Below are positions 1-64,000 of a stretch of 64,000 bases of DNA, one piece after another. The translations under genes and the position numbers were made by a program. Positions within the stretch are counted from its first letter, which is position 1, and each line of letters opens with the position of its first letter. The DNA comes from Paenibacillus sp. FSL M7-0420 (GTDB lineage Bacteria > Bacillota > Bacilli > Paenibacillales > Paenibacillaceae). The stretch spans positions 6,944,001 through 7,008,000 of the forward strand of contig NZ_JBBOCJ010000001.1 in NCBI RefSeq assembly GCF_038002345.1, in the 5' to 3' direction. Below the pieces are notes generated by a model. That model saw only the letters and a program-made list of their open reading frames with translations. It had not been told where the DNA came from and did not search any database.

Positions 1-54
1 CACCTGGAGGATACTATTGGGCGGCGCAGGCGGATTTTCAGGCAACATGTCTGA
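1..54 (+). other. possible 3' end of an upstream gene
   Basis: Frame 1 is open from the window edge to a TGA ending at 54 and could be the tail of a gene cut by the window. Frames 2 and 3 are also open for a while, so this is not certain. Nothing else is clear before the MATE gene at 141. Confidence 0.2.
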
Positions 55-140
55 AATCCTACTGCATTTTCACAACAGCTGTGCTACCATACATTTGATT
101 CAACGATTCACAGCCATAAGGAATCTTAATAAGAAGGTGT

Positions 141-1523
141 ATGATGGAAGCAAGTAAGCCCAAGACATTCAACTTAATGAAGCTGACCTGGCCGATCTTC
201 CTGGAGCTGTTCCTGTTCATGCTCATGGGCAGTATGGATACCTTCATGATCAGCTCTGTGTCCGATGATGCGGTCTCCGGTGTCGGAGCGGCCAATCAGA
301 TTATTGCCATAGCCATTCTGGCGCTTAGTGTCATCGGGAACGGCGCGGCGATCGTCGTGTCGCAATACCTCGGCTCCAAGCAGCCCAAAGAAGCCGCCAG
401 AGTGATCGGCAATGCAGTTACCCTGAATCTTGCGGTAGGGATTATACTCAGCACAGTCATGCTGCTGCTCGGAGGCCATCTGCTGCAGGCGCTGAACGTG
501 AAGGGTGACATTCTCGCCTACGCCCGCTCGTATATCAACATTGTCGGAGGCGCGATCTTCCTGCAGGCCCTCATCAACGCGCTGGCCGCCACCATCCGGA
601 CCCACGGCTTCACCAAGCAGACGATGGCGGTATCGCTGCTGATGAACGTTATCCATGTCGGCGGCAACTATCTGCTGATCTTCGGCCATTTCGGGCTGCC
701 TGCGCTCGGCGTGGAGGGTGCGGCCGTGTCAACTGTGATCAGCCGCTCCATCGCTCTCTTGATCTTCTTCCTGCTGCTCTACCGCATTATGGAGGTACGA
801 GTGAAATGGAGCTATTACGTTCACCTCTCCAAGAAATACGTGCTGCAGATTCTCAAAATCGGTATTCCGTCCGCCTTCGAATCAGTAATGTACCAGTGCT
901 GCCAGCTAGTCTTCACCCTGTACATCACCTATTTGGGGGCCGAGGCCATGGCAACCCGCCAGTATGCGGTTAATATCTCGAACTACATCTTCCTGTTCAG
1001 CGTAGCGGTGGCAATGGGGACCTCAATTATTGTAGGGCATCTTGTAGGTGCAAAACGGACGCAGGAGGCTTACTCACGGGTGTTCACCAGTGTAAAGTGG
1101 GCACTGCTGGTCACAGTCCTCATGGACCTGATCGTCATTCTGTTCCGCAAGCCGCTGCTGGGCCTGTTCACGGATAATGAGCTGATTAGCGCCATGGGCG
1201 CCCAGGTCATCCTGCTCAGCTTCTTCCTGGAGACCGGACGGACCTGCAATCTGGTCATTATCAACTCGTTGCGCGCGTCGGGCGATGCCAAGTTCCCGGT
1301 CTACATGGGCATGATTTCCATGGTGTGCATGAGTCTGCCGCTGGGCTACTTCCTGGTGTTCACACTTGATCTGGGTCTGGCCGGGGTATGGCTGGCCACA
1401 GCGTTCGACGAATGGGTGCGGGCCGTCATTATGTACTTCCGCTGGAAAAGCAGAGCCTGGGAGAAGCATGGCCTGATCCAGCACGAACCGCCGGAAGCCG
1501 CCCCGGCAGCTCCGGCACACTAA
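141..1523 (+). CDS. MATE family multidrug/Na+ antiporter
   Basis: A 460-aa polytopic membrane protein with the twelve-helix, two-halves layout and length of the MATE family (NorM/DinF-like). These proteins export cationic drugs or metabolites in exchange for Na+ or H+. The N-terminal half opens with a WPIFLELFLFMLMGSMDTFM segment and repeats of the family's small-residue helices follow. The AAGAAGG ribosome binding site at 131-137 fits the second ATG at 144 better than the first at 141, so the protein may start two codon steps later, at MEASKPKTF. It is a single-gene unit that ends in a strong terminator. The substrate cannot be read from sequence. Confidence 0.9.
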   Translation: MMEASKPKTFNLMKLTWPIFLELFLFMLMGSMDTFMISSVSDDAVSGVGAANQIIAIAILALSVIGNGAAIVVSQYLGSKQPKEAARVIGNAVTLNLAVGIILSTVMLLLGGHLLQALNVKGDILAYARSYINIVGGAIFLQALINALAATIRTHGFTKQTMAVSLLMNVIHVGGNYLLIFGHFGLPALGVEGAAVSTVISRSIALLIFFLLLYRIMEVRVKWSYYVHLSKKYVLQILKIGIPSAFESVMYQCCQLVFTLYITYLGAEAMATRQYAVNISNYIFLFSVAVAMGTSIIVGHLVGAKRTQEAYSRVFTSVKWALLVTVLMDLIVILFRKPLLGLFTDNELISAMGAQVILLSFFLETGRTCNLVIINSLRASGDAKFPVYMGMISMVCMSLPLGYFLVFTLDLGLAGVWLATAFDEWVRAVIMYFRWKSRAWEKHGLIQHEPPEAAPAAPAH

Positions 1524-1561
1524 CTCTGCGGCAGCTCCTCAGGGCCGGCTCGCACACAAAT

Positions 1562-1608
1562 AAGGGATGCTAATCAGCCACCGGAAATACGGCTGATTAG
1601 CATCCCTT
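1562..1608. terminator. bidirectional rho-independent terminator
   Basis: An 18-bp inverted repeat (AAGGGATGCTAATCAGCC and its complement) with an 11-nt loop lies between the convergent MATE and solute-binding-protein genes. The stem ends in CCCTTTG on the plus strand, so it can end transcription from the left. Termination from the right is also plausible, though the T-run is short. Confidence 0.8.
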
Positions 1609-1629
1609 TGTCGTAAGCTTGGCCCATGC

Positions 1630-2955
1630 TCAGTTCCCCTTGGCTACTGCAACCTTATGTCTGGCTGCGAACTGCTCCGGCGTGACTGCTTTGCCGAACA
1701 GCGCCTGGATCATATCCAGATGGACCTGGGCAGCATTCGGCTTCATCTGCACATCCGCGAACAGGGTAATACTGCCGGCATTGTTCAATTCATTCAGCAG
1801 ATCCACGTATAGCTGCGGCAGCTCCTCATTCGTGGTATCGACCTTGGTCGCCGGAATCACCCCCGCACTCGTCACTGAAGCCTCGCCCCATTTGAAGACA
1901 AAGTATTCGACAAAAGCCTTGGCCTCCTCCTTCACCCTCGACGATTCCGCTACGAACAGTCCGACACCCGGACCGCCTACCCAGTCCCCCGAATTCCCCT
2001 TCCCGCCTTCCACTGTAGGGAATTTGAAGAAGCCGACCTTGTCCTTGAAGGCCTGCGGAATCTCCGGGTTGGTCGTGAAGTTGGGCAGCTCCCAGGTACC
2101 GGTCAGGTACATGGCCGCCTTTTCTTCCATGAATTCCGATTTGCCCTCATCATACGACAAGCCGTTGAAGCCGTTGTTGAAGGCGTTCATATCGACGAGG
2201 TTCTGCACTTCCGCCGCAGCCTGCACCAGTCCGGGATCATCGAAATATCCCATCCCCTTCGTTGCCCGCTTGAGCGTCTCACTTCCGGCAATACGGTCCG
2301 CCAGATACATATACCAGAGCGAGCCTGTCCACCGGTCCTTATTGCCCAGCCCCACCGGAGGCACACCATGACTGGAGAGCGCTCTCACAACTGCCTTGAA
2401 CTCCTCATACGTTGAAGGCACCTGAAGATTATATTGGGCGAAGATCTCTTTATTATAAAAGATCGGTGAGATGTTCATCTCCAGAGGCAGCGCATAGGTC
2501 TTGTTATCGACAACATAAGACTCTGTAGTGCTCTTCAGGAACTTATCCTTAAGCTGCCCGCCATGCAGGATGTCATCCAGCGGAGCGAATAATCCGCCTC
2601 TTACATAAGGCTCCATGAAGCCGGCTGCCCAGGTTATGCCCACATCGGGAAGGTCATTGGAAGCGGAGAGCACCTTGAGCTTGCTTTTATACTGCTCATT
2701 CTCCAGCACATCCTGCCTGATGATGATACCCGGATGCTCCTTCTCATATTCTGCGATAATCTGGCTGACCAGCTTATACTGCTGCGCGGAGAGTCCGGCG
2801 GGCCAGATGTGCATCATATGAATGGTTATTTTGGGAGAAGAGGCACCGGTAGCTGCAAGCTCACTATTATTGTCTCCCGCAGAGCCGCAGCCTGTCAGAA
2901 CAAGCAGCCAGATGCAGGCCAGGAGCAGCCCCTTGGTCATGTGTTTCCTTCGCAT
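1630..2955 (-). CDS. ABC transporter sugar-binding lipoprotein (family 1)
   Basis: About 441 aa. The signal peptide ends in an LTGC lipobox (Cys about 23), so the mature protein would be a membrane-tethered lipoprotein. The rest matches family 1 extracellular solute-binding proteins, which bind oligosaccharides, with the typical GDWVGGPGVGLFV region near the C-terminus. The start chosen is the second ATG at 2955, which sits 8 nt from GGGGAGG; the ATG at 2961 is too close to that site. No permease or ATPase gene is next to it. Instead it follows a YesM/YesN kinase-regulator pair on the same strand, which suggests a co-sensor or a binding protein for a distant transporter. Confidence 0.88.
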   Translation of the reverse strand: MRRKHMTKGLLLACIWLLVLTGCGSAGDNNSELAATGASSPKITIHMMHIWPAGLSAQQYKLVSQIIAEYEKEHPGIIIRQDVLENEQYKSKLKVLSASNDLPDVGITWAAGFMEPYVRGGLFAPLDDILHGGQLKDKFLKSTTESYVVDNKTYALPLEMNISPIFYNKEIFAQYNLQVPSTYEEFKAVVRALSSHGVPPVGLGNKDRWTGSLWYMYLADRIAGSETLKRATKGMGYFDDPGLVQAAAEVQNLVDMNAFNNGFNGLSYDEGKSEFMEEKAAMYLTGTWELPNFTTNPEIPQAFKDKVGFFKFPTVEGGKGNSGDWVGGPGVGLFVAESSRVKEEAKAFVEYFVFKWGEASVTSAGVIPATKVDTTNEELPQLYVDLLNELNNAGSITLFADVQMKPNAAQVHLDMIQALFGKAVTPEQFAARHKVAVAKGN

Positions 2956-3078
2956 TGCCATTGCCTCCCCATCTCACATTGCAAAAGGCCGTAATTATCC
3001 ATGTAATCGCTATCATTCAAATTCTAGCATCGTACTCCGAGGCAGATAAGGGCACATTTATTGGCTAAAATACCACAT

Positions 3079-3879
3079 TTATTTGATTTCCTGCGCTCCG
3101 CCCTTCATCTGCTGACGGTACCGGCTCGGGCTTATCGCCTCCAAGGACTTGAAAACCTTAATGAAATATTTATCCGTCCGATACCCTACACGCTCTCCAA
3201 TCTCCCCGACCGGCAGCGCGGTCTGGAGCAATAACTCCTTCGCCCGCTGAATCCGCAGACGGGACAGATATTCCGTGAAGGAGACCCCCGCCTGCTCCTT
3301 GAACAGCACGCTGAAATAGCTGGCATTCAGGTGAATCATCCCCGCTACCTCAGCCATCGTCAGCTGTTCGTGCAAATGCTGCTCCACATAGGCAATGGCC
3401 TCCTTAACCGGCTGCCCCATCCCGGCCTGCTCCGGGTCAATCTCCAGCAGCTTGTGATCCACCAGCTTCTCCAGCTTCACATGGCGCTGCTGCTCCTCCT
3501 CCCGCTTCAGCGCATCCTCGACCACTGTCAGCAGCTCGGACTTGTCCAGCGGCTTCAGCAGATAATTGACTGCCCCCAGCCGCATCGCCTGCTGCACATA
3601 ATCGAACTCCGCATAGCCGGAGATGACAATGATCACCGGCTTCCGGGGAGCTTCCTGCAGCGAATGGATCAGATCCAGCCCGCTCACCTCCGGCATGCGC
3701 ACATCTGTGATCAGCAGGTGAACGCGCTCCTGCCGCAGCCGCTCGCGCGCTTCCACCCCGTTGTCGCAGGTCTCCACGATATACCGGCCTGCCGCCCATA
3801 CTTCCAGCGTCTGCTTAATCCCCTGACGCGTTCTTGGTTCATCATCTACGATTAGAATCGTCTTGTTGCCCAGACTCAT
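3079..3879 (-). CDS. AraC-type response regulator (YesN-like)
   Basis: An N-terminal receiver domain (ILIVDDEPRTRQGI; phospho-acceptor Asp in LLITDVRMPEVSG; Lys in LLKPLDK) is joined to a C-terminal AraC/XylS double helix-turn-helix ending in KYFIKVFKSLEAISPSRYR. The start is set at 3879 because GGAGGGGATACCT precedes that ATG; the open frame extends further upstream without a ribosome binding site. It overlaps the 3' end of the kinase gene by about 38 nt, which implies translational coupling. It should control carbohydrate genes, likely including the downstream binding-protein gene. Confidence 0.92.
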   Translation of the reverse strand: MSLGNKTILIVDDEPRTRQGIKQTLEVWAAGRYIVETCDNGVEARERLRQERVHLLITDVRMPEVSGLDLIHSLQEAPRKPVIIVISGYAEFDYVQQAMRLGAVNYLLKPLDKSELLTVVEDALKREEEQQRHVKLEKLVDHKLLEIDPEQAGMGQPVKEAIAYVEQHLHEQLTMAEVAGMIHLNASYFSVLFKEQAGVSFTEYLSRLRIQRAKELLLQTALPVGEIGERVGYRTDKYFIKVFKSLEAISPSRYRQQMKGGAQEIK

Positions 3880-5638
3880 AGGTATCCCCTCCATTGCTTG
3901 GAATCTCAAACCTTATTACAGTCCCCTCAGACCGTCGGCTCTCTACGATCAGCCCCTCCGTCTTCATGCCCGCTTCCGCATAGTACAGCTTCAGCCGCCG
4001 CTGCACATTCACCAGCCCCACTCCGCTGCCCTTGGCAGAGACCGGCGGCCCGCCATCCAGCGCATCTCGCAGCGCCAGCAGTGTGGCCTCATCCATACCC
4101 GGCCCGTTGTCCGACACCTCAACTGAGGTCCACCCCTTGCGGGAGGAGGGGGTGATTATGACTTCAATCACGCCCTTGCCGACTCGGCTCTCCACGCCAT
4201 GGAGAATGGCGTTCTCGACAATCGGCTGAATCAGCAGCTTGGGTACCGGTACAGCAGCCTCATGCGGGTCAAGCCTGATGTCCCAGGACAGCCGCTCTCC
4301 CATCCGCATCTCCATAATCCGCAGATACCGCCTGATCTGCTCCACCTCTTCACTCAGCGTGACCCATTCATCCTTGTTGTGCGGGCTGCCCATAATGTAG
4401 CGGAAGAGCCTGGACATCATGACCACTAATCCGGCCAGCTCCTCCTCCCCCTTCTCCTCCAGTGACCAGTTGAAGGCCTCCAGCGTATTGAACAGGAAAT
4501 GGGGATTGATCTGCGCCTGCAAGGCTTTCAGCTCGGTCCGGCTCTGCAGGACCTCCTTCTCATAGACCACCCTGATCAAATCATTAATATTAGCCACCAT
4601 ACCGTTGTAGGTATTATTCAGCTCCCGGAGCTCCATGGTAGATACCTTCTGCGAATTGGGGGTCAGCACCCCCATGCGGGATTTGCGCATCGCCCGGATC
4701 AGGTGAATAATCGGCCGGGTAATCATTGTTGACAACAGAAAGGATATAATCAGGAACAGCAGGGTTCCGATTCCGCCTGACACCAGCAGCACCGTCCGCA
4801 GCACGGACAGTCCCTTGGTGACATAGCTGACAGGTGTCAGCACCAGCAGCGTCCAGGAGGTCTTGTCCGAGCGCAGCTTGACCTGCACATACTCCTTGCC
4901 CCGGAAGCTCACCGTCTGGTCTCCGCTCTCCAGCAGCGGCAGCAGATCCTCCTGCGGCGTTCCGCTGCTCCCGAGGAGCTGTCCTTCATCATTCACGAGC
5001 AGCACAGACTCTCCGCTGTCACTGCCGGAGAACGGATCGTCGAGCTGGAAGTAGCTGCGCTGGATGCGGGCCATCAGGTAGCCGCCCCGCGAGAACCAGC
5101 GGTCCATCAGGCTGACCTGGCGGATCGCCAGCAGGCTCTGTTCATCATGCGGATCAACGCCGATCCAGACCAGCCGCCCCTTCTGGGCATTAGCCTCACT
5201 GATATGCTGCTCGTTAATTCTGCTCTCCAGGCTGCCTTCCTTAATCGGGAACAGCAGCCTGTAATCAGCGGTATATAGCTCCAGCGAGCCAACGCTCGGC
5301 ATGTACGCCTGATAGCTGGAGACAATCTGCAGCAGCGACTGGCGCTGATTGAAGGACACCTCATTGCCGTCCAGCTCCTCCAGCAGCAGCTGTTGAACGG
5401 TAGGATGATTGGCCACCTGCTCCATCAGACCGTCAATCTGGCCGGTCAGCGCATCCAGCCTTCCGTTGGCCTGAACCGCCGTCTGCTGGATGTGCCGCTC
5501 GGCATTATTTTTGAGCAGGATAGAGACACGGTCATACACAAATGCTCCGGACACCAGAATAATAATGAGCATCACCAGCAAAAAACCGATGAATATCTGA
5601 TTGCGCAGTGTGTTGAGCTCTCTGAACCTCTGAAGCAT
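3842..5638 (-). CDS. sensor histidine kinase (YesM-like)
   Basis: About 598 aa. One membrane helix near residues 13-35, a large extracytoplasmic sensory region, a second helix near 280-305 and a HAMP-like linker precede a His_kinase/HATPase_c core. The phospho-accepting His lies in QINPHFLFNTLEAF, the N-box is QPIVENAILHG and the G-box is GSGVGLVNV. The start at 5638 is preceded by GAAGGAATTCTG; the earlier in-frame ATG at 5713 lacks such a site. It is cotranscribed with the overlapping AraC-type regulator and presumably reads sugar availability outside the cell. Confidence 0.92.
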   Translation of the reverse strand: MLQRFRELNTLRNQIFIGFLLVMLIIILVSGAFVYDRVSILLKNNAERHIQQTAVQANGRLDALTGQIDGLMEQVANHPTVQQLLLEELDGNEVSFNQRQSLLQIVSSYQAYMPSVGSLELYTADYRLLFPIKEGSLESRINEQHISEANAQKGRLVWIGVDPHDEQSLLAIRQVSLMDRWFSRGGYLMARIQRSYFQLDDPFSGSDSGESVLLVNDEGQLLGSSGTPQEDLLPLLESGDQTVSFRGKEYVQVKLRSDKTSWTLLVLTPVSYVTKGLSVLRTVLLVSGGIGTLLFLIISFLLSTMITRPIIHLIRAMRKSRMGVLTPNSQKVSTMELRELNNTYNGMVANINDLIRVVYEKEVLQSRTELKALQAQINPHFLFNTLEAFNWSLEEKGEEELAGLVVMMSRLFRYIMGSPHNKDEWVTLSEEVEQIRRYLRIMEMRMGERLSWDIRLDPHEAAVPVPKLLIQPIVENAILHGVESRVGKGVIEVIITPSSRKGWTSVEVSDNGPGMDEATLLALRDALDGGPPVSAKGSGVGLVNVQRRLKLYYAEAGMKTEGLIVESRRSEGTVIRFEIPSNGGDTYESGQQDDSNRR

Positions 5639-5767
5639 CAGAATTCCTTCTTTCGTTGGCAGCGTTTCCAACTCTATTCTCCAAACCCCGGGAGTTTTGT
5701 CAAGATAAATCATTGCCCGCAGGCGAGAGACGGACCTGAGGTCCCCGCGGATACCAGCAACAAAAAA

Positions 5768-5809
5768 CCCTTAGCACAGTTCTCCCGCTTCGAGGAGCTG
5801 CCCTAAGGG
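5768..5809 (-). terminator. rho-independent terminator
   Basis: CCCTTAG/CTAAGGG arms enclose a structured loop and are followed on the minus strand by TTTTTTG. It ends the transcript of the small membrane protein gene (5827-6069). Confidence 0.7.
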
Positions 5810-5826
5810 CTAACACAGAAGACTAC

Positions 5827-6069
5827 TTAGATGAACATTATCGGAGTGATCCATTCGAAGTGCAGGGCTGCCCACAGCAGAACCAGCAATACCGCGCCGA
5901 TGCAGTAGCTCATGATTTTGCGGCGGGTCGGCTCCAGATAAATATCCAGCGGAATCAAGATCAGAATTATACCCATCGCGATGATGTTAAGCAGAGGCTT
6001 ATGATAAAAAATCCCCGCTGCATTCAAGGCAACCGCAAGGAGCGTCAGAAGCAGAAAATATTTTCTCAT
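5827..6069 (-). CDS. small membrane protein of unknown function
   Basis: About 80 aa with two or three hydrophobic helices and the short linker LEPTRRK. I do not recognise a family. The start at MRKYFLLLTLL (6069) puts the first helix directly at the N-terminus, as expected for a small inner-membrane protein. The open frame reaches 6132, but the extra residues are polar and unlikely to be translated. It has its own terminator and is probably monocistronic. Confidence 0.55.
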   Translation of the reverse strand: MRKYFLLLTLLAVALNAAGIFYHKPLLNIIAMGIILILIPLDIYLEPTRRKIMSYCIGAVLLVLLWAALHFEWITPIMFI

Positions 6070-6197
6070 AGCTACATCATCCCTGTATTTGCCATTATTG
6101 TCAATCCAAAAAAAATAGCCCATTGCGGGCAAGGAACAGACAGCTGTATAAGGTTACTCTCCTCTAATTCCGTATAAACCGGTCAAAGAGCGGCAGC

Positions 6198-6428
6198 TTA
6201 GCGGATAGTAACGCTCTTCTTAATAGCCTTCGCGTCCAAATTCTTATTAACGAGCGTAGGCAGCATCTTCATGCTCCGGGTCATGGGCGAATTACATTGC
6301 CAGCAGGTAGGCACATGTTGGAAGGCAAAGTTGTCGCGTATCCATCCGGTGCATTCTTCCTTGGTGCAGGACCAGATAGCTGTCTCTTCCTGCGGAAGAT
6401 CTACCATCGCTTTTTTACGAAAATACAT
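6198..6428 (-). CDS. ydjO: cold-inducible YdjO-like protein
   Basis: A 76-aa protein with the layout of B. subtilis YdjO: WSCTKEECTGWIRDNF followed by PTCWQCNSPM. The two Cys pairs could bind zinc as a small ribbon. The start is preceded by AGGAGGGGTACTT. YdjO is known as cold-inducible but has no assigned biochemical activity. Its position just downstream of a cold-shock gene supports a shared cold response, although a terminator separates the two. Confidence 0.8.
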   Translation of the reverse strand: MYFRKKAMVDLPQEETAIWSCTKEECTGWIRDNFAFQHVPTCWQCNSPMTRSMKMLPTLVNKNLDAKAIKKSVTIR

Positions 6429-6511
6429 AAGTACCCCTCCTAATAGCTTAGTTAGTGCGTCCTACGGACTGTTATGGCAGAACGGAAGCTTGTTCTCTAC
6501 TACATGGTCAT

Positions 6512-6545
6512 AAAAAAAACTACCCTCAACTGGTGTTAAGGGCAG
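6512..6545 (-). terminator. rho-independent terminator of the csp gene
   Basis: On the minus strand an 11-bp stem (CTGCCCTTAAC / GTTGAGGGTAG with two non-canonical pairs) and a 4-nt loop are followed by eight Ts. It lies just past the csp stop codon. Confidence 0.85.
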
Positions 6546-6558
6546 CTTATTTGTGGAA

Positions 6559-6759
6559 TTACAGTTTTACAACGTTCTCAGCCTGTGGTCCACGAGCGCC
6601 TTGAGTTACGTTGAACTCAACGCGTTGGCCTTCGTCCAAAGACTTGAAGCCTTCGCCAGTGATTGCGGAGAAGTGTACGAATACGTCGCTTCCGCCTTCA
6701 ACCTCGATAAAACCGAAACCTTTGTCTGCGTTGAACCATTTTACTGTACCTGTTTGCAT
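6559..6759 (-). CDS. cold-shock protein, CspA/CspB family
   Basis: A 66-aa single OB-fold protein with both RNA-binding motifs, KGFGFIEV (RNP1) and VFVHF (RNP2). Family members bind single-stranded RNA as chaperones and antiterminators and rise on cold shock. The gene stands alone, with a long leader upstream and a strong terminator downstream. Several csp paralogues are usual in this group, so I give no letter. Confidence 0.97.
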
Positions 6760-6902
6760 GATATTACCTCCAAAGTTTATTTAACACATGTCCTTTTATT
6801 CCTACGTATTGTACGAACAAATAAAAATTCACACATTGGAAAAGGCTTCATACACAAATGCTAACCTTTTACAATATGTGAATTAAGGGTTAAATTTATG
6901 AT

Positions 6903-6938
6903 TGACTTCATTGTAGCACACTATTTTCCCAAATGCAA
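6903..6938 (-). promoter_or_regulatory. sigma-A promoter and long leader of csp
   Basis: TTGCAT (6933-6938) and TACAAT (6910-6915) are separated by exactly 17 nt on the minus strand. Transcription would start near 6903 and leave an untranslated leader of about 140 nt before the csp start, as is typical for cold-shock genes whose leaders act as thermosensors. Confidence 0.7.
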
Positions 6939-6993
6939 AGGGTTACTGCCAATAATACAAAATAAATTTTAAATTTTAGAGAACCTATGCCAG

Positions 6994-7022
6994 GCGCACG
7001 GCTTTGGGGGGATCAGCCGCGC
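6994..7022 (-). terminator. possible weak terminator hairpin
   Basis: A GCGCGGCT/AGCCGTGC hairpin lies just after the stop codon of the 92-aa gene. No clear T-run follows, so termination is uncertain. Confidence 0.35.
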
Positions 7023-7038
7023 ACCACCGGCTAAGGCT

Positions 7039-7317
7039 TCAGTCGATATATCCGGCCAGTCCCTTGTCCATCAGGTAATCCATTTCCGCATCCAGAATGG
7101 TCTCCACCGTCAGCTCGTCCAGCTTCACATCACGCTGTGCAGTCACATAGTCGACCAGATCATCATTATCGATATCAACCTCGCCTTGTGCATTGGCCTT
7201 GGCCTTATTAATGAACGTCTGCTCATGCTTCAGCACCAGCCGGATAACGGCCGGAGCCACCTTCGTCTGTGCAGACAATACCTCCACCAGTTCCTGCTCA
7301 TTCACTTCATTACTCAT
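7039..7317 (-). CDS. conserved acidic protein of unknown function
   Basis: A 92-aa soluble acidic protein. It reads as a helical N-terminal half, with an EVL...PAVIRLVLKHEQTFI segment resembling a small helix-turn-helix, and an acidic C-terminal half. The composition and good codon use indicate a real gene, but I do not recognise a family. No partner is evident next to it. Confidence 0.65.
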   Translation of the reverse strand: MSNEVNEQELVEVLSAQTKVAPAVIRLVLKHEQTFINKAKANAQGEVDIDNDDLVDYVTAQRDVKLDELTVETILDAEMDYLMDKGLAGYID

Positions 7318-7386
7318 CTTCGTTCGTCAGCTCCTTGGTATCTATGAACCCTGATTGTACCACAAGTCCCCTTCAGGCGGGCAGCC

Positions 7387-8493
7387 TCATCTCCACCAAG
7401 GCAGAACCGGATATCCGGCGGCCCCTGCGGTTACAGTCTCCCCGATTCGCGGCGTGGCCAGCCGTACCCCTCTCAGCGCCGCAGCAGCCGAGATCCGTTC
7501 TGCCGGATCAGTCCAGTCATGCATCGACAGGGTGAATGCGCCCCAATGGATGGGGATCAGCAGACCTCCCTGCACATCGATGTGCGCCTCGACAGTCTGT
7601 TCAGGCAACATATGAATGTCCGCCCAGCGCGGATCATATTGGCCGCATTCCATGAGCGTAAGATCGAAGGGTCCATGGGTACGTCCGATCTCGGCAAAAT
7701 GCGGGCCATACCCGCTGTCCCCGCTGAAGAAGACCTTGGTCTTCTCCCCCTCCATAATCCAGGAGCACCACAGCGTGGTGTTGCGGTCCAGCAGACTCCG
7801 CCCGGAGAAATGCCGCGCCGGAGCACAGGTGAAGGTTATCCCCTCATAGGTAAGCGTATCGCCCCAGTCCTGCTCGCGGATCTTGTCTGCGGCCACCCCC
7901 CAGCGGCGCAGATGGGCGCCGACACCCAGCGGTACAATGAACAGTCCTACCTTATCCTTCAGCTGGCGGATGGTTCCATAGTCCAGATGATCATAATGAT
8001 CATGGGAGAGCAGCACCGCATCCAGCTGCGGCAGGAGGGCAGCCTCCAGCGGAAGCTGCTTGCTGTAGCGGCGGCCGCCGATGAACGGAAACGGGGACGG
8101 GGCACGGCCCAGCATAGGGTCGAGGAACAGGGTCAAGCCGTCCATCTCCAGCAGCACCGCTGAATGTCCGAACCAGGTAACCCGGGTGTCGCGGCCCGCT
8201 CCTATAGAGGACGGTAACAGCGGCTGCGGCTGAAGAGGCTCAGCGGGTCTGGAGTGGGGGTTGCCCTTAATGAAGTCCTTCAGAATGGAGAGTCCGCTGC
8301 TTCCAGCCTTGTCACCGCTCAGTTCCACAGTCTGCGGATAAGCAAATTTGCCCTTGCTGTAATGGGCGGAGCCGAGGTTACGCGCCCTCTCCTGCTCCCC
8401 GGCCCTGCGCCCGAACGCCGGATATACGGTCATGATAAGATACGCAGCGGCAACAACTGCAAGCAGAATAGAACCAATAATAATCAGGGTCAT
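7387..8493 (-). CDS. MBL-fold metallo-hydrolase, membrane-anchored
   Basis: 368 aa with an N-terminal membrane helix followed by a metallo-beta-lactamase fold. The metal-binding HxHxDH motif is SHDHYDHLD, and later metal ligands appear in CAPARHFSGR, FSGDSGYG and IPIHWGAF. This set matches the NAPE-PLD/RomA-like branch, which hydrolyses phosphodiesters or related esters. The catalytic domain could face either side of the membrane. The gene lies alone downstream of the DUF3999/DUF2339 pair. The substrate is unknown. Confidence 0.85.
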   Translation of the reverse strand: MTLIIIGSILLAVVAAAYLIMTVYPAFGRRAGEQERARNLGSAHYSKGKFAYPQTVELSGDKAGSSGLSILKDFIKGNPHSRPAEPLQPQPLLPSSIGAGRDTRVTWFGHSAVLLEMDGLTLFLDPMLGRAPSPFPFIGGRRYSKQLPLEAALLPQLDAVLLSHDHYDHLDYGTIRQLKDKVGLFIVPLGVGAHLRRWGVAADKIREQDWGDTLTYEGITFTCAPARHFSGRSLLDRNTTLWCSWIMEGEKTKVFFSGDSGYGPHFAEIGRTHGPFDLTLMECGQYDPRWADIHMLPEQTVEAHIDVQGGLLIPIHWGAFTLSMHDWTDPAERISAAAALRGVRLATPRIGETVTAGAAGYPVLPWWR

Positions 8494-8565
8494 GCGGTAA
8501 TCCTTCTTTCTGCGGGTTCATGTCTAGCGATTCCAGCCCATCTTATATAACAGGATCAGCCTTTC

Positions 8566-9876
8566 CTATTTCGCCTGGCCCAGCTTGCGAGCTACGATAA
8601 GAATGAGCAACAGCGAGACCACAATAATAATGGCATTGAAGCCCCAGCGGCCCTGAAGCCACCAGCTTGTGCCGGGCGGCTCTGCTGCCGTCACCGGTAC
8701 CAAGGCCTCTGCACCAAGAGCAGCCTGCACAAGCTTCTCCCCGCTGATCCGGTCTTTGAAATTAATAATATCATACTGAGGAGCGGTTGCCAGCGCGTTG
8801 CCATAGCGCAAGGAATACGGAGTCTTCTCCCCTCCCGCGAATACAAGCCGGTCTACCAGATATTCGATCTTAAGGTCCGTGATGGAGATGGGGGCATCGT
8901 CCAGATTGTAGATAACCACCCGCAGGGAATCAGAAGAGGCTGGAGCCACAGGCTTAATCTCCGTCCGGGAGATCAGGGTATCCTTGAAATCCAGCCGGTA
9001 CAGCTCCCCGCTTCCGGTGACCGGGAGCTTGATCCCGGCACTGTCATACAGTTCATAACGCCGCAGGAAATTCCCGGCGCTGCCGAGCATCACCTTCCCA
9101 ATCTTCAGCCGGTCCGTGTTGCTTATAAGGATCTCGGTCCGGTTCTCCACCTGCGTAATCTCCGCCTGCGGCGATTTCTGCCGCATGAATGCAGCCGTGC
9201 TCCACTCCCGGCTGCTGTCTACCAGCGTCAGGCCGGGGAACTCCAGCCCCTCCGGGTTGTTCTTCACCACAAGCCGGTAATAGCCGAACTTGTAGCTGCG
9301 CTCCAGCGTAATGCTGTCCGCACTCAACCCGTTCGTGGCATACAGATCCCCTGTACCAAGCTGCTCCCAGGCCTGCCCGTCATAGCCGCCCCACACCTCC
9401 ACATGCTTCAGGAAGGATTCTGCGGGCAATTCGAACACCAGGCGGTTCCCCTGAATATCGACATGCTCGGCAAGCGGCTTAATCTGATAATCCAGCAGAG
9501 TATCCGTTCCTTTCACTGCCTTGTGGATCAGAGCCGAGGAGTAGACCGCACTATGCTCCTCCACCGTCTCTGCTCCACTCTCCCTATAATAGGGAACCGG
9601 AGCGCCGGTGCTGTCCTGTATACGCAGATCGCGCAAGTCCTCTGCCGCCGAGCGGTACACCGCTTCATCCAGATACAATTCATAGTACGGAGCCGCCTCG
9701 GGGACGGAGATTTCACGCGAGAACTTCCATTGCCCGCCGCCCGACTTCTCCGCTCCCCCGGATGCCGCTGCTGCACTGTGCTCCGGGAAAGCGCCGGGCC
9801 CCAGCACAAGTCCGCCCAATACAGCGAGCAGCACAGCTGCTCTAGCTCTCCGGCCTGTCTTGCTCAGCAAGCGCAT
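8566..9876 (-). CDS. DUF3999 family membrane protein
   Basis: 436 aa: a signal peptide (AAVLLAVLGGLVLGPGAF), a large extracytoplasmic beta-rich region and one C-terminal helix near residues 410-430. This is the layout of DUF3999 proteins, which are regularly found beside DUF2339 genes, as here. The start has GGAGGAAGCTT before it and overlaps the end of the DUF2339 gene by about 35 nt, so the pair is translationally coupled. The function is unknown; a role in envelope or polymer handling is a guess from topology. Confidence 0.8.
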   Translation of the reverse strand: MRLLSKTGRRARAAVLLAVLGGLVLGPGAFPEHSAAAASGGAEKSGGGQWKFSREISVPEAAPYYELYLDEAVYRSAAEDLRDLRIQDSTGAPVPYYRESGAETVEEHSAVYSSALIHKAVKGTDTLLDYQIKPLAEHVDIQGNRLVFELPAESFLKHVEVWGGYDGQAWEQLGTGDLYATNGLSADSITLERSYKFGYYRLVVKNNPEGLEFPGLTLVDSSREWSTAAFMRQKSPQAEITQVENRTEILISNTDRLKIGKVMLGSAGNFLRRYELYDSAGIKLPVTGSGELYRLDFKDTLISRTEIKPVAPASSDSLRVVIYNLDDAPISITDLKIEYLVDRLVFAGGEKTPYSLRYGNALATAPQYDIINFKDRISGEKLVQAALGAEALVPVTAAEPPGTSWWLQGRWGFNAIIIVVSLLLILIVARKLGQAK

Positions 9877-12412
9877 AAGCTTCCTCCATTCTGACCGATA
9901 TCCGCTGGTAGAGGTAGGATATCCCCAGCAGGCAGAGTCCGAAGCTGAAGTACGCGATGATCTTGCTGCCGGTGTTCAGCAGGGTCAAGTCATAGAGCAG
10001 CAGCTTGCCGGTTGCCAGCAGGGACAGCGCCAGGCCGAAGCGGCGGATATACAGATATCTTTTCCAGAAGCCGTACATAATGAACAGCACGGCCAGCAGC
10101 AGATAGAGCAGACTGAAGGCCAGCCCGCCGTCACGCACCTGCATCTGCACCCCCAGGAACGCCGTAATCATCACCAGCAGATAGATACCCATAGCTACCG
10201 GGTACAGCTCTATATTCTTGTAATCGCGCAGCAGCGTCGTCCGCAGCAGTCTGGCACTGCTGAACCACACGAACACATTGAACAGGATCAGCAGACCCAG
10301 CACCACAATATCTGCAGCTGTGCTGCGGGACCAGCCTTCCGGAAGACTGGGCAGACCCAGTGTGATGCCAATACAGACTGCATAGGCGATCCCGTGCAGC
10401 ACCAGGACCATGATGCCGACCACCCTGTCATACAGAACGCTCACCTTCGGCAGCGCATAAGCGAGTCCAGAGGTTAAGAGACCCGCCAGCAGCAGCTTGT
10501 AAAAGGCATTGTGCGCCATATCCTCCGGCACCATCCGGTCGTACAGGCGTAATGCTTCATACACCACATACCCGTAGAAGTTGACGATAGCCGCATATTT
10601 GAACCAGACGGTAGCCTGCACCTCCGCAGGCGTGCTGCGGAGCAGCATCTCCTGATTCGAATAACGGATGGCATACAATAAGGCTACAATCATCATTCCC
10701 GCCGTAATGAATGTATATTTCAGATCGAAATAGGTGTTCGTGTAGTAGATTACCGCATTATAATCCGAGAGCTGCAGCAGAACGTCGAATCCGAAGAAGG
10801 TCAGCAGACAGAGGGAAAGGATGCCCCAGCCTGCACGTTCTGCCATTTTGAAGCGGTACAGATGTCCGTAGACTGTAAGCGCCACGCCTTCCACCAGCCA
10901 GCCGATCGACCACCAGGCCGCTCCAAGCTGGAATGGAATCATCAGAATGGCGAAGGTCAGTGAGGTGACATAGAACAGCAGACGGCTCTCGCGTTCCTGC
11001 GGCATCTGCTTCTCCAGCAGCACGCCAAGCCCCAGATACATCAGGCAGAAGGCCAGCGCCAGCGCGCCTTTGAATTCATCCAGACCGGCATTCAGGAACA
11101 GAAGATACAGCGTTATGCAGCTAACGAGCGTGTTACAGCCCAGCAGGCCGAAGTCCAGCCAGTTCAGCTTCGTCTTGAATTTGAACGGATACCAGAGGGT
11201 AATACCCAGATACATGGCGAAGGTCAGCACAGCGCAGAGAATGCCCGCAGCATAGCTATCCGCCAGATAAATCAGCAGCAGGATAGACGGCGTATTGAAC
11301 AGGAAGCTGATGTAATTGACAACCACCCAGCGCTTGCGCAGAGAGATCAGCAGAATCAGCAGGTTCAGCACGAACAGATATCCCATAGCCGCGTACACCG
11401 CACTCCCCTCCAGCCCGAAGGCTCCAATATAAGAGAAGAGCGGCAGATAGCCCCCTACAAGCCCCATGGAACAGATCGTCCGTGACTCATAGCGCAGCGA
11501 CAGCAGCACAGCGGACAGCGTGACCAGCACCGACAGGCCGATCCCGGCCCATAACCCGATAATCTCCAGCAGAAAATAACTGTAAAATATCGAGCCGTAC
11601 AGCACCGACACCCCGCCGCCAATCAGACCCAGTGCGAAGGCTCCCCGCCCCTTGCGGAACAGCCACTCCCCGCCCGCCAGCATGACTGCCCCCAGCAGGA
11701 AGAAGGCGCTGCCCTTCATATAATCATTGAACCAGGTGGAGTAGGTGTATCTGAACCCGGCGCCCACAGCCAGGATTAGCAGCAGAATCCCCAGGCGGTT
11801 GATCCAGTTCAGGCCGATCTTCATTTCGATCCGGTTCTGCTTGCGGCGGCGCTGCAGGGTCTCCTCATCAACCCCTTCAGCAGCCAAATCATCCAGACCG
11901 CTGTCCATCGTCCCCCTGAGCGAACGCTCTGCCTCCCGCTGCCATTGTCTGCGCAGCAGGATACTCTCATTCAGCTTCGCCTGTACCTCATCCAGAATGT
12001 AAGTGATCTGGGACTTCTCCTGGCCCAGCTCGCGTGCCCCGATACTGTACATCTCCTCTATTCGCCGCTTGGCGTCCTGCTCGAAGGACGTCAGACGGTC
12101 GAGATACGCATGATCCCGGGAGGCAAAATAAGTCTGCAGCTTCTGCCGCGATACCCGCAGAATGCCCAGCTTCTCATCCAGAATCTGCTCCGCCAGCGCA
12201 GTCCGCAGCTCCGAGTTATCGCGCTCAAGCCTCGCAGCCTGAGCCTTCAGCTCCGCCAGGCTCTGCCTGTTTGCCCCATTTTCCGTTCTTAACACTTCGT
12301 TCTCACGGACGAGATCACTGCTCTCGTATTCTTCAATCAAAGACTGGTATTCCTTCAAAAGCCCGTCCTGCTGCTGCTGCACAGCCCTCATCCGATCTCT
12401 GAAATCCTCCAT
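9842..12412 (-). CDS. DUF2339 family polytopic membrane protein
   Basis: About 856 aa. A cytoplasmic coiled coil of some 120 residues is followed by more than twenty hydrophobic helices, as in DUF2339 proteins. The start at 12412 (MEDFRDRM) follows GGGGGGCGGCT; the open frame upstream has no such site. It overlaps the DUF3999 gene, its usual partner. Many-helix proteins of this size often handle lipid-linked or polymeric envelope substrates, but no catalytic motif is visible. Confidence 0.82.
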   Translation of the reverse strand: MEDFRDRMRAVQQQQDGLLKEYQSLIEEYESSDLVRENEVLRTENGANRQSLAELKAQAARLERDNSELRTALAEQILDEKLGILRVSRQKLQTYFASRDHAYLDRLTSFEQDAKRRIEEMYSIGARELGQEKSQITYILDEVQAKLNESILLRRQWQREAERSLRGTMDSGLDDLAAEGVDEETLQRRRKQNRIEMKIGLNWINRLGILLLILAVGAGFRYTYSTWFNDYMKGSAFFLLGAVMLAGGEWLFRKGRGAFALGLIGGGVSVLYGSIFYSYFLLEIIGLWAGIGLSVLVTLSAVLLSLRYESRTICSMGLVGGYLPLFSYIGAFGLEGSAVYAAMGYLFVLNLLILLISLRKRWVVVNYISFLFNTPSILLLIYLADSYAAGILCAVLTFAMYLGITLWYPFKFKTKLNWLDFGLLGCNTLVSCITLYLLFLNAGLDEFKGALALAFCLMYLGLGVLLEKQMPQERESRLLFYVTSLTFAILMIPFQLGAAWWSIGWLVEGVALTVYGHLYRFKMAERAGWGILSLCLLTFFGFDVLLQLSDYNAVIYYTNTYFDLKYTFITAGMMIVALLYAIRYSNQEMLLRSTPAEVQATVWFKYAAIVNFYGYVVYEALRLYDRMVPEDMAHNAFYKLLLAGLLTSGLAYALPKVSVLYDRVVGIMVLVLHGIAYAVCIGITLGLPSLPEGWSRSTAADIVVLGLLILFNVFVWFSSARLLRTTLLRDYKNIELYPVAMGIYLLVMITAFLGVQMQVRDGGLAFSLLYLLLAVLFIMYGFWKRYLYIRRFGLALSLLATGKLLLYDLTLLNTGSKIIAYFSFGLCLLGISYLYQRISVRMEEAYALAEQDRPES

Positions 12413-12536
12413 AGCCGCCCCCCAGTATCTGCTAATCGGCAAATTGTTAATATATTGATATTACTATATTTCTAATTACCACCACAGACCTTACAAAAAC
12501 CACATCGCTTAGTTAAGATCCTGTCACATTTTTGTC

Positions 12537-12564
12537 TTGGCAGACGTTATAGGTTTATTATTAT
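12537..12564 (+). promoter_or_regulatory. sigma-A promoter of the deacetylase gene
   Basis: TTGGCA (12537-12542) and TATTAT (12559-12564) are separated by 16 nt and lie about 30 nt upstream of the TTG start at 12597. Confidence 0.6.
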
Positions 12565-12596
12565 CTTAATATTCGGGAGATGGGGAGAATCGTACA

Positions 12597-13784
12597 TTGA
12601 AACTGAACCTGCATAAACCACAACAACGTTATATCCTCATCTTGTTACTGCTGCTGGTCTTCCTGCCTGTGCCTTTTATACATAAAGCGATGACTAAGCT
12701 AAGCATTACCGGCCTTGACGGAGTCGAATTCAAAACAGATGCCTATGCACTGACAGCGGACCATAAGCTAATGCTGGATAAAGATATCGCTGAACGGATT
12801 CTGAATGCACGTATCGGCTGGGAGAAGGAGGCTTCGCTCCCCAAGGGTGTGTACTATAAGGATCATGTGGCGGTGCTCATGTATCACCATCTGACGAAAG
12901 ACCCGTTAATGCTCTATCCCGGCGTATTACCCGCAGCACAGTTCGATGAGCAGATGCAGCTCCTGATGCAGGAGGGCTTCCATGTCATTACGATGAAGCA
13001 GTACCGGGAATTCATGCTGGACCGCGCGCCGGTTCCCGATAATGCGGTTCTATTGACGTTCGATGACGGCTATGAGAGCTTTTACAAGCTGGCGTTTCCC
13101 ATTCTGCAAAAGTACGGCTACACCGCAGTGAACTTCATCATTGTCTCTGATGTAGACAACACTAGTAAGCGTCAGGTGCCCAAGCTGACCTGGGAGCAGA
13201 TGCGGGAGATGAAGCGCGCCGGAATGGGCTTTTATAATCATACGTATAATCTGCATTATTACGCCGAAGTCGATGCAGAGGGCGGCACCCGCCCGGCGGC
13301 GAGCTCCCTGCTGTACATTCATGATGAGAACCGGAATGAACTGAATGAAGAATACTACAGAAGAGTAACCGGGGACCTGGCTCATGCAGAGCGCAGGCTG
13401 AAAGAAGAATTGGGCAATACCGATTCGGCTATCGCTTTCCCTTACGGCTCCTATAACGACAAGCTGCTGGAAGTCTGTGATTCACTCGGCATCCGTCTGA
13501 AATTCAATATCGGGCTGGGCCTGAGCTCCAGAACTACCCTGAACGCTCCACGAATCAATGAAGGGAACCGGTCCCTAACCCCAGAGCTGTCCATCCAGCA
13601 GCTGAAGCAATTCGAGCCGCCGATGATTCTGACCGTGAATGGGAAGAAGGTTCTCCTTACCGGAACTCCGCCGGAGCTGCGGAACGGGAAGGTCATGGTT
13701 CCGCTGGATGCGATATGCTCAGAGCTAGGCGTAGCGATGCATTACGACCGCAGCAGCGCGGTCCTGAAGCTGACGCGTCTTTAG
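12597..13784 (+). CDS. exported polysaccharide deacetylase with stalk domain
   Basis: 395 aa. An N-terminal signal-anchor is followed by a NodB-type deacetylase domain: TFDDGYESF holds the catalytic Asp and metal Asp, and NHTYNLHYY the metal His residues. A C-terminal copper-amine-oxidase-like stalk domain (residues about 340-395) follows; such domains help attachment to the cell surface. The TTG start is supported by GGGGAGAA 7 nt upstream. It would remove N-acetyl groups from peptidoglycan or an exopolysaccharide. It is transcribed alone, away from the exopolysaccharide operon. Confidence 0.88.
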   Translation: MKLNLHKPQQRYILILLLLLVFLPVPFIHKAMTKLSITGLDGVEFKTDAYALTADHKLMLDKDIAERILNARIGWEKEASLPKGVYYKDHVAVLMYHHLTKDPLMLYPGVLPAAQFDEQMQLLMQEGFHVITMKQYREFMLDRAPVPDNAVLLTFDDGYESFYKLAFPILQKYGYTAVNFIIVSDVDNTSKRQVPKLTWEQMREMKRAGMGFYNHTYNLHYYAEVDAEGGTRPAASSLLYIHDENRNELNEEYYRRVTGDLAHAERRLKEELGNTDSAIAFPYGSYNDKLLEVCDSLGIRLKFNIGLGLSSRTTLNAPRINEGNRSLTPELSIQQLKQFEPPMILTVNGKKVLLTGTPPELRNGKVMVPLDAICSELGVAMHYDRSSAVLKLTRL

Positions 13785-13811
13785 CCAGAACAAGGCCGGT
13801 TGAGGCCGCGC

Positions 13812-15386
13812 CTACCCCTTAGCCGCCTGACGCACCATAGGCTCACGGCCTAAGGTTACCCGGTTCTTGCCGGTGGCCTTGGACAGGTAGAGGGCCTCGT
13901 CCGCCTCGCGGTACAGGTCCTCGAAGGTCACATCCGTGCGATCCGTAAAAGCAATGCCGATGCTCACCGTAAGCTGGATATGATGCCCTCCGTCCAGCTC
14001 AACGATGTGCTCTCCCATAGCTGTGCGGAAGCTCTCCGCCTCCTTCAAGGCCGCAGCTTCGCTGCCGGTTAAGAAGCAGACGGCGAACTCTTCGCCGCCT
14101 ACGCGCCCGGCAATTCCTTTGTTATGATATACCCGCATAATCTTGCCAGACAAATCCACCAGTGCCTGATCACCGGCCATGTGTCCGTATGTATCATTAA
14201 TTAATTTGAAATCATCGATGTCGAACAGCAGCAAGGCCATGCCCGCGCCGATCTGTGCGGAATAATTCTGCACCAGCCTCATGAAATGCCTGCGGTTGTA
14301 CAGCCCGGTCAGATCGTCCACCGTGGCCTGATACAGCAGCTCCCGCTCATAGCGCTTCTTCTCGCTGAGATCACTGAATACCAGCAGCATTCCCGTACTC
14401 TTCGCCCGGACCTGCTCTGTGGCAATGAGCGCAACCCCATAGCAGGACCCGCTCCGGCCGGGAGGCTCGATTTCGAACTGGCCTTCCCTCCGCTCCGCAT
14501 AGCAGGCCGACAGCTGCCCGTGCTGCCTCAGCAGCGGCTGAATGCTAGTGCCCATCCAGTTCTCCGGCTTCTCCTCCAGCAGCTCAGAGAGCATAGCAGC
14601 AGCAGCCTCATTGATATCCATTATGTAATCGTAGCGGTCCGTCAGGACGATACCGTCCTTCATATTCTCGAAGATTTTATTCTTAGCCAGCGGATATAAG
14701 GACAGTCTGGGATCGCGGAACAAGGTGAGGTAAGCGGCCACGATGGGCGGCAGGTAGGTGAAGGCCGTGAAGCCTGTAATCGTAATGTGCAGCAGCGGAA
14801 GCAGGAACACCGCCAGGACCGGCACCAGCAGACTGAATAACAACAGCGCATTATGGCGGAAATAATACCTGGGACCGTTCAGGAGGGAGATCGCCAGCAG
14901 ATATACAGCATACAGTCCGAATAACTGATCGTACGCGATGAGAATCATGCTGAGTACCGTGGGCTTCACTACGATTCCGGTAACACCGGCCACCGTAGCC
15001 AGTCCGACCTCACTGCGCATCAGATGATGGTAAGAGTCGGTGAAGATCAGCAGCACATCCACCGCCACCGGGATACAAAAATAAATAAGCCTCTTGGACA
15101 AACCCTCAGAGGAACGGGATACATACTCTTTAATAACCGCATAGGTGAAGATCGCACTCAAAAAAAGCGGGCCCTGCTGCACATTCTTCCACCATAGCTT
15201 CGCCTCGAAGGAATCCGTTAGAATCTCTCCGGCTGTAGCCGCGAAGATCATGCTGACCAGCAGCATCAATATCCATAAATAGCATCTTCCTGGTGTATGT
15301 CGGTGCTTGTAAGAACCGATGCCCATGTAGAGACTTAGAACGCTGCCCATTACCAAGTAAAACGGATAACCCTGCATCCACGGCAT
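13812..15386 (-). CDS. diguanylate cyclase (7TM sensor, PAS, GGDEF)
   Basis: 524 aa. About seven helices of the histidine-kinase-N-terminal 7TM type are followed by a PAS region (about 220-340) and a GGDEF domain. The active site is intact (RVGGEEF, residues about 428-434), so it should make c-di-GMP from GTP. The position where the inhibitory RxxD site would sit reads HNKG, so product feedback through that site is not expected. It lies 1.4 kb downstream of the exopolysaccharide operon that carries a c-di-GMP receptor-like protein, and could supply the signal. Confidence 0.9.
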   Translation of the reverse strand: MPWMQGYPFYLVMGSVLSLYMGIGSYKHRHTPGRCYLWILMLLVSMIFAATAGEILTDSFEAKLWWKNVQQGPLFLSAIFTYAVIKEYVSRSSEGLSKRLIYFCIPVAVDVLLIFTDSYHHLMRSEVGLATVAGVTGIVVKPTVLSMILIAYDQLFGLYAVYLLAISLLNGPRYYFRHNALLLFSLLVPVLAVFLLPLLHITITGFTAFTYLPPIVAAYLTLFRDPRLSLYPLAKNKIFENMKDGIVLTDRYDYIMDINEAAAAMLSELLEEKPENWMGTSIQPLLRQHGQLSACYAERREGQFEIEPPGRSGSCYGVALIATEQVRAKSTGMLLVFSDLSEKKRYERELLYQATVDDLTGLYNRRHFMRLVQNYSAQIGAGMALLLFDIDDFKLINDTYGHMAGDQALVDLSGKIMRVYHNKGIAGRVGGEEFAVCFLTGSEAAALKEAESFRTAMGEHIVELDGGHHIQLTVSIGIAFTDRTDVTFEDLYREADEALYLSKATGKNRVTLGREPMVRQAAKG

Positions 15387-15472
15387 GTCATATTTCTCCT
15401 ATTTTTGAGATTGCTTTGCCTTATTATATCCTACTCTTTCGCACAAATGAATCATCCTGCCAAAAAATACTA

Positions 15473-15491
15473 CCGGTACCTAAAGTACCGG
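15473..15491. other. short perfect hairpin
   Basis: CCGGTAC, a 5-nt loop, GTACCGG. It lies between L31 and the cyclase gene. On the minus strand a run of Ts starts five nt after the stem, so it may be a second weak terminator. Confidence 0.4.
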
Positions 15492-15501
15492 ACAAAACAA
15501 A

Positions 15502-15546
15502 AGAGGATACTCCTTCACCATCTGCATGGATGCGGGAATATCCTCT
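15502..15546 (-). terminator. rho-independent terminator of the L31 gene
   Basis: AGAGGATATTCC pairs with GGAGTATCCTCT around a second small hairpin, followed on the minus strand by TTTTGTTTTG. It separates L31 from the cyclase gene. Confidence 0.8.
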
Positions 15547-15558
15547 ATAGCAATACCA

Positions 15559-15807
15559 TTATTTCTTCTGAGCGAGACGTTGTTTGAACTTGTCAACGCG
15601 GCCGCCAGTTTCGGTATCTCTTTGTTTACCTGTGTAGAACGGGTGGGATGCAGAGCTGGAGTCTACACGGATTACCGGGTAAGAGTTGCCGTCTTCCCAT
15701 TCCATAGTTTCACCGGATGATTTGGTGGATGAGCTAAGGAATTTGTAGCCTACGCTAGCATCGAAGAAAATAACCTGGTTGAACTTAGGGTGTATGCCTT
15801 GTTTCAT
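15559..15807 (-). CDS. rpmE2: 50S ribosomal protein L31, type B (zinc-free)
   Basis: 82 aa. The sequence [23 protein letters not shown] with [13 protein letters not shown] is that of type B L31. No cysteine is present, so it cannot carry the zinc of type A L31. The start at 15807 follows GGAAAGGAGG. In B. subtilis the zinc-free form is induced by zinc shortage through Zur; I could not see a convincing Zur box here. Confidence 0.96.
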
Positions 15808-15933
15808 TGTAGTAACCTCCTTTCCGTACGGATACAACTTATGAAGAATTATTGAAGCCATCTCTTGGTCTATTTGAAAATCCGGTTAGACAAAGGGAGA
15901 TGCGTAAATCTTCCGATTTTTACACGCCATACT

Positions 15934-15962
15934 ATCATACGTGAAATGAGCCGCTGAGTCAA
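15934..15962 (-). promoter_or_regulatory. sigma-A promoter of the L31 gene
   Basis: TTGACT (15957-15962) and TATGAT (15934-15939) are spaced 17 nt on the minus strand, just past the SDR stop codon. The leader would be about 120 nt, enough for feedback control, but I see no defined structure. Confidence 0.75.
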
Positions 15963-15971
15963 GAGCCTGTC

Positions 15972-16760
15972 CTAGAGCGATTTCACCATTCCGCCGTCGA
16001 TCAGCAGGGACTGTCCGGTTATATAAGTATTGGCAAAAGAACCGAGGAATACCGCCGCCTTGCCGAACTCCTCCGGCGTGCCGGTTCTTCCCAGCGGAAT
16101 CGCCTTCAGGGCTTCCTCCTGAATCTGCGCAAGTGTGATGCCCTGCGCGTCCGCCCGCTTGCCGTCAAGCTGGAGGATCCGGTCTGTGCCGATCCGTCCG
16201 GGGGCCAGGCTGTTGATCAGGATGCCCTCCGGGGCAAGCTCTGTAGCCAGGCTCTTGTTCAGCGCGCTCACGCCTGCGCGGAACACATTCGAGAGAATCA
16301 GCCCCGCGATGGGCTGCTTGATCGAGACCGAGCTGATGCTGACGATCCGCCCTCCCCCTGCGCTGCGCATATGCGGCAGCGCCTCGCGGATCAGGCGGAC
16401 CGCGCTCATCAGCGTAAGCTCGAAGCCGCCGCTCCAGTCAGCGTCGGCCATATCCCCGAAGCTGCCGCCCGGAGGCCCGCCGGCGTTCGTGACCAGCACC
16501 TCCAGGCCGCCGCCGAATTCGGCGGCCGTCCACACCGCCCGGGCAATCTCCTCCGGGCGGGTCACATCCAGCTCCGCTACGGCGACCTCCTGTCCCGTAG
16601 CCTCACGGATCGCCTGCCGCGCCGTCTCCAGCTGCGGCAGGCTCCGGCTCGCAATCGTCACCCTCGCCCCTTCACGGGCATACTCCAGGGCGGTCGCCAA
16701 TCCCAGCCCCTTACTCGCTGCCGCAACGAGCACCGATTTCCCCTCAAGACCCAAATCCAT
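15972..16760 (-). CDS. SDR family protein with altered catalytic residues
   Basis: 262 aa Rossmann-fold short-chain dehydrogenase/reductase. The cofactor motif is AAASKGLGLA and NAGG is present. Aligning the catalytic loop (SSVSIKQPIAG, then LSNVFRAGVSALNKS) with the usual YxxxK puts Ser in place of Tyr and Arg in place of Lys. This places it in the divergent BKR-like branch of the family, whose members lack the standard tetrad. GGAGGACTGGACG precedes the start. It lies 49 bp after the exopolysaccharide operon and could be its last gene, or separate. Confidence 0.85.
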   Translation of the reverse strand: MDLGLEGKSVLVAAASKGLGLATALEYAREGARVTIASRSLPQLETARQAIREATGQEVAVAELDVTRPEEIARAVWTAAEFGGGLEVLVTNAGGPPGGSFGDMADADWSGGFELTLMSAVRLIREALPHMRSAGGGRIVSISSVSIKQPIAGLILSNVFRAGVSALNKSLATELAPEGILINSLAPGRIGTDRILQLDGKRADAQGITLAQIQEEALKAIPLGRTGTPEEFGKAAVFLGSFANTYITGQSLLIDGGMVKSL

Positions 16761-16809
16761 CGTCCAGTCCTCCTGTCAGATTGGTTGCAGGACTTCCTGC
16801 TCCCACTCA

Positions 16810-17664
16810 TTATACATCGTATTCCAGTTCCTTTTTGGCCTGGACAATGAAATCCAGCGGATTCTCGATGGTGTCCGCCGCATATTCCACTGCACCGATC
16901 TTCAGCCCCAAGGTGACCTTGTACTTGCCGGAGAACTCCGAGTCATTCAGCTCCTGCAGCCGCTGTTTGATCCGCTCAATGACAATCTTGGCCCCTTCCC
17001 GGTCCGTGAAGAGCAGAAGGCCCCAGGTAGCATCCTCCTTGTCCAGCAGATACAGCGCGTCATTGGTACGAATGCTCGACTGGCTGAGCTGGGAGACATC
17101 GTAGATGGCTTCGGACAGCTGCTCTTCCGGGATCAGGCGGCGGATTTCATTCCAGTACTTCACCTTCACCACAAGCAGCGTCAGCGGGATTTTATAACGG
17201 ACCGAGATTCCGGTGAACAGGCTGGCGTCCTTCTGAAAAGAAATGCTGTTGCGCAGATCCGTATTCTCATCCACCGCAGCCAGATTATTCGTGCGCTTCA
17301 GCAGCCGTTCATTCTCTGCCTGCAGCTCACGGGTGCTTGAGGTGAAGACCCACAGCACCACCGTAAACAGCGGGGTCATAATCAGCCAGAAATACGTCTC
17401 TACACCGATCGATGCGCCCTGCGATACCGTCTGATAGACCACGAAGAAGCCGTAACCGAAGACAAACGCCAGATTCAGCGTCAGTCCCGCCGTGACCGTG
17501 GTGAAATACGTGACCAGCGCCAGGATGAACGATACATTCAGAATAATAATGTTCTGGACGTAGTTATCCGGTGAGCCCGCGATATATACGATGCAGGCGA
17601 AGATCAGAACCAGAAAGGCCAGGAAGCCCAGATCCGAGGTTAGACTGCTGCGGTTACGTCTCAC
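16810..17664 (-). CDS. degenerate GGDEF c-di-GMP receptor (YdaK-like)
   Basis: 284 aa: four membrane helices (residues about 12-108), a short coiled linker and a GGDEF-type domain. The catalytic GG(D/E)EF is replaced by DKEDA (208-212), so it should not make c-di-GMP. The inhibitory-site motif RxxD is present as RTND (199-202), exactly five residues before the degenerate motif as in true cyclases. This matches B. subtilis YdaK, a c-di-GMP-binding activator of an exopolysaccharide synthase. It overlaps the BcsB-like gene by 4 nt. Confidence 0.85.
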   Translation of the reverse strand: MRRNRSSLTSDLGFLAFLVLIFACIVYIAGSPDNYVQNIIILNVSFILALVTYFTTVTAGLTLNLAFVFGYGFFVVYQTVSQGASIGVETYFWLIMTPLFTVVLWVFTSSTRELQAENERLLKRTNNLAAVDENTDLRNSISFQKDASLFTGISVRYKIPLTLLVVKVKYWNEIRRLIPEEQLSEAIYDVSQLSQSSIRTNDALYLLDKEDATWGLLLFTDREGAKIVIERIKQRLQELNDSEFSGKYKVTLGLKIGAVEYAADTIENPLDFIVQAKKELEYDV

Positions 17665-19745
17665 GCTTGATCACCACGTTTCTTCTTATGTTTGCGCAGC
17701 ATCAGAATCAGCGCCACGACCACCAGCGTCACGATCATCACCGCTGCGGTCACGAAGCCCAGCACATCGCTGCGCTCCACCACCCGCGAGACCAGAGAGT
17801 CCGGCTTGGCGCCGGAGACCGTCTTGAAGCGGTAGGCATTCACCGTGCCGTCCTTATCCGCTACAACGCCGTCACCGTACACCCTCCACCGGTCCTTCTC
17901 GCTCCCGATCAGCTTGGAGACTACGAAGTAGCTCTCTGAGCTGACCGCAGTGACTGCCAGCAGGCCTCGTCCGCTCTCGTAAGGGGATTCCAGGAGCTGG
18001 AGCGTGCCGATGGCGGCTCCGTACTGCTCGTCCAGAGCGATTTTCTCATTGGAGAGGAGGGTTGATCCTTCTTTGTTATACTTGAAAAAGAGCTTGCCGT
18101 TGTTGTCACGGATCACCTTGTTATTCTTATAGGTCCCGATTGCAATGATATTGTTGTCCTTCAGGTTATCCGCTGCTGCGTTATCGCTGTAAAAGTGGAC
18201 ATCACCGGTATTTCCTCCGGCAAACTGCCCGAGCATATTGAAGACATTCCCGAGGCTCCGGTAGGTGTAATCATCCCTCTCCTTCGGCAGCACCACCGCC
18301 ACACGGTTGAAGATGCCGTCCCGCAGGAACGGATAAGGGTAATTGCTCAGCAGGAGGTCGGTGCGGTCCTTCGTGTTCAGGCGCATGAGCGATTCCTTGC
18401 TGATATAGGCCCACGGCATCTCCTCTTTGTTCGGTGTACAGAGCATACTCGCAAGCTCCAGATCGAAAGCCACCGTCACGGTGAAGTTGCCGGAGATATT
18501 CAGGCTCTGCGGCACATTCAGATTCAGCACATCACCGTTGGCCAGCTCCTTCGTCAGCTTCTTGCTGCCGATGGGCGTATTATTGATGCTCACCGTCACC
18601 AGGGAACGGTTGAAGTCCAGATTCGCCGCATACCGGAAATCCAGGCTGATTCTGCCGTCATCCGCAATGGAGCGGTTGGACGGGAGAGAGACGAAATACG
18701 TCTGCTCCTGATGATTCGGCCCGGTGAGCTTGTCCCCCGTCTCCGTGAACGTAATGTTCGAGCTGATGGCCGGCGCAGGGTTCACTACATCGGTAGCACC
18801 AGTAACAACCTTCAGATCCTTGCGGAGCTGGCTCACCAGCTCCCGGCTTGCCATCAGCCGTCCGGCCTTGATCAGCAGGCTCTCATCCTTGGAGGTCACC
18901 ACCAGCGTAGGCAGGGAATCCTTGTTCACCAGCTGAATGACCGCATGGGTGCCGAGGTCATCCGCCGTACTTACCAGCTTCTTGATCCTATCGGGCAGAT
19001 GATCATACATAGCCACCAGCACTACTGCACTCTTGTCCTTGACGGTATCCTCGCGGTATGGCAGCAGCGGAATGGTTCTGTCATTCAGCGTGTTGCCTTT
19101 GGCGAATCCCGAGAGGGCGTAAGTAGCACTCTCCAGCTCTGCTCCGCTGGCATTCTGCGGCACGGCGAGCAGACTTTGTTCATTTTTCACCGTATCCATT
19201 CCTGAGAATCTGGCACTGAAATCCTGAATGCCTCCAGTAATGGCCTTCGGTGTATAATTCACAGCAATGTTCGAGGTGTTGAACAGATGCAGCCAGCTGT
19301 CCTGCATATCATCGATATTGCACAGCTCATAGCCGCCCGTCGTGGTTCTTAAGCTCCCCTGTATCCTTAGCGTATTGCTACCCTTGGTCAGGAACCCTTT
19401 GGGCGCCTCTACACTCAGGCTCTGCTGCCCGTTATTGTCCAAGGACGGCCGGAAGGAATAGAACGGAATGCCGTTCAGCGACAGTGTTACGCTCGACAGC
19501 TTATCCTCACTGATCTGTGAGGTCTGGAATTGCAGATTGATCATCACTTTATCCACATTCCAGTAATCCATGACTGTGAAGAACTGCTGCTGGGAGCTTG
19601 CGCCCCTCAGCGAGACATCGCTGGTGAACAGCGTCTCATACGTTGCTCCGGCTTCACCGGGAAGCACCGCCGCCTGCGCCGCAGGAATTTGAACCAGGAA
19701 GAGGGAGAGGCAGAGCAGCACTGTTAGGATCTGTTTTTTCATCAT
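17661..19745 (-). CDS. BcsB-like exopolysaccharide synthase subunit (YdaN-like)
   Basis: 694 aa. The signal peptide ends at AQA. Two large extracytoplasmic modules, each a carbohydrate-binding-like beta domain followed by a Rossmann-like flavodoxin domain, lead to one C-terminal helix and a basic tail (LRKHKKKRGDQA). This is the plan of BcsB, the partner of cellulose synthase, and of YdaN. It should guide the nascent glycan away from the glycosyltransferase encoded just upstream. It overlaps the degenerate GGDEF gene by ATGA. Confidence 0.85.
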   Translation of the reverse strand: MMKKQILTVLLCLSLFLVQIPAAQAAVLPGEAGATYETLFTSDVSLRGASSQQQFFTVMDYWNVDKVMINLQFQTSQISEDKLSSVTLSLNGIPFYSFRPSLDNNGQQSLSVEAPKGFLTKGSNTLRIQGSLRTTTGGYELCNIDDMQDSWLHLFNTSNIAVNYTPKAITGGIQDFSARFSGMDTVKNEQSLLAVPQNASGAELESATYALSGFAKGNTLNDRTIPLLPYREDTVKDKSAVVLVAMYDHLPDRIKKLVSTADDLGTHAVIQLVNKDSLPTLVVTSKDESLLIKAGRLMASRELVSQLRKDLKVVTGATDVVNPAPAISSNITFTETGDKLTGPNHQEQTYFVSLPSNRSIADDGRISLDFRYAANLDFNRSLVTVSINNTPIGSKKLTKELANGDVLNLNVPQSLNISGNFTVTVAFDLELASMLCTPNKEEMPWAYISKESLMRLNTKDRTDLLLSNYPYPFLRDGIFNRVAVVLPKERDDYTYRSLGNVFNMLGQFAGGNTGDVHFYSDNAAADNLKDNNIIAIGTYKNNKVIRDNNGKLFFKYNKEGSTLLSNEKIALDEQYGAAIGTLQLLESPYESGRGLLAVTAVSSESYFVVSKLIGSEKDRWRVYGDGVVADKDGTVNAYRFKTVSGAKPDSLVSRVVERSDVLGFVTAAVMIVTLVVVALILMLRKHKKKRGDQA

Positions 19746-19788
19746 GTTCCGTATCTCCTGTATATCTTATTTCTGGACCTCCGGCGCA

Positions 19789-21039
19789 CTAGTACCGCTC
19801 GGTTTTGTACCACTTGACTTCCCGTTTGAAGATAACGTCTTTGAAATAGTTGTACAGCCCGTAAGCGGCCACTACCATCCAGAGCTGGCAATACGAGACG
19901 TACATCAGCAGAATGATCCACAGGTTCGACAGGCTCATCTCGCCCTTCTCCGTGGTCAGGGTAACGAAGATCCCCACCACGAACAGCACAATGGCGAGCA
20001 GCCACAGGAAGCTGCTGAGCCCGGCGATGGTGGTATGTACATACCCCATGGCATGAAGCACGAGCAGAATATCCGAGGTGACCAGCGAGATCAGCAGCAG
20101 GAAGTAGATCGAGACATAATACAGAATATCGAAGCGGATCTTGACCGCCTTCCGGTCGAACAGAAGCGGAAGGTTCTTCACAATGACATAGATATTGCCC
20201 TTCGCCCAGCGTGTCCGCTGCTTGAACCATACCTTCACCGTCTGCGGCTCCTGCTCCCAGGTGACCGACTTCGGCTGGAACTTGATCCGGTAGCCCATCA
20301 TATAGATGCGGAAGCTGATCTCCGTATCCTCGGCAATTGCCTTCACATCCCAGCCGCCGATGCTCTCGACAATGGTCCGGCGCATAATGAAGTTTGTTCC
20401 CGGGATCGTACAGAGCTTGAACAGCTTCCAGCGCCCTGCCTGCGCCATCCACTGGAAGGACAGCGTCTCGATATTAATGAACCGGGTCAGCAGGCTGGCA
20501 TTCCGGTTGCGGGTTCTGAACTTGCCGATCACCGCCCCGAGGGTGGCATCATTCATAATCTCCGCCACCAGGTATTTCAGCGCCGTGCGCTCCGGCGTAT
20601 TGTCGGCATCATAGATCGCAATCAGCTCCCCGCTGCTGCGGGTGAAGCCGATGTTCAGCGCATTGGATTTCCCTTTGCCGCCTGTGACGGCGTCCGTATT
20701 GATAATGATCAGCTTGCGCTGCGGATTCCGCTCCTGGATAGCAGCCAGCAGCTCAGCGCTGTTGTCTGACGAATTATCATTGATGACGATAATCTCATAC
20801 CGGTCATGCGGGTAATCCAGTGCCAGCAGGGATTCCACGGTTTTGCTGATGACGACCCCCTCATTGTGGGCAGGAACCATAATCGTCACCATGGGATGCT
20901 CCCCGGTAATCTCAGGCACCGGTTCGTTTTCCGTTTGAATGTAGTACAGATACCCCGCTATAATCAGCATCACATTCACCAGCAGCAGGGACCAGATACA
21001 GATGACCGCGATCACCATCAATACGTCTGAGATCGTCAT
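19789..21039 (-). CDS. processive family 2 glycosyltransferase (YdaM-like)
   Basis: 416 aa. An N-terminal helix, a GT-A domain and three C-terminal helices. The catalytic set of processive beta-glycosyltransferases is complete: Asp in VINDNSSDN (about 88), DAD at 144-146, ED at 237-238 and QRTRW at 274-278. It should polymerise and export a glycan from a nucleotide sugar at the membrane. No PilZ domain is present, so control by c-di-GMP would have to come from the degenerate GGDEF protein of the same operon. Sugar identity is unknown. Confidence 0.92.
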   Translation of the reverse strand: MTISDVLMVIAVICIWSLLLVNVMLIIAGYLYYIQTENEPVPEITGEHPMVTIMVPAHNEGVVISKTVESLLALDYPHDRYEIIVINDNSSDNSAELLAAIQERNPQRKLIIINTDAVTGGKGKSNALNIGFTRSSGELIAIYDADNTPERTALKYLVAEIMNDATLGAVIGKFRTRNRNASLLTRFINIETLSFQWMAQAGRWKLFKLCTIPGTNFIMRRTIVESIGGWDVKAIAEDTEISFRIYMMGYRIKFQPKSVTWEQEPQTVKVWFKQRTRWAKGNIYVIVKNLPLLFDRKAVKIRFDILYYVSIYFLLLISLVTSDILLVLHAMGYVHTTIAGLSSFLWLLAIVLFVVGIFVTLTTEKGEMSLSNLWIILLMYVSYCQLWMVVAAYGLYNYFKDVIFKREVKWYKTERY

Positions 21040-21073
21040 AGTATTCTCCTAAACTCGCTATATTTTTCCCGAA

Positions 21074-22630
21074 TTACTTGTTCAAATATTTCCTGCGGTA
21101 CAACCTGTAACCGATAGTGAGCAGACCGCCGAACAAGAGCAACGCAGCCAGGATCACGATGATGAAGAATTGATTCTGCACGCTGAACAGCTTGTTGAAG
21201 CTTGTCGCCTGCTTCTCCTTGTACTGGAAATCAACGGCGACCTTCTGCGGGGTATAATCGACATCCAGTGTGTTGCCATCCAAGCGGATCACCCCGTCAG
21301 CAGACTCAAGGGTGTGCATATCCGTGCGGACCGTATGGGCCTCCTGCTTATAGTCTGCGAAGGTATACCATTCCGCATTCAGATTCTGCAGAAGTTCCTC
21401 CAGCCCGCGCTCATCCTCCGGCAGGTCCAGCGTCACCGCCGTATTCAGCGGAAGCTCCGGCATCGCCTTGCCTGTTCTGCCAATTCCCTGCAGCAGTGCC
21501 GGGGGCAGACTGTACAGAGAGGAAGAGAAGGGCGCTGAGGTGTCTGTCTGCTCCATATAATGGGTCTCTCCGTCCGGGAAGAGCACCGCCGAATTGAAGA
21601 ACCCCATGCCTGCGGCAGAATACTCCTTGTCATACGTCCAGTAGCTCTCGGCAGCAACGCCGAGCGGTGCCACGCCCCCTTCCGCCAGCACATTAATGAA
21701 CTGATTCATCTTCCCGCGCAGGGACCGGTCATTCGAATTGATCGGCGGTCTGACCGCAGGGGCATTGACCACGATGCTGCCGTTGCGGGACTGGACGGCT
21801 CTGAGCGCCTCCAGATACCGCTTCATCGCGGGGAAATCCGTATTCGCGAATACCGGACGGACACTGGCGATGAAGGGAATACCGCTTCTATACAGGCGGT
21901 CTGCCATCTGCTCCAGCAGGTTCAGATCCGAGAAGGGATAGATCTCCTTGATTACCAGATACATCTGCGGCTGTGCGGTATAGTGCAGCCAATCCTTCAG
22001 CACATAGGCCGCAGCCATGGCTGTGAAATCGCCCTGCTTCAGATAAGGCAGATATGCGGTCCGGCCGCTGCTTACCGCAAACGGCGCCTGCGTCCCCGCA
22101 TCTGATGAGGACCACGTTCCATAAGAACGCCCCGCGTCCGAAGCGGTTATATAAGGCATCCCTTCGGCCTCCACCGGAATTCCGGTGAATCCGCCGATGG
22201 AGAGACTTGCGCCCGCTCTATGCCATACCCCGGTCTTCAGCCGCAGCGTCTGCTGCATCCGGGCAGGCGGTCTATATCCAACATGCAGCATAGCCCCCTT
22301 ATACCCGGCAGCCTCCTGAAGGTAGGCTTGATTCGTAATCTCAAGCTCATCATTGTTAATCACAGTGATCACGCCGGAATAGCCCTTCATGCCGCCCGGC
22401 TCATAAGAGGAAATAGGCTTCAGCGTGACCTGTGCGCTGTAGGCGGCAAGCAGCCGTTGCAGCTCGGCCACATTCCCTTGCTGGCCTGAATTATTCGCCA
22501 GACTGTCGAACAGCAGCAGAATCCGCTGCGCCGGAGCCGGAGAAGCGGCAGCGGTTGCCGGACCGGCAGACGGCAGCAGATCACCCGCCAATACAATTAA
22601 CAGCAGAATGACGATCCCTCTGCGTCTCAC
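21074..22630 (-). CDS. DUF2334-type exopolysaccharide protein (YdaL-like)
   Basis: 518 aa with a signal peptide, a large extracellular domain and one C-terminal helix with a basic tail (IGYRLYRRKYLNK). The extracellular part has the DUF2334/polysaccharide deacetylase-like features of YdaL (PLGVAAESYWTYD, LVIKEIYPFSDLNLLEQMADRL). It may modify the glycan outside the membrane. It overlaps the membrane-protein gene upstream by 4 nt. A deacetylase activity is an inference; I did not identify a full metal-binding set. Confidence 0.75.
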   Translation of the reverse strand: MRRRGIVILLLIVLAGDLLPSAGPATAAASPAPAQRILLLFDSLANNSGQQGNVAELQRLLAAYSAQVTLKPISSYEPGGMKGYSGVITVINNDELEITNQAYLQEAAGYKGAMLHVGYRPPARMQQTLRLKTGVWHRAGASLSIGGFTGIPVEAEGMPYITASDAGRSYGTWSSSDAGTQAPFAVSSGRTAYLPYLKQGDFTAMAAAYVLKDWLHYTAQPQMYLVIKEIYPFSDLNLLEQMADRLYRSGIPFIASVRPVFANTDFPAMKRYLEALRAVQSRNGSIVVNAPAVRPPINSNDRSLRGKMNQFINVLAEGGVAPLGVAAESYWTYDKEYSAAGMGFFNSAVLFPDGETHYMEQTDTSAPFSSSLYSLPPALLQGIGRTGKAMPELPLNTAVTLDLPEDERGLEELLQNLNAEWYTFADYKQEAHTVRTDMHTLESADGVIRLDGNTLDVDYTPQKVAVDFQYKEKQATSFNKLFSVQNQFFIIVILAALLLFGGLLTIGYRLYRRKYLNK

Positions 22631-24183
22631 ATGCCCACCCCTTTATTCAGTGCCGGATATTCCTTGAGCGGCCGTGCAGACGGCGCGGACGGTGCAGACG
22701 GCACCGATCTGCGTGATGAGATGCCGCGGCCGATTACGCTGGCAGCCGTCTGGAAGATGATCAGGTCGAAGGCCAGCGTGAACAGGAATTCATGCTTGGC
22801 AATATCCGCGTCACCTGCCCCGATAATGGAGACTACGATACCCGACAGTCCGACCAGCATGGTCGCCAGAATCACCAACAGACGCTGCATGCCCCGGAAA
22901 TCCCGGGTACGGATGGACCGGACGAAGGATGGCATATAGACCCCTATCGTTACGGCCATCCAGAGCAGAATGAAGGCAAAGGGACGGGGTGCCAGCTTCT
23001 CCTTAAGTGTGCTGTACAAGCTGAAGAAATGACTCTGCGCCCGGAACTCCTTGCCTGCGGACTGCTCGTAGTTCCCCATGGCCGCCGGCTTAATTTTATA
23101 GGCACTCTCAGCAGCCGTATCCAGAATCGAGCCCAGCTCATTCGGGTGAGAAGCATAATAGGTCAGAATGGAGACGAAGCCGTAACGGCTGTAGAAATTT
23201 TTATCCAGCAGCTCGGATTTCACATCCACCGTCCCGTATTGGTCATAGTACGTATTCTCTTTGAGAATTGCGTATTGTTCATTGATTCCGAAGGAGCCAA
23301 GCGCCGTCTCCGGGTTCTTGGATTCCATCAGCACCCCGCGCGTCATCGCATGATACTGGTTAATATTCACGAACTCTTTGGAGATATTAAGATACGTCGC
23401 AATTCCGGCGAACATCATCAGACCGGCCGACAGGAGCGTGACCCAGCGGAACAGCTTATCCCGGCGGATCAGCACCAGCGGAACTGAGAGCAGGGAAATT
23501 ACCATCCCCACCGGAGCATTCTGCTGCTTGGAGGTGGTCAGGATCAGGGTGCTGATCAGCAGGATCGCCAGCATGGCATAATCGTTGTATCTCTTCCGGT
23601 ACAGCAGCAGCCAGGAGGCGAACACCAGAATCATGGTCACCATCACCAGGCTCTCGCCGAAGAAGGAGCTGAAGTAGTTGGTATACCCCGTATCCCCGAA
23701 AATGAACACCGCAAGAGCCGCGACTGCCATCCCCCGCTTAAGTGACATTTTCAGCGTGATTGCTTCAACCAGCAAGTAGACTGCGGCAACATACAGCACG
23801 GTGTAGATGGCAGCCTGGAAGCGGATATCGAAGACCTCGCGGCTGAAAAACAGCTTGTTGACGAAGATCGCCAGCTTGATGAACAGGGACTGGGAGGAGA
23901 CCACCATCGTGCTGTTCTCGTTGAAATATTGAAAGATTCCGAACTGCTTCACGAAATAACCGAAGTACTGGCTGTCATAGTCCGGAGCATTGAAATACAG
24001 GCCGTTGCTATATATAATCCGGTAAAAGTCTCCGTTATCCGCCATGCCGATATAAGGGGAGGTAAACAGCGAAATAGCCGTCACCAGCAGCACGCAGAAT
24101 GCGGCGGCAAATGCCGGAGTAATCCGAAAGCCAGCTAACGTGATACCGGGCCGGGTGGATGTAAGCTCTAGGTTGTTTATCAT
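22627..24183 (-). CDS. polytopic glycosyltransferase-like protein (WsfD-like)
   Basis: 518 aa with roughly eleven membrane helices. After the first helix comes SPYIGMADNGDFYRI, a conserved acidic loop like that of GT-C-type enzymes; the sequence resembles the WsfD glycan hexose transferase group. It lies inside the exopolysaccharide operon and overlaps the next gene by ATGA. As I know it, the Bacillus ydaJKLMN operon has no such gene. It may add side-chain sugars to the polymer from a lipid-linked donor. Family assignment is from recall and should be treated as moderate. Confidence 0.65.
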   Translation of the reverse strand: MINNLELTSTRPGITLAGFRITPAFAAAFCVLLVTAISLFTSPYIGMADNGDFYRIIYSNGLYFNAPDYDSQYFGYFVKQFGIFQYFNENSTMVVSSQSLFIKLAIFVNKLFFSREVFDIRFQAAIYTVLYVAAVYLLVEAITLKMSLKRGMAVAALAVFIFGDTGYTNYFSSFFGESLVMVTMILVFASWLLLYRKRYNDYAMLAILLISTLILTTSKQQNAPVGMVISLLSVPLVLIRRDKLFRWVTLLSAGLMMFAGIATYLNISKEFVNINQYHAMTRGVLMESKNPETALGSFGINEQYAILKENTYYDQYGTVDVKSELLDKNFYSRYGFVSILTYYASHPNELGSILDTAAESAYKIKPAAMGNYEQSAGKEFRAQSHFFSLYSTLKEKLAPRPFAFILLWMAVTIGVYMPSFVRSIRTRDFRGMQRLLVILATMLVGLSGIVVSIIGAGDADIAKHEFLFTLAFDLIIFQTAASVIGRGISSRRSVPSAPSAPSARPLKEYPALNKGVGM

Positions 24184-24205
24184 TCCGATTCCCCTTTTGG
24201 TTATA

Positions 24206-25363
24206 TTATGGAGCCTTATAGGAGTAAGCCAGCAGTGCCATCAGGTTATCAAAAGAGTATGCCTGCCCGGAGGCAGGATCACCGAAGCCGCCATATAGCG
24301 GACTCACAGGATCTGTCACCCTGAATTCATTCATCCGTTCTATACTGGACTGATAGAGGTCACCATCCTCCAGCACGGCTCCAATCATGGCTGTGAGCGC
24401 ATAGACCGCTGTTGAACGGATATCATTAGCCGGCTTGCCCTCACGTGTATATTGTCCGAATAAGGTTCCCGCTGCGACCTGAGCTTTGATGAAGCTGATG
24501 CTGGCCGGCTTTTGACGGCCGGTCTCTGCCAGATGAAGAATAGTCAGCAGAGATTCTACCGAGTTGATGCCTTCAGAGCTGTACTGTCCGCTCTGGTAAT
24601 CGAAGCGGGTCTCATAGAATGGAAAAGAATCGGACAAATATCCCTCCTCCAAAATACCGCTCATATTCTTCAGCAAATTCTCTTTTAATTCGCTAGATAT
24701 CGACAATTTCTGCAATACACTCAGATCAATATAACACAAAGTTACGAAGCTGTTGACCACTTTCAAATAATTGTCATAGATGTCATAAATGTAATCTTTT
24801 TTAGTATTGTTTTTATAGAAACGTTCTCCATATTTATCAGCTTCTCTGGTATATTCCGGCTGGCTAAATGCCTGCCCTGCCTCATATAACGCTCCGATCA
24901 TCCGCAGGTCATCCACCGCTGCATTCACGGGATAACGCTTCTGCTGCCTGGGACTGTAGCGGTAGCTGAAGCCGCCCTCCATATCGAAGGTTCTGCGGGC
25001 CGTCTTCCACTGCCGGTCGAACAGCTCCTGATTGCGGGTCCTGACAGCAGTCTCCATCAGAAGAGACGCGGACTCGCTCAGAATCTCATGGCCTGTAGCC
25101 ACCTCTGCCGCTTCAGAGGTCTCCTTCAGATTCGTATATACGCCATCGGGTCCTGTAAGCTGCGTATTTATGAAATGAAATAATTCCCGCTGTTCCACTG
25201 TAGGCTCAAGCTGCGGCGCTTCATCCGGCCGTGTAGTCCCTGCGGGAGAGACTGCCGGAGTATAGACGGGAGAGGATGGCGCCGGTCCGGCCTGATTGCC
25301 GCAGGAGGTTAGCAGGAGCAGCGACATCCCCAGAACAGCAGCCTTGCTATATCTGTTTTCCAA
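24206..25363 (-). CDS. lipoprotein with GH8-like fold (YdaJ-like)
   Basis: 385 aa. The lipobox LTSC (Cys 21) predicts a lipoprotein. The rest is helix-rich with GHEILSESASLLM near residue 92, resembling the catalytic-Glu region of GH8-type (alpha/alpha)6 hydrolases, as in YdaJ and Listeria PssZ. It probably trims or releases the polymer made by the operon. The TTG start follows AGGATGTG. It is the first gene of the operon. Confidence 0.72.
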   Translation of the reverse strand: MENRYSKAAVLGMSLLLLTSCGNQAGPAPSSPVYTPAVSPAGTTRPDEAPQLEPTVEQRELFHFINTQLTGPDGVYTNLKETSEAAEVATGHEILSESASLLMETAVRTRNQELFDRQWKTARRTFDMEGGFSYRYSPRQQKRYPVNAAVDDLRMIGALYEAGQAFSQPEYTREADKYGERFYKNNTKKDYIYDIYDNYLKVVNSFVTLCYIDLSVLQKLSISSELKENLLKNMSGILEEGYLSDSFPFYETRFDYQSGQYSSEGINSVESLLTILHLAETGRQKPASISFIKAQVAAGTLFGQYTREGKPANDIRSTAVYALTAMIGAVLEDGDLYQSSIERMNEFRVTDPVSPLYGGFGDPASGQAYSFDNLMALLAYSYKAP

Positions 25364-25446
25364 TCGATCACATCCTTAAATGACAACTACCAATTGATCC
25401 ATACTAATATAACGGTAATTATTGTCACATTATTTACTGTTTCTTC

Positions 25447-25459
25447 GCACATTATGTGC
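25447..25459. promoter_or_regulatory. 13-bp palindrome upstream of the exopolysaccharide operon
   Basis: GCACATTATGTGC, a perfect palindrome about 85 nt upstream of the first gene. It could be an operator, but no promoter could be placed with confidence beside it. Confidence 0.3.
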
Positions 25460-25492
25460 CGCTATCACATATTTCTCCTTTTCCGCCAGAAA

Positions 25493-25530
25493 AAGAGCCG
25501 CTCCATGTCTTAACGACTGGAACAGCTCTT
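25493..25530 (-). terminator. rho-independent terminator of the channel operon
   Basis: AAGAGC pairs with GCTCTT with a partly paired interior, followed by TTTTTC on the minus strand. It lies just past the K+ channel gene and isolates that operon from the exopolysaccharide operon. Confidence 0.8.
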
Positions 25531-25555
25531 ATGAATGCTTAGGTATTCTCTATCT

Positions 25556-26572
25556 CTAGCTCTCTTTAATTCTCCGGTACGTAGCCTCATCAGCGACGAT
25601 GTAGAGTCTGGCGTCTGCCGGAATCGCCTGGTCAAGCTTACGGTTAATGCCCAGATCGCCGCGGTCGGACAACAGGGTCGCCCCCTGGCGCAGCAGATCC
25701 TGAAAGGCCTCTCCATAGGTTGTCCAGCCGCTGCGGCGGGGAATCTCAAAGATATCATCCCCGTGCTCGCGGCTGAGCAGCTGAGTAATGACCTCTGAAT
25801 TGCCCTCCTGCAGGGCAGAGCGGACGGCCAGTCTGGAGATGGCATCATGGGAGAGCACGAACTCGTTCACCTGCACATGCTTGAAGTTCTGAATGTTCTT
25901 CTCCTGCATAATCTCTACGGTAGTATGTACCTGCGGGGCAATCCGCTCAATGCTGGAAGCAATCAACAGCGACTTGCCGTCGCTTAAGGAAGCTTCGTCA
26001 ATACGGGTGTCGCTGAACACAATCGCTGCTCTGGCGCTCCCGATATTCGCCTTCAGCAGAATGTCATCGCTCGCAGCATCGCCGCTGATGAAGTGGACCT
26101 GCTCCATGGATTCCAGCGGATGCCGTCCGTTCTCATCAATAATGACTACTTTGCATTCCCCGTCGTAACACAGAATCTCATCCACTGCCGCCTGTGTCTT
26201 GCGGTTCCAGTTAATCAGCACCACATGATTGTGCCCGTGAAAGGTCAAGGTTCCGGCTCCTCTCCTGCGCTGCATCTCGCCCATGGCATCGATAATCTTG
26301 CCGATCACCAGACTGAGCAGACCGATGCCAAAGATATATAAGAAAATCGTAAACACCTTGCCGGTGACGGTAGCGGCAAAGTAATCGCCATACCCGACGG
26401 TAGCCATGGTGGTCATTACCCAATAAAAGGCGTTGAACCAGCTATGAAACGTATCCGGCTCCAGCAGGAAGGCGATGGTTGCACTTAGAAGAATGAAGGC
26501 CAGAATAATAAAGGCAATGGACTTCTTCTTGAGATGAAGCAGCTTACCGGATAATTGGATTAGAAAATGCAA
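25556..26572 (-). CDS. K+ channel with RCK/TrkA-N domain (YugO-like)
   Basis: 338 aa. Two helices (about 19-38 and 70-95) flank a pore with the potassium selectivity filter TVGYGD (58-63), followed by a cytoplasmic Rossmann RCK domain starting at NHVVLINWNRKTQA. The Rossmann fold would bind a nucleotide and gate the channel. The start is TTG with AGGGATGA upstream. It is the last gene of the stress operon, 95 bp after the DUF350 gene. Channels of this type accompany DUF350/ATP-grasp genes in other bacteria. Confidence 0.88.
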   Translation of the reverse strand: MHFLIQLSGKLLHLKKKSIAFIILAFILLSATIAFLLEPDTFHSWFNAFYWVMTTMATVGYGDYFAATVTGKVFTIFLYIFGIGLLSLVIGKIIDAMGEMQRRRGAGTLTFHGHNHVVLINWNRKTQAAVDEILCYDGECKVVIIDENGRHPLESMEQVHFISGDAASDDILLKANIGSARAAIVFSDTRIDEASLSDGKSLLIASSIERIAPQVHTTVEIMQEKNIQNFKHVQVNEFVLSHDAISRLAVRSALQEGNSEVITQLLSREHGDDIFEIPRRSGWTTYGEAFQDLLRQGATLLSDRGDLGINRKLDQAIPADARLYIVADEATYRRIKES

Positions 26573-26667
26573 TGCTCATCCCTGCCTCCCGGGTGAATTG
26601 AGCCGGCGGGCAGCAGCCTGCACCAAGTCCCTCGCGGAGCGCAGCCGCTGACCGCATGCCAGGCTTT

Positions 26668-27060
26668 CTAGATAATCAGACTGCTGACCGCGAAGGCCGT
26701 CCCGATGAACACCATGCAGAGCATGACGCCGACCGCAACATTTCCCTTCTCCAGCTGCTCTGAAATCCGGAAGCCGGGCGTGAACAGCTCGAAGATCCAG
26801 TAAGAAGCGATCAGGCAGACATACCCCACAGCGAACCAGAGCATCATGAACCAGATGGAGGTATTTGTGTAGGCGGCCACGCCTAGAATGACCGCCGTAG
26901 CCAGGAACTTGCCGCCGAACGCCAGGCCTACCGCAACATTTCCCTTTTTCAGCTCCTCCATATCCTTGAAAGGAGTCATGAGCGCAAAGATCACCATACC
27001 CAGCACCTGAAGCAGAACAATGGTCAGAATACTAACCACCAGATTAATTACGATCGTCAT
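26668..27060 (-). CDS. DUF350 family membrane protein (YjfL-like)
   Basis: 130 aa with four helices arranged as an internal repeat: each half carries the DUF350 signature (LKKGNVAVGLAF and LEKGNVAVGVML). E. coli YjfL has the same fold and genomic partners. Its role is unknown, but it regularly travels with YjfC/YgiC-type ATP-grasp ligases. The ATG overlaps the TGA of the lipoprotein gene, so translation is coupled. Confidence 0.88.
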   Translation of the reverse strand: MTIVINLVVSILTIVLLQVLGMVIFALMTPFKDMEELKKGNVAVGLAFGGKFLATAVILGVAAYTNTSIWFMMLWFAVGYVCLIASYWIFELFTPGFRISEQLEKGNVAVGVMLCMVFIGTAFAVSSLII

Positions 27061-27713
27061 TTAGCCCACCCCCGAAATTTCGCATAGGCCGAATCATAGT
27101 CGGCGAAATCATGTACTTCCTCCAGCACCACTGAGACTTTCTTCTGCTTCTCCAGCGCGGTATAGCGCTTGTCGTCAATCGGCTGCTTGATCCGGTTGCC
27201 GGAAGGCAGCTCCAGCACTGCGAAATTTCTGGTCTTGCTCTGGTATTCCGTCTTGTACACGCCAACCAGGTCCACATCCGTTGTGATGGACACCTTGAGA
27301 TTAGCCAGATCCTCTGTGGCCGCCTTCTGGTCGGCGTAAGACTTAAGTGTCGTCCAGGCGGACAGCTTAATCTCATTCTTCTGGTCAGCGTCCGTTATCA
27401 GCTCGGCATCCATGAACTGGAGCGTCCAGACGGTGTCGCCTGTAGCATAATTCCCGTCGTTGGGAAGCAGCTCATTATCCGGCAATATAGTCATATCGCT
27501 GCCGACCAGATCGCCAACCTTGCCTTCCACCACCCGGTAATCCCATGGTACACGCGATACACTATCCGACGTATCAGTGCCGGTATGAAATACACTGCCG
27601 CCGCTGTTCGCTGAGCATGCACTCAGCACCATAACCGCCAGCAGCAGCACTGTAGTCAGCAGGGTGCCCCGGGCTCTGCGCCCGGCAGCATGCCCCTCTC
27701 TATCCTTGAACAT
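27057..27713 (-). CDS. lipoprotein of the DUF350/ATP-grasp operon
   Basis: About 219 aa. Signal peptide with lipobox LSAC (Cys about 33), then a soluble extracytoplasmic domain of about 180 residues of a family I do not recognise. The ATG at 27713 sits 7 nt after AGGGGG; a TTG two codons earlier (27719) is an alternative. It overlaps both neighbours. It may link the cell-surface side to the membrane DUF350 protein. Confidence 0.7.
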   Translation of the reverse strand: MFKDREGHAAGRRARGTLLTTVLLLAVMVLSACSANSGGSVFHTGTDTSDSVSRVPWDYRVVEGKVGDLVGSDMTILPDNELLPNDGNYATGDTVWTLQFMDAELITDADQKNEIKLSAWTTLKSYADQKAATEDLANLKVSITTDVDLVGVYKTEYQSKTRNFAVLELPSGNRIKQPIDDKRYTALEKQKKVSVVLEEVHDFADYDSAYAKFRGWAK

Positions 27714-28923
27714 CTTCAAGCCCCCTCACTCCTAGCGCGATAAAATGACTGGCATTGCCTGTAATCGGCCCGCCGGCCCGGCCAAGCAGCCCGCAGGGCG
27801 TTCCGTTAATGACGAACATGCCGGTCAGCAGGTGCAGCTCGCCCTCCGCCGTCATGATCCGGGCCATTTCTGCCCTTTTCTGATAGACCACTGGGAAGAG
27901 CTGGCTGCTGTCGTAGCCTTCCTCGTCTTCGATCTCAAGCGCGCCGCTGTCATCAAAGATCCGTACAGATCCGCCTTCGCGGCCGAATACAGATTTGGAT
28001 ACAAAGCTCTCTGAGAACACTGCCTTATTGTACGTCGGCAGGATGTACCGGGAGATTGCCTCGCGTTCCGGCTCTGTGAACAGCAGGCCAAGCTCGTACA
28101 TTCCCCAGACAGCGGCCATCAGCCCCTTGGACTGGAGAATGATGCTATGCGGTCCGTTGAACAGCTGGAGCTTCCCGCTCTCAATGGCGTAGGCCAGAGC
28201 CTCGCCTCCTTCATCTACGGCCATCCACTCCTTCGGATACAGCGCGAACATCCGCTCTATGATCCGGTTCTCTCCGTCCTTGACCACACCCTCATCAATC
28301 CACAAATCCAGGCAATCGACACAGCGGACATCCAGTCCGCTATGCGCGGCCAGAGCCTCAATCGTTCCGCTGTCCTCCTCATGGCTGCCATAATCCACAC
28401 AGGCTACCGTGTCGGGGCGCTCCACGCCCCAGGCTGCAGCAAGCTGCTGCTTCATGGCCGCATTCGCGCTTCCGACGCCTGCTTCCGCGCAGATCCACGG
28501 CGTTGCAATGGAGGCCTCCACATAGCCGGTCGGAGTATCCGCATTCAGCTCCAGCAGCTTAATCGTACCATCACCTGCCACGGCAAAATCGAACCGGGCA
28601 TACCGGCTGATCAGTCCCGGCTCCGGCAACGGACAGTCATCCAGCATCTGCCACAGCACCGGCGGAATCCCAAGCAGGTCGTACAGGTCATGTCTGAGAT
28701 GGACATAACGCACGGCCTTATCCAGAATCGCCCAGAGCGCGGCGGCGGCTTCCTTCAATTCCTGATAGGTCTCGCTGCGCATCACAGCCACCGCATCCAG
28801 CCAGTATTCCTCGTCCTCCAGATCGGCCCAGGTGAAGCCCAGCTCACGCAGCCGCTCAACCCGGGGAGCGCGCTCCAGACCGGACTGGTCTATATACTCG
28901 AATGCCTGCTCCGCCCGGATCAT
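27700..28923 (-). CDS. glutathionylspermidine synthase-like ATP-grasp ligase
   Basis: 407 aa with the YgiC/YjfC signatures: RYARFDFAVAGDGTIKLLELNADTPTG at the ATP-grasp metal-binding region and GRAGGPITGNASHFI at the C-terminus. The GspS amidase domain is absent, as in YgiC and YjfC. The family joins a carboxylate to an amine with ATP; glutathione is not expected in this lineage, so the natural substrate is likely a peptide or a protein tail. ATG and TGA overlap with the Ser/Gly-rich gene before it. Confidence 0.85.
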   Translation of the reverse strand: MIRAEQAFEYIDQSGLERAPRVERLRELGFTWADLEDEEYWLDAVAVMRSETYQELKEAAAALWAILDKAVRYVHLRHDLYDLLGIPPVLWQMLDDCPLPEPGLISRYARFDFAVAGDGTIKLLELNADTPTGYVEASIATPWICAEAGVGSANAAMKQQLAAAWGVERPDTVACVDYGSHEEDSGTIEALAAHSGLDVRCVDCLDLWIDEGVVKDGENRIIERMFALYPKEWMAVDEGGEALAYAIESGKLQLFNGPHSIILQSKGLMAAVWGMYELGLLFTEPEREAISRYILPTYNKAVFSESFVSKSVFGREGGSVRIFDDSGALEIEDEEGYDSSQLFPVVYQKRAEMARIMTAEGELHLLTGMFVINGTPCGLLGRAGGPITGNASHFIALGVRGLEDVQG

Positions 28924-29603
28924 CCGCCGAACCCGCTCTTGCCGGAGCGCACCGAGCTTTTGCCGGAGCTTTTAGAGCCGGATTTGGATTTGCTCGAACC
29001 CAGCCCGCTGGAGGTGCCGCCGATACCGCCCGATTTGGAAGAGGTATTCCTTCTGGTAATGGAGCCGGTGGATGAAGTTGAGGTCTTCGGCTTCACCACC
29101 GAGCCGGCCACCGGCTTGTTCTGGAATCGTCCGCTATTATAGGAAGGCGGCTTATAGGTATTGCGTGTACCACCATAATAAGTAGGCCGGTCATTGTACC
29201 AGCCTCTGGAAGAGTAGAACGAACCGCTATTGAAGAGCATGTGATACAGAAGCACATCATCCCAGCCGAAGCCCGAGTTATACCCGCCGTAGTTGTTGAT
29301 TACCGTCGTGCCGCCAGAGGTTACTGCCCCTTGCCCTTCCTGGACCTTCTCTTCCTGGTCTTCCGGATATGGAATACTCCAGTCTACATTCTTGTCGAAG
29401 TATTGCTTAACCTCCTCGGTAGACCAGGAGACCAGCTTAGGCTCCTCACCGCCTGTGCCGCTTGCGCCTGCACCTCCGGGAATGAATAACGCGTTAGCCA
29501 GCAGGGCAATGCCGAGCGAGGTGGATAATACGCGGACCGGTTTGCCGTCCGGGGTGAACAGCCTGCTGACTGCGGGTTCTTTAGCATTTTCGTCTTTTGC
29601 CAA
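28920..29603 (-). CDS. Ser/Gly-rich secreted or membrane protein, possible ligase substrate
   Basis: About 227 aa. One hydrophobic helix near the N-terminus (LSTSLGIALLANALFIPG), an aromatic region rich in Tyr and Asn, and a tail of Ser, Gly and Lys ending in SGKSGFGG. Size, layout and gene order recall YgiB/YjfM (DUF1190), which pair with YgiC/YjfC ligases, although I see no direct sequence match. The TTG at 29603 has AAAGGAGG 7 nt upstream; the ATG at 29630 is an alternative. The tail is a candidate target of the ATP-grasp enzyme. Confidence 0.65.
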   Translation of the reverse strand: MAKDENAKEPAVSRLFTPDGKPVRVLSTSLGIALLANALFIPGGAGASGTGGEEPKLVSWSTEEVKQYFDKNVDWSIPYPEDQEEKVQEGQGAVTSGGTTVINNYGGYNSGFGWDDVLLYHMLFNSGSFYSSRGWYNDRPTYYGGTRNTYKPPSYNSGRFQNKPVAGSVVKPKTSTSSTGSITRRNTSSKSGGIGGTSSGLGSSKSKSGSKSSGKSSVRSGKSGFGG

Positions 29604-29632
29604 CTTGGGGCCTCCTTTCCTGGTATTCATCC

Positions 29633-29851
29633 TTAACCTTCCGTACGCATAGGAACCAGCAGAAGCTCCAGCTTCCCTTCATCCACATTCAGCCTTCCCT
29701 CTACCGCCTCGAACTCACGGCCGCCAACGACAATATAATTGACATGCTCAAGCGCCGTAACCATATTCATGCTCCAGACGCGCTCTTCAATCATTTGCAG
29801 GTCGCCTTCAGGCAGCTTCTCGAACAGGATGACCTTCAACCCGTTATCCAT
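29633..29851 (-). CDS. 72-aa protein of unknown function, first gene of stress operon
   Basis: A 72-aa soluble acidic protein, mostly beta with one helix (ALEHVNYIVVGGREFEAVEGRLNVDEGKLELLLVP). GAGGAGATGGAGTAGA precedes the ATG. It sits about 30 nt after the predicted ECF promoter start and ends three nt before the next reading frame, so it is part of the operon. I do not recognise a family. Confidence 0.65.
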   Translation of the reverse strand: MDNGLKVILFEKLPEGDLQMIEERVWSMNMVTALEHVNYIVVGGREFEAVEGRLNVDEGKLELLLVPMRTEG

Positions 29852-29889
29852 TCTACTCCATCTCCTCTTGAATACTCGTATGCTTCTGA

Positions 29890-29915
29890 TACGCTGCTAT
29901 GACTCTTTCGTTTCA
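29890..29915 (-). promoter_or_regulatory. ECF (sigma-W type) promoter
   Basis: On the minus strand TGAAAC (29910-29915) and CGTA (29890-29893) are separated by exactly 16 nt, matching the B. subtilis sigma-W consensus. Transcription would start near 29883, about 30 nt before the 72-aa gene. Sigma-W and its relatives answer cell-envelope stress. Confidence 0.75.
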
Positions 29916-29996
29916 ACTCCCGCAGCCTTGAATATGTATACCACAGCATATAAATAATAATGACAACAAGCAGTTTTGCAGTGGCCGGCTACGGAC

Positions 29997-31124
29997 TTAC
30001 AATACCTTCTGGACCCAGCTGTCCATGACCTGGTCAGGGCGGATGCCCAGCTCATTCTCCAGGAGCTCCTTGTATTTATCGTAGTGTGTCCTGAATCCGA
30101 TGAAATCCCCCAGGTCGGCGTAACTTCGCAGAATCAGCCTGCAGAGCTGGTCGGAATAAGGATCGGCTGCCTGCAGCTCCAGCAGCCTCTCCAGTGCCAG
30201 CCGGGGCCGCCCGGAGGACAGCTCATATTCGGCGGAATGCAGCGCCATGCGGATATACCGGACCTGCAGCTCCTTGCGCCGGATCTCTGCCCAGTCGTAA
30301 TGATGCTCCTGCAGGTAGTCTCCACGGTACAGCTTCAATATCTTTTCCCGGCGCAGCCATTCCTCTTCTGACTCCACAGGCGTACCGGCATAGCCCAGCT
30401 CGAACTCCTCCACATCCAGCAGCACCTGCTCCTTGGTCAGCCTGTACCGCTCCTGCGAGAATTCGACGAGCACCTCCATATCCCAGGCCTTCAGCAGCTT
30501 GCGGATATGGTATACCGTAGTATGCAGGTTCGTTACGGCCTTCTCGGGCTTGAAATCGGGCCAGACGAGATCCACAATGGTGTCCTTGAGTATCCACTGG
30601 CCGCGGTTATGCAGCAGCAGGGCGAAGACCTCCTGCGCCTTGCTGGTTCTCCACTGCATTTTGCGCCCCGGCTCCGTGCTGTCTGTGAATTCAAGCCGGT
30701 GGAAGCAGAGGATTGACAGCTCCTTGACAGGCGCCGGTGTAGGCGGCATCTTCACTTCAGGACTCTCCTTGCCGACTTCCAGCCGCTCAAGGGTTTTGCT
30801 TAACCGCTGGGAGGTCACCGGCTTCAGCAAATAATCAGCTGCATTGAGTTCAAAGGCTTCGATCGCATACTCGCTGTATGCGGTAATATAGACAATCCGG
30901 GTGCTCCGGTCCATACCTGCAATGTATTCACCTGCTTCCAGCCCGTTCATCTCCGGCATCCCGATATCCAGGAAGACAATATCCGCCTTCTCCCGTTCCA
31001 GATGCGCAAGTCCCAGGCGTGCCGAGGTGAATTTCCCGGTGATTTCCACACGCCCATCCTTCAGAAGCATACGCTCCAGATGCTGCAGCGCCGGCTTCTC
31101 ATCGTCAATCAATATGGCCTTCAT
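29997..31124 (-). CDS. response regulator with winged-helix and BTAD domains
   Basis: 375 aa. A receiver domain (AILIDDEKPALQHL; Asp in IVFLDIGMPEMNG; Lys in LLKPVTS) is followed by an OmpR-type winged helix (about 150-230) and a BTAD helical repeat domain (about 235-375, ending LENELGIRPDQVM). This is the SARP-like architecture often encoded beside 7TMR-DISM hybrid kinases. It lies 43 bp after the kinase gene and is its likely partner. Confidence 0.9.
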   Translation of the reverse strand: MKAILIDDEKPALQHLERMLLKDGRVEITGKFTSARLGLAHLEREKADIVFLDIGMPEMNGLEAGEYIAGMDRSTRIVYITAYSEYAIEAFELNAADYLLKPVTSQRLSKTLERLEVGKESPEVKMPPTPAPVKELSILCFHRLEFTDSTEPGRKMQWRTSKAQEVFALLLHNRGQWILKDTIVDLVWPDFKPEKAVTNLHTTVYHIRKLLKAWDMEVLVEFSQERYRLTKEQVLLDVEEFELGYAGTPVESEEEWLRREKILKLYRGDYLQEHHYDWAEIRRKELQVRYIRMALHSAEYELSSGRPRLALERLLELQAADPYSDQLCRLILRSYADLGDFIGFRTHYDKYKELLENELGIRPDQVMDSWVQKVL

Positions 31125-31167
31125 CAGTCGGACTCACCTCCTCTTCGTTCGTAGTTCTCAAATGCCT

Positions 31168-34100
31168 TTAGGTGGGGATGGTATATGATATAGCGGTCCC
31201 TCTTCCCGGTACACTGTCAATATTCAGGCCTGCTCCATACATCTTGAGCAGGCGGTGCTGAATATTGCGCAGTCCGATGCCCCCCTCTGTCCGCTCTTCC
31301 GAGAGGACCTCCGCAATCTTCTCCGGGGTCATACCTACACCGTCATCCGTGACTGCTACCTTGAGACAGCCGGGCAGCAGTTCGACGGTCAGCCGTACCG
31401 TCCCTCCGGCCTCCTTCTGCATCAGGCCATGATTCACGGCATTCTCCACAATCGGCTGGATGCTCAGCGGCGGAACCATAGCCATCACATCTTCCGGCAC
31501 ATCGAACTCGATGTTCAGCCGTTCATCGAACCTCGCCTGCTCCAGCGCAAGATAGGATTTGACCAGTCCCAGCTCCTTCTCCATGGATACCGTCTGTCCC
31601 CGGTTCTGGAAGTCGAAGCTGCTCCGCAGGTATTGGCTGAGGTCCAGCAGCAGCTCCGTGGCCTTGTCCGGGTCCTCCGGACAGACCGAGATAATGGCAT
31701 TCAGCGCATTATATAAGAAATGCGGCTTGATCTGCGCCTGGAGGAAGGCAATCTCCGACTGGACAGATACACGGATTGACTTGCGCATATCCAGCAGGGT
31801 CTGCATCCGTGCCTTGAATTCGCGCACCTCCACCGGCTTGCTCAGATAATCATTCGCTCCGGCCTCGAAGGCTGCGAGGATATCATCTGGGCGGCTGCTC
31901 GCCATCAGTACCAGAATCGGCAGCTCGGACAAGGTGAACCGTTCACGGATGGCCTTACAGAGCAGAAGCCCGGGCATCTCCGGCATTACCCAGTCGGCAA
32001 TCACCAGATCAAGCTCAGGATGCTGCTGGATGATCTGGATCGCCTCAGCCCCGCTGCTGGCGGTAATCACAGAATGTTTATCCAGCTGCAATACGCCTAC
32101 CAGCACGCGGAGGTTAACGGGATCATTATCCACTACCAGAATGGAGCAGCAGTCTTCAGCCGGCAGCTGCACAGGTTCTTCTCCGGGAAGCGTGTACGAA
32201 GGCGCCGTCTCCCAGCCGTGAAGCTCTCCGAATTCCTCCTCCAGCAGTGCATGACTCCTCTGCAGGATCGGCTGGGTGAAGCTGAAGACGGAGCCTTGCC
32301 CCAGTTCGGAATGCACCTCAATCTCCCCGCCCGTCAGTTCTACCAGCCTCTGGGTAATGCTGAGGCCAAGCCCGTTCTCACGGTAGACCTTACTGGCGGC
32401 AGGACCGCTTGGATCATTGGCATCGAAGATCGTACGCAGACGCTCAGGCGCGATACCCTGGCCAGTGTCTGTTATGATGATGGCAACATACTCTTCTTTA
32501 ACCTCAGCAGACAGCGTTATCACGCCTCTGGGCGTATAATTCACTGCACTCGCGAGTAAATTATGCAGAATCTGAGCGAACCGCTGCTCATCCGTCTCCA
32601 GCAGCGGAAGCTGCTCCGGCAGATTCAGCCGGAATTCCAGCTGGCTGTTGCCGTAGACCTGACGGGTGACCGCCATAATGGAGGAAGCTGCCATGCGGAG
32701 ATCGACGGCCTGCCGGCGCAGGAAGAGCGCGCCGTGATTCAGCTTCGCAAAGTCCGACATATCATGGATCAGGGCTGTAAGCCGCTTGCCGGTGGAGACA
32801 ATCGTGAGCAGCTGATCCTGCTGGGCAGCGCTGATGGAGCCGGCCGTCCCCTGAGCCAGCACCTTGGCCATGTTGACGATCCCCTGCAGCGGCCTCCGCA
32901 GTTCCTGCGACGTATCGGAGATGAAGTCATCCTTCAAGCCGTCAAGCGACAAAAGGCGGCGTGAGAGCTGTTCCACTTCGCGGAAGGAAGCTGCGTATTG
33001 CCGGGTCATAAGGATCGCCTGCACGAACCCGAACAGGAGTATCTCGTAGGAGATGATGAAATAGCTGAAGGTCATGCCCATGAAGCTGACCAGATAATAG
33101 ATAATGACCACGCTCAGGCTTTCAATACTGACCATCATCAGGAACATATTCTTCGGATTGCGCCGGGTGCCCTGGACCATGGAGTAGAGCACGAAGCCCA
33201 GGCTTACCGAGCCCCAGGTCAGCAGCAGCACCTCCAGATAGCTGAACAGATAGGCCGGGACGAAGGCAGCAATCAGCAGCAGGAATGCCGTAACCAGCCT
33301 GGAGGCCTTAATTACCCCGATAGACATCGGGTAATTCACTGAATTGGCGACATAGTGCAGCAGATAATAATAGACCAGTGTAGAGGACGCGAGCTGCAGC
33401 TTGAGTATAATCTCGTAAGGGAAGCCCGGCAGTGCCGCCAGGATAAGCTTTTCGCCGTGCGTAAAAATGTAGACAAAAGCCGCTATGCAGAACAAGCCCA
33501 GATACAATGTGACCCCCCGGCTCTCCCTCACCTTGGAGAACATCAGCAGGAAGAGGGCTAGCACGAAGAATCCGATCAGTGCAGCCCCGTCTACAAACAG
33601 GGCAAATTCCCTGTGCTTCAAAATAGCGGCCTGATTACCGATCACAATCGGCTGAACGATCCCGCCTGAGGAGTAGCTATAGTTAGCTGCCTGCACAATA
33701 ATCTCCATGGTATCCCCGGTTACCGAGGCGAATCCCATAAAAGGCATGTTATTCTGTCTGCCCTCAGAGGCCGAGGCTGCCGGGGTTCCGCTGCTTCCAA
33801 TCTCCTGCCCGTTCAGATAGACCTTGCTGGCACTGCGGATGTTGCTGGTGCGCAGGCCGTAGACCATGTCTTCCCCTGGGGCAATCATCGCCTGAAGGCG
33901 GTATGTAGCATAGCCTTTGGCTCTGCGCTCGCCCTGTTCGGAGATATCGTCGTTCCACTTCCCCGGGACCTGAATCATCGTAGAGGGGGCGGGGACCTCC
34001 TTGCCAGCGTTCACCGGATGGAAATCCCCGGGCGACAGCAGTACATCCCGGTACAGCTCCCACTCTCCGTCCAGCTTCATAATCCCGTCGTGGCGGGCGT

Positions 34101-34239
34101 CCCAGGAGCGAAGGTCAATCACACCCTGCACCGCCTGCGGCCTGTCCCCCTTAATCTGATGTGTCTGGAGGACCGAGAGCAGCGGAACGATCAACACCAG
34201 CACCAGACTGCCGAGAATGCTCAGCCAATACTTTCTCAT
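31168..34239 (-). CDS. 7TMR-DISM hybrid sensor kinase with dead first core
   Basis: 1023 aa. Signal-anchor, extracellular jelly-roll domain (about 40-200), seven helices (about 205-400), a HisKA/HATPase module, a receiver (VVDNDPVNL; Asp in VIADWVMPEMPG) and a second kinase core of the His_kinase type with His in QIKPHFLYNALNAI. The first module has Gln in place of the phospho-accepting His (SQELRRPL, residue 445) and Ser in place of the N-box Asn (NLLASAVNYT). It would therefore act as a sensor, with the second core doing the phosphorylation. Confidence 0.9.
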   Translation of the reverse strand: MRKYWLSILGSLVLVLIVPLLSVLQTHQIKGDRPQAVQGVIDLRSWDARHDGIMKLDGEWELYRDVLLSPGDFHPVNAGKEVPAPSTMIQVPGKWNDDISEQGERRAKGYATYRLQAMIAPGEDMVYGLRTSNIRSASKVYLNGQEIGSSGTPAASASEGRQNNMPFMGFASVTGDTMEIIVQAANYSYSSGGIVQPIVIGNQAAILKHREFALFVDGAALIGFFVLALFLLMFSKVRESRGVTLYLGLFCIAAFVYIFTHGEKLILAALPGFPYEIILKLQLASSTLVYYYLLHYVANSVNYPMSIGVIKASRLVTAFLLLIAAFVPAYLFSYLEVLLLTWGSVSLGFVLYSMVQGTRRNPKNMFLMMVSIESLSVVIIYYLVSFMGMTFSYFIISYEILLFGFVQAILMTRQYAASFREVEQLSRRLLSLDGLKDDFISDTSQELRRPLQGIVNMAKVLAQGTAGSISAAQQDQLLTIVSTGKRLTALIHDMSDFAKLNHGALFLRRQAVDLRMAASSIMAVTRQVYGNSQLEFRLNLPEQLPLLETDEQRFAQILHNLLASAVNYTPRGVITLSAEVKEEYVAIIITDTGQGIAPERLRTIFDANDPSGPAASKVYRENGLGLSITQRLVELTGGEIEVHSELGQGSVFSFTQPILQRSHALLEEEFGELHGWETAPSYTLPGEEPVQLPAEDCCSILVVDNDPVNLRVLVGVLQLDKHSVITASSGAEAIQIIQQHPELDLVIADWVMPEMPGLLLCKAIRERFTLSELPILVLMASSRPDDILAAFEAGANDYLSKPVEVREFKARMQTLLDMRKSIRVSVQSEIAFLQAQIKPHFLYNALNAIISVCPEDPDKATELLLDLSQYLRSSFDFQNRGQTVSMEKELGLVKSYLALEQARFDERLNIEFDVPEDVMAMVPPLSIQPIVENAVNHGLMQKEAGGTVRLTVELLPGCLKVAVTDDGVGMTPEKIAEVLSEERTEGGIGLRNIQHRLLKMYGAGLNIDSVPGRGTAISYTIPT

Positions 34240-34267
34240 GTCCTCTGCCAGTCCCTTCTAGTTGTCA

Positions 34268-34284
34268 TTGTATAAATTATACAA
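34268..34284 (-). promoter_or_regulatory. palindrome over the hybrid-kinase promoter
   Basis: TTGTATAAATTATACAA, a 17-bp palindrome 29 nt upstream of the kinase start, contains TATAAT on the minus strand. A partial TTCAGA -35 lies 16 nt further on. It resembles a regulator site over a -10 box. Confidence 0.45.
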
Positions 34285-34304
34285 CAGGCTCCGTTCATCT
34301 GAAG

Positions 34305-34343
34305 CAAAAAAAAAGCCGAGTTCCATTTATTTCGGAATCGGCT
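34305..34343 (-). terminator. rho-independent terminator of xpt-pbuX
   Basis: AGCCGA(T)TTCC pairs with GGAA(C)TCGGCT, followed by nine Ts on the minus strand. It lies 35 nt past the permease stop codon. Confidence 0.85.
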
Positions 34344-34377
34344 GTTCATCTTATTAGAGCTACGCGGATGGAATATT

Positions 34378-35676
34378 TTACTTCGTTTCCGGAGCGGCTG
34401 CGGCAGGAACCGCACTCTCCTGGGTCTTCGACAAGAAGATATTCAGAATGATCGCTGTCAGCGACCCGGACACGATTCCATTCTGCAGCAGCATTCTGGC
34501 GAATTCCGGCAGCTGGTCGAACATGGACGGAAGCACTGCAGAGCCGAGGCCCACCGCGATGCTGCAGGCAGCAATCAGCAGATTGCCGTCCTTGCGCAGA
34601 TCCACATCGGACAGAATCGACATACCGGAAGCGGCGACCGAGCCGAACATGACAATCATCGCCCCGCCCAGCACCGCATTCGGCACCACTGTAGTCAGTG
34701 CCGCCAGCTTAGGCAGCAGACCAAGTACGATCATAATTCCGCCTGCTGCAAAAATAACATTCCGCGTCTTCACCCGCGTCAGCGACAGCAAGCCGACATT
34801 CTGGGAGAATGCGGTGTACGGGAAGGCATTGAACAGGCCCCCCAGCATGATGGCCAGTCCCTCGGAACGCAGGCCGTTCACGATCTGCTTCTGCTCCACC
34901 TGCTGGTCCGTCGCCTTACCTACGGCAAAGTAGACCCCGGTGGATTCGACCATAGACACAATATTGACGATGATCATTGTGAATATGGCGGTAATGCTGA
35001 ACTGAGGCCAGCCGAAGTAGAACGGCTGTGCAACGCTGACCCAGGAAGCTGTGGTCACGGTAGAGAAATGAACAATGCCCATGGCATAGCCGATTACTGT
35101 ACCCACTACAAGTCCTACCAGCACAGATACGGAGCGCAGGAACCCTGTGGTCAGCCGGTTAACGGCCAGAATAACGAGCAGTGTGATCAGAGCCAGCAGC
35201 AGATTGCGGGGCTGCCCGAAGTCGGCGCTGCCCTGGCCGCCGGCCACATTATTCATCGCTACGGGAATCAGCGACAGTCCGATGATTGTGACTACCGAGC
35301 CGGTGACCACGGTCGGGAAGAACTTCAGCAGCTTCCCGTACACCGGGGCTGCCAGCACCACGAACAACCCGGAGATAATGATTGCGCCATAAGCCGTTGC
35401 CAGATTGGAGCCTGAAGCGATGGCGATAATCGGGCTAACGGCTGTGAAGGTACAGCCGAGAACAACCGGCAGCCCGCTTCCGAAATATTTGCTGCCCATA
35501 ATCTGCAGCAGGGTCGCCAGTCCACAGGTGAACAGATCCGCTGCAATCAGATACGCCATCTGCGTACCATTCAAGTTGAGTGCTCCCCCGACAACCAGCG
35601 GTACTATGACCGCTCCGGCATACATCGCCAGTACATGCTGAAGCCCTAGGGCCAGTATCTTCTGTTTGCTTAACAT
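34378..35676 (-). CDS. pbuX: xanthine permease (NCS2 family)
   Basis: 432 aa with about fourteen helices and NAT/NCS2 signatures (LQHVLAMYAGAVIVPLVVGGAL at the start, QNVGLLSLTRVKTRNV in the middle). It imports xanthine with protons. Its first codons overlap the end of xpt by 7 nt, as in B. subtilis xpt-pbuX, and both lie under the same riboswitch. The gene neighbour is the main reason for choosing xanthine over uracil or uric acid. Confidence 0.93.
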   Translation of the reverse strand: MLSKQKILALGLQHVLAMYAGAVIVPLVVGGALNLNGTQMAYLIAADLFTCGLATLLQIMGSKYFGSGLPVVLGCTFTAVSPIIAIASGSNLATAYGAIIISGLFVVLAAPVYGKLLKFFPTVVTGSVVTIIGLSLIPVAMNNVAGGQGSADFGQPRNLLLALITLLVILAVNRLTTGFLRSVSVLVGLVVGTVIGYAMGIVHFSTVTTASWVSVAQPFYFGWPQFSITAIFTMIIVNIVSMVESTGVYFAVGKATDQQVEQKQIVNGLRSEGLAIMLGGLFNAFPYTAFSQNVGLLSLTRVKTRNVIFAAGGIMIVLGLLPKLAALTTVVPNAVLGGAMIVMFGSVAASGMSILSDVDLRKDGNLLIAACSIAVGLGSAVLPSMFDQLPEFARMLLQNGIVSGSLTAIILNIFLSKTQESAVPAAAAPETK

Positions 35677-36275
35677 CCTGCACGCTCCTTGATTAATCCT
35701 TCATTATCTATGAAATGAATCTCACCCGGCGACATGGAAGCAATCCGTGCCAGGGAATACACCGGAACTCCGCGCTGCTCCAGCAGACCGCGTCCCTCCT
35801 GGAAGCTCTTCTCGATGACACAGCCGACCCCGGCCAGCTGCGCCCCCGACTCTGCTACGATATCGCATAGCCCTACAAGCGCCGCGCCGGTAGCCAGGAA
35901 ATCATCAACGATCAATACGGTATCGTCCGGCCCGAGATATTTCTGTGAGATGCTGATCTGGTAGTCCTCTTGACGGGTGAAGGAGTGAACCGGTGCCGAA
36001 TACACCGCTTCGGACAAGGTGACTGCCTTCTTCTTCTTGGCGTAGATGAACGGAACACCCAGCGCAATTCCCGCCGCCATGGCGAACTGAATGCCGCTGG
36101 CCTCCACAGTCAGCACCTTGGTGATCTGCCGGTCTCCGAAGACTGCTGCGAATTCCTTCCCGATCGCAAGCGCAAGCGCCGTGTCTACCTGATGGTTAAG
36201 AAATGAGTCCACTTTCAGCACAGTCTCCGATAGAATTAAGCCTTCTTGTCTAATGCGTTCTTCTAATACTTTCAT
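35670..36275 (-). CDS. xpt: xanthine phosphoribosyltransferase
   Basis: 201 aa. The PRPP-binding loop is VLIVDDFLATGAAL, and the N-terminal MKVLEERIRQEGLILSETVLKVDSFLNHQ is that of Xpt. It converts xanthine and PRPP to XMP in the cytoplasm. AAGGAGGAAG precedes the start at a rather long distance. Expression is controlled by a guanine-type riboswitch and terminator in the leader, so guanine or hypoxanthine switches the operon off. Confidence 0.96.
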   Translation of the reverse strand: MKVLEERIRQEGLILSETVLKVDSFLNHQVDTALALAIGKEFAAVFGDRQITKVLTVEASGIQFAMAAGIALGVPFIYAKKKKAVTLSEAVYSAPVHSFTRQEDYQISISQKYLGPDDTVLIVDDFLATGAALVGLCDIVAESGAQLAGVGCVIEKSFQEGRGLLEQRGVPVYSLARIASMSPGEIHFIDNEGLIKERAGC

Positions 36276-36320
36276 TACAGCGGATCTTCCTCCTTAGAAA
36301 TAAAAAAAGACAGATAAAAT

Positions 36321-36367
36321 AAAAAGGACAGATTCCCTGAGTGTTTCTCTCAAGTGAATCTGTCCTT
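36321..36367 (-). terminator. riboswitch-controlled terminator of xpt-pbuX
   Basis: GGACAGATTC pairs with GAATCTGTCC around a smaller hairpin, followed by TTTTTATTTT on the minus strand. It lies between the purine aptamer and xpt and is the expression platform. Confidence 0.88.
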
Positions 36368-36474
36368 CTGGGTTTTTGTCCCTTGGTGGTGTAACACATA
36401 TACGTGTCCGCATCGCTTGGACCAGTCTTTCCCGTGCCGCAGCACAAGAAACGGAACCCTAGATGCGCTATTTC

Positions 36475-36545
36475 ACTCATAGTCGGATAATTACAGTGGC
36501 TATCCGGTAGAAACTTATGGGCCATATTCCCAAGATTATATGAGT
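36475..36545 (-). ncRNA. purine riboswitch, guanine type
   Basis: Conserved purine aptamer on the minus strand: AATATGG, then GTTTCTACCGG, then CCGACTATGAGT. P1 pairs ACTCATA with TATGAGT. The specificity base in GACTATG is C, which selects guanine or hypoxanthine; adenine riboswitches carry U. It would fold in the presence of purine and allow the downstream terminator to form. Confidence 0.95.
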
Positions 36546-36589
36546 TATATGAAATCTGTTATTTGAACTCAGAATGAATCATGTTTGTT

Positions 36590-36618
36590 ATCTTACACGC
36601 TCTACACGCTGGTTACAA
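36590..36618 (-). promoter_or_regulatory. sigma-A promoter of xpt-pbuX
   Basis: TTGTAA (36613-36618) and TAAGAT (36590-36595) are spaced 17 nt on the minus strand, putting the start some 40 nt before the aptamer. Confidence 0.65.
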
Positions 36619-36757
36619 GCAAAATTTTAAGTAAATTGCGGTGATTTCAAAGTTTTCATGAAAACTCCGGCAAAAGCAGGCCTGCCTCCGGAAAGCCTTG
36701 TAAATTTTAGGTTTAAGGTGTATTCTTCATGTCTTCTATATCACTGAAGCTCCATAA

Positions 36758-36777
36758 AAGCTATAATTATATAGCTT
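36758..36777 (+). promoter_or_regulatory. possible promoter of the hybrid-kinase pair
   Basis: TATAAT (36762-36767) lies in a short palindrome, AGCTATA, 4 nt, TATAGCT, about 40 nt upstream of the kinase. No good -35 box is visible, so an activator or another sigma factor may be needed. The 36620-36757 stretch shows nothing else. Confidence 0.35.
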
Positions 36778-36807
36778 AGCATTCTAACTGAACAAAGGCG
36801 GCGGACA

Positions 36808-39800
36808 ATGAGAATAAAACAACAGGTTTGGTTAGCTGCATCAGCTTCTATCCTGCTGCTAGGCAGTATGATTACTATATCTATCCTCTTTATGGAGGGT
36901 GGCCCGCGCCTGCTTACAACAGGATTAGGCGCGGGCGGCATTCTGGTTAGTATCGGCCTTCTGTACAGTATTCAGCGAAATATAGACCGCGGCCTGGGCC
37001 GGATCACGGAGATCTCACAGGATATCGCAGCAGGCATTTTTGACCCTGCTGCTGCGGCTACTGTCCGGAAGGATGAATTCGGCCAGCTTTCAGCTTCCTT
37101 TTTCGGGCTGGCAGCTGAGCTCCATCACAGAACCGCCGATGAGCGCGAACTGCGGCTTAGAGCCGAGGAACAGGCCTGGATTAATACGCAGGTGTCTGAG
37201 ATGGCGCTGCTGCTTCAAGGCTCTGTCCAGCTGAGGACGGCCTCGCGTGTGTTCATCGGCAGGCTGGCTACCGCTGTCGGCGGAAGCTACGGGGCGATCT
37301 ATCTGAAGCAGGGGGGGCAGCTGAACTTCGCGGCCGGCTATGCCTTCGATGATGCTTCAGGGCAACAGGAGTCCATACCGCTGGGCAGCGGCCTGGTCGG
37401 ACAATGCGCACTGGATCAGCAGATGATCGTACTGCAGGATCTACCAGAGAATTATATCAAGGTCCGCTCCGGCCTGGGGGAGGCTGCGCCCTCCTCGCTG
37501 ATTATAGTCCCTATTAAGCATGAACAGGAAGTTGTAGCAGTCATGGAACTGGCTGCCTTAAGCCCGTTCAACTCCAAAGAGATGCAGCTGATTGAACGCA
37601 CCGGACAGAACATGGGCGTGCTGATGAATACGCTGGCGGATGTCGCCAGAATTGAAGAGCTGCTGAGCGAGACTCAGCTGCAGAAGGAAGAACTGGAGGC
37701 CCAGACCGAAGAACTGACCGCCCAGACCCAGGAGCTGGAAGCTCAGACCGAAGAGCTGATGGCCCAGACAGAGGAGCTGCGGCTGCAGACCGACCAGTTA
37801 CAGGACCAGAAGACTGAACTGGAGGCGCAGTCCGAGAGCCTGCTGACCTCCAATGAACAGCTTCAGACACAAATGAAGCTCACAGAGGCCCAGAAGGACG
37901 AGATTGAAGCCCAGACGGAGGAACTGCGGCAGCAGACGGAAGAGCTGCATGCCTCCAACCTGGAATTGCAGAATCAGATGGAGATTTCCCGCCGGCAAAC
38001 CATGGAGATCCAGGCACAGGCCGACGAGATCTCTGCGGCAAACCGCGATATGCAGAAGCAGCTGCAAATCACGGAAATGCAAAAGTCCGAGATCGCAGAT
38101 CAGGCCGAGGAGCTTCAGGCCCAGACCGAAGAGCTTCAGTCTCAGACGGAGGAGCTTCAGGCCCAGACCGATACATTGCAAACTCAGGCCGATGAACTGC
38201 TGATCCAGAAGGAGGAGCTGGCTGCCTCCCATGATCAGCTGCTGCTTCAAGTCGAGCTTACTGAGAAGCAAAAGGAGGAGATCCAGGCACAGGCGCAGGA
38301 AATCTTCATGGCCGCGCAGTACAAATCGGAATTCCTGGCCAATGTCTCCCATGAGCTGCGCACCCCGCTGAACAGCCTGCTGATCCTCTCGCAGATTCTT
38401 GCCGAGAACAAGGACGGCAATCTGGAAGCGAAGCAGCTGGAATACGTTCATACGATCTTCTCGGCAGGCAAGGATCTCCTGCAGCTGATCGATGAGATTC
38501 TCGATCTGGCGAAGCTGGAGGTCGGCAAAATGACCCCTGTAATCGAACCGGTCTCCCCACAGGATCTCAGCAATCATGTCTTCCGCCACTTCGAACAGCA
38601 GGCCAAGAAGAAGAACCTGCGGTTCGATGTCCATTCCGACAACCGGCTGCCGGATTATCTGATGACCGACGGTCACAGATTGCAGCAGGTCTTGAATAAT
38701 CTGTTATCCAACGCCATCAAATTCACACCGGAGCAAGGCTCCGTCTCCCTGTCGATCCGCACCAGCGGCGAAGAGGTCATCTTCGCCGTCAGCGATACCG
38801 GTATCGGCATAGCCGCTTCCAAGCTGGAGAGCATCTTCGAAGCGTTCCAGCAGGCAGACGGCACCACCAGCCGCAAATACGGCGGCACCGGTCTCGGCCT
38901 CACGATCTGCCGGGAGCTGGCTACCCTGCTGGGCGGAAGAATTGAGGTGGATTCCGTGGAAGGCAAGGGCAGCACCTTCTCCCTCATTATTCCCGCTGTG
39001 GAACCGGGAGAGGATGCCCAGACCCTTGCTGCCGCAGCCTATTCAGCAGCAGCCTCTCCGGAGATTCCGGCTTCCGAGCCTATCCGCCGCGAGAATCCGG
39101 CCTTCCGCGAATCCTTCGTGCCCGACATTTCCATCTCCAATCCGAAGCTGCTGCAATATGCGGAAATGGATGATGACCGGGGCAATCTGCTGAGCGGGGA
39201 TATTACCCTGCTGATTATCGAGGAGGACGCCGAATTCGCCGCCCGGCTGCTGGAGCTGGCGCGCAGCCGGGGCTTCAAGGCCATCGTCGCCTTCCAGGGC
39301 GATCAAGGGCTTGCCCTGGCCCATGCCTACAAGCCTGATGCCATCCTGCTGGATCTGCATCTTCCCGTTCTGGACGGCTGGTCCATTATCAGCCGCCTGA
39401 AGAGCAGGCCGGAACTGCGGCATATCCCAGTGCATGTCATCTCGACAGCCGAGGAGAACCAGCAGAGCTTGTCGATGGGCGCCTTATCCTTCTGGAAGAA
39501 GCCGAATGATTATGCAGAGCTGGAAGCAGCCTTTCTCCAGATTGAGACTTATATCCGCCGTCCGGTGAAGAGTCTGCTGATTGTCGAAGACAACAAGGTT
39601 TTGCGCGGCAGTCTTGTCGAATTCATCGCCCATCCCGATGTGAACATTATTGCAGTGGGCACCGGAAGAGAAGCGATGGAGCATCTGGCCAGCCATCATT
39701 TTGACTGTATGGTGCTGGACCTGGGTCTCTCGGATATTTCCGGCTTCGACCTGCTGGAGCAGGTCAAGACCAACCGCAAGCTGCAGACCTTGCCGGTGAT

Positions 39801-40371
39801 TATTTATACAGGCAAGGATCTCAGCAAGACAGATGAGCAGCGCCTTAAGCACTACGCCGAGAGTATTGTGATCAAGAACGTGCGTTCAATGGAACGTCTC
39901 TATGACGATACGGCCCTCTACCTCCACCGCAAGCATGCAGACCTGCCTTTGGATAAGCAGCGCCTGATCGAGAACCTGCATAATCCGGAGTCCGCTTTTG
40001 CCGGGAAAAGCATTCTGCTTGTGGATGATGATATGCGTAATATTTTTGCGTTATCCAGTGTGCTGGAAGGTTATAATATGGAGATCAGCTTTGCCCAGAA
40101 TGGCAGAGAAGCCCTGGAGCATCTGGAGACCCACCCTGGCGTTGAACTGGTATTCATGGATATTATGATGCCGGAGATGGATGGTTACGAGACGATGAAG
40201 CATATCCGGCTAAATCCGGACTATGATCAGATCGTCATTATTGCGCTGACCGCCCGCGCCTTGGAGGAAGACCGGGTCAAATGCCTCGAAGCTGGGGCGA
40301 GCGATTATATATCCAAACCGATTAATACCACACAGCTGGTGAGAGTGCTGAAATTATGGTTGATTCAATAG
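36808..40371 (+). CDS. hybrid kinase: GAF, long coiled coil, three receivers
   Basis: 1187 aa. Two N-terminal helices and a HAMP-like segment, a GAF domain (about 140-275), a coiled coil of about 220 residues made of QTEEL-type heptads (about 285-505), HisKA with His in ANVSHELRTPL, HATPase_c, then three receivers (Asp in LLDLHLPVLDG, VLDLGLSDISG and FMDIMMPEMDG). This plan is common in Paenibacillus and cyanobacteria. The second kinase gene follows 8 nt later and is cotranscribed. The signal is unknown. Confidence 0.92.
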   Translation: MRIKQQVWLAASASILLLGSMITISILFMEGGPRLLTTGLGAGGILVSIGLLYSIQRNIDRGLGRITEISQDIAAGIFDPAAAATVRKDEFGQLSASFFGLAAELHHRTADERELRLRAEEQAWINTQVSEMALLLQGSVQLRTASRVFIGRLATAVGGSYGAIYLKQGGQLNFAAGYAFDDASGQQESIPLGSGLVGQCALDQQMIVLQDLPENYIKVRSGLGEAAPSSLIIVPIKHEQEVVAVMELAALSPFNSKEMQLIERTGQNMGVLMNTLADVARIEELLSETQLQKEELEAQTEELTAQTQELEAQTEELMAQTEELRLQTDQLQDQKTELEAQSESLLTSNEQLQTQMKLTEAQKDEIEAQTEELRQQTEELHASNLELQNQMEISRRQTMEIQAQADEISAANRDMQKQLQITEMQKSEIADQAEELQAQTEELQSQTEELQAQTDTLQTQADELLIQKEELAASHDQLLLQVELTEKQKEEIQAQAQEIFMAAQYKSEFLANVSHELRTPLNSLLILSQILAENKDGNLEAKQLEYVHTIFSAGKDLLQLIDEILDLAKLEVGKMTPVIEPVSPQDLSNHVFRHFEQQAKKKNLRFDVHSDNRLPDYLMTDGHRLQQVLNNLLSNAIKFTPEQGSVSLSIRTSGEEVIFAVSDTGIGIAASKLESIFEAFQQADGTTSRKYGGTGLGLTICRELATLLGGRIEVDSVEGKGSTFSLIIPAVEPGEDAQTLAAAAYSAAASPEIPASEPIRRENPAFRESFVPDISISNPKLLQYAEMDDDRGNLLSGDITLLIIEEDAEFAARLLELARSRGFKAIVAFQGDQGLALAHAYKPDAILLDLHLPVLDGWSIISRLKSRPELRHIPVHVISTAEENQQSLSMGALSFWKKPNDYAELEAAFLQIETYIRRPVKSLLIVEDNKVLRGSLVEFIAHPDVNIIAVGTGREAMEHLASHHFDCMVLDLGLSDISGFDLLEQVKTNRKLQTLPVIIYTGKDLSKTDEQRLKHYAESIVIKNVRSMERLYDDTALYLHRKHADLPLDKQRLIENLHNPESAFAGKSILLVDDDMRNIFALSSVLEGYNMEISFAQNGREALEHLETHPGVELVFMDIMMPEMDGYETMKHIRLNPDYDQIVIIALTARALEEDRVKCLEAGASDYISKPINTTQLVRVLKLWLIQ

Positions 40372-40379
40372 GAGGCAGC

Positions 40380-41555
40380 ATGGAGTATCCGATTAATATT
40401 TTGATTGTAGATGACCGGGCAGATGAGTTCCTGTCCATTCAGGCATTGCTCGCCGATTCGCCCTACCGGCTGGTTCAAGCCCTCTCGGGCATGGATGCTC
40501 TGAAATGTCTGCTGGAGCAGGAATTCGCCCTGATCATTATGGATGTGCTCATGCCTGGCATGAACGGGTTTGAAACGGCGAAACGGATAAAGATGCGTCA
40601 GAAGTCACGGGATATCCCGATTATTTTCCTAACCTCGCTGACCTCTGAGCTGGAGAACTATATGTTGGCTTATTCGGCAGGGGCCATTGACTACCTGACC
40701 AAGCCGTTCCATCCGATCGTGTTAAAAAGCAAGATTGACGGCTTCGTCCGTCTCTACCAGACCCGCAAAGAGCTGCAGCTCAAAACGCAGGAGCTGGAGA
40801 CAGCCAACAGCATCCTGACCGAGCTGAAGGAGACCGCCGAGGTGGCGCTGCGGATCAAGAGCGGCTTCCTTGCCATGATGAGCCATGAGATCCGTACTCC
40901 GCTGAACGGGATTATCGCCATGTCGGATGTGCTTCGTTCCTCCGAGCTGTCCCCGGACGACCAGGAGATGGCCGAAATCATTCATACCAGCGGTCACGCG
41001 CTTGTCTCTGTCATTACGCACATCCTGGACTTCACCAAGATCGAATCCGGCAAAATGGAGCTGGATTATGAGCTCTTCAATCTTCACTCCTGCATCAAAG
41101 AAACGGTCGATCTGTTCAGGGCTCTGGCGAGAGAACGCAGCCTGACCCTGGAGACCTCTATTGATCCTGACATTCCTGCCCTGCTTATCGGTGACCCCAA
41201 CCGTCTGCGCCAGGTACTGAATAATCTGATCGGCAATGCCATCAAGTTCACGATCACCGGCGGCGTCAAAGTGCATGTCCAGCTCCGGCAGGCTATGGAT
41301 AAGCTGCTGGAGCTGGAATTCATTATTGAAGATACCGGTATTGGCATTCCAGAAGACAAGATGAAATATCTGTTCCAGCCGTTCACCCAGATCGGAGCCA
41401 CCATCAACCGCAAGTTCGGCGGAACCGGGCTCGGGCTGTCCATCTGCAAAATGCTGGTCGACCTCATGGGCGGAACAATCTATGCCAAGCCGGGTCTAGT
41501 GGGCGGGGCTACCTTCATCTTCACCATCCAGGTCGCTGAAGGCCAGCCGGACTGA
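40380..41555 (+). CDS. response regulator-kinase fusion (REC-HisKA-HATPase)
   Basis: About 391 aa. An N-terminal receiver (ILIVDDRADEF; Asp in IIMDVLMPGMNG; Lys in LTKPFHP) is followed by a short coiled coil, HisKA (MMSHEIRTPLNG) and HATPase_c (NNLIGNAIKFT, FGGTGLGLSI). The start at 40380 has AGGAGGCAGC upstream. It lacks its own membrane helices, so it likely receives phosphate from the preceding three-receiver kinase and passes it on. Confidence 0.9.
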   Translation: MEYPINILIVDDRADEFLSIQALLADSPYRLVQALSGMDALKCLLEQEFALIIMDVLMPGMNGFETAKRIKMRQKSRDIPIIFLTSLTSELENYMLAYSAGAIDYLTKPFHPIVLKSKIDGFVRLYQTRKELQLKTQELETANSILTELKETAEVALRIKSGFLAMMSHEIRTPLNGIIAMSDVLRSSELSPDDQEMAEIIHTSGHALVSVITHILDFTKIESGKMELDYELFNLHSCIKETVDLFRALARERSLTLETSIDPDIPALLIGDPNRLRQVLNNLIGNAIKFTITGGVKVHVQLRQAMDKLLELEFIIEDTGIGIPEDKMKYLFQPFTQIGATINRKFGGTGLGLSICKMLVDLMGGTIYAKPGLVGGATFIFTIQVAEGQPD

Positions 41556-41596
41556 GGCTCCCCCGTCGTTCAGCATGAACCCGTCTCACTGCATAC

Positions 41597-41636
41597 AAGA
41601 AGCTCCCCCTTCAGATCATGAAGCGGGAGCTTCTTT
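41597..41636 (+). terminator. rho-independent terminator of the kinase pair
   Basis: AAGAAGCTCCC pairs with GGGAGCTTCTT around an inner CTTCA/TGAAG stem; TTTG follows. Confidence 0.85.
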
Positions 41637-41699
41637 GTTATTGCTGTGGACTATTGTAGAATGAAATGGATTAACTCTGGAAGGGGATGAACTCTTTAG

Positions 41700-42560
41700 A
41701 TGGGAACCTCTAGATTCCCTTTGTTCCAGCAAAACTTCGTGCTGCAGGCGCGAAGTACAACTCATCATTGGGAAGGCACCGGCCCCCTTTCGATCAAGAC
41801 ATTTCGGAATGGCCGGGCCTATTACAAAACAAATCTTGGTCATTATGCTGTGGAGAAAGAGGGCTACCTTCTTCTAAATGAGGGGGAGCAGTACGGAATA
41901 GCCATTGAGTCAGAGACAGAAGTCGACTCTTTTTGTGTCTTTTTCAAGACTGGCTTTGCTGAAGAATTTCATCGAGCCATTCATGTCGGAACAGAGAAGT
42001 CTTTGGACGATCCATTTTCAGAATCTAAGCAACCGTTGCAATTTCATACAAAGTCATACCGCCATAGTCATTTGATAACTGCGCTTATCGAGAACTTCAA
42101 GAATTCCTTACCTGTACTCGGCAGCGAGAATCTCTGGCTTGATGAACAGTATCAAAATCTAATTCAGGCACTGCTTAACGTCCATCAGAAGATGGCTCAA
42201 GAAATTAATACCGTCCTCGGCACACGCCCGGCCACCAGGGAGGAGCTGTTCCGGCGGTTGACCGTAGCATACGAATACTTGCATGCGTACTACAACCAAA
42301 ATGTGTCTCTTGAAGAAGTCTCAAAGGTCTCATGTCTCTCTAAAAACCATCTGATCCGCAGCTTCCGCCACTTTTTCAAAAGAACGCCACACCAGTTCAT
42401 CCTCGAAAAAAGGATACTTGAAGCACAGCGTCTCCTTGCTCAAACGGACAGCAATGTAACCGAGATTAGCCTAAGTATTGGCTTCGATAATGTCTCTTCC
42501 TTCAATAAGGTTTTTAAACAAAGAACGGGACTCTCACCCCGGATGTTTAGAAAAAAGTGA
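41700..42560 (+). CDS. AraC family transcriptional regulator
   Basis: 286 aa: an N-terminal cupin-like sensor domain (about 10-150) and a C-terminal pair of AraC helix-turn-helix motifs (about 180-286, with ETSLSIGFDNVSSFNKVFKQ-like sequence and RTGLSPRMFRK). GGAAGGGGATGA lies upstream. The lower-GC codon use differs from the neighbours. It may regulate the VOC gene 80 bp downstream. Confidence 0.85.
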   Translation: MGTSRFPLFQQNFVLQARSTTHHWEGTGPLSIKTFRNGRAYYKTNLGHYAVEKEGYLLLNEGEQYGIAIESETEVDSFCVFFKTGFAEEFHRAIHVGTEKSLDDPFSESKQPLQFHTKSYRHSHLITALIENFKNSLPVLGSENLWLDEQYQNLIQALLNVHQKMAQEINTVLGTRPATREELFRRLTVAYEYLHAYYNQNVSLEEVSKVSCLSKNHLIRSFRHFFKRTPHQFILEKRILEAQRLLAQTDSNVTEISLSIGFDNVSSFNKVFKQRTGLSPRMFRKK

Positions 42561-42639
42561 TTTTGGAAAAGTAACCTTCATCCGCACATGTTACATTTAC
42601 TGTGTGGAACATACAATATAACAAGGGAGCGATATTCAC

Positions 42640-43023
42640 ATGAATTCAGAATTTCAAATCAAAGGCATCGGGCAAATATCCATTCGGGTACATGACATGG
42701 AAGCTGCCACCCGGTTCTATCAAGATACCCTAGGCCTAAACCTTTTATTTCAGATCCCAAACATGACTTTTCTGGAGTGTAACGGAATTCAGCTGGTCTT
42801 GAGTATTGCCGAAGACCCGCGGTTCGATCATCCCAGCTCGGTGTTCTATTTCCAAGTTGACAATATTCACGCATCGTACGAAACGTTGGTCGAGCGGAAT
42901 GTACATTTTCTGGACAAGCCGCATAAAGTCGCTGAGATGGGTCAAACCGCTACCTGGATGACGTTCTTTCAGGACCCCGATCAGAATGTACATGCCTTGA
43001 TGAGCGAAGTACCTGTGTCTTAA
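42640..43023 (+). CDS. VOC family protein (glyoxalase/bleomycin-resistance fold)
   Basis: 127 aa, two beta-alpha-beta-beta-beta modules typical of the VOC superfamily (IGQISIRVHDMEAATRFYQDTLGLNLLFQIP at the start; FFQDPDQNVHALMSE at the end). Superfamily members bind a divalent metal and act on varied small molecules, so the substrate cannot be given. AAGGGAGCG precedes the start. The first tandem array begins just after it. Confidence 0.85.
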   Translation: MNSEFQIKGIGQISIRVHDMEAATRFYQDTLGLNLLFQIPNMTFLECNGIQLVLSIAEDPRFDHPSSVFYFQVDNIHASYETLVERNVHFLDKPHKVAEMGQTATWMTFFQDPDQNVHALMSEVPVS

Positions 43024-43060
43024 TAATTTCTTCTGGGGGGCGCTATTGCCCCTTTATTCG

Positions 43061-43310
43061 GTTTTTCGCTTACATTTGGCCCGCGTACTCCGCATCAGCA
43101 AATTGTATGCTGTTTTTCGCATACATTCGGTCCGCGCACCCCGTATCAGCAAATTGTATGCTGTTTTTCGCATACATTTGGCCCGCGTACTCCGCATCAG
43201 CAAATTGTATACTGTTTTTCACACACATTCGGTCCGCGCACCCCGTATCAGCAAATTGTATGCTGTTTTTCGCATACATTTGGCCCGCGTACTCCGCATC
43301 AACCCAGTGC
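43061..43310. repeat. tandem array of five 51-bp units
   Basis: Five head-to-tail units start at 43061, 43112, 43163, 43214 and 43265, exactly 51 bp apart. Two variants alternate, A (TTTGGCCCGCGTACTCC) and B (TTCGGTCCGCGCACCCC), giving a higher 102-bp period. Between the GTTTTTC blocks lies a small hairpin (TGTATGC, 8 nt, GCATACA). It lies between the convergent VOC and AEC genes and keeps frames open only because 51 is a multiple of three. Confidence 0.95.
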
Positions 43311-43323
43311 TCCTCAGCGCCCC

Positions 43324-44250
43324 CTATCCCCCCACCGCCGCAATCAACACCGGCAGGACCAGGAAGGAGGCCAGCGTCGTCCAGACGATACAGCGCGAGA
43401 CCAGCGCAGGCGAGCTGCCGAAGCGTTCCGCCAGGACGACGGAATTGACAGCCACCGGCATGGAGGCCAGAATCAGCAGCACCGAGAACAGGGTGCCTGT
43501 GATGTTCAGGGCAAGCAGCACCAGCGCGGCCAGCAGCGGAGCCAGCACCAGCCGGACGGTCAGCCCCGTCCAGAAGGCCAGCTGCACATTGCGCTCCGTA
43601 TGTGCTGCCTGGACCTTGACCATCTGCGCGCCGAGGATCGCCAGTACTACCGGCGAATATGCTCCGGCGGCCATCGCAACGCCTGAGGCCAGCTCATGCG
43701 GCATATGCAGGCCCAGCGCCCGCAGCAGCAGCGCCAGGATGGCGGCGTAGATGGCCGGCAGCGAGAAGACGGACTTCACCGCGCTGCGCACGGAGAACTG
43801 TGACCGGGCGGCAAAATACACGCCGATCGTATTCACGATCACCATCTGGGCGATGACATAGACCGATGCCTTGTCCAGGCCCAGCTGGCCGAAGGCCAGC
43901 AGTACCAGCGGCAGGCCGTAATTGACGCTGTTCGTGAAGGTGGAGATGAGCGTCAGGCCGGCGGCCTCCGGCGGAGCCAGCTTCAGCATTTTACCGATTA
44001 GGGTCGCCACACCCCACAGCAGAAACAGGTTCATGAGCGAGAAGGCCAGTGTCTTATAGACATCATCGAAGGAGATATCTGCCGTAGCCAGCGTGTCGAG
44101 AATAATAGCCGGACTGAGAAAATACAGGTACAGCGTCAGCAGAGGCTTCGTATCGAGCTGCTTATACCGTCCAAGCAGCGCTCCGGCAGCCACCGGAATG
44201 GACAGCGGTACGATAACCTCAACAAGTGTCGTGAGTACAGTCTGAATCAC
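43324..44250 (-). CDS. AEC family transporter (auxin efflux carrier-like)
   Basis: 308 aa from the GTG at 44250, which has GAGGAG just upstream; the open frame to 44439 is longer but the extra part is not membrane-like. Ten helices in two halves, with the family's central loop after YLYFLSPAIILDTL. Bacterial members export or import small carboxylic acids such as malate. It is monocistronic and its 3' end abuts the 51-bp array. Confidence 0.85.
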   Translation of the reverse strand: MIQTVLTTLVEVIVPLSIPVAAGALLGRYKQLDTKPLLTLYLYFLSPAIILDTLATADISFDDVYKTLAFSLMNLFLLWGVATLIGKMLKLAPPEAAGLTLISTFTNSVNYGLPLVLLAFGQLGLDKASVYVIAQMVIVNTIGVYFAARSQFSVRSAVKSVFSLPAIYAAILALLLRALGLHMPHELASGVAMAAGAYSPVVLAILGAQMVKVQAAHTERNVQLAFWTGLTVRLVLAPLLAALVLLALNITGTLFSVLLILASMPVAVNSVVLAERFGSSPALVSRCIVWTTLASFLVLPVLIAAVGG

Positions 44251-44376
44251 AAGCCAGGACTCCTCTATGTAGTAGTTATTTCTACTATAACCCTCCGGGC
44301 AGGGAGCGTCTAAGACAAGGAAGCAATATCCTTGATAGCAATTGCCTATGACCCCCGCCCCGTGCAGACAAAATAA

Positions 44377-44427
44377 CCCCACAAAGTGGAGCTTTAGCGT
44401 AGGTGTTGACTCAGGTACTTTGCGGGG
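44377..44427. repeat. long hairpin, possible dispersed intergenic element
   Basis: CCCCACAAAGT pairs with ACTTTGCGGGG (one mismatch) around a 29-nt loop, between the AEC start and the greA terminator. I suspect a dispersed Paenibacillus repeat, but only one copy is in this window. Confidence 0.4.
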
Positions 44428-44440
44428 ACCCCAAAACATA

Positions 44441-44479
44441 AAAAAAATCCCGCACCCTTAAATTAAGGGCCACGGGATT
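44441..44479 (-). terminator. rho-independent terminator of greA
   Basis: AATCCCG(TG)GCCCTTAA pairs with the complementary arm, followed by eight Ts on the minus strand. Confidence 0.88.
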
Positions 44480-44496
44480 CCGGTCAGGTCTTCATT

Positions 44497-44979
44497 TTAC
44501 AGCATTTTGATCTCAAGCAGCTCGTATTTGATGATCCCCATCGGGGCATTGACGCTGATGATATCGCCTACCTTTTTGCCGATCAGCTCTTTGCCGAGCG
44601 GGCTCTCGTAGGAAATCTTGTTGTCCAGCACATCGGCTTCCGCCGGTCCAACCACTCTATATTCGATCTTCTCCGAGTACTCCACATCGTTGAGGATAAC
44701 GATGCAGCCTACGCTGACTGTACTCAGATCCATATTGCTGGCATCCACAATCTGTGCCTTGATCAGCATCTTCTCGAGAATCATAATGCGGGTCTCCATG
44801 AAGGATTGATCCTCCTTGGCGGAGTGGTATTCGCTGTTCTCCTTCAGATCGCCGTAGCTGATCGCCAGCTTAAGCCGGGCTGCAAGCTCCTTGCGCCCTG
44901 CTCCCTTCAGTTCCCTCAGCTCTTCCTCCAGCTTGGCCAAGCCTTCTTTGGTCAAAAATACTTCGTCATTATTAGACAT
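44497..44979 (-). CDS. greA: transcription elongation factor GreA
   Basis: 160 aa. The N-terminal coiled-coil hairpin begins FLTKEGLAKLEEELRELK and contains the conserved GDLKENSEYHSAKEDQSFMETRI; the C-terminal globular domain contains SYESPLGKELIGKKVGD. It rescues backtracked RNA polymerase by stimulating RNA cleavage. A TTGGGC/TATAAA promoter with 18-nt spacing lies upstream (45006-45035), and a strong terminator follows. Confidence 0.97.
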   Translation of the reverse strand: MSNNDEVFLTKEGLAKLEEELRELKGAGRKELAARLKLAISYGDLKENSEYHSAKEDQSFMETRIMILEKMLIKAQIVDASNMDLSTVSVGCIVILNDVEYSEKIEYRVVGPAEADVLDNKISYESPLGKELIGKKVGDIISVNAPMGIIKYELLEIKML

Positions 44980-45005
44980 GTATACAACTCCTATTATTTG
45001 CTCAC

Positions 45006-45035
45006 TTTATAGTATTCTAACTCATAATCGCCCAA
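45006..45035 (-). promoter_or_regulatory. sigma-A promoter of greA
   Basis: TTGGGC (45030-45035) and TATAAA (45006-45011) with an 18-nt spacer on the minus strand. Confidence 0.5.
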
Positions 45036-45095
45036 CATGCGAAGAGAAAGCGCTATAACGCATTATTAAGGAGTATTTACGGCAGAGTCCCGGCT

Positions 45096-46562
45096 TCAAG
45101 CCTCTGCCTGCGGAGCAGGGGCCGCTGCAGGCTTGCCGCTGCCGCTTCTCAGGAGAAAGGTCAGCGGAATAGCCAGCAGCCCCACTGCCGTAGCGATCAG
45201 GAAAATATCCTGCACGCCCATTGTCATACCCTGCGCCTTCAGCAGAGAACCGGCTGTCCGGGCTGGCCCATCCGCCAGCTCCTGCTGATGGGCCAGCGAT
45301 CTGGAAGCGAGCAGCGAGCTGAATACGGCAATGGACAAGGCACCTGTAGCCTGGCGGACCCAGTTGGTTACAGAGGAGGCATGCCCGGTAATGGCTCTTG
45401 GCACCGCCGACATTCCGGCATTGGTCACCGGCATGAAGGCCAGTGCAATGCCGACATTGCGCACCGCCATAAGCACCGCCACACGGGTATGAGTCACGGC
45501 CATCGTGATGTGGGCAAGCTCCCAGGTTGAGGCGCTTAGCAGCAGAATGCCGCCAAGGATGAGCCAGAACGGGCCGATCCAGGAGTACAGCTTGCCGACC
45601 ACCGGTGACAGAACAGCCATCACGATGGAGCCCGGCAACAGCACCAGCGCGGTCTTCAGCGGGGTAGACTGCTGAATATCCTGCAGGAAGACCGGGATCA
45701 GGAAGGTTCCCGAGTATAACGCAACGGTAATAATGCAGTTGATGATCAGGCTGTAGGTGAACCGGCTCTGCCGGAATACCTTCAGATTCAGCAGCGGCTC
45801 CTGGATCGACAGCTCCCTGCGGATGAAATACGTTAAGGCCGCCGCCCCAACCAGCAGCAAGGTCAGGGTATTCCATGACGTCCAGCCCCAGGCGCCCCCT
45901 TTATTGAACGCCAGAATAATGAAGGCGCTGCTTAGAATGACTGTGACGAAGCCCGGCAGATCGAAGCTTCTGCTCCCGGTGTTCTGCCGCTGGAAGGGCA
46001 GGCACTTGAGAGCTACGCCAATGGCAATCAGGCCAATCGGCAGATTGATCACGAACAGCGATTTCCAGCCGAAGTATCCGGTCAGCCAGCCGCCGAGTGT
46101 CGGGCCGAAGGCAGGCGCCAGCATCGAGGACAGGCTCCAGAGGCTCATGGCGAAGGCCTGCTTTTCTTTGTCGATGAACTGATAAATCATCGTCATGGTA
46201 GTAGGGATGATCAGGCCGCCGAATATCCCCTGGATAATGCGGAAGGTAATCAGGGAATGAATATTCCAGGCCACCGTGCACAGTGCCGAGAACAAGGTGA
46301 AGCCCGACAGGGCGAATACGTACAGAACCTTATAGCTCCATTTATCCCCGAAATAACCCACCACAGGCGCAATGACGCCGGTAGCAAGCAGATAGCCGGT
46401 AATCATCCATTGTACGGTGCTGATCCCGGCGTGGAAGTCGTTCAGAAAGACCGGGAACGCTACGTTAATGGTGGTCGTACTGAGAATGGCCATGAAATTT
46501 CCGAAAAAGATGGCCAGAATAATCAGCCAGAATGATGAATGTTTTGCCGCCGGACTGCTCAA
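45096..46562 (-). CDS. MFS drug exporter, DHA2 (EmrB/QacA) family
   Basis: About 488 aa with fourteen helices. Motif C-like GPTLGGWL and motif A-like regions match DHA2 exporters, which move drugs or metabolites out in exchange for protons. The TTG at 46562 has AGAGGAGAGA upstream and is preferred over the GTG at 46592, which has no good ribosome binding site. Its promoter is covered by a palindrome that the divergent MarR protein likely binds. Confidence 0.88.
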   Translation of the reverse strand: MSSPAAKHSSFWLIILAIFFGNFMAILSTTTINVAFPVFLNDFHAGISTVQWMITGYLLATGVIAPVVGYFGDKWSYKVLYVFALSGFTLFSALCTVAWNIHSLITFRIIQGIFGGLIIPTTMTMIYQFIDKEKQAFAMSLWSLSSMLAPAFGPTLGGWLTGYFGWKSLFVINLPIGLIAIGVALKCLPFQRQNTGSRSFDLPGFVTVILSSAFIILAFNKGGAWGWTSWNTLTLLLVGAAALTYFIRRELSIQEPLLNLKVFRQSRFTYSLIINCIITVALYSGTFLIPVFLQDIQQSTPLKTALVLLPGSIVMAVLSPVVGKLYSWIGPFWLILGGILLLSASTWELAHITMAVTHTRVAVLMAVRNVGIALAFMPVTNAGMSAVPRAITGHASSVTNWVRQATGALSIAVFSSLLASRSLAHQQELADGPARTAGSLLKAQGMTMGVQDIFLIATAVGLLAIPLTFLLRSGSGKPAAAPAPQAEA

Positions 46563-46603
46563 GGGCGCTCTCTCCTCTATTTTGCGGTTCACCCCAATAT
46601 AGG

Positions 46604-46614
46604 TGTATAATACA
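46604..46614. promoter_or_regulatory. MarR-type operator site 1
   Basis: TGTATAATACA, an 11-bp palindrome within the transcribed leader of the MFS gene. A matching site lies 27 bp away. Confidence 0.6.
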
Positions 46615-46630
46615 ATTAATTTAATATATG

Positions 46631-46661
46631 TGTATTATACAACTATATGATTGAAAGTCAA
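46631..46661 (-). promoter_or_regulatory. MFS promoter with MarR-type operator site 2
   Basis: TTGACT (46656-46661) and TATAAT, 16 nt apart on the minus strand. The -10 box lies inside the palindrome TGTATTATACA (46631-46641), so a bound MarR protein would block RNA polymerase. Confidence 0.75.
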
Positions 46662-46690
46662 CTTGACTTTTTTCATGATTCTTTCATAAT
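46654..46690 (+). promoter_or_regulatory. marR promoter, -35 shared back-to-back with MFS promoter
   Basis: The palindrome AAAGTCAACTTGACTTT (46654-46670) holds two -35 boxes facing opposite ways. On the plus strand TTGACT (46663-46668) is followed by CATAAT (46685-46690) at 16 nt, driving the MarR gene. Confidence 0.6.
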
Positions 46691-46788
46691 AAGGCGGCAA
46701 TATCCGGTTCCCTTAGCATAAGGCCGGTGTTATCACTTATACTAGGGAGACATATGACAAAGTAACCGGTAAAGGACGGAATCTAACT

Positions 46789-47220
46789 ATGGCTGATGAA
46801 CAGAAGGATAAGCACCTCGAAGCCCTGAACCAGGAGCTGATCACGCTGATCCGCCTCGGCTCGCTGGATAAGAAGCATGGCGGGCTGGACCGCTCCTCGT
46901 ATACCCTGCTCCACCATTTGTCGATACACGACAAGGTAGGCGTTAAGGCGCTTGCCGAACAATTCGGCCTCGACACCTCTACCATCAGCAGGCAGACAAG
47001 TGTCCTGGAGGCGAAGAACTATGTGGAGCGGGTGCCTGATCCGCAGGATGGGCGCTCCAGCTATTTTCAGCTTACTGCGCTTGGTGCACAGACCTTCGCC
47101 GAGGCCCGGGACATCCGGCTTGCGCGCTACGGGGAGATCTTCGGGAATTGGTCCCCGGAGGACTGCGGACTCTTCAGCGGACTGCTCGCCCGGCTCAACC
47201 GCACCCTGCAGCAAAAATAG
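46789..47220 (+). CDS. MarR family transcriptional repressor
   Basis: 143 aa winged-helix protein with dimerisation helices at both ends; the recognition region is LAEQFGLDTSTISRQTSVLEAKNYVER and the wing PDPQDGRSS. Such repressors release DNA on binding a small phenolic or drug ligand or on oxidation; no Cys is placed for the latter except one near the C-terminus. AAAGGACGG lies upstream. It is divergent from the MFS exporter and very likely controls it. Confidence 0.9.
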   Translation: MADEQKDKHLEALNQELITLIRLGSLDKKHGGLDRSSYTLLHHLSIHDKVGVKALAEQFGLDTSTISRQTSVLEAKNYVERVPDPQDGRSSYFQLTALGAQTFAEARDIRLARYGEIFGNWSPEDCGLFSGLLARLNRTLQQK

Positions 47221-47316
47221 CACGAAGAGGATTGACGGATGCTGGCGAAGCTGGTAGATTGAATTAATCATACAAAATAACTCGGAATTATATTTTAGCC
47301 AAAGGGGCCGGTCTGC

Positions 47317-48486
47317 ATGAACTTTATTTTCTTTTCCCCGCATTTCCCCAAGAACAGCACTGATTTCTGTACGCATCTGCGGGAGCAGGGAGCCACGGTG
47401 CTTGGGATTGGCGATGCAGCCTATGACCAGCTGGAGGACAAGCTGAAATCGGCATTGACCGAGTACTATAAGGTAAGCAACCTCGAGAGCTACGAGGAGA
47501 TTCTGCGGGCTGTCGGTTATTTCACCCATAAATACGGCAAGATTGACCGCTTTGAGTCGCTGAATGAATACTGGCTGGAGCAGGATGCGGCGATCCGTAC
47601 GGACTTCAACATCTACGGCACCAAGTCGGATTTCGTCCATAATCTGAAGCAGAAGTCCAAGATGAAGGAATTTTTCCGCAAAAGCGGGGTAAGCACCGTC
47701 CAGTTCTCCACCGGCACAACACGCGTGAGCGTCGAGAGCTTCATCCAGAGCGCGGGCTTTCCGCTGGTGGTGAAGCCCGATCTCGGCTCCGGGGCCAGTA
47801 ATACGTACAAGATCAATAACGAAGAGGAGCTCCAGCACTTTTTTGACACGAAGCCGGAGGATGTAGCCTTCATTATTGAGGAATTCATAGACGGGGTTAT
47901 CTTCACCTATGACGGGCTGGTGGACAGGGACGGGAATGTACGCTTCGCAGTCAGCCACCTGTTCGAGAACAGTGTGATGGATGTCGTCAATACGGACAAT
48001 CACCTCTACTACTTCTGTCTGCGGGAGATCAGTCCAGAGGTCGAGGAGGCGGGCCGGAGCATTTTGCAGGCTTTTGACATCCGGGAACGGTTCTTCCATA
48101 TCGAGCTGTTCAAATCGCACAAGGATGGCCGGATCATTGCCCTGGAAGTGAATATGCGACCGCCCGGCGCCTGGATGACTGATGCGATTAACTTCGCCTA
48201 TGATGTCAATGTGTATAAGGAATGGGCCAGTATGGTAGTGCATAATGAGGTCGGCGGTCCATACGAAGGCAAATATTATACCGGCTATGCCAGCCGCAAG
48301 AATCATAAGCATTACGCTCACAGCCACGAGGACATCTACCGTGCATTCGGCGGGAAGATCGTCAATTATGACGAGATTGAGGAGGTCTTCAGCAGAGCGA
48401 TGGGCAACCGCGCTTATCAGTTCCGTTCACCCGAGCTTTCGGAGGTCAGAGACATTAGAGGCTATATTCAACAAGAAGAGGGATAG
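47317..48486 (+). CDS. ATP-grasp carboxylate-amine ligase
   Basis: 389 aa. The preATP-grasp half is followed by an ATP-grasp fold: PLVVKPDLGSGASNT is the nucleotide-binding loop, FIIEEFIDG the hinge, and ALEVNMRPPG the metal-binding segment. It should activate a carboxylate as acyl phosphate and join it to an amine, as in D-Ala-D-Ala ligase-like enzymes. The esterase gene follows 13 bp later. Together they look like a small biosynthetic pair, but the product is unknown. Confidence 0.85.
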   Translation: MNFIFFSPHFPKNSTDFCTHLREQGATVLGIGDAAYDQLEDKLKSALTEYYKVSNLESYEEILRAVGYFTHKYGKIDRFESLNEYWLEQDAAIRTDFNIYGTKSDFVHNLKQKSKMKEFFRKSGVSTVQFSTGTTRVSVESFIQSAGFPLVVKPDLGSGASNTYKINNEEELQHFFDTKPEDVAFIIEEFIDGVIFTYDGLVDRDGNVRFAVSHLFENSVMDVVNTDNHLYYFCLREISPEVEEAGRSILQAFDIRERFFHIELFKSHKDGRIIALEVNMRPPGAWMTDAINFAYDVNVYKEWASMVVHNEVGGPYEGKYYTGYASRKNHKHYAHSHEDIYRAFGGKIVNYDEIEEVFSRAMGNRAYQFRSPELSEVRDIRGYIQQEEG

Positions 48487-48499
48487 GATGTGTTAACGG

Positions 48500-49252
48500 A
48501 TGAGGATAAGCTACCATAAGGAGTACAGCCACAACCTGGGCAGAGACATGGAGTATAAAATATACGGCCACGCCGGCAAACCGATGCTCGTCTTCCCCAC
48601 CTCGCTTGGACGCTTTTATCAATATGAGGATTCGGGCATGATCGGCACGCTCTCGTCCTTCATTGAAGCGGGCAAGCTGCAGATCTGGGCCTGCGACAGT
48701 CTGGATGAGGAGACCTTCTTCTCCACCCACTGGAACAATGAGGACCGTGTGCACCGCCATGAGCAGTATGACAAATATATTGCGCATGAGCTGATTCCCG
48801 GCATCCTCCATGAGAGCAAGCACAACAACGGCGGGACCGACCAGCGCATTCTGATCTCCGGCTGCTCGATGGGCGCTTATTACAGCGCCAGCTTCTTTTT
48901 CCGTTATCCGCACTATTTCGATACCTTGATCGCCCTGAGCGGCGTCTACTCCACCTACTACTTCTTCGGCGACTATATGAGCGGGAACGTCTATCTTAAT
49001 TCACCGCTGCATTACCTGCCCGGGCTGACGGATGAGCATTATCTGAACCAGTACCGCAGCAGCACAATCATCGTCTGTGTCGGTCAAGGGGCGTATGAGG
49101 ACGAGATGCTTCATGAGACCCGGCTGCTTCAGGAAGTGCTGGGGCAAAAGGGTATTCCGGCCAGGATCGACTACTGGGGCCATGATGTCAGCCATGATTG
49201 GCCATGGTGGAACAAGCAGATTCATTATTATGTGGAAGGCTGCCTGGGTTAG
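48500..49252 (+). CDS. esterase-like alpha/beta hydrolase
   Basis: 250 aa, esterase D/antigen 85-like fold. The nucleophile elbow is GCSMGAY with Ser 123, and the likely catalytic His is in WGHDVSHDWPWW near the end. No signal peptide, so cytoplasmic. It follows the ATP-grasp ligase closely and is probably cotranslated with it. Enzymes paired this way may release or hydrolyse the ligation product. Confidence 0.82.
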   Translation: MRISYHKEYSHNLGRDMEYKIYGHAGKPMLVFPTSLGRFYQYEDSGMIGTLSSFIEAGKLQIWACDSLDEETFFSTHWNNEDRVHRHEQYDKYIAHELIPGILHESKHNNGGTDQRILISGCSMGAYYSASFFFRYPHYFDTLIALSGVYSTYYFFGDYMSGNVYLNSPLHYLPGLTDEHYLNQYRSSTIIVCVGQGAYEDEMLHETRLLQEVLGQKGIPARIDYWGHDVSHDWPWWNKQIHYYVEGCLG

Positions 49253-49328
49253 TGAAGCTGGGGCTTGAACAGATTCATTTGAATAAAATCATCCTACCGG
49301 ATGAATGGGATTACCTGCGCGCCACCGC

Positions 49329-49575
49329 AATGTATGCTGTTTTCCACATACATTCGGGCCATATGCCTGCATGTGAGTACAATGTATGCTGTTTTTCACA
49401 TACATTCGGGCCATATGTCTACGTGTGAGTACAATGTATGCTGTTTTCCACATACATTCGGGCCATATGTCTACGTGTGAGTACAATGTATCCTGTTTTC
49501 CACATACATTCGGGCCATATGCTTACATGTGAGTACAATGTATGCTGTTTTTCACATACATTCGGGCCATATGCC
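49329..49575. repeat. tandem array of five 52-bp units
   Basis: Units start at 49329, 49381, 49433, 49485 and 49537, each 52 bp, the last incomplete. Each holds a hairpin (ATGTATG, a loop with a T-run, CATACAT), then TTCGGGCCATATG and a slightly varying segment ending GTGAGTACA. The hairpin core is shared with the 51-bp array at 43061. It lies between the esterase gene and the insertion element. Confidence 0.95.
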
Positions 49576-49990
49576 GCTGTACCAGCCGATAGTACTCGTT
49601 TTTCAGCATATCATTACCGATAAAATTAAACTCACTCTTGCTCCTAGCGACTACCCTTCAGCCACATTCAGCAACTAAGTACTCTGCGAATCATTCAACA
49701 CGAGGAAACTATAATTTCCTATACGAGCACAAAAAAAGGGGCTGTCCCAAAAGCCATGAAATGGCTGCTTGGGATAGCTCTTTATTTTGTAGTAGGATCA
49801 ACGTGAGCACTTGGGTGGACGCTGCGCGAACGGACCGTTGTTCCAATCGCTGTGGTCTCCAGATTTTTTTCATTCCCCTTAGCGGTGAAAATCCGGAGAC
49901 CAAGGCGACCGCTGCCGCTTTTCCACAATCGTTCCGTCCTCTCCGCTGTTTAAGTGGGAAAAGTTTCTTCAAATCTTTCTAAAATCACAA

Positions 49991-50054
49991 AAAGAAACCT
50001 CTCTTTTGTTAAAATGGAGTTACCACACAACCATTTCAAAGGAGAGGTTTCTTT
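49991..50054 (+). promoter_or_regulatory. fold-back hairpin over transposase start
   Basis: AAAGAAACCTCTC (49991-50003) pairs perfectly with GAGAGGTTTCTTT (50042-50054), which holds the ribosome binding site and the first two bases of the TTG start. Transcripts reading in from outside would fold and block translation, as known for other insertion sequences. Confidence 0.75.
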
Positions 50055-51612
50055 GTACATTCAATATACCATGGACCAACTTTGCTTGCCAATGGATCTG
50101 GAAGAAGATATCCCGGGAAATCACCTCGTTCGCGTCGTGAATGCCGCCGTCAATCGGCTGGACAACGCCATTTTTGACGCGGCCTATCCCGGCGGCGGCC
50201 GTGACAGCTACCATCCTAAAATGCTCACCAAAGTCATCATCTACGCTTACACTCAGCGAATCTATTCGTCTCGCCAAATCGCCAAAGCGGTCCGGGAGAA
50301 CATTCCCTTCATGTGGCTGGCCGGACGGCAGCGACCTGACTTCCGCACGCTGAATCGCTTCCGTTCCCAGCGGATGAGAAATGTCCTCGAAACGGTATTT
50401 ACCGCCGTGCTTCAGTTTCTGGCTAACGAAAAATACGTGTCTCTGGAGCATTATTTTGTGGACGGAACTAAGATCGAGGCGAATGCCAATCGCTACACCT
50501 TTGTCTGGAGCAAAGCGGTCAGCAAACACAAAGCGAAACTGCAAGATAAGGTACAGGCCCTATTCGCTGACATTGACGCAGCGGAAGAGCAGGAAGAACA
50601 AGAGAACCAGGGCAAAGATCTGGCTGAACTCAGCACGGGTTCGGAAATGGACAGTGAGAAACTCGAACAAGCCGTGCAAAAGCTTGAAGCTCAGCTTGCC
50701 GAAAAACCAAAAGACAAGCCCCTAAAAAAGACGGTTCGGACGTTGCGTAAGGATTTGCTCCCTCGACTGCAGAAGTACGAACAGTACCAAAAGCTGCTTG
50801 GGGACCGGAACAGTTTCAGCAAGACCGATCCCGAGGCAACGTTTATGCGGATGAAAGAAGATCACATGCAAAATGGCCAACTGAAGCCAGGTTATAATCT
50901 ACAGATTGGGACCGAAAACCAGTTTATTGTGGCCTACAGTCTCCATCAAAGACCGGGTGACACCCGCTGTTTAGAACCACATCTGGCAAAAACAAAGCAA
51001 TTCCTCGGGAAACTTCCAAAGACGGTCATTGCAGATGCCGGCTATGGAAGTGAAGAAAACTACGCCTATCTGGAAAAGAGCGGGATACAGGCCGTCGTGA
51101 AATACAGCACCTACCACAAAGAAAAGAGCAAAGCCTGGAAAGCCGACGTCGGAAAAATCGAGAACTGGACCTACGACGGATCCGAGGATCGCTGGACGTG
51201 TTTAGCTGGACACCCGCTGTATTTCCAACGAGAAAGCAAGGAAACCACAGAGAGTGGATACGAAATTAAGAAGCGTCACTACCAAAGTCAAAGCTGCGGA
51301 GGTTGTCCGCTAAAAGAAAACTGCACGAAGGGAAGCGGAAACCGGGAAATCGCAGTCAGTTTGGAGCGGCTTAGATACCAGAAACAGGCGAAAGAAATCC
51401 TCTGAAGCGAGGAAGGCTATCTATAGGCCGTACGTCGAATGACGGAGCCGGAAAGTGTATTTGGACAATTAAAAAATAACCGGGGTTTCCGGCGCTTTCT
51501 GCTTCGCGGCATGGAAAAAGTGACGCTAGAGGTCGGTTGGCTTTCGCTTGCTCACAACCTGCTGAAGCAAGCAGCGAATGACCAGAAACGCAAGGGAGCG
51601 ATCCTCCAATAA
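50053..51612 (+). pseudogene. IS1182 transposase, two in-frame stops
   Basis: From the TTG at 50053 the frame codes for an IS1182 transposase: DUF772 N-terminal part, first catalytic Asp in FVDGTKIEAN, second in VIADAGYGSEENY, zinc-like CGGCPLKENC. TGA at 51403 and TAG at 51424 interrupt it; reading through them restores MTEPESVFGQLKNN, which holds the catalytic Glu, and the usual end at 51612. The truncated product lacks that Glu. Both stops could be single-base changes from sense codons. Confidence 0.88.
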
Positions 51613-51633
51613 CGGAGAACCGCTCCCTTTCTT
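51594..51633 (+). terminator. terminator inside the insertion sequence
   Basis: GGGAGCG pairs with CGCTCCC, followed by TTTCTT. The 5' arm overlaps the last transposase codons. Confidence 0.6.
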
Positions 51634-51732
51634 ACAAATTAATCTTTTAAGAAGGCATGGGATTTTTCCCCCACCAGTAGAGTATCTACTTTTGGGACAG
51701 CCCCTTTTTCTTAAGACCGCTGCCGCCCTGTC

Positions 51733-52020
51733 CTATGCAGGAACATGCTCCGAACAGAACTGAAGCAGCGCGGCTTCCTCATCTTCTTCCATATCGAAAT
51801 CGAGCAGCTGGCCTGACGAGGTCTCCAGCAGATCGTAGCTGACAATGCTTGTCTGCTCCTCTTCCACTTTGACAATCACGCGGGCGGACACGCCGTTCTC
51901 CACGTACAGCTCATCATCCTCCGGCACATCAATATTCACGACGAACTCATATCGCTTGCCGCTTAGGATATTAAATGGATCTCTTACGTTCTCCACGGTG
52001 TAGCTTGTAAATGTCAACAA
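51733..52020 (-). CDS. DUF6509-like small protein
   Basis: About 95 aa. TFTSYTVENVRDPFNILSGKRYEFVVNIDVPEDDELYVENGV resembles a small uncharacterised bacillar family sometimes mislabelled pullulanase. The TTG at 52020 has GAGGAA upstream and gives the family's usual N-terminus; the ATG at 52041 adds residues not expected. The C-terminal half is acidic. It starts 33 bp after rlmN and may be cotranscribed. No function is known to me. Confidence 0.65.
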   Translation of the reverse strand: MLTFTSYTVENVRDPFNILSGKRYEFVVNIDVPEDDELYVENGVSARVIVKVEEEQTSIVSYDLLETSSGQLLDFDMEEDEEAALLQFCSEHVPA

Positions 52021-52053
52021 GTTGCATTCCTCATTTCTCAATTCACTGCCAGA

Positions 52054-53142
52054 TTATTGTAACACAGTATCTGCGGCTTTGCCTTTGGTCTTCTTAATCT
52101 GCTTGCTGCGCAGCTGTCCGCAGGCCGCATCAATATCGACGCCCTGCTCCAGCCGGGTGCTGACGCTGACGCCCTGCTTCTTCAGCGTATCGAAGAACGC
52201 ACGCACCGACTCCCGACTGCTCCGCTGATACTGGCTATGCTCATCCACAGGATTATACGGAATCAGGTTGACGTTCGCCAGCTGGCGGCGGTCTCCGATT
52301 AACGCAGCCAGCTCCAGCGCATGCTCCTCACGGTCATTGATATCCTTCAGCAGGATATACTCCAGCGTGATTCTCCGGTTCGTCTTCTCCAGATAGTAAT
52401 CAATCGCCGGCATTAACTTCTCTATAGGAATGGCCCGGTTAATCTTCATAATCTGTGTCCGCAGCTCATTATTCGGGGCGTGCAGCGAGATCGCCAGATT
52501 AACCTGCATATTGGCGTCGGCGAATTCTCGGATTTTGTCCGCCAGGCCGCTGGTGGATACGGTGATTCCTTTGCCGGCAATCGCCAGGCCCTTGTGATCC
52601 TTAATTGTAATCAGGAAGTTCAGCAGATGCTGGAAGTTATCGAACGGCTCGCCGATCCCCATAACTACGACATGGGTGACCTTCTGGCCCAGACCGGCCT
52701 GATCCAGATAATGCTGGACCTTCATAATCTGCTCCACGATCTCGCCGCTGGTCAGGTCCCGGCTCTTCGCCAGCAGCCCGCTTGCACAGAAGCTGCACCC
52801 GATATTACAGCCGACCTGAGTGGTGACACATACGGACAAGCCGTACTTCTGCCGCATCATCACTGTCTCAATCAGGTTGCCGTCCTGGAGGCGGAAGAGG
52901 AACTTCACCGTACCGTCGGCCGATTCCTGCTTCACATGCTCTTCCATCGTCTGAAACACATAATGCTCTTCCAGCAGCTCTATGCATTCCTGATTCATTC
53001 CGTCCATCTCGGCGAAGCTGGTGATCCGCTTGCGGTACAGCCATTCCCAGACCGCAGTGGCCCGGGATTTCTTGTGGCCATGCTCCAGCAGCCATGCTGT
53101 CAATTGCTCCAAAGTCAATCCATAAATGGATTCTTTATTCAT
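52054..53142 (-). CDS. rlmN: 23S rRNA A2503 methyltransferase RlmN
   Basis: About 362 aa radical-SAM enzyme. The cluster motif is [11 protein letters not shown]-binding elements include GIGEPFDN and SLHAPNN, and the C-terminal Cys needed for catalysis is in IDAACGQLR. It dual-acts on 23S rRNA A2503 and some tRNAs. The N-terminal part matches RlmN, not Cfr. The start at 53142 has GAGGATATGAA upstream; the longer frame to 53175 lacks a site. Compared with the standard bacillar protein the C-terminal third is divergent, so it may be a second copy. Confidence 0.88.
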
Positions 53143-53182
53143 TTCATATCCTCTTTTCAAAACATTAAAGTTCAATCTATCT

Positions 53183-53212
53183 ATTCTACCTTGACAGGGA
53201 CATTAGCAACAA
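53183..53212 (-). promoter_or_regulatory. possible promoter of rlmN
   Basis: TTGTTG (53207-53212) and TAGAAT (53183-53188) with an 18-nt spacer on the minus strand. Confidence 0.4.
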
Positions 53213-53292
53213 TACCTTATTGTCTCAAATTTTGTTTATTAAAACAAGAGGAAACACTGCGGAGCCGGGCGCTTTTGAGCTGAAAAAAATAA

Positions 53293-53326
53293 AAAAGCGC
53301 AGTCCGCAGCGACCACGCCTTTTTCG
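53293..53326 (-). terminator. rho-independent terminator
   Basis: An imperfect GC-rich stem (AAGGCGTGGTC with GACTGCGCTT) followed by TTTTTTATTTTTT on the minus strand, after the GIY-YIG gene. Confidence 0.7.
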
Positions 53327-53333
53327 CCAAACC

Positions 53334-53690
53334 TTATTTATACAGAACCTTCTCGACATTGTACTTCGCGCGAAGCTTGTTCACGATGTAGGTCTCATAA
53401 ATCTCTCTGTCCACCGGATCTTCGACGAGGCAGACTTCGATGCGGGTGACCTCATCGCGGTGGAGCTTCATCACGGATACATTATCCTCGAAATGCTTCT
53501 TGATCCGCGGTCTCAGCTTGCGGGCCTTGCCCACAAACAACAGCTCGTCCTGATCATTGTAGAACATGAAGATGCCGCCGGCTTCGCGGGTAATCAGGTG
53601 GAAATCGGTGAATCCGTTAATATGGCTCAGCTCAGGGTTAGCTTGCTTGTAAATAATAACTTCCGGTGACGGAATGGTAATGCTGATCAT
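53334..53690 (-). CDS. stand-alone GIY-YIG domain protein
   Basis: 118 aa. GGIFMFYNDQDELLFVGKARKLRPRIKKHF is a GIY-YIG fold like the N-terminal nuclease of UvrC, with GIF for GIY and LFVGKA for YVGKA. The catalytic Glu of the family would be in REIYETYIVNKLRAKYN. It may nick or bind DNA; related proteins are often named nucleotide-excision-repair endonucleases. It is monocistronic. Confidence 0.75.
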   Translation of the reverse strand: MISITIPSPEVIIYKQANPELSHINGFTDFHLITREAGGIFMFYNDQDELLFVGKARKLRPRIKKHFEDNVSVMKLHRDEVTRIEVCLVEDPVDREIYETYIVNKLRAKYNVEKVLYK

Positions 53691-53837
53691 TAAGCTTCAC
53701 TTCCTCATTGGATATAGAAATAAATAGTATCACAGAATGGGTATCGTGACTATTTGTATCTTGTGCAAATTACCCTAGAGCTATAAGGAAAAATCAAAAA
53801 ATCCGGCTCTACGGCTTCAAATCATACTGGTTATTGA

Positions 53838-55022
53838 TCAATCACTCTTCATGGACTGATGAAAAGGACAGCCCTTCGCTTCCGCAGCCTCATGCTGCCC
53901 AGAGTCCGCCTGTTGCTTCTTCCGGTAGACGAAGCGCGGGCTTAGCTGCAAATCTCGCAGCTTGTTGTCATTCCAGATCGGCGTGGAGGAAGGCGACATC
54001 GGCGGAATCAGCCAGCCCCACTTGCCGGATACTTCCCGTCCCTGCTGCTGCTCCTGTTCCTGGAAGCGGACGAACTGGTCTGCGGCAGTATGATGGTCCA
54101 CAATACTGACCCCAGCCTGCTTGAAGGAATGGAGGACAGCCCGGTTCAATTCCAGCAGCGCCCGGTCCTTCCACAGCGAGGTATTAGTGGACCGGTCCAG
54201 GCCTAGCAGGTCAGCTACCGCAGGCAGACGGTTGTAGCGGTCCGTATCGCCGAAATTCCGCGAGCCGATCTCCGTCTCCATGTACCAGCCGTTGAATGGC
54301 GCTGCCGGGTAACGGATGCCGCCGATCTCCAGACACATGTCCGAGACAATCGGAACGGAGTACCAGCGCAGGCCCAGCTCCGTGAACTGCGGAATCTCCG
54401 GATGGCTGAGCGGAACCTCCTGCGCAAGTCCTGGGGGGATTGGGAAGTAACGGGGCTCCTCCCGGCCGATGCTGATCACGAGCGGCAAAATGTCGAAATC
54501 CCCGCCTGTGCCCTGCCAGCCCAGCCTGAGGCAGACGGCGGTGAATTCATCCGAAGCCGGATCACCGGCACGCGGATGCTCCCCGTCCCCGGGATAACCG
54601 GCATAGCGGATCAGCTGATGATTCCAGATCCGGATTGCACGGTCTTGCTCCTCTTCACTGCGGAAGACGGTAATGACCGGCCGGATACGGCCGCCGTTAT
54701 TCGCATGCTCCATATGATGCAGCAGCGCCTCCGCGACCTCCGCTACAGTCTCTGCTCTGCGGGCGTCAATCACCTCTAGGGAATGCCAGAACAGTCTTCC
54801 GATGCAGCGGCTGTTATGGCGCCAGGCCATCCTTGCCCCGTGCGCCAGCTCTTCTGCCGTATGCCTGTATGTACCTGTGCGCTGCACCTCTTCGCGTATC
54901 TCCGCCAGACGAAGGTCCCGTTCACCCTCTGTTAACCCCAGCTCCTGATAGCAGGCCGTAATGAAGGACTCCGCCTGCCGGATCAGCTCCTGAGTGCTAT
55001 GCTGTGGAACTGTGTGTTTCAT
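53838..55022 (-). CDS. nos: bacterial nitric oxide synthase, oxygenase domain
   Basis: About 394 aa, slightly longer than B. subtilis NOS. The heme-ligand Cys is in RHNSRCIGRLFW (about residue 73), and the arginine-binding Glu is in FNGWYMETEIGSRNF. It makes NO from arginine and depends on cellular reductases because no reductase domain is fused. The start at 55022 has AGGAGAGAAG just before it. It lies 47 bp after the EcsC-type gene, so cotranscription is likely. Confidence 0.95.
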   Translation of the reverse strand: MKHTVPQHSTQELIRQAESFITACYQELGLTEGERDLRLAEIREEVQRTGTYRHTAEELAHGARMAWRHNSRCIGRLFWHSLEVIDARRAETVAEVAEALLHHMEHANNGGRIRPVITVFRSEEEQDRAIRIWNHQLIRYAGYPGDGEHPRAGDPASDEFTAVCLRLGWQGTGGDFDILPLVISIGREEPRYFPIPPGLAQEVPLSHPEIPQFTELGLRWYSVPIVSDMCLEIGGIRYPAAPFNGWYMETEIGSRNFGDTDRYNRLPAVADLLGLDRSTNTSLWKDRALLELNRAVLHSFKQAGVSIVDHHTAADQFVRFQEQEQQQGREVSGKWGWLIPPMSPSSTPIWNDNKLRDLQLSPRFVYRKKQQADSGQHEAAEAKGCPFHQSMKSD

Positions 55023-55069
55023 CTTCTCTCTCCTATCCATGCGTGCCCTGCTACAGTGCCCTCAGCGTA

Positions 55070-55918
55070 TCATCTCTGCTCCAGCTCTGCCAGCCTGGAG
55101 ATAATCCGTCGTTTGCGGTAGAGCATCCGCGCAGCCTCTGTAACCTCCTCCAGCGTCTTCCGGTTCAGGTATGCGCCGAAGAACATGCCTGCGACCGGAA
55201 CGGTCTGGAGCAGCTTTTTCCAGCCCCAATTGTCGCGGTATACAGTCACTACCTCCTTCCAGCCCTGAATCCTGGAGACGGTCTCCTGGGTCGCGGCGAG
55301 AATGTTGCCGTCCCCCCCTGCCTGCAGATTCAGCTCCTTCAGCAGCGTGCGCTTCCCCACTACATCGGAGGAGGCGAACTGCATCACCTTCACGGTGAAG
55401 ATCCGCTCGGCCTTATCGGTCGGATCGTAGCCATAACACAAACCGATCTCCTGAATCGCCTTCAAGGAGAGGCCCAGGACAGCCGGAATATCGGCAGCCA
55501 GTGTAAAAATCCCGCCGAAGCCCGTGGTCGCCCCCTGAGCCGTAGCCGTATTCCGGCTCCGCTCCGCGAGCTTCAGTGCCACTGCATCCATGACAGCCAG
55601 CGGGTAAGGCCCGGTAGAGGGAGCGCCCGCCGCCCGGCTTGTCTCTTCCATCAGCTTGCCCACCTTGCGCCCGGCCACCAGATAGTTGCCGCCGTTCTGG
55701 ATGTAGCCGCCCAGTTCATCAAGCAGCCGGCCTACCTTCTCGTGGATAACCTTTGGCGTGATTGCATCCAGCAGCTTGAAGGGCAACCGGGTAATCCGGT
55801 CCCAGATCATCAGCCTATTCTGCTCTTTCTCCCACTTGGTAATCTCCTTAAGCGCGGCATACAGCATCTCCGGTGTCTCCGGAGGCCCTCCTGAACCGGT
55901 ATTGTCCGCTTCTGGCAT
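55070..55918 (-). CDS. EcsC family protein
   Basis: 282 aa with the EcsC-family core (YTGPYPLAVMDAVALKL, GFGGIFTLAADIPAVLGLSLKAIQEIGLCYGYDPTDKAERI). The protein is amphipathic and probably associates with the membrane. EcsC is linked to the Ecs ABC transporter in Bacillus but has no defined activity; no ecsA/ecsB neighbours are here. GGGGAGGTA precedes the start. Confidence 0.85.
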   Translation of the reverse strand: MPEADNTGSGGPPETPEMLYAALKEITKWEKEQNRLMIWDRITRLPFKLLDAITPKVIHEKVGRLLDELGGYIQNGGNYLVAGRKVGKLMEETSRAAGAPSTGPYPLAVMDAVALKLAERSRNTATAQGATTGFGGIFTLAADIPAVLGLSLKAIQEIGLCYGYDPTDKAERIFTVKVMQFASSDVVGKRTLLKELNLQAGGDGNILAATQETVSRIQGWKEVVTVYRDNWGWKKLLQTVPVAGMFFGAYLNRKTLEEVTEAARMLYRKRRIISRLAELEQR

Positions 55919-56080
55919 AGTTATGTACCTCCCCTGAATGGTCTCGTCATTACCTTATAACCCTTTTTCACAGCAAATGATTGCACAAGTCCCCCATTCG
56001 CCCCTCGGGTACCATCAACAGCAAACAGGCACCCCGGATCAACTCCGGGAATGCCGGTTCTCCATAGCCTGGTTCAGGCT

Positions 56081-56362
56081 TTAATCCTGTGACTCGCCTG
56101 CCTGCCCATCCAGCGAAGACAATCTGCGCTTCTCTTCCTCCAGCCTCTCTTGGACCAGCTCTACCCCTTGTCTGCCGACCGAGCCTTCCGGGGCATGGCG
56201 CACAGCTTCTTCAGCGTGCTCCAGGCTGTTCTCTGCCTGCTCCATCATCTGTCCGGTCGGATGGCTCACGGCCTGGGTTACAGCGTTATGCAGCTTCGTC
56301 ACCGCATCGTGCGCCTGATCCACCGTACTGTTGGTGCGCAGACTAGATTCGTAATGCTTCAT
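56081..56362 (-). CDS. small coiled-coil protein of unknown function
   Basis: 93 aa, hydrophilic and almost wholly helical (VDQAHDAVTKLHNAVTQAVSH; LEHAEEAVRHAPEG; ELVQERLEEEKRRLS). GGAGGGGG lies upstream. Composition suits a stress or spore-related small acidic protein, but I do not recognise a family. Confidence 0.6.
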   Translation of the reverse strand: MKHYESSLRTNSTVDQAHDAVTKLHNAVTQAVSHPTGQMMEQAENSLEHAEEAVRHAPEGSVGRQGVELVQERLEEEKRRLSSLDGQAGESQD

Positions 56363-56439
56363 ATTATATTTCCCCCTCCATCACAATGTCCGTTCTTCTG
56401 TAGGATGGATTAGGGAAGGAAATCTTATGCGGATTGTAG

Positions 56440-56640
56440 GCGCGGGGTTCACATGCGGACCGTACGGACGTTATTACTCTCAAAACCGTGGCCTTTCGCT
56501 CCATGAGGACTGGAGAGACCTTATCCCCCCAAAAGCAAGGCCGAATTGTGCCAAATGGGAGCAATAAAGGCTCTGGAGTCCGCATGGGCTCGAAAACAGG
56601 CTGATTGCTGGAAATAACGGCGCTGGAGTCCGTACGTAAC
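56440..56640. repeat. degenerate repeat units in a gene-free stretch
   Basis: The 56363-56674 stretch has no credible gene. It contains related blocks: AATAACGGCGCTGGAGTCCG, AATAAAGGCTCTGGAGTCCG and, inverted, GGACCGTACGGACGTTATT. They look like remains of a dispersed intergenic repeat. Confidence 0.5.
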
Positions 56641-56674
56641 TGAGTAGCGGAGGTTATGGTACCTTAAGCGGCGC

Positions 56675-58099
56675 CTACACCAGGAACATGGCGACAATGG
56701 TCATTGCCGTAAGACCCAGCAGGACCGGCTTCAGATTGCGCCGGGCCAGCTCGAACGGGCTGACGCCGCAGATCGCAGCGGCGGGAATGAGCGCCCACGG
56801 GATCAGGGTGCCGCCGCCGACCCAGATGGCGGCCACCTGCCCAAGGGCGGTCAGCGTGGCCGCGCCGGAGTGGATCGCGGCGGCGAACAGCCCGGCAATC
56901 GAGCCGGCCAGCGAGATGCCGGAGAACCCGGAGCCGTCGAGGCCGGTGATCGCGCCGATTACCGTCAGCGTAACGGCTCCTACCGCGCCGTTCAGGGGCA
57001 CGTGATTGGCCAGGGCCACGCCCAGGTCGTTCACGATGCCGTGCGAGCCGTCCGGCAGCACCTTGCCGAACAGCTCGGTGAAGGCGGCATCACCCAGATA
57101 GAAGAAGGCGGCAATCGGGATGACCGGCCCGAAGACCTTGAAGCCGAAGGTGAACCCTTCAATGAGATAGGCGGTAATCCTCTCTAGCCCCTGCCCCTGG
57201 CCGCGATGGGCCAGCAGGGTAACGGCAATCAGGATCAGCACAGCGGTTCCTCCGACCAGCGCGGTAGCATCGCCGCCTTGCAGGTGAAGCATGAACATGC
57301 CGATCACATCCAGCAGGAAGAGCAGCGGAATGGCGATCGCCAGCCCTTTGCGCAGACGTTCACTCAGGAGGACTGGCTGGTCATCCTCCGTCCCCGCATC
57401 AGCCAGCGGCTCTGCTGCTGCTACGGGTGAAGTGACCAGACCGTCTCTCCAGGTGCCGTTCCTCTGGTCTCTCTTCATCATCCAGAAGGCTGACACCGTG
57501 GTCACTACCCCCATTACGACCACCAGCGGAATACTGGCCTCCATCACGCTCGACACCGGAAGACCGGCGGCATCCGCCGTCAGCTTCGGAGCGCCTTGAA
57601 TAATATAATCGCCGGAGAGGGCGATCCCGTGCCCGAACAGGTTCATAGCTACCGCTGCGCCCAGCGCAGGCAGGCCGACCCGGACCGCCACCGGCAGCAG
57701 AACGGCTCCGACCAGCGCTACCGCAGGGGACGGCCAGAAGAAGAACGAGGTCACCATCATAATCAGTCCGATTCCCCAGTAGGCCATCGCCGGTGTGCGC
57801 AGGAACCGGGTGAGCGGCGATACCATCGTCTCGTTGATGCCTGTTATAATCAGAATCCGGCTCATCGCCACGATAATAGAGATAATCATTATAGTGCCGA
57901 GCAGCTCCTTAGTCGCATAGACAAAAGAGTTAAAGATCCCCGACACCGACCCGCTAAGCGTCGCCGTTGCCAGCAGCCCGAGCGCCAAAATCCCGGTCAC
58001 ACAGATCATGGTTGTATCACGCCGCTTGATCAGCAGCGCCAGAATGAACACAATAAACACCAGATACACCCAATGAATCGCAGTAAGCTGGATACCCAT
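56675..58099 (-). CDS. polytopic transporter, ion-transporter superfamily-like
   Basis: 474 aa with twelve or thirteen helices and two internally similar halves. Conserved-looking re-entrant segments are FFFWPSPAVALVGAVLLP and GLDGSGFSGISLAGSIAG, as in gluconate or dicarboxylate permeases of the ion-transporter superfamily. I cannot name the family or substrate. It lies near the secreted flavocytochrome gene, so an organic-acid substrate would fit, but there is no direct evidence for that. Confidence 0.65.
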   Translation of the reverse strand: MGIQLTAIHWVYLVFIVFILALLIKRRDTTMICVTGILALGLLATATLSGSVSGIFNSFVYATKELLGTIMIISIIVAMSRILIITGINETMVSPLTRFLRTPAMAYWGIGLIMMVTSFFFWPSPAVALVGAVLLPVAVRVGLPALGAAVAMNLFGHGIALSGDYIIQGAPKLTADAAGLPVSSVMEASIPLVVVMGVVTTVSAFWMMKRDQRNGTWRDGLVTSPVAAAEPLADAGTEDDQPVLLSERLRKGLAIAIPLLFLLDVIGMFMLHLQGGDATALVGGTAVLILIAVTLLAHRGQGQGLERITAYLIEGFTFGFKVFGPVIPIAAFFYLGDAAFTELFGKVLPDGSHGIVNDLGVALANHVPLNGAVGAVTLTVIGAITGLDGSGFSGISLAGSIAGLFAAAIHSGAATLTALGQVAAIWVGGGTLIPWALIPAAAICGVSPFELARRNLKPVLLGLTAMTIVAMFLV

Positions 58100-58200
58100 T
58101 AGCCATGCGCCCCCTTTCCACTTACAAATAGCAAGCAGGTGCTATATGCTATGCAGGAGGATAGGCCATTGTTCGCTTCAGGGACGCGCAGGATCGTACA

Positions 58201-58242
58201 AAAAGACCCCTGTCTCCACAGCACATGGATTCAGGGATCTTA
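58201..58242 (-). terminator. rho-independent terminator
   Basis: AAGATCCCTG pairs with CAGGGGTCTT with a small inner pairing, followed by TTTTTG on the minus strand, after the 181-aa gene. Confidence 0.75.
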
Positions 58243-58260
58243 TTTGCGGATTACACTCTG

Positions 58261-58806
58261 TTACCGGTGCCTGCCTGCTCTTCTGGCCCGGAGGAACGCA
58301 AGCTGCTTCAGTCTGTCCTGATCGTATAAGCTGCCCGCGATTTCCGGTTGCCCGGTATGTAGATGGGTAATCTCCTGCACTGCTGCTGGTCTGGAGAAGA
58401 CAGGATGAAGGGTAGAAGTACCGTCCCTGTGAACGATCAGGCTATGACCGGACGAGGGGTGCGGCTCGCGCACATACTCGTCAAGGTAGCCATATACCTT
58501 ACGTTGCATCACAGGATCTTTGCTCATCTGCTGCAGAATATTCGGAGCGATTACAAGCTCTCGCTGATCCCTCCGGTCTCCTGCATCAGTCTTCTTCCCC
58601 TTGCTGCCATCTTTGGCTACCGCCATAATGCGGACGGACAGACCGTACCTTGCCTTGATTCTGCGTGCCTGATCCTCAATTGCCGCTCCCACAGCCGCCA
58701 TCATCTCCGGGAAGCTAAGCGGGGATGACCCGGCGGAAGTGTGGTCCGCCTGTTGCGGTGAGCGGGTCAGCGAAGCGGCGTTGATTCGTGATATGGGAAT
58801 ATACAT
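58261..58806 (-). CDS. hypothetical protein with DUF6033-like core
   Basis: About 181 aa from the ATG at 58806, which follows GAGGAGCGTCCG; the open frame continues upstream without such a site. The middle part (LVIAPNILQQMSKDPVMQRKVYGYLDEY) resembles a small uncharacterised bacillar family. A conserved-looking first segment (MYIPISRINAASL) suggests a real start. Function unknown. It lies between the flavocytochrome and transporter genes on the same strand. Confidence 0.6.
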   Translation of the reverse strand: MYIPISRINAASLTRSPQQADHTSAGSSPLSFPEMMAAVGAAIEDQARRIKARYGLSVRIMAVAKDGSKGKKTDAGDRRDQRELVIAPNILQQMSKDPVMQRKVYGYLDEYVREPHPSSGHSLIVHRDGTSTLHPVFSRPAAVQEITHLHTGQPEIAGSLYDQDRLKQLAFLRARRAGRHR

Positions 58807-58882
58807 CGGACGCTCCTCTTCTCGCGCGTAAAGTTCAGGACAACTATTTATCGGCAAAAAGAGGAAAATTACTTATAAAGGG

Positions 58883-60874
58883 CTATTCCTTAGCCAATGC
58901 GCCCGCAGCTGCATCCTCGCCGCCAAGCCGCCCGGAGGTGAAGGAGTATCCCAGTCCAACGCCGTTGCCTACATAGGTATCATTAAATAACACCCCTTCA
59001 GACTCCACGCCCACAGCATACAGTCCTTTGACCGGCAGACGCTTATCATTCAGCACCTGGAACTTGGTATTGACCAGCAGACCGCCTACTGAACAGAGGT
59101 TGTTGATCTCGGCAATAACGGCGTAATACGGCCCGCTGCTGCCCATAGGAATCAGATATTCCTTCGCCTTGCCGAACTCCGTATCGGTGCCCGTCTTCGC
59201 TGCTTCCTCATAGAGCTTGAACTCAGCGGCAAATACTTCAGGGTCCATCCCTGCATTCTTCGCCAGCTCCTCAAGTGTATTGCCCTTGAAGCCGTCGCCG
59301 TTCGCTACCATGGATTCGAAGACTTTGTCGGCATCCTTCCAAGGCTGGTCGAGCGTGAACTTCTCTGTATAGGAGGCATAGAATTCCGGCGGCATGCCCG
59401 GCAGCTTAGGTGCCTGAATCCCCTTCATCCCCTTGGACTTCAGGGCATCCAGCTGCGCCTGCGAGACAATAACCAGATGATAAGCTCCGTTAAAAGCACT
59501 GGTATTCGCCGCTGCAACCGCCGTCAGCGTCGCCGCCTCATCTCTGAATCTCGCGCCCGAAGGGCCTACATTCATCAGGGTTGGCAGGTAAGACAGCATC
59601 ATCGGATAGCTGGCTTCAAACGGCTCATACTCCGTCTTCAGCTTATCTGTAGCTCTGGCCAGCGTCTGGTGAAGCATCTGCCCGCCGAAGTTGTCCGGCA
59701 CCTTCGCGCCGATCTCCCAGGACATCTTCAGCCCTTCACCGATGTTCTGCCCAAGACCGCCGTTCACGCCTTCGAAGCCAAAGGCTTCCTTAACCATCTC
59801 TTTATTCCCGGCATATCCTCCGGTAGCCATCACAACGCTTGCCCCTGTAATCTCCAGGGTGGTTCCGTCAGACTTCTTGGCAACGACTCCGGTCACCTCT
59901 CCATTAGCGCCAGTCATCAGCTTCTGCGCGGTGGCCTCCGTGATCACCTGTCCGCCGCCCTTCTCTACGGATGCTGCAAGCATCTTGCGCAGCAGCTCCT
60001 GGCGTGTCTCATAAGGAGGCAGCATATGAAGCTGTTCCCCGGCGAAGTTCAGGAAGGTGGTGGTGTAGCCCTTGCCGGTCAGCCAGTCATAGGTCTCGCC
60101 CGACTTCGTAACGTATTGGCGGATTGCCGCCGCATCCACGCGCCAGTGATTGTTCACGATCCAGTCGGCAATCTCCTTCTCAACTTCTACTTTCAGCCCG
60201 CTGCTTAGCGCGGCCGAGGAGTTGTAGAATTTGCCCGCCCAGGACAGGTTGCTCGCGCCGCCGATCGTCGCTGTTTTCTCGATCAGGATCACCTTCGCGC
60301 CCTTATCCGCTGCCGATACCGCTGCCGATACTCCAGAGGCACCTGCTCCAACCACGACCACATCTGCGGACAGCTGCTCGGTCTTGCCTTCTCCCGATTT
60401 CACTACAGCCTTTGTTTTAAAAGCCTCCACATTGCCGCCCGCCTGCTTAAGCGCATCCTCCACAGCGGTCAGAATCGCCTTGCTGGACTCGGACGCACCG
60501 CTGACGGCATCAATATTCAGAGTCTGGCCGGATAGAATCTCCTCCTTGACCTTATTGATCGCCTCCACCCCGATTCCGGCGGTTTCGTTCTGGCTGACCA
60601 CATTGATTCCGGTAATGACCGAATGATCGTCAAGCGTCACCTCAACCTGAATCTTGCCGTCCTTGCCTTCAGCTTCCGCTTTATAGATTCCGGCTTTGAA
60701 GCCTGCCGGTACAGCACTTGTATCCGCTGGCTGTGACGCCTGCGGCGAAGCGGACGGCTGCTCGGAAGCTGCCGGTGCGGCGGAATTATTACCGCTACAG
60801 CCGCTCAGGAGCGACAGGACCAATACCAGACATACGGTGAATAGGAACACTCGTTTTGTTGCTTGCTTACGCAT
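58883..60874 (-). CDS. lipoprotein flavocytochrome (fumarate/urocanate reductase-like)
   Basis: 663 aa. Lipobox LSGC (Cys 26), an FMN-binding domain (about 55-140) with the covalent-FMN motif DAVSGASESS, then an FAD-binding-2 domain starting VVVVGAGASGVSAAVSAA and ending VGNGVGLGYSFTSGRLGGEDAAA. Relatives reduce fumarate, urocanate or similar alkenes outside the membrane with electrons from the quinone pool or extracellular flavin transfer. Expression is likely controlled by the MerR-type protein encoded just upstream, through the promoter at 60943-60973. Confidence 0.92.
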   Translation of the reverse strand: MRKQATKRVFLFTVCLVLVLSLLSGCSGNNSAAPAASEQPSASPQASQPADTSAVPAGFKAGIYKAEAEGKDGKIQVEVTLDDHSVITGINVVSQNETAGIGVEAINKVKEEILSGQTLNIDAVSGASESSKAILTAVEDALKQAGGNVEAFKTKAVVKSGEGKTEQLSADVVVVGAGASGVSAAVSAADKGAKVILIEKTATIGGASNLSWAGKFYNSSAALSSGLKVEVEKEIADWIVNNHWRVDAAAIRQYVTKSGETYDWLTGKGYTTTFLNFAGEQLHMLPPYETRQELLRKMLAASVEKGGGQVITEATAQKLMTGANGEVTGVVAKKSDGTTLEITGASVVMATGGYAGNKEMVKEAFGFEGVNGGLGQNIGEGLKMSWEIGAKVPDNFGGQMLHQTLARATDKLKTEYEPFEASYPMMLSYLPTLMNVGPSGARFRDEAATLTAVAAANTSAFNGAYHLVIVSQAQLDALKSKGMKGIQAPKLPGMPPEFYASYTEKFTLDQPWKDADKVFESMVANGDGFKGNTLEELAKNAGMDPEVFAAEFKLYEEAAKTGTDTEFGKAKEYLIPMGSSGPYYAVIAEINNLCSVGGLLVNTKFQVLNDKRLPVKGLYAVGVESEGVLFNDTYVGNGVGLGYSFTSGRLGGEDAAAGALAKE

Positions 60875-60942
60875 TAATTTCTCCCCCTGTGTGGTTAATG
60901 CAGTCCCGTTTCTCTCTAATAGGACTGCTGACTACCGCACAA

Positions 60943-60973
60943 AGTGTAAACCTTGGTACTGTACCAAGGTCAA
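60943..60973 (-). promoter_or_regulatory. MerR-type promoter with 19-bp spacer
   Basis: TTGACC (60968-60973) and TACACT (60943-60948) are 19 nt apart on the minus strand. The over-long spacer is filled by an inverted repeat with arms ACCTTGGTAC and GTACCAAGGT (60950-60970), the hallmark of promoters twisted open by MerR activators. Confidence 0.88.
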
Positions 60974-60995
60974 TGGACAATATGTGAAACTTTTC

Positions 60996-61835
60996 TCAAA
61001 GTAGGGGAGACGCTTCCTCCGGTTCAACCGGAATATTAATCTCCAGATACGTTTTGCTGCCGTTACCCGTGCGCTCAGTGAATAGAATTTTACCGCTGAT
61101 ATCCCCGCTAATCTTATAATTCCTTGCCTCCACATATTCCAGCATGAATCCGAAGGCATCCCGCTCCAGGTAATCCTCCTGGCCGCTGACAATGACGGCA
61201 GAGATGCAGGTAGCCGGCTCCAGAACCTCCACACTGTCATTCAGGCAGACCCCGAGCTTCACCTGATCCTCCGCAAGCAGGCCAAGTCCCCAGCTATACT
61301 CCAGATCCCCTGGTCCACAGACGTATTCGCCCGCCTTATGCTCAACCCGGAAGGAATAAAAGGTGAACGGCAGCAGCTCCATCCACGCCTGAACCGTGTC
61401 TTTGAGCTCCTCCTTTTGCAGCAAATGATTCTTGTTCGTCTGCTGAATCCGGTACATGCGCGGCACCTGCTTCATCTTGCACGTATACAGGGATGCGCTG
61501 ACCTGCGCCAGCTCCGCCTGAATCTCCTGAATCTTGCCGAGCAGCAGCGTGCTGCGCCGGATCTCCTCCTCCAGCTGCATACCCGCAGCGGCAATCGACT
61601 CCACCACTTGCTCACACGGCGCGTCCTTGATCAGCCCGGCTACATCCTGAAGCGGGATCTGCATGCTCCGGTACCATCTGCTCGTCAATAGATTCCGCGC
61701 ATCCAGATCGTTGAAATACCTGTAATTATTATGATGATCCTTCATTGGCCGGACAATATCATGTTTCTCATATAACCGCAGTGTATCTGCCGTCACTCCC
61801 AGAATGGATGCAAATTCACCGATTGAATACTTCAT
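60996..61835 (-). CDS. MerR family activator with effector-binding domain
   Basis: 279 aa: an N-terminal MerR winged helix (YSIGEFASILGVTADTLRLYEKHDIVRP), a coiled coil of about 60 residues, and a GyrI-like effector-binding domain (about 145-279). It should bind the palindrome between its own stop codon and the flavocytochrome gene and open that promoter when a ligand is bound. Confidence 0.9.
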   Translation of the reverse strand: MKYSIGEFASILGVTADTLRLYEKHDIVRPMKDHHNNYRYFNDLDARNLLTSRWYRSMQIPLQDVAGLIKDAPCEQVVESIAAAGMQLEEEIRRSTLLLGKIQEIQAELAQVSASLYTCKMKQVPRMYRIQQTNKNHLLQKEELKDTVQAWMELLPFTFYSFRVEHKAGEYVCGPGDLEYSWGLGLLAEDQVKLGVCLNDSVEVLEPATCISAVIVSGQEDYLERDAFGFMLEYVEARNYKISGDISGKILFTERTGNGSKTYLEINIPVEPEEASPLL

Positions 61836-62040
61836 CAGCAGCCCCCCAGCTTACTTGATCGCATACGCTCATGCCTATGATTCATGTAATTAATGATAGA
61901 GGGTTATACCGGGAGACATTGTGGATTATGTCACACCGCTTCTGCCGGAGGACCGGGAGGAGCTTTTCCTGTCGCAGGTGACGGCGGCATGGTCTATACT
62001 TGAAAGATACGGAAGAAACTCACGAACGGAGGCGGCTGCC

Positions 62041-63144
62041 ATGCCCGCAAAGCTAACAGACAAGGTCGCTGACCTGCCCTTGACGCCTGGCGTATATCTA
62101 ATGAAGGACGGCCTGGGTCATGTGATTTATGTCGGTAAGGCGAAGCAGCTAAGGAAGCGGGTCCAGTCTTATTTTTATAATAATAAGGGACATTCGCCCA
62201 AGGTGAAGCAGCTCGTTAAGCATATCCGCGATCTGGACTACCGGTTGACCGATACAGAGCTGGAGGCCTTCATGCTGGAATGCCAGCTGATCAAAGAGAT
62301 CAAGCCGATGTATAACCGCAAAATGAAAAATCCGCTCGCCTACAGCTATATTTCCATCGTGGACAAAGCGCCTTACCGGCAGATTGAGATCGGCTATGAG
62401 CCAAGTACAGAGGCGGGCGGCCTCGTCTACGGCCCTTATACCAGCCGGAGTACGGTGGAGAGAGCGGTGCTGGGCATCAAAGAATCGCAGCGCATTCTGT
62501 GCAGCAGCCCCCATTCCCGCAGCTCCCGCTGCCTGAACCATTCGCTGGGCCTATGCATCGGCATGTGCGGAGGCGGGGAGGCAGCTGTGGCACAGTATGA
62601 AGCCGTTATAGAAGAGATCATTTGCCTGCTGGAAGGCAGAGACAGCGTAATTGTAACCGGACTGGAAGCCCGGATGGAGGAAGCTGCGCTGCGGTTCGAC
62701 TTCGAGACCGCTGCCAAGTTCCGCGATTATCTGGGGGCGGTTCACTCGCTGCTGCAGAAGGAGCAAGTGATCGAATTCACCGGAGCAAACAAGAATATTA
62801 TCGTGCTGGAGCCGGTGGACGCGCAGTCCCATAAGCTGATCCTCATCAAGGGCAGCGTGATCCTCTACCGCACCCTGCTGGCAACGGAAGCCCTGAACGA
62901 AGGGCTGCTCACCGGGAGGATCGCTGCATCCGCCCGTGAGGTCTTCCACAGCAGCAGCCAGACCGCCGCTACGGAAGAGATGAGCCGCCACAAGATCGAC
63001 GAGGCACAGATCATCTACAGCTACCTCAAGAACAGCTCCAGCCATTATCTTCTCGTCCCGCCGGAGTGGCTGGAGAATGAGGAGGTGACAGGGTTAGAGG
63101 AAGGGATAGCGGAACTGGTTCAGTCTTCTGTCTTGGGTACATAG
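62041..63144 (+). CDS. short UvrC paralogue with GIY-YIG, Fe-S Cys and UVR motif
   Basis: 367 aa from the ATG at 62041 (GGAGGCGGCTGCC upstream); the frame starts earlier without a good site. It has the GIY-YIG nuclease (GVYLMKDGLGHVIYVGKAKQ), a Cx9Cx7Cx3C motif like the Fe-S site of UvrC, and a UVR segment for contact with UvrB. The RNase-H-like nuclease and HhH domains of UvrC (about 600 aa) are missing, so it resembles Cho and should make only one incision. Confidence 0.85.
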   Translation: MPAKLTDKVADLPLTPGVYLMKDGLGHVIYVGKAKQLRKRVQSYFYNNKGHSPKVKQLVKHIRDLDYRLTDTELEAFMLECQLIKEIKPMYNRKMKNPLAYSYISIVDKAPYRQIEIGYEPSTEAGGLVYGPYTSRSTVERAVLGIKESQRILCSSPHSRSSRCLNHSLGLCIGMCGGGEAAVAQYEAVIEEIICLLEGRDSVIVTGLEARMEEAALRFDFETAAKFRDYLGAVHSLLQKEQVIEFTGANKNIIVLEPVDAQSHKLILIKGSVILYRTLLATEALNEGLLTGRIAASAREVFHSSSQTAATEEMSRHKIDEAQIIYSYLKNSSSHYLLVPPEWLENEEVTGLEEGIAELVQSSVLGT

Positions 63145-63165
63145 CAATTGACTCTGCATCCCCAC

Positions 63166-63495
63166 TTAATACACCGCCTGCGGCGCAAACCGCCCGGTGC
63201 CTTTTAACGTATAGTCATAGAATTCAAGAATTAGCCTGTTCATGGTCTCAATACAGTAATACTTATCGATATCCGCCTGCCCGCGCTGCAGCATATTCGC
63301 AAGGATGGGGGAGAACAGCGGCAGATCAGTCAAGCTCAAGTGCTTGGCTCCCTGATTTAGCAGCCTTTTCCACACCCGGGTTGAATGTCTGGACGGTCTC
63401 ACGCCTGTCTTCTTGCGGACCAGATCAACCGAGCCTTTCAGCGTAAAAATAAACAGCAATGCCGCCAGTATTCCCCAACTGAACCTCCAATCCAT
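63166..63495 (-). CDS. small membrane-anchored protein of unknown function
   Basis: 109 aa with one N-terminal helix (WGILAALLFIFTLKGSVDLV) and a basic then helical cytoplasmic part. No family recognised. No clear ribosome binding site is seen before the ATG, so the start is uncertain. Confidence 0.45.
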   Translation of the reverse strand: MDWRFSWGILAALLFIFTLKGSVDLVRKKTGVRPSRHSTRVWKRLLNQGAKHLSLTDLPLFSPILANMLQRGQADIDKYYCIETMNRLILEFYDYTLKGTGRFAPQAVY

Positions 63496-63522
63496 AACGG
63501 GGGCAGTGTCAGTATAACGAAT

Positions 63523-63573
63523 ACGATAAACAGGGTAATTCTAATTTAGGATTAGAATTACCCTGTTTATCGT
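63523..63573. repeat. perfect 23-bp inverted repeat
   Basis: Arms at 63523-63545 and 63551-63573 are exact complements around a TTAGG loop (ACGATAAACAGGGTAATT begins the left arm). It lies in an AT-rich gap. It could be a strong bidirectional terminator or the stem of a small RNA. Confidence 0.85.
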
Positions 63574-63585
63574 AGGTTTGAGCCT

Positions 63586-63624
63586 AACGTTGAGATGGAG
63601 CTTATCTCTATCTCAACGTTTTTT
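63586..63624 (+). terminator. rho-independent terminator, plus strand
   Basis: AACGTTGAGAT pairs with ATCTCAACGTT, with GAG/CTC inside, followed by TTTTTTG. No plus-strand gene ends just before it, which suggests a small transcript from the preceding inverted repeat. Confidence 0.75.
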
Positions 63625-63673
63625 GTTGGAAATTGCGATCAAGATGTGAAAGAGCTGGAGGCGCATCGAGTCA

Positions 63674-63871
63674 TCATGTGTCGTCCTCTCTCTTTGAGGG
63701 CTTTATTTTATCCGGAAGGGCCTGAATCGCTTGAACGAGCTGGGCGAGTGACTGATCCAAGTGATCCAGTCTCTCAACAATGGTTTGCAATACATAGTGA
63801 ATCAAGATGAAACATAGTGTGACCGGAAATCCGACGTTCGTAACCAAGGATATCAAATCAGTAGGAGACAT
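63674..63871 (-). CDS. YvrJ-like small holin-type membrane protein
   Basis: About 65 aa from the ATG at 63871, which follows GGAGGAGGTTCTCG. One helix (LISLVTNVGFPVTLCFILIHYVL), then a charged coiled tail (TIVERLDHLDQSLAQLVQAIQALPDKIK), as in YvrJ/BhlA-type proteins of phages and SOS-linked loci. The helix and start context are clear; the family name is less certain. Confidence 0.65.
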   Translation of the reverse strand: MSPTDLISLVTNVGFPVTLCFILIHYVLQTIVERLDHLDQSLAQLVQAIQALPDKIKPSKREDDT

Positions 63872-63926
63872 CGAGAACCTCCTCCTTTCTACATAGTGTC
63901 TCTGGATTCTACAAATAGGGAAATTT

Positions 63927-63976
63927 TTGATATGGATATACAACCAAATATGATAAGATATAGGAACACAAGTTCG
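63927..63976 (+). promoter_or_regulatory. plus-strand promoter with LexA (SOS) box
   Basis: TTGATA (63927-63932) and TATGAT (63949-63954), 16 nt apart, are followed by GGAACACAAGTTCG (63963-63976), which matches the Bacillus LexA site at all but one constrained position. The controlled gene lies beyond the window. Confidence 0.7.
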
Positions 63977-64000
63977 TATTTTGGTTGTGAAACACCTCCT

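Follow-up and report, generated by a model that had tools for sequence, protein, structure and literature searches.

In the window (the whole stretch of 64,000 nucleotides analysed here), six genes on the minus strand form an operon, in which the ligase encoded by the third gene, C, probably caps the C-terminus of the protein encoded by the second, B, with an amine, presumably spermidine, before B is exported; judged by its motif, the operon has a promoter of the sigma-W (envelope stress) type. In the mechanism that we propose, B, whose tail reads GGIGG...FGG, would be modified while still inside the cell: C would activate the carboxylate at the C-terminus of B at the expense of ATP and link it to the amine, most likely spermidine. 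After export, the end of B would be blocked and would bring a positive charge to the outer side of the membrane, where it might hold anionic lipids or polymers of the wall when the cell is under stress. A, D and the DUF350 protein would act as constant helpers, with the K+ channel optional. Observed here are the gene set and its order, the promoter motif and the family of the ligase with its shared catalytic-type residues, as well as the conserved end of the tail, the pairing of ligase and tail in other bacteria and a carboxyspermidine-type gene pair in the genome; B as the substrate, spermidine as the amine, capping ahead of export and the role of the capped tail are inferred from them. If it is true, bacteria possess a small-molecule modification of protein C-termini, by which envelope proteins acquire a different charge when the cell is stressed; from the sequences at hand, bacteria may thus chemically cap the ends of their envelope proteins.

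The six open reading frames lie where the first-pass annotation had placed them: A, a protein of 72 aa that belongs to no named family (29633-29851); B, the Ser/Gly-rich exported protein and proposed substrate (28920-29630); C, an ATP-grasp ligase of 407 aa (GSP_synth, YgiC/YjfC type, 27700-28923); D, a lipoprotein without a named family (27057-27719, with a possible alternative start ATG at 27713); E, a DUF350 membrane protein (26668-27060); and F, a K+ channel with a TrkA_N domain (25556-26572). Three ATGA overlaps had been claimed between them, two of which are real (B/C at 28920-28923 and D/E at 27057-27060) and one of which is not; C and D overlap by 14-20 nt, and gaps of 2 nt and 95 nt separate A from B and E from F, respectively. 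Conservation of the gene set in related genomes, on which the earlier reading had been staked, is found: of 40 related loci, fetched out of 51 other close relatives, 39 retain the gene order A-B-C-D-E, and the single exception, L064, is a contig end. Genes B, D and E are present in 40/40 of these loci (B as a fragment in L064) and gene A in 39/40. While E is a clear DUF350 protein (PF03994, 104 bits against a cut-off of 26, E 8.1e-30), A, B and D match no Pfam or NCBIfam family above its cut-off. Gene A has 441 relatives at E <= 1e-3, with no Pfam domain in any of the 120 listed, and its structure model reaches a pLDDT of 90.5; D, aligned among the related loci, was modelled with a pLDDT of 77.9. 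An assignment of D to DUF4247 was rejected (no PF14042 match at E <= 1).

An ECF promoter had been claimed upstream of gene A, and the exact motif TGAAAC-N16-CGTA, which we take to be the Bacillus sigma-W consensus, is indeed found at 29890-29915 on the minus strand. Among 39 related loci the motif recurs exactly (spacer 16 or 17) in 20, and 7 others have it at a comparable position with a single mismatch; the PspA-DUF350-DUF4178 operon of the same genome also has an exact sigma-W-type promoter. The genome contains a SigW match (245.5 bits against a cut-off of 243.1), but with 40 genome-wide matches to the SigW model, another ECF factor might be the one involved. As far as the type of promoter goes, the earlier proposal of an envelope-stress operon is supported. 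At the other end, a hairpin followed by a T run (25490-25530, minus strand) is the likely terminator: the 76 nt from 25485 to 25560 have a folding energy of -32.1 kcal/mol (z -5.28), which none of 200 shuffled versions equals or surpasses. It is not among the listed results of a generic terminator scan.

The ligase family is well defined. Gene C matches GSP_synth (PF03738) with 192.3 bits against a curated cut-off of 29.3 (E 1.9e-56), and its closest solved structures are YjfC (E 2.2e-25) and YgiC (E 2.9e-16), the third match being a ribosomal protein (0.0019), in agreement with the YgiC/YjfC-type ligase proposed from the first reading. In a comparison bearing on GspSA, its score with the model NF007801 is 32.8 bits, where the cut-off lies at 882. 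Arg, Asp, Glu, Asn and Lys residues of C are invariant in alignments with YgiC, YjfC and GspSA of E. coli and presumably have a catalytic role; those shared with GspSA are R110, D112, E125, N127, K310, R315 and R382 (window numbering). C is 27% identical to YgiC, 26% to YjfC and 22% to GspSA, and differs from the last in having NADTPT where GspSA has NADSAS; as it consists of the GSP_synth domain alone and lacks the fused amidase domain, we rejected its identification as GspSA. RefSeq names both E. coli enzymes peptide--spermidine ligases, and the parts of the literature consulted describe them as acting on peptides (Pederick 2023) and name no protein substrate for either.

For the window's ligase, a candidate substrate is at hand in B. 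This protein contains a hydrophobic export or anchor segment (approximately residues 33-57, 29460-29534, minus strand), recognised by eye in the sequence and the alignment, whereas C has no export signal, and capping would therefore have to precede export, a point against our proposal. The tail of B carries a GGIGG box (residues 201-205, 29016-29030), whose G201 and G204 are invariant in 18 aligned relatives, and terminates in Phe-Gly-Gly (28923-28931), both on the minus strand. All 41 sequences end in F[GS]G and 18 of 20 thinned relatives in F-G-G, the alignment for tail conservation having taken in 18 of the 27 window-type loci among the 80 named loci described below, while the linker preceding this end varies freely. 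Measured over the tail's own composition in the 20 thinned sequences, the information amounts to 2.0, 2.0 and 5.2 bits at positions -1, -2 and -3, and falls to 1.42 bits at -4, 0.89 at -5 and at most 0.77 from -6 to -12.

A tail conserved at its very end and travelling with a ligase would be both a candidate substrate and a candidate attachment site, and such pairs recur across several bacterial phyla. In E. coli, the exported proteins YgiB (beside YgiC) and YjfM (beside YjfC) have GGFG/GGYG boxes and end in SMGG and HWGG, and B is likewise boxed and GG-ended, next to a ligase of the same family with related fold and shared residues. Unlike the E. coli pairs, the operon has a sigma-W-type promoter, its A, B and D are without named family and B is not a DUF1190 protein, an assignment that was tried and rejected (PF06693, no Pfam family at E <= 1; hhalign profile comparison E 0.29). 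A wider comparison used 80 named loci, which are the best 80 of 588, picked by one ligase pattern, mutually non-independent and partly from the same genomes as the 40 related loci. Of the 53 among them that are not of the window type, 44 carry, next to the ligase, an ORF that has a G-x-G box and ends in [GS][GS], whereas such features occur in 9 of the 1884 remaining ORFs at these loci. Counting against the weight of this result, the box pattern was defined after viewing the tails of the same loci, and the adjacent ORFs are in part putative genes, three being confirmed as DUF1190. Together with the conserved end of B, this pairing supports the earlier suggestion that a protein tail is the likely substrate of the ligase. 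An upstream GG-ended protein also occurs in at least 8 of 20 distant loci (L076, L078, L079, L080, L081, L087, L090 and L093). Among Bacillota (23 of 199 genomes, 25 ligase loci), a same-strand [GS][GS]-ended ORF lies upstream in 7 of 25 loci, the window itself included, with L186 and L187 lacking the box and the ORF of L187 lying about 0.5 kb off; L177 and L180 have a GGIG box with the ends VS and AS. We tried and discarded the rule that partners must end in Gly-Gly: of the 44 adjacent ORFs 24 end in GG and 20 in GS, SG or SS, and the nine loci without the pattern include the ends AS, GT and LS. That the last residue is not in every case Gly, with AS and VS among the ends, counts against our proposal.

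The tail could instead be a mere flexible spacer and C the producer of a small metabolite or peptide amide, which we hold to be unlikely. Some GSP_synth relatives, among them GspSA, act on small substrates, and the tail of B is partly of low complexity. Neither tail type was seen in 16 of the 25 Bacillota loci; 11 of these are divergent, with frames of 439-476 aa, and in the two checked, L188 and L190, the ligase gene comes after one for a gamma-glutamylcysteine ligase (GCS2). A spacer, however, does not match a tail that is much better conserved in its final three residues than in its linker, nor a ligase-tail pairing so much more frequent than that with DUF350, which was found in just 24 of the 53 loci.

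If the tail is indeed modified, the identity of the amine has to be considered separately. Matches to AdoMet decarboxylase and spermidine synthase are missing from the genome, which counts against capping with spermidine, and no polyamine genes were found by Pfam among the six operon genes. Both are compatible with another amine, such as an amino acid, another polyamine or, B being by its hydrophobic segment an envelope protein, an aminolipid, for instance phosphatidylethanolamine, that would tether the tail to the membrane. We regard this as a rather poor prospect, given that the closest solved relatives of C are peptide--spermidine ligases and that the genome encodes NspC (over cut-off) adjoining a saccharopine-dehydrogenase-like gene, a pair belonging to the carboxyspermidine route; NspC might serve norspermidine as well.

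Least probable of all, and in our view very improbable, is a device mainly for K+ flux, in which B or the ligase product gates channel F. The channel does belong to the operon, with Ion_trans_2 (62.7 bits, E 3.1e-17) and TrkA_N (41 bits, E 2.7e-10) domains both above the Pfam cut-off, and a channel-like gene occurs in 5 of the 20 distant loci. PSP-type operons similarly combine an ATP-grasp ligase related to glutathionylspermidine synthetase with DUF350, a K+ channel and an exported protein (Ravi 2024, PMC11237479), although A, B and D differ from the proteins described there and, unlike in the third group of that study, PspA, CesT/Tir, DUF1190 and DUF2491 are absent from the six genes (E <= 1). 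F is present in 18 of the 40 related loci, and in the remaining 22 the surroundings of the other five genes (approximately 7 kb on each side) were without it, so that a constant role for the channel was rejected; nothing was found that ties F to the ligase, and the gating of K+ flux suggested from the first reading is not supported.

Beyond this operon, polyamine capping by stand-alone GspS-like ligases could be a general modification of the bacterial envelope, an extension to which we give slightly less than an even chance. Its exported substrates would come from several families sharing a recognition tail with a GG[FIY]G box and small terminal residues, whereas a DUF4247 branch would dispense with the ligase, as read from one operon, and encode the charge as C-terminal Arg-Arg instead. 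B has no Pfam match to DUF4247 (PF14042) at E <= 1, and profile comparison gives an hhalign E of 2.6e-5 with a probability of 75%. None of the 120 DUF4247 relatives listed, of 425 and mostly from Paenibacillus, has a [GS][GS] end, and the one operon of this family fully read (neighbourhood L205/L208) is without a ligase, both of which speak for our main proposal; the DUF4247 locus L206 contains a GGGFG stretch, yet ends in GK.

All six minus-strand genes described by the first-pass annotation were recovered as open reading frames: A (72 aa), B (236 aa, a Ser/Gly-rich exported protein), C (ATP-grasp ligase), D (a lipoprotein, as read by eye), E and F (K+ channel), with ATGA overlaps at the B/C and D/E junctions and an overlap of 14-20 nt between C and D. 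In Pfam, C belongs to GSP_synth (192.3 bits against a cut-off of 29.3), E to DUF350 and F to Ion_trans_2 plus TrkA_N; A, B and D reach the cut-off of no Pfam or NCBIfam family. A query with C found matches in 89 of the 118 genomes of the family, its own genome (7.67 Mb) counted, 52 of them close (E < 1e-150). Neighbourhoods of about 7 kb on each side were taken from 40 of the 51 other close genomes: A to E are co-directional and in that order in 39, the exception (L064) being interrupted by a contig end, and F is present in 18. Among 20 distant ligase loci, all have a DUF350 match (weak in L092) and five a channel match, none has a match to A, B or D, and at least eight encode a small exported Ser-rich protein ending in GG directly 5' of the ligase. 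GspS-like ligases associated with an exported protein, DUF350 and a K+ channel are already described in Ravi 2024 (PMC11237479); new are a Paenibacillus variant in which A, B and D are constant, the promoter of this variant, the tail of B, the ligase-tail pairing and the controls. A literature search found no account of the tail, the main enzyme paper lying outside its reach.

The Ser/Gly-rich tail of B is conserved most strictly at its very end. The C-terminus reads F[GS]G in 41/41 sequences (39 FGG, 2 FSG); in the 27 window-type loci among the best 80 of 588 named ligase loci, which overlap in part with the genomes of that set, it is GG in 24 and GS in three. After thinning an alignment of 58 sequences at 65% body identity to 20, Gly at -1, Gly at -2 and Phe at -3 each occur in 19, FGG is complete in 17 (exceptions: L069 FSG, L115 SGG, L121 FGS), and the information over the tail's own composition is 2.0, 2.0 and 5.2 bits at -1, -2 and -3, falling to 1.42 at -4 and 0.89 at -5, with no position from -6 to -12 above 0.77. 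Inward of the C-terminus lies a GGIGG box, and similar features are found in E. coli YgiB (terminus SMGG, GGFG box) and YjfM (HWGG, GGYG box); the sole resemblance of B to DUF1190 in a profile comparison is a box-like match (hhalign E 0.29).

The remaining 53 of the 80 named loci are not of window type and, going by record titles, belong to Bacillota, Pseudomonadota, Campylobacterota, Actinomycetota, Planctomycetota, Verrucomicrobiota, Nitrospirota, Bacteroidota and unplaced bins. A same-strand reading frame that adjoins the ligase and combines a G-[FIYLVMWA]-G box with a [GS][GS] end occurs in 44 of them (GG in 24). This pattern was defined after inspection of these same loci and is present in 9 of 1884 other reading frames of at least 80 aa there; 70 of the 1884 have such an end regardless of the box. 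Three of the nine misses differ in the terminus (L129 AS, L153 GT, L167 LS), four lack the box (L139 and L150, ending YGG; L141 and L161, YGS), L156 has a GGG-ended frame farther away and L158 has none. A sequence search detected DUF350 in 24 of the 53; within this sample, the ligase-tail pair is thus the more constant of the two associations.

In the GspS reaction the glycine at the C-terminus of glutathione receives spermidine, and on family grounds the substrate of C is therefore expected to end in glycine. The sole clear solved relatives of C are E. coli YjfC (7uk6, E 2.2e-25) and YgiC (7uk8, E 2.9e-16), which share with it and with GspSA the residues R110, D112, E125, N127, K310, R315 and R382 (numbering of C); its nearest relative in the best 80 of 588 named loci is the Paenibacillus tritici ligase (94% identical). 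RefSeq names YgiC and YjfC peptide--spermidine ligases, likely following Pederick 2023, which is cited in PMC12568646 and PMC10948618; according to PMC12506659, glutathionylspermidine is not a product of YgiC. Far longer ligase-like proteins occur in L183 (861 aa, with two GSP_synth stretches) and L184 (822 aa).

Two natural controls bear on the pairing. A divergent ligase type of other Bacillota (11 loci, frames of 439-476 aa) has no [GS][GS]-ended reading frame within about 1.5 kb; in the two loci checked (L188, L190) the GSP_synth-like gene lies directly 3' of a GCS2 gamma-glutamylcysteine ligase gene, a neighbour that points to small-peptide substrates and possibly to a small-thiol or small-peptide pathway. 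The one DUF4247 operon fully read (L208: PspA-DUF350-DUF4178-DUF4247, then molybdopterin genes) has no ligase, and none of the 120 DUF4247 relatives listed of 425 ends in [GS][GS]; 107 end in RR and five in KR. Conjecturally, these Arg-Arg ends may be an encoded counterpart of a polyamine cap, fitting a design with the charge encoded rather than attached.

We propose that stress would switch the operon on, that in the cytoplasm C would cap B at its C-terminus, and that capped B would be exported with a cationic end, with possible help from A, D and the DUF350 protein. By eye, export signals are present on B and on the DUF1190 partners and absent from C, so capping would have to precede export; the membrane side of ligase versus substrate is the weak point of the mechanism. 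As to the amine, neither AdoMet decarboxylase nor spermidine synthase has a match in the genome, whose NspC frame (507 bits against a cut-off of 409) overlaps the end of a saccharopine-dehydrogenase-like frame. Such a pair leads to spermidine or norspermidine. Spermidine is a plausible attached amine, and another amine joined to B is possible.

Upstream of A lies an exact TGAAAC-N16-CGTA, which we take to be the Bacillus sigma-W consensus; the genome's SigW is barely above its curated cut-off (245.5 against 243.1 bits). Among the 39 related loci having A, the site is exact (spacer 16 or 17) in 20 and has one mismatch at a comparable position in seven, against 0.05% exact and 3.1% with at most one mismatch in shuffled stretches; in the remaining 12 the site is weaker (eight), located elsewhere (one) or absent within two mismatches (three). 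Genome-wide, 26 exact sites compare with 15 in the reversed control. One starts 71 nt 5' of a pspA-like start followed by DUF350 and DUF4178-like genes (L220, G000:C1:3860500-3867500; the pspA-like and DUF4178-like genes named by likeness to L208). This promoter type thus stands at two of the genome's three DUF350 loci, and one of the two is a membrane-stress operon of classical type.

The model of protein A is a confident one (pLDDT 90.5) and shows a small beta-beta-alpha-beta-beta-beta domain; similarity links the second half of A to the end of a protein of about 150 aa encoded at the equivalent position in distant loci (hhalign probability 50%, E 1.6e-4). This replacement (L123, L126, L127, L129, L165, L177) appears by eye to hold two copies of one motif. 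A relative of A, P0090 (69% identical), bears a Mycobacterium tuberculosis label in one source, probably a contaminated record. D is well conserved in alignment, and its model (pLDDT 77.9) gave no confident relative. Just 3' of the terminator, 24206-25363 (minus strand) encodes a 385-aa protein with a lipobox-like N-terminus and no family above cut-off. Upstream of the operon, a BTAD-domain response regulator and a large hybrid histidine kinase (29997-34239, minus strand) might tie it to another signal.
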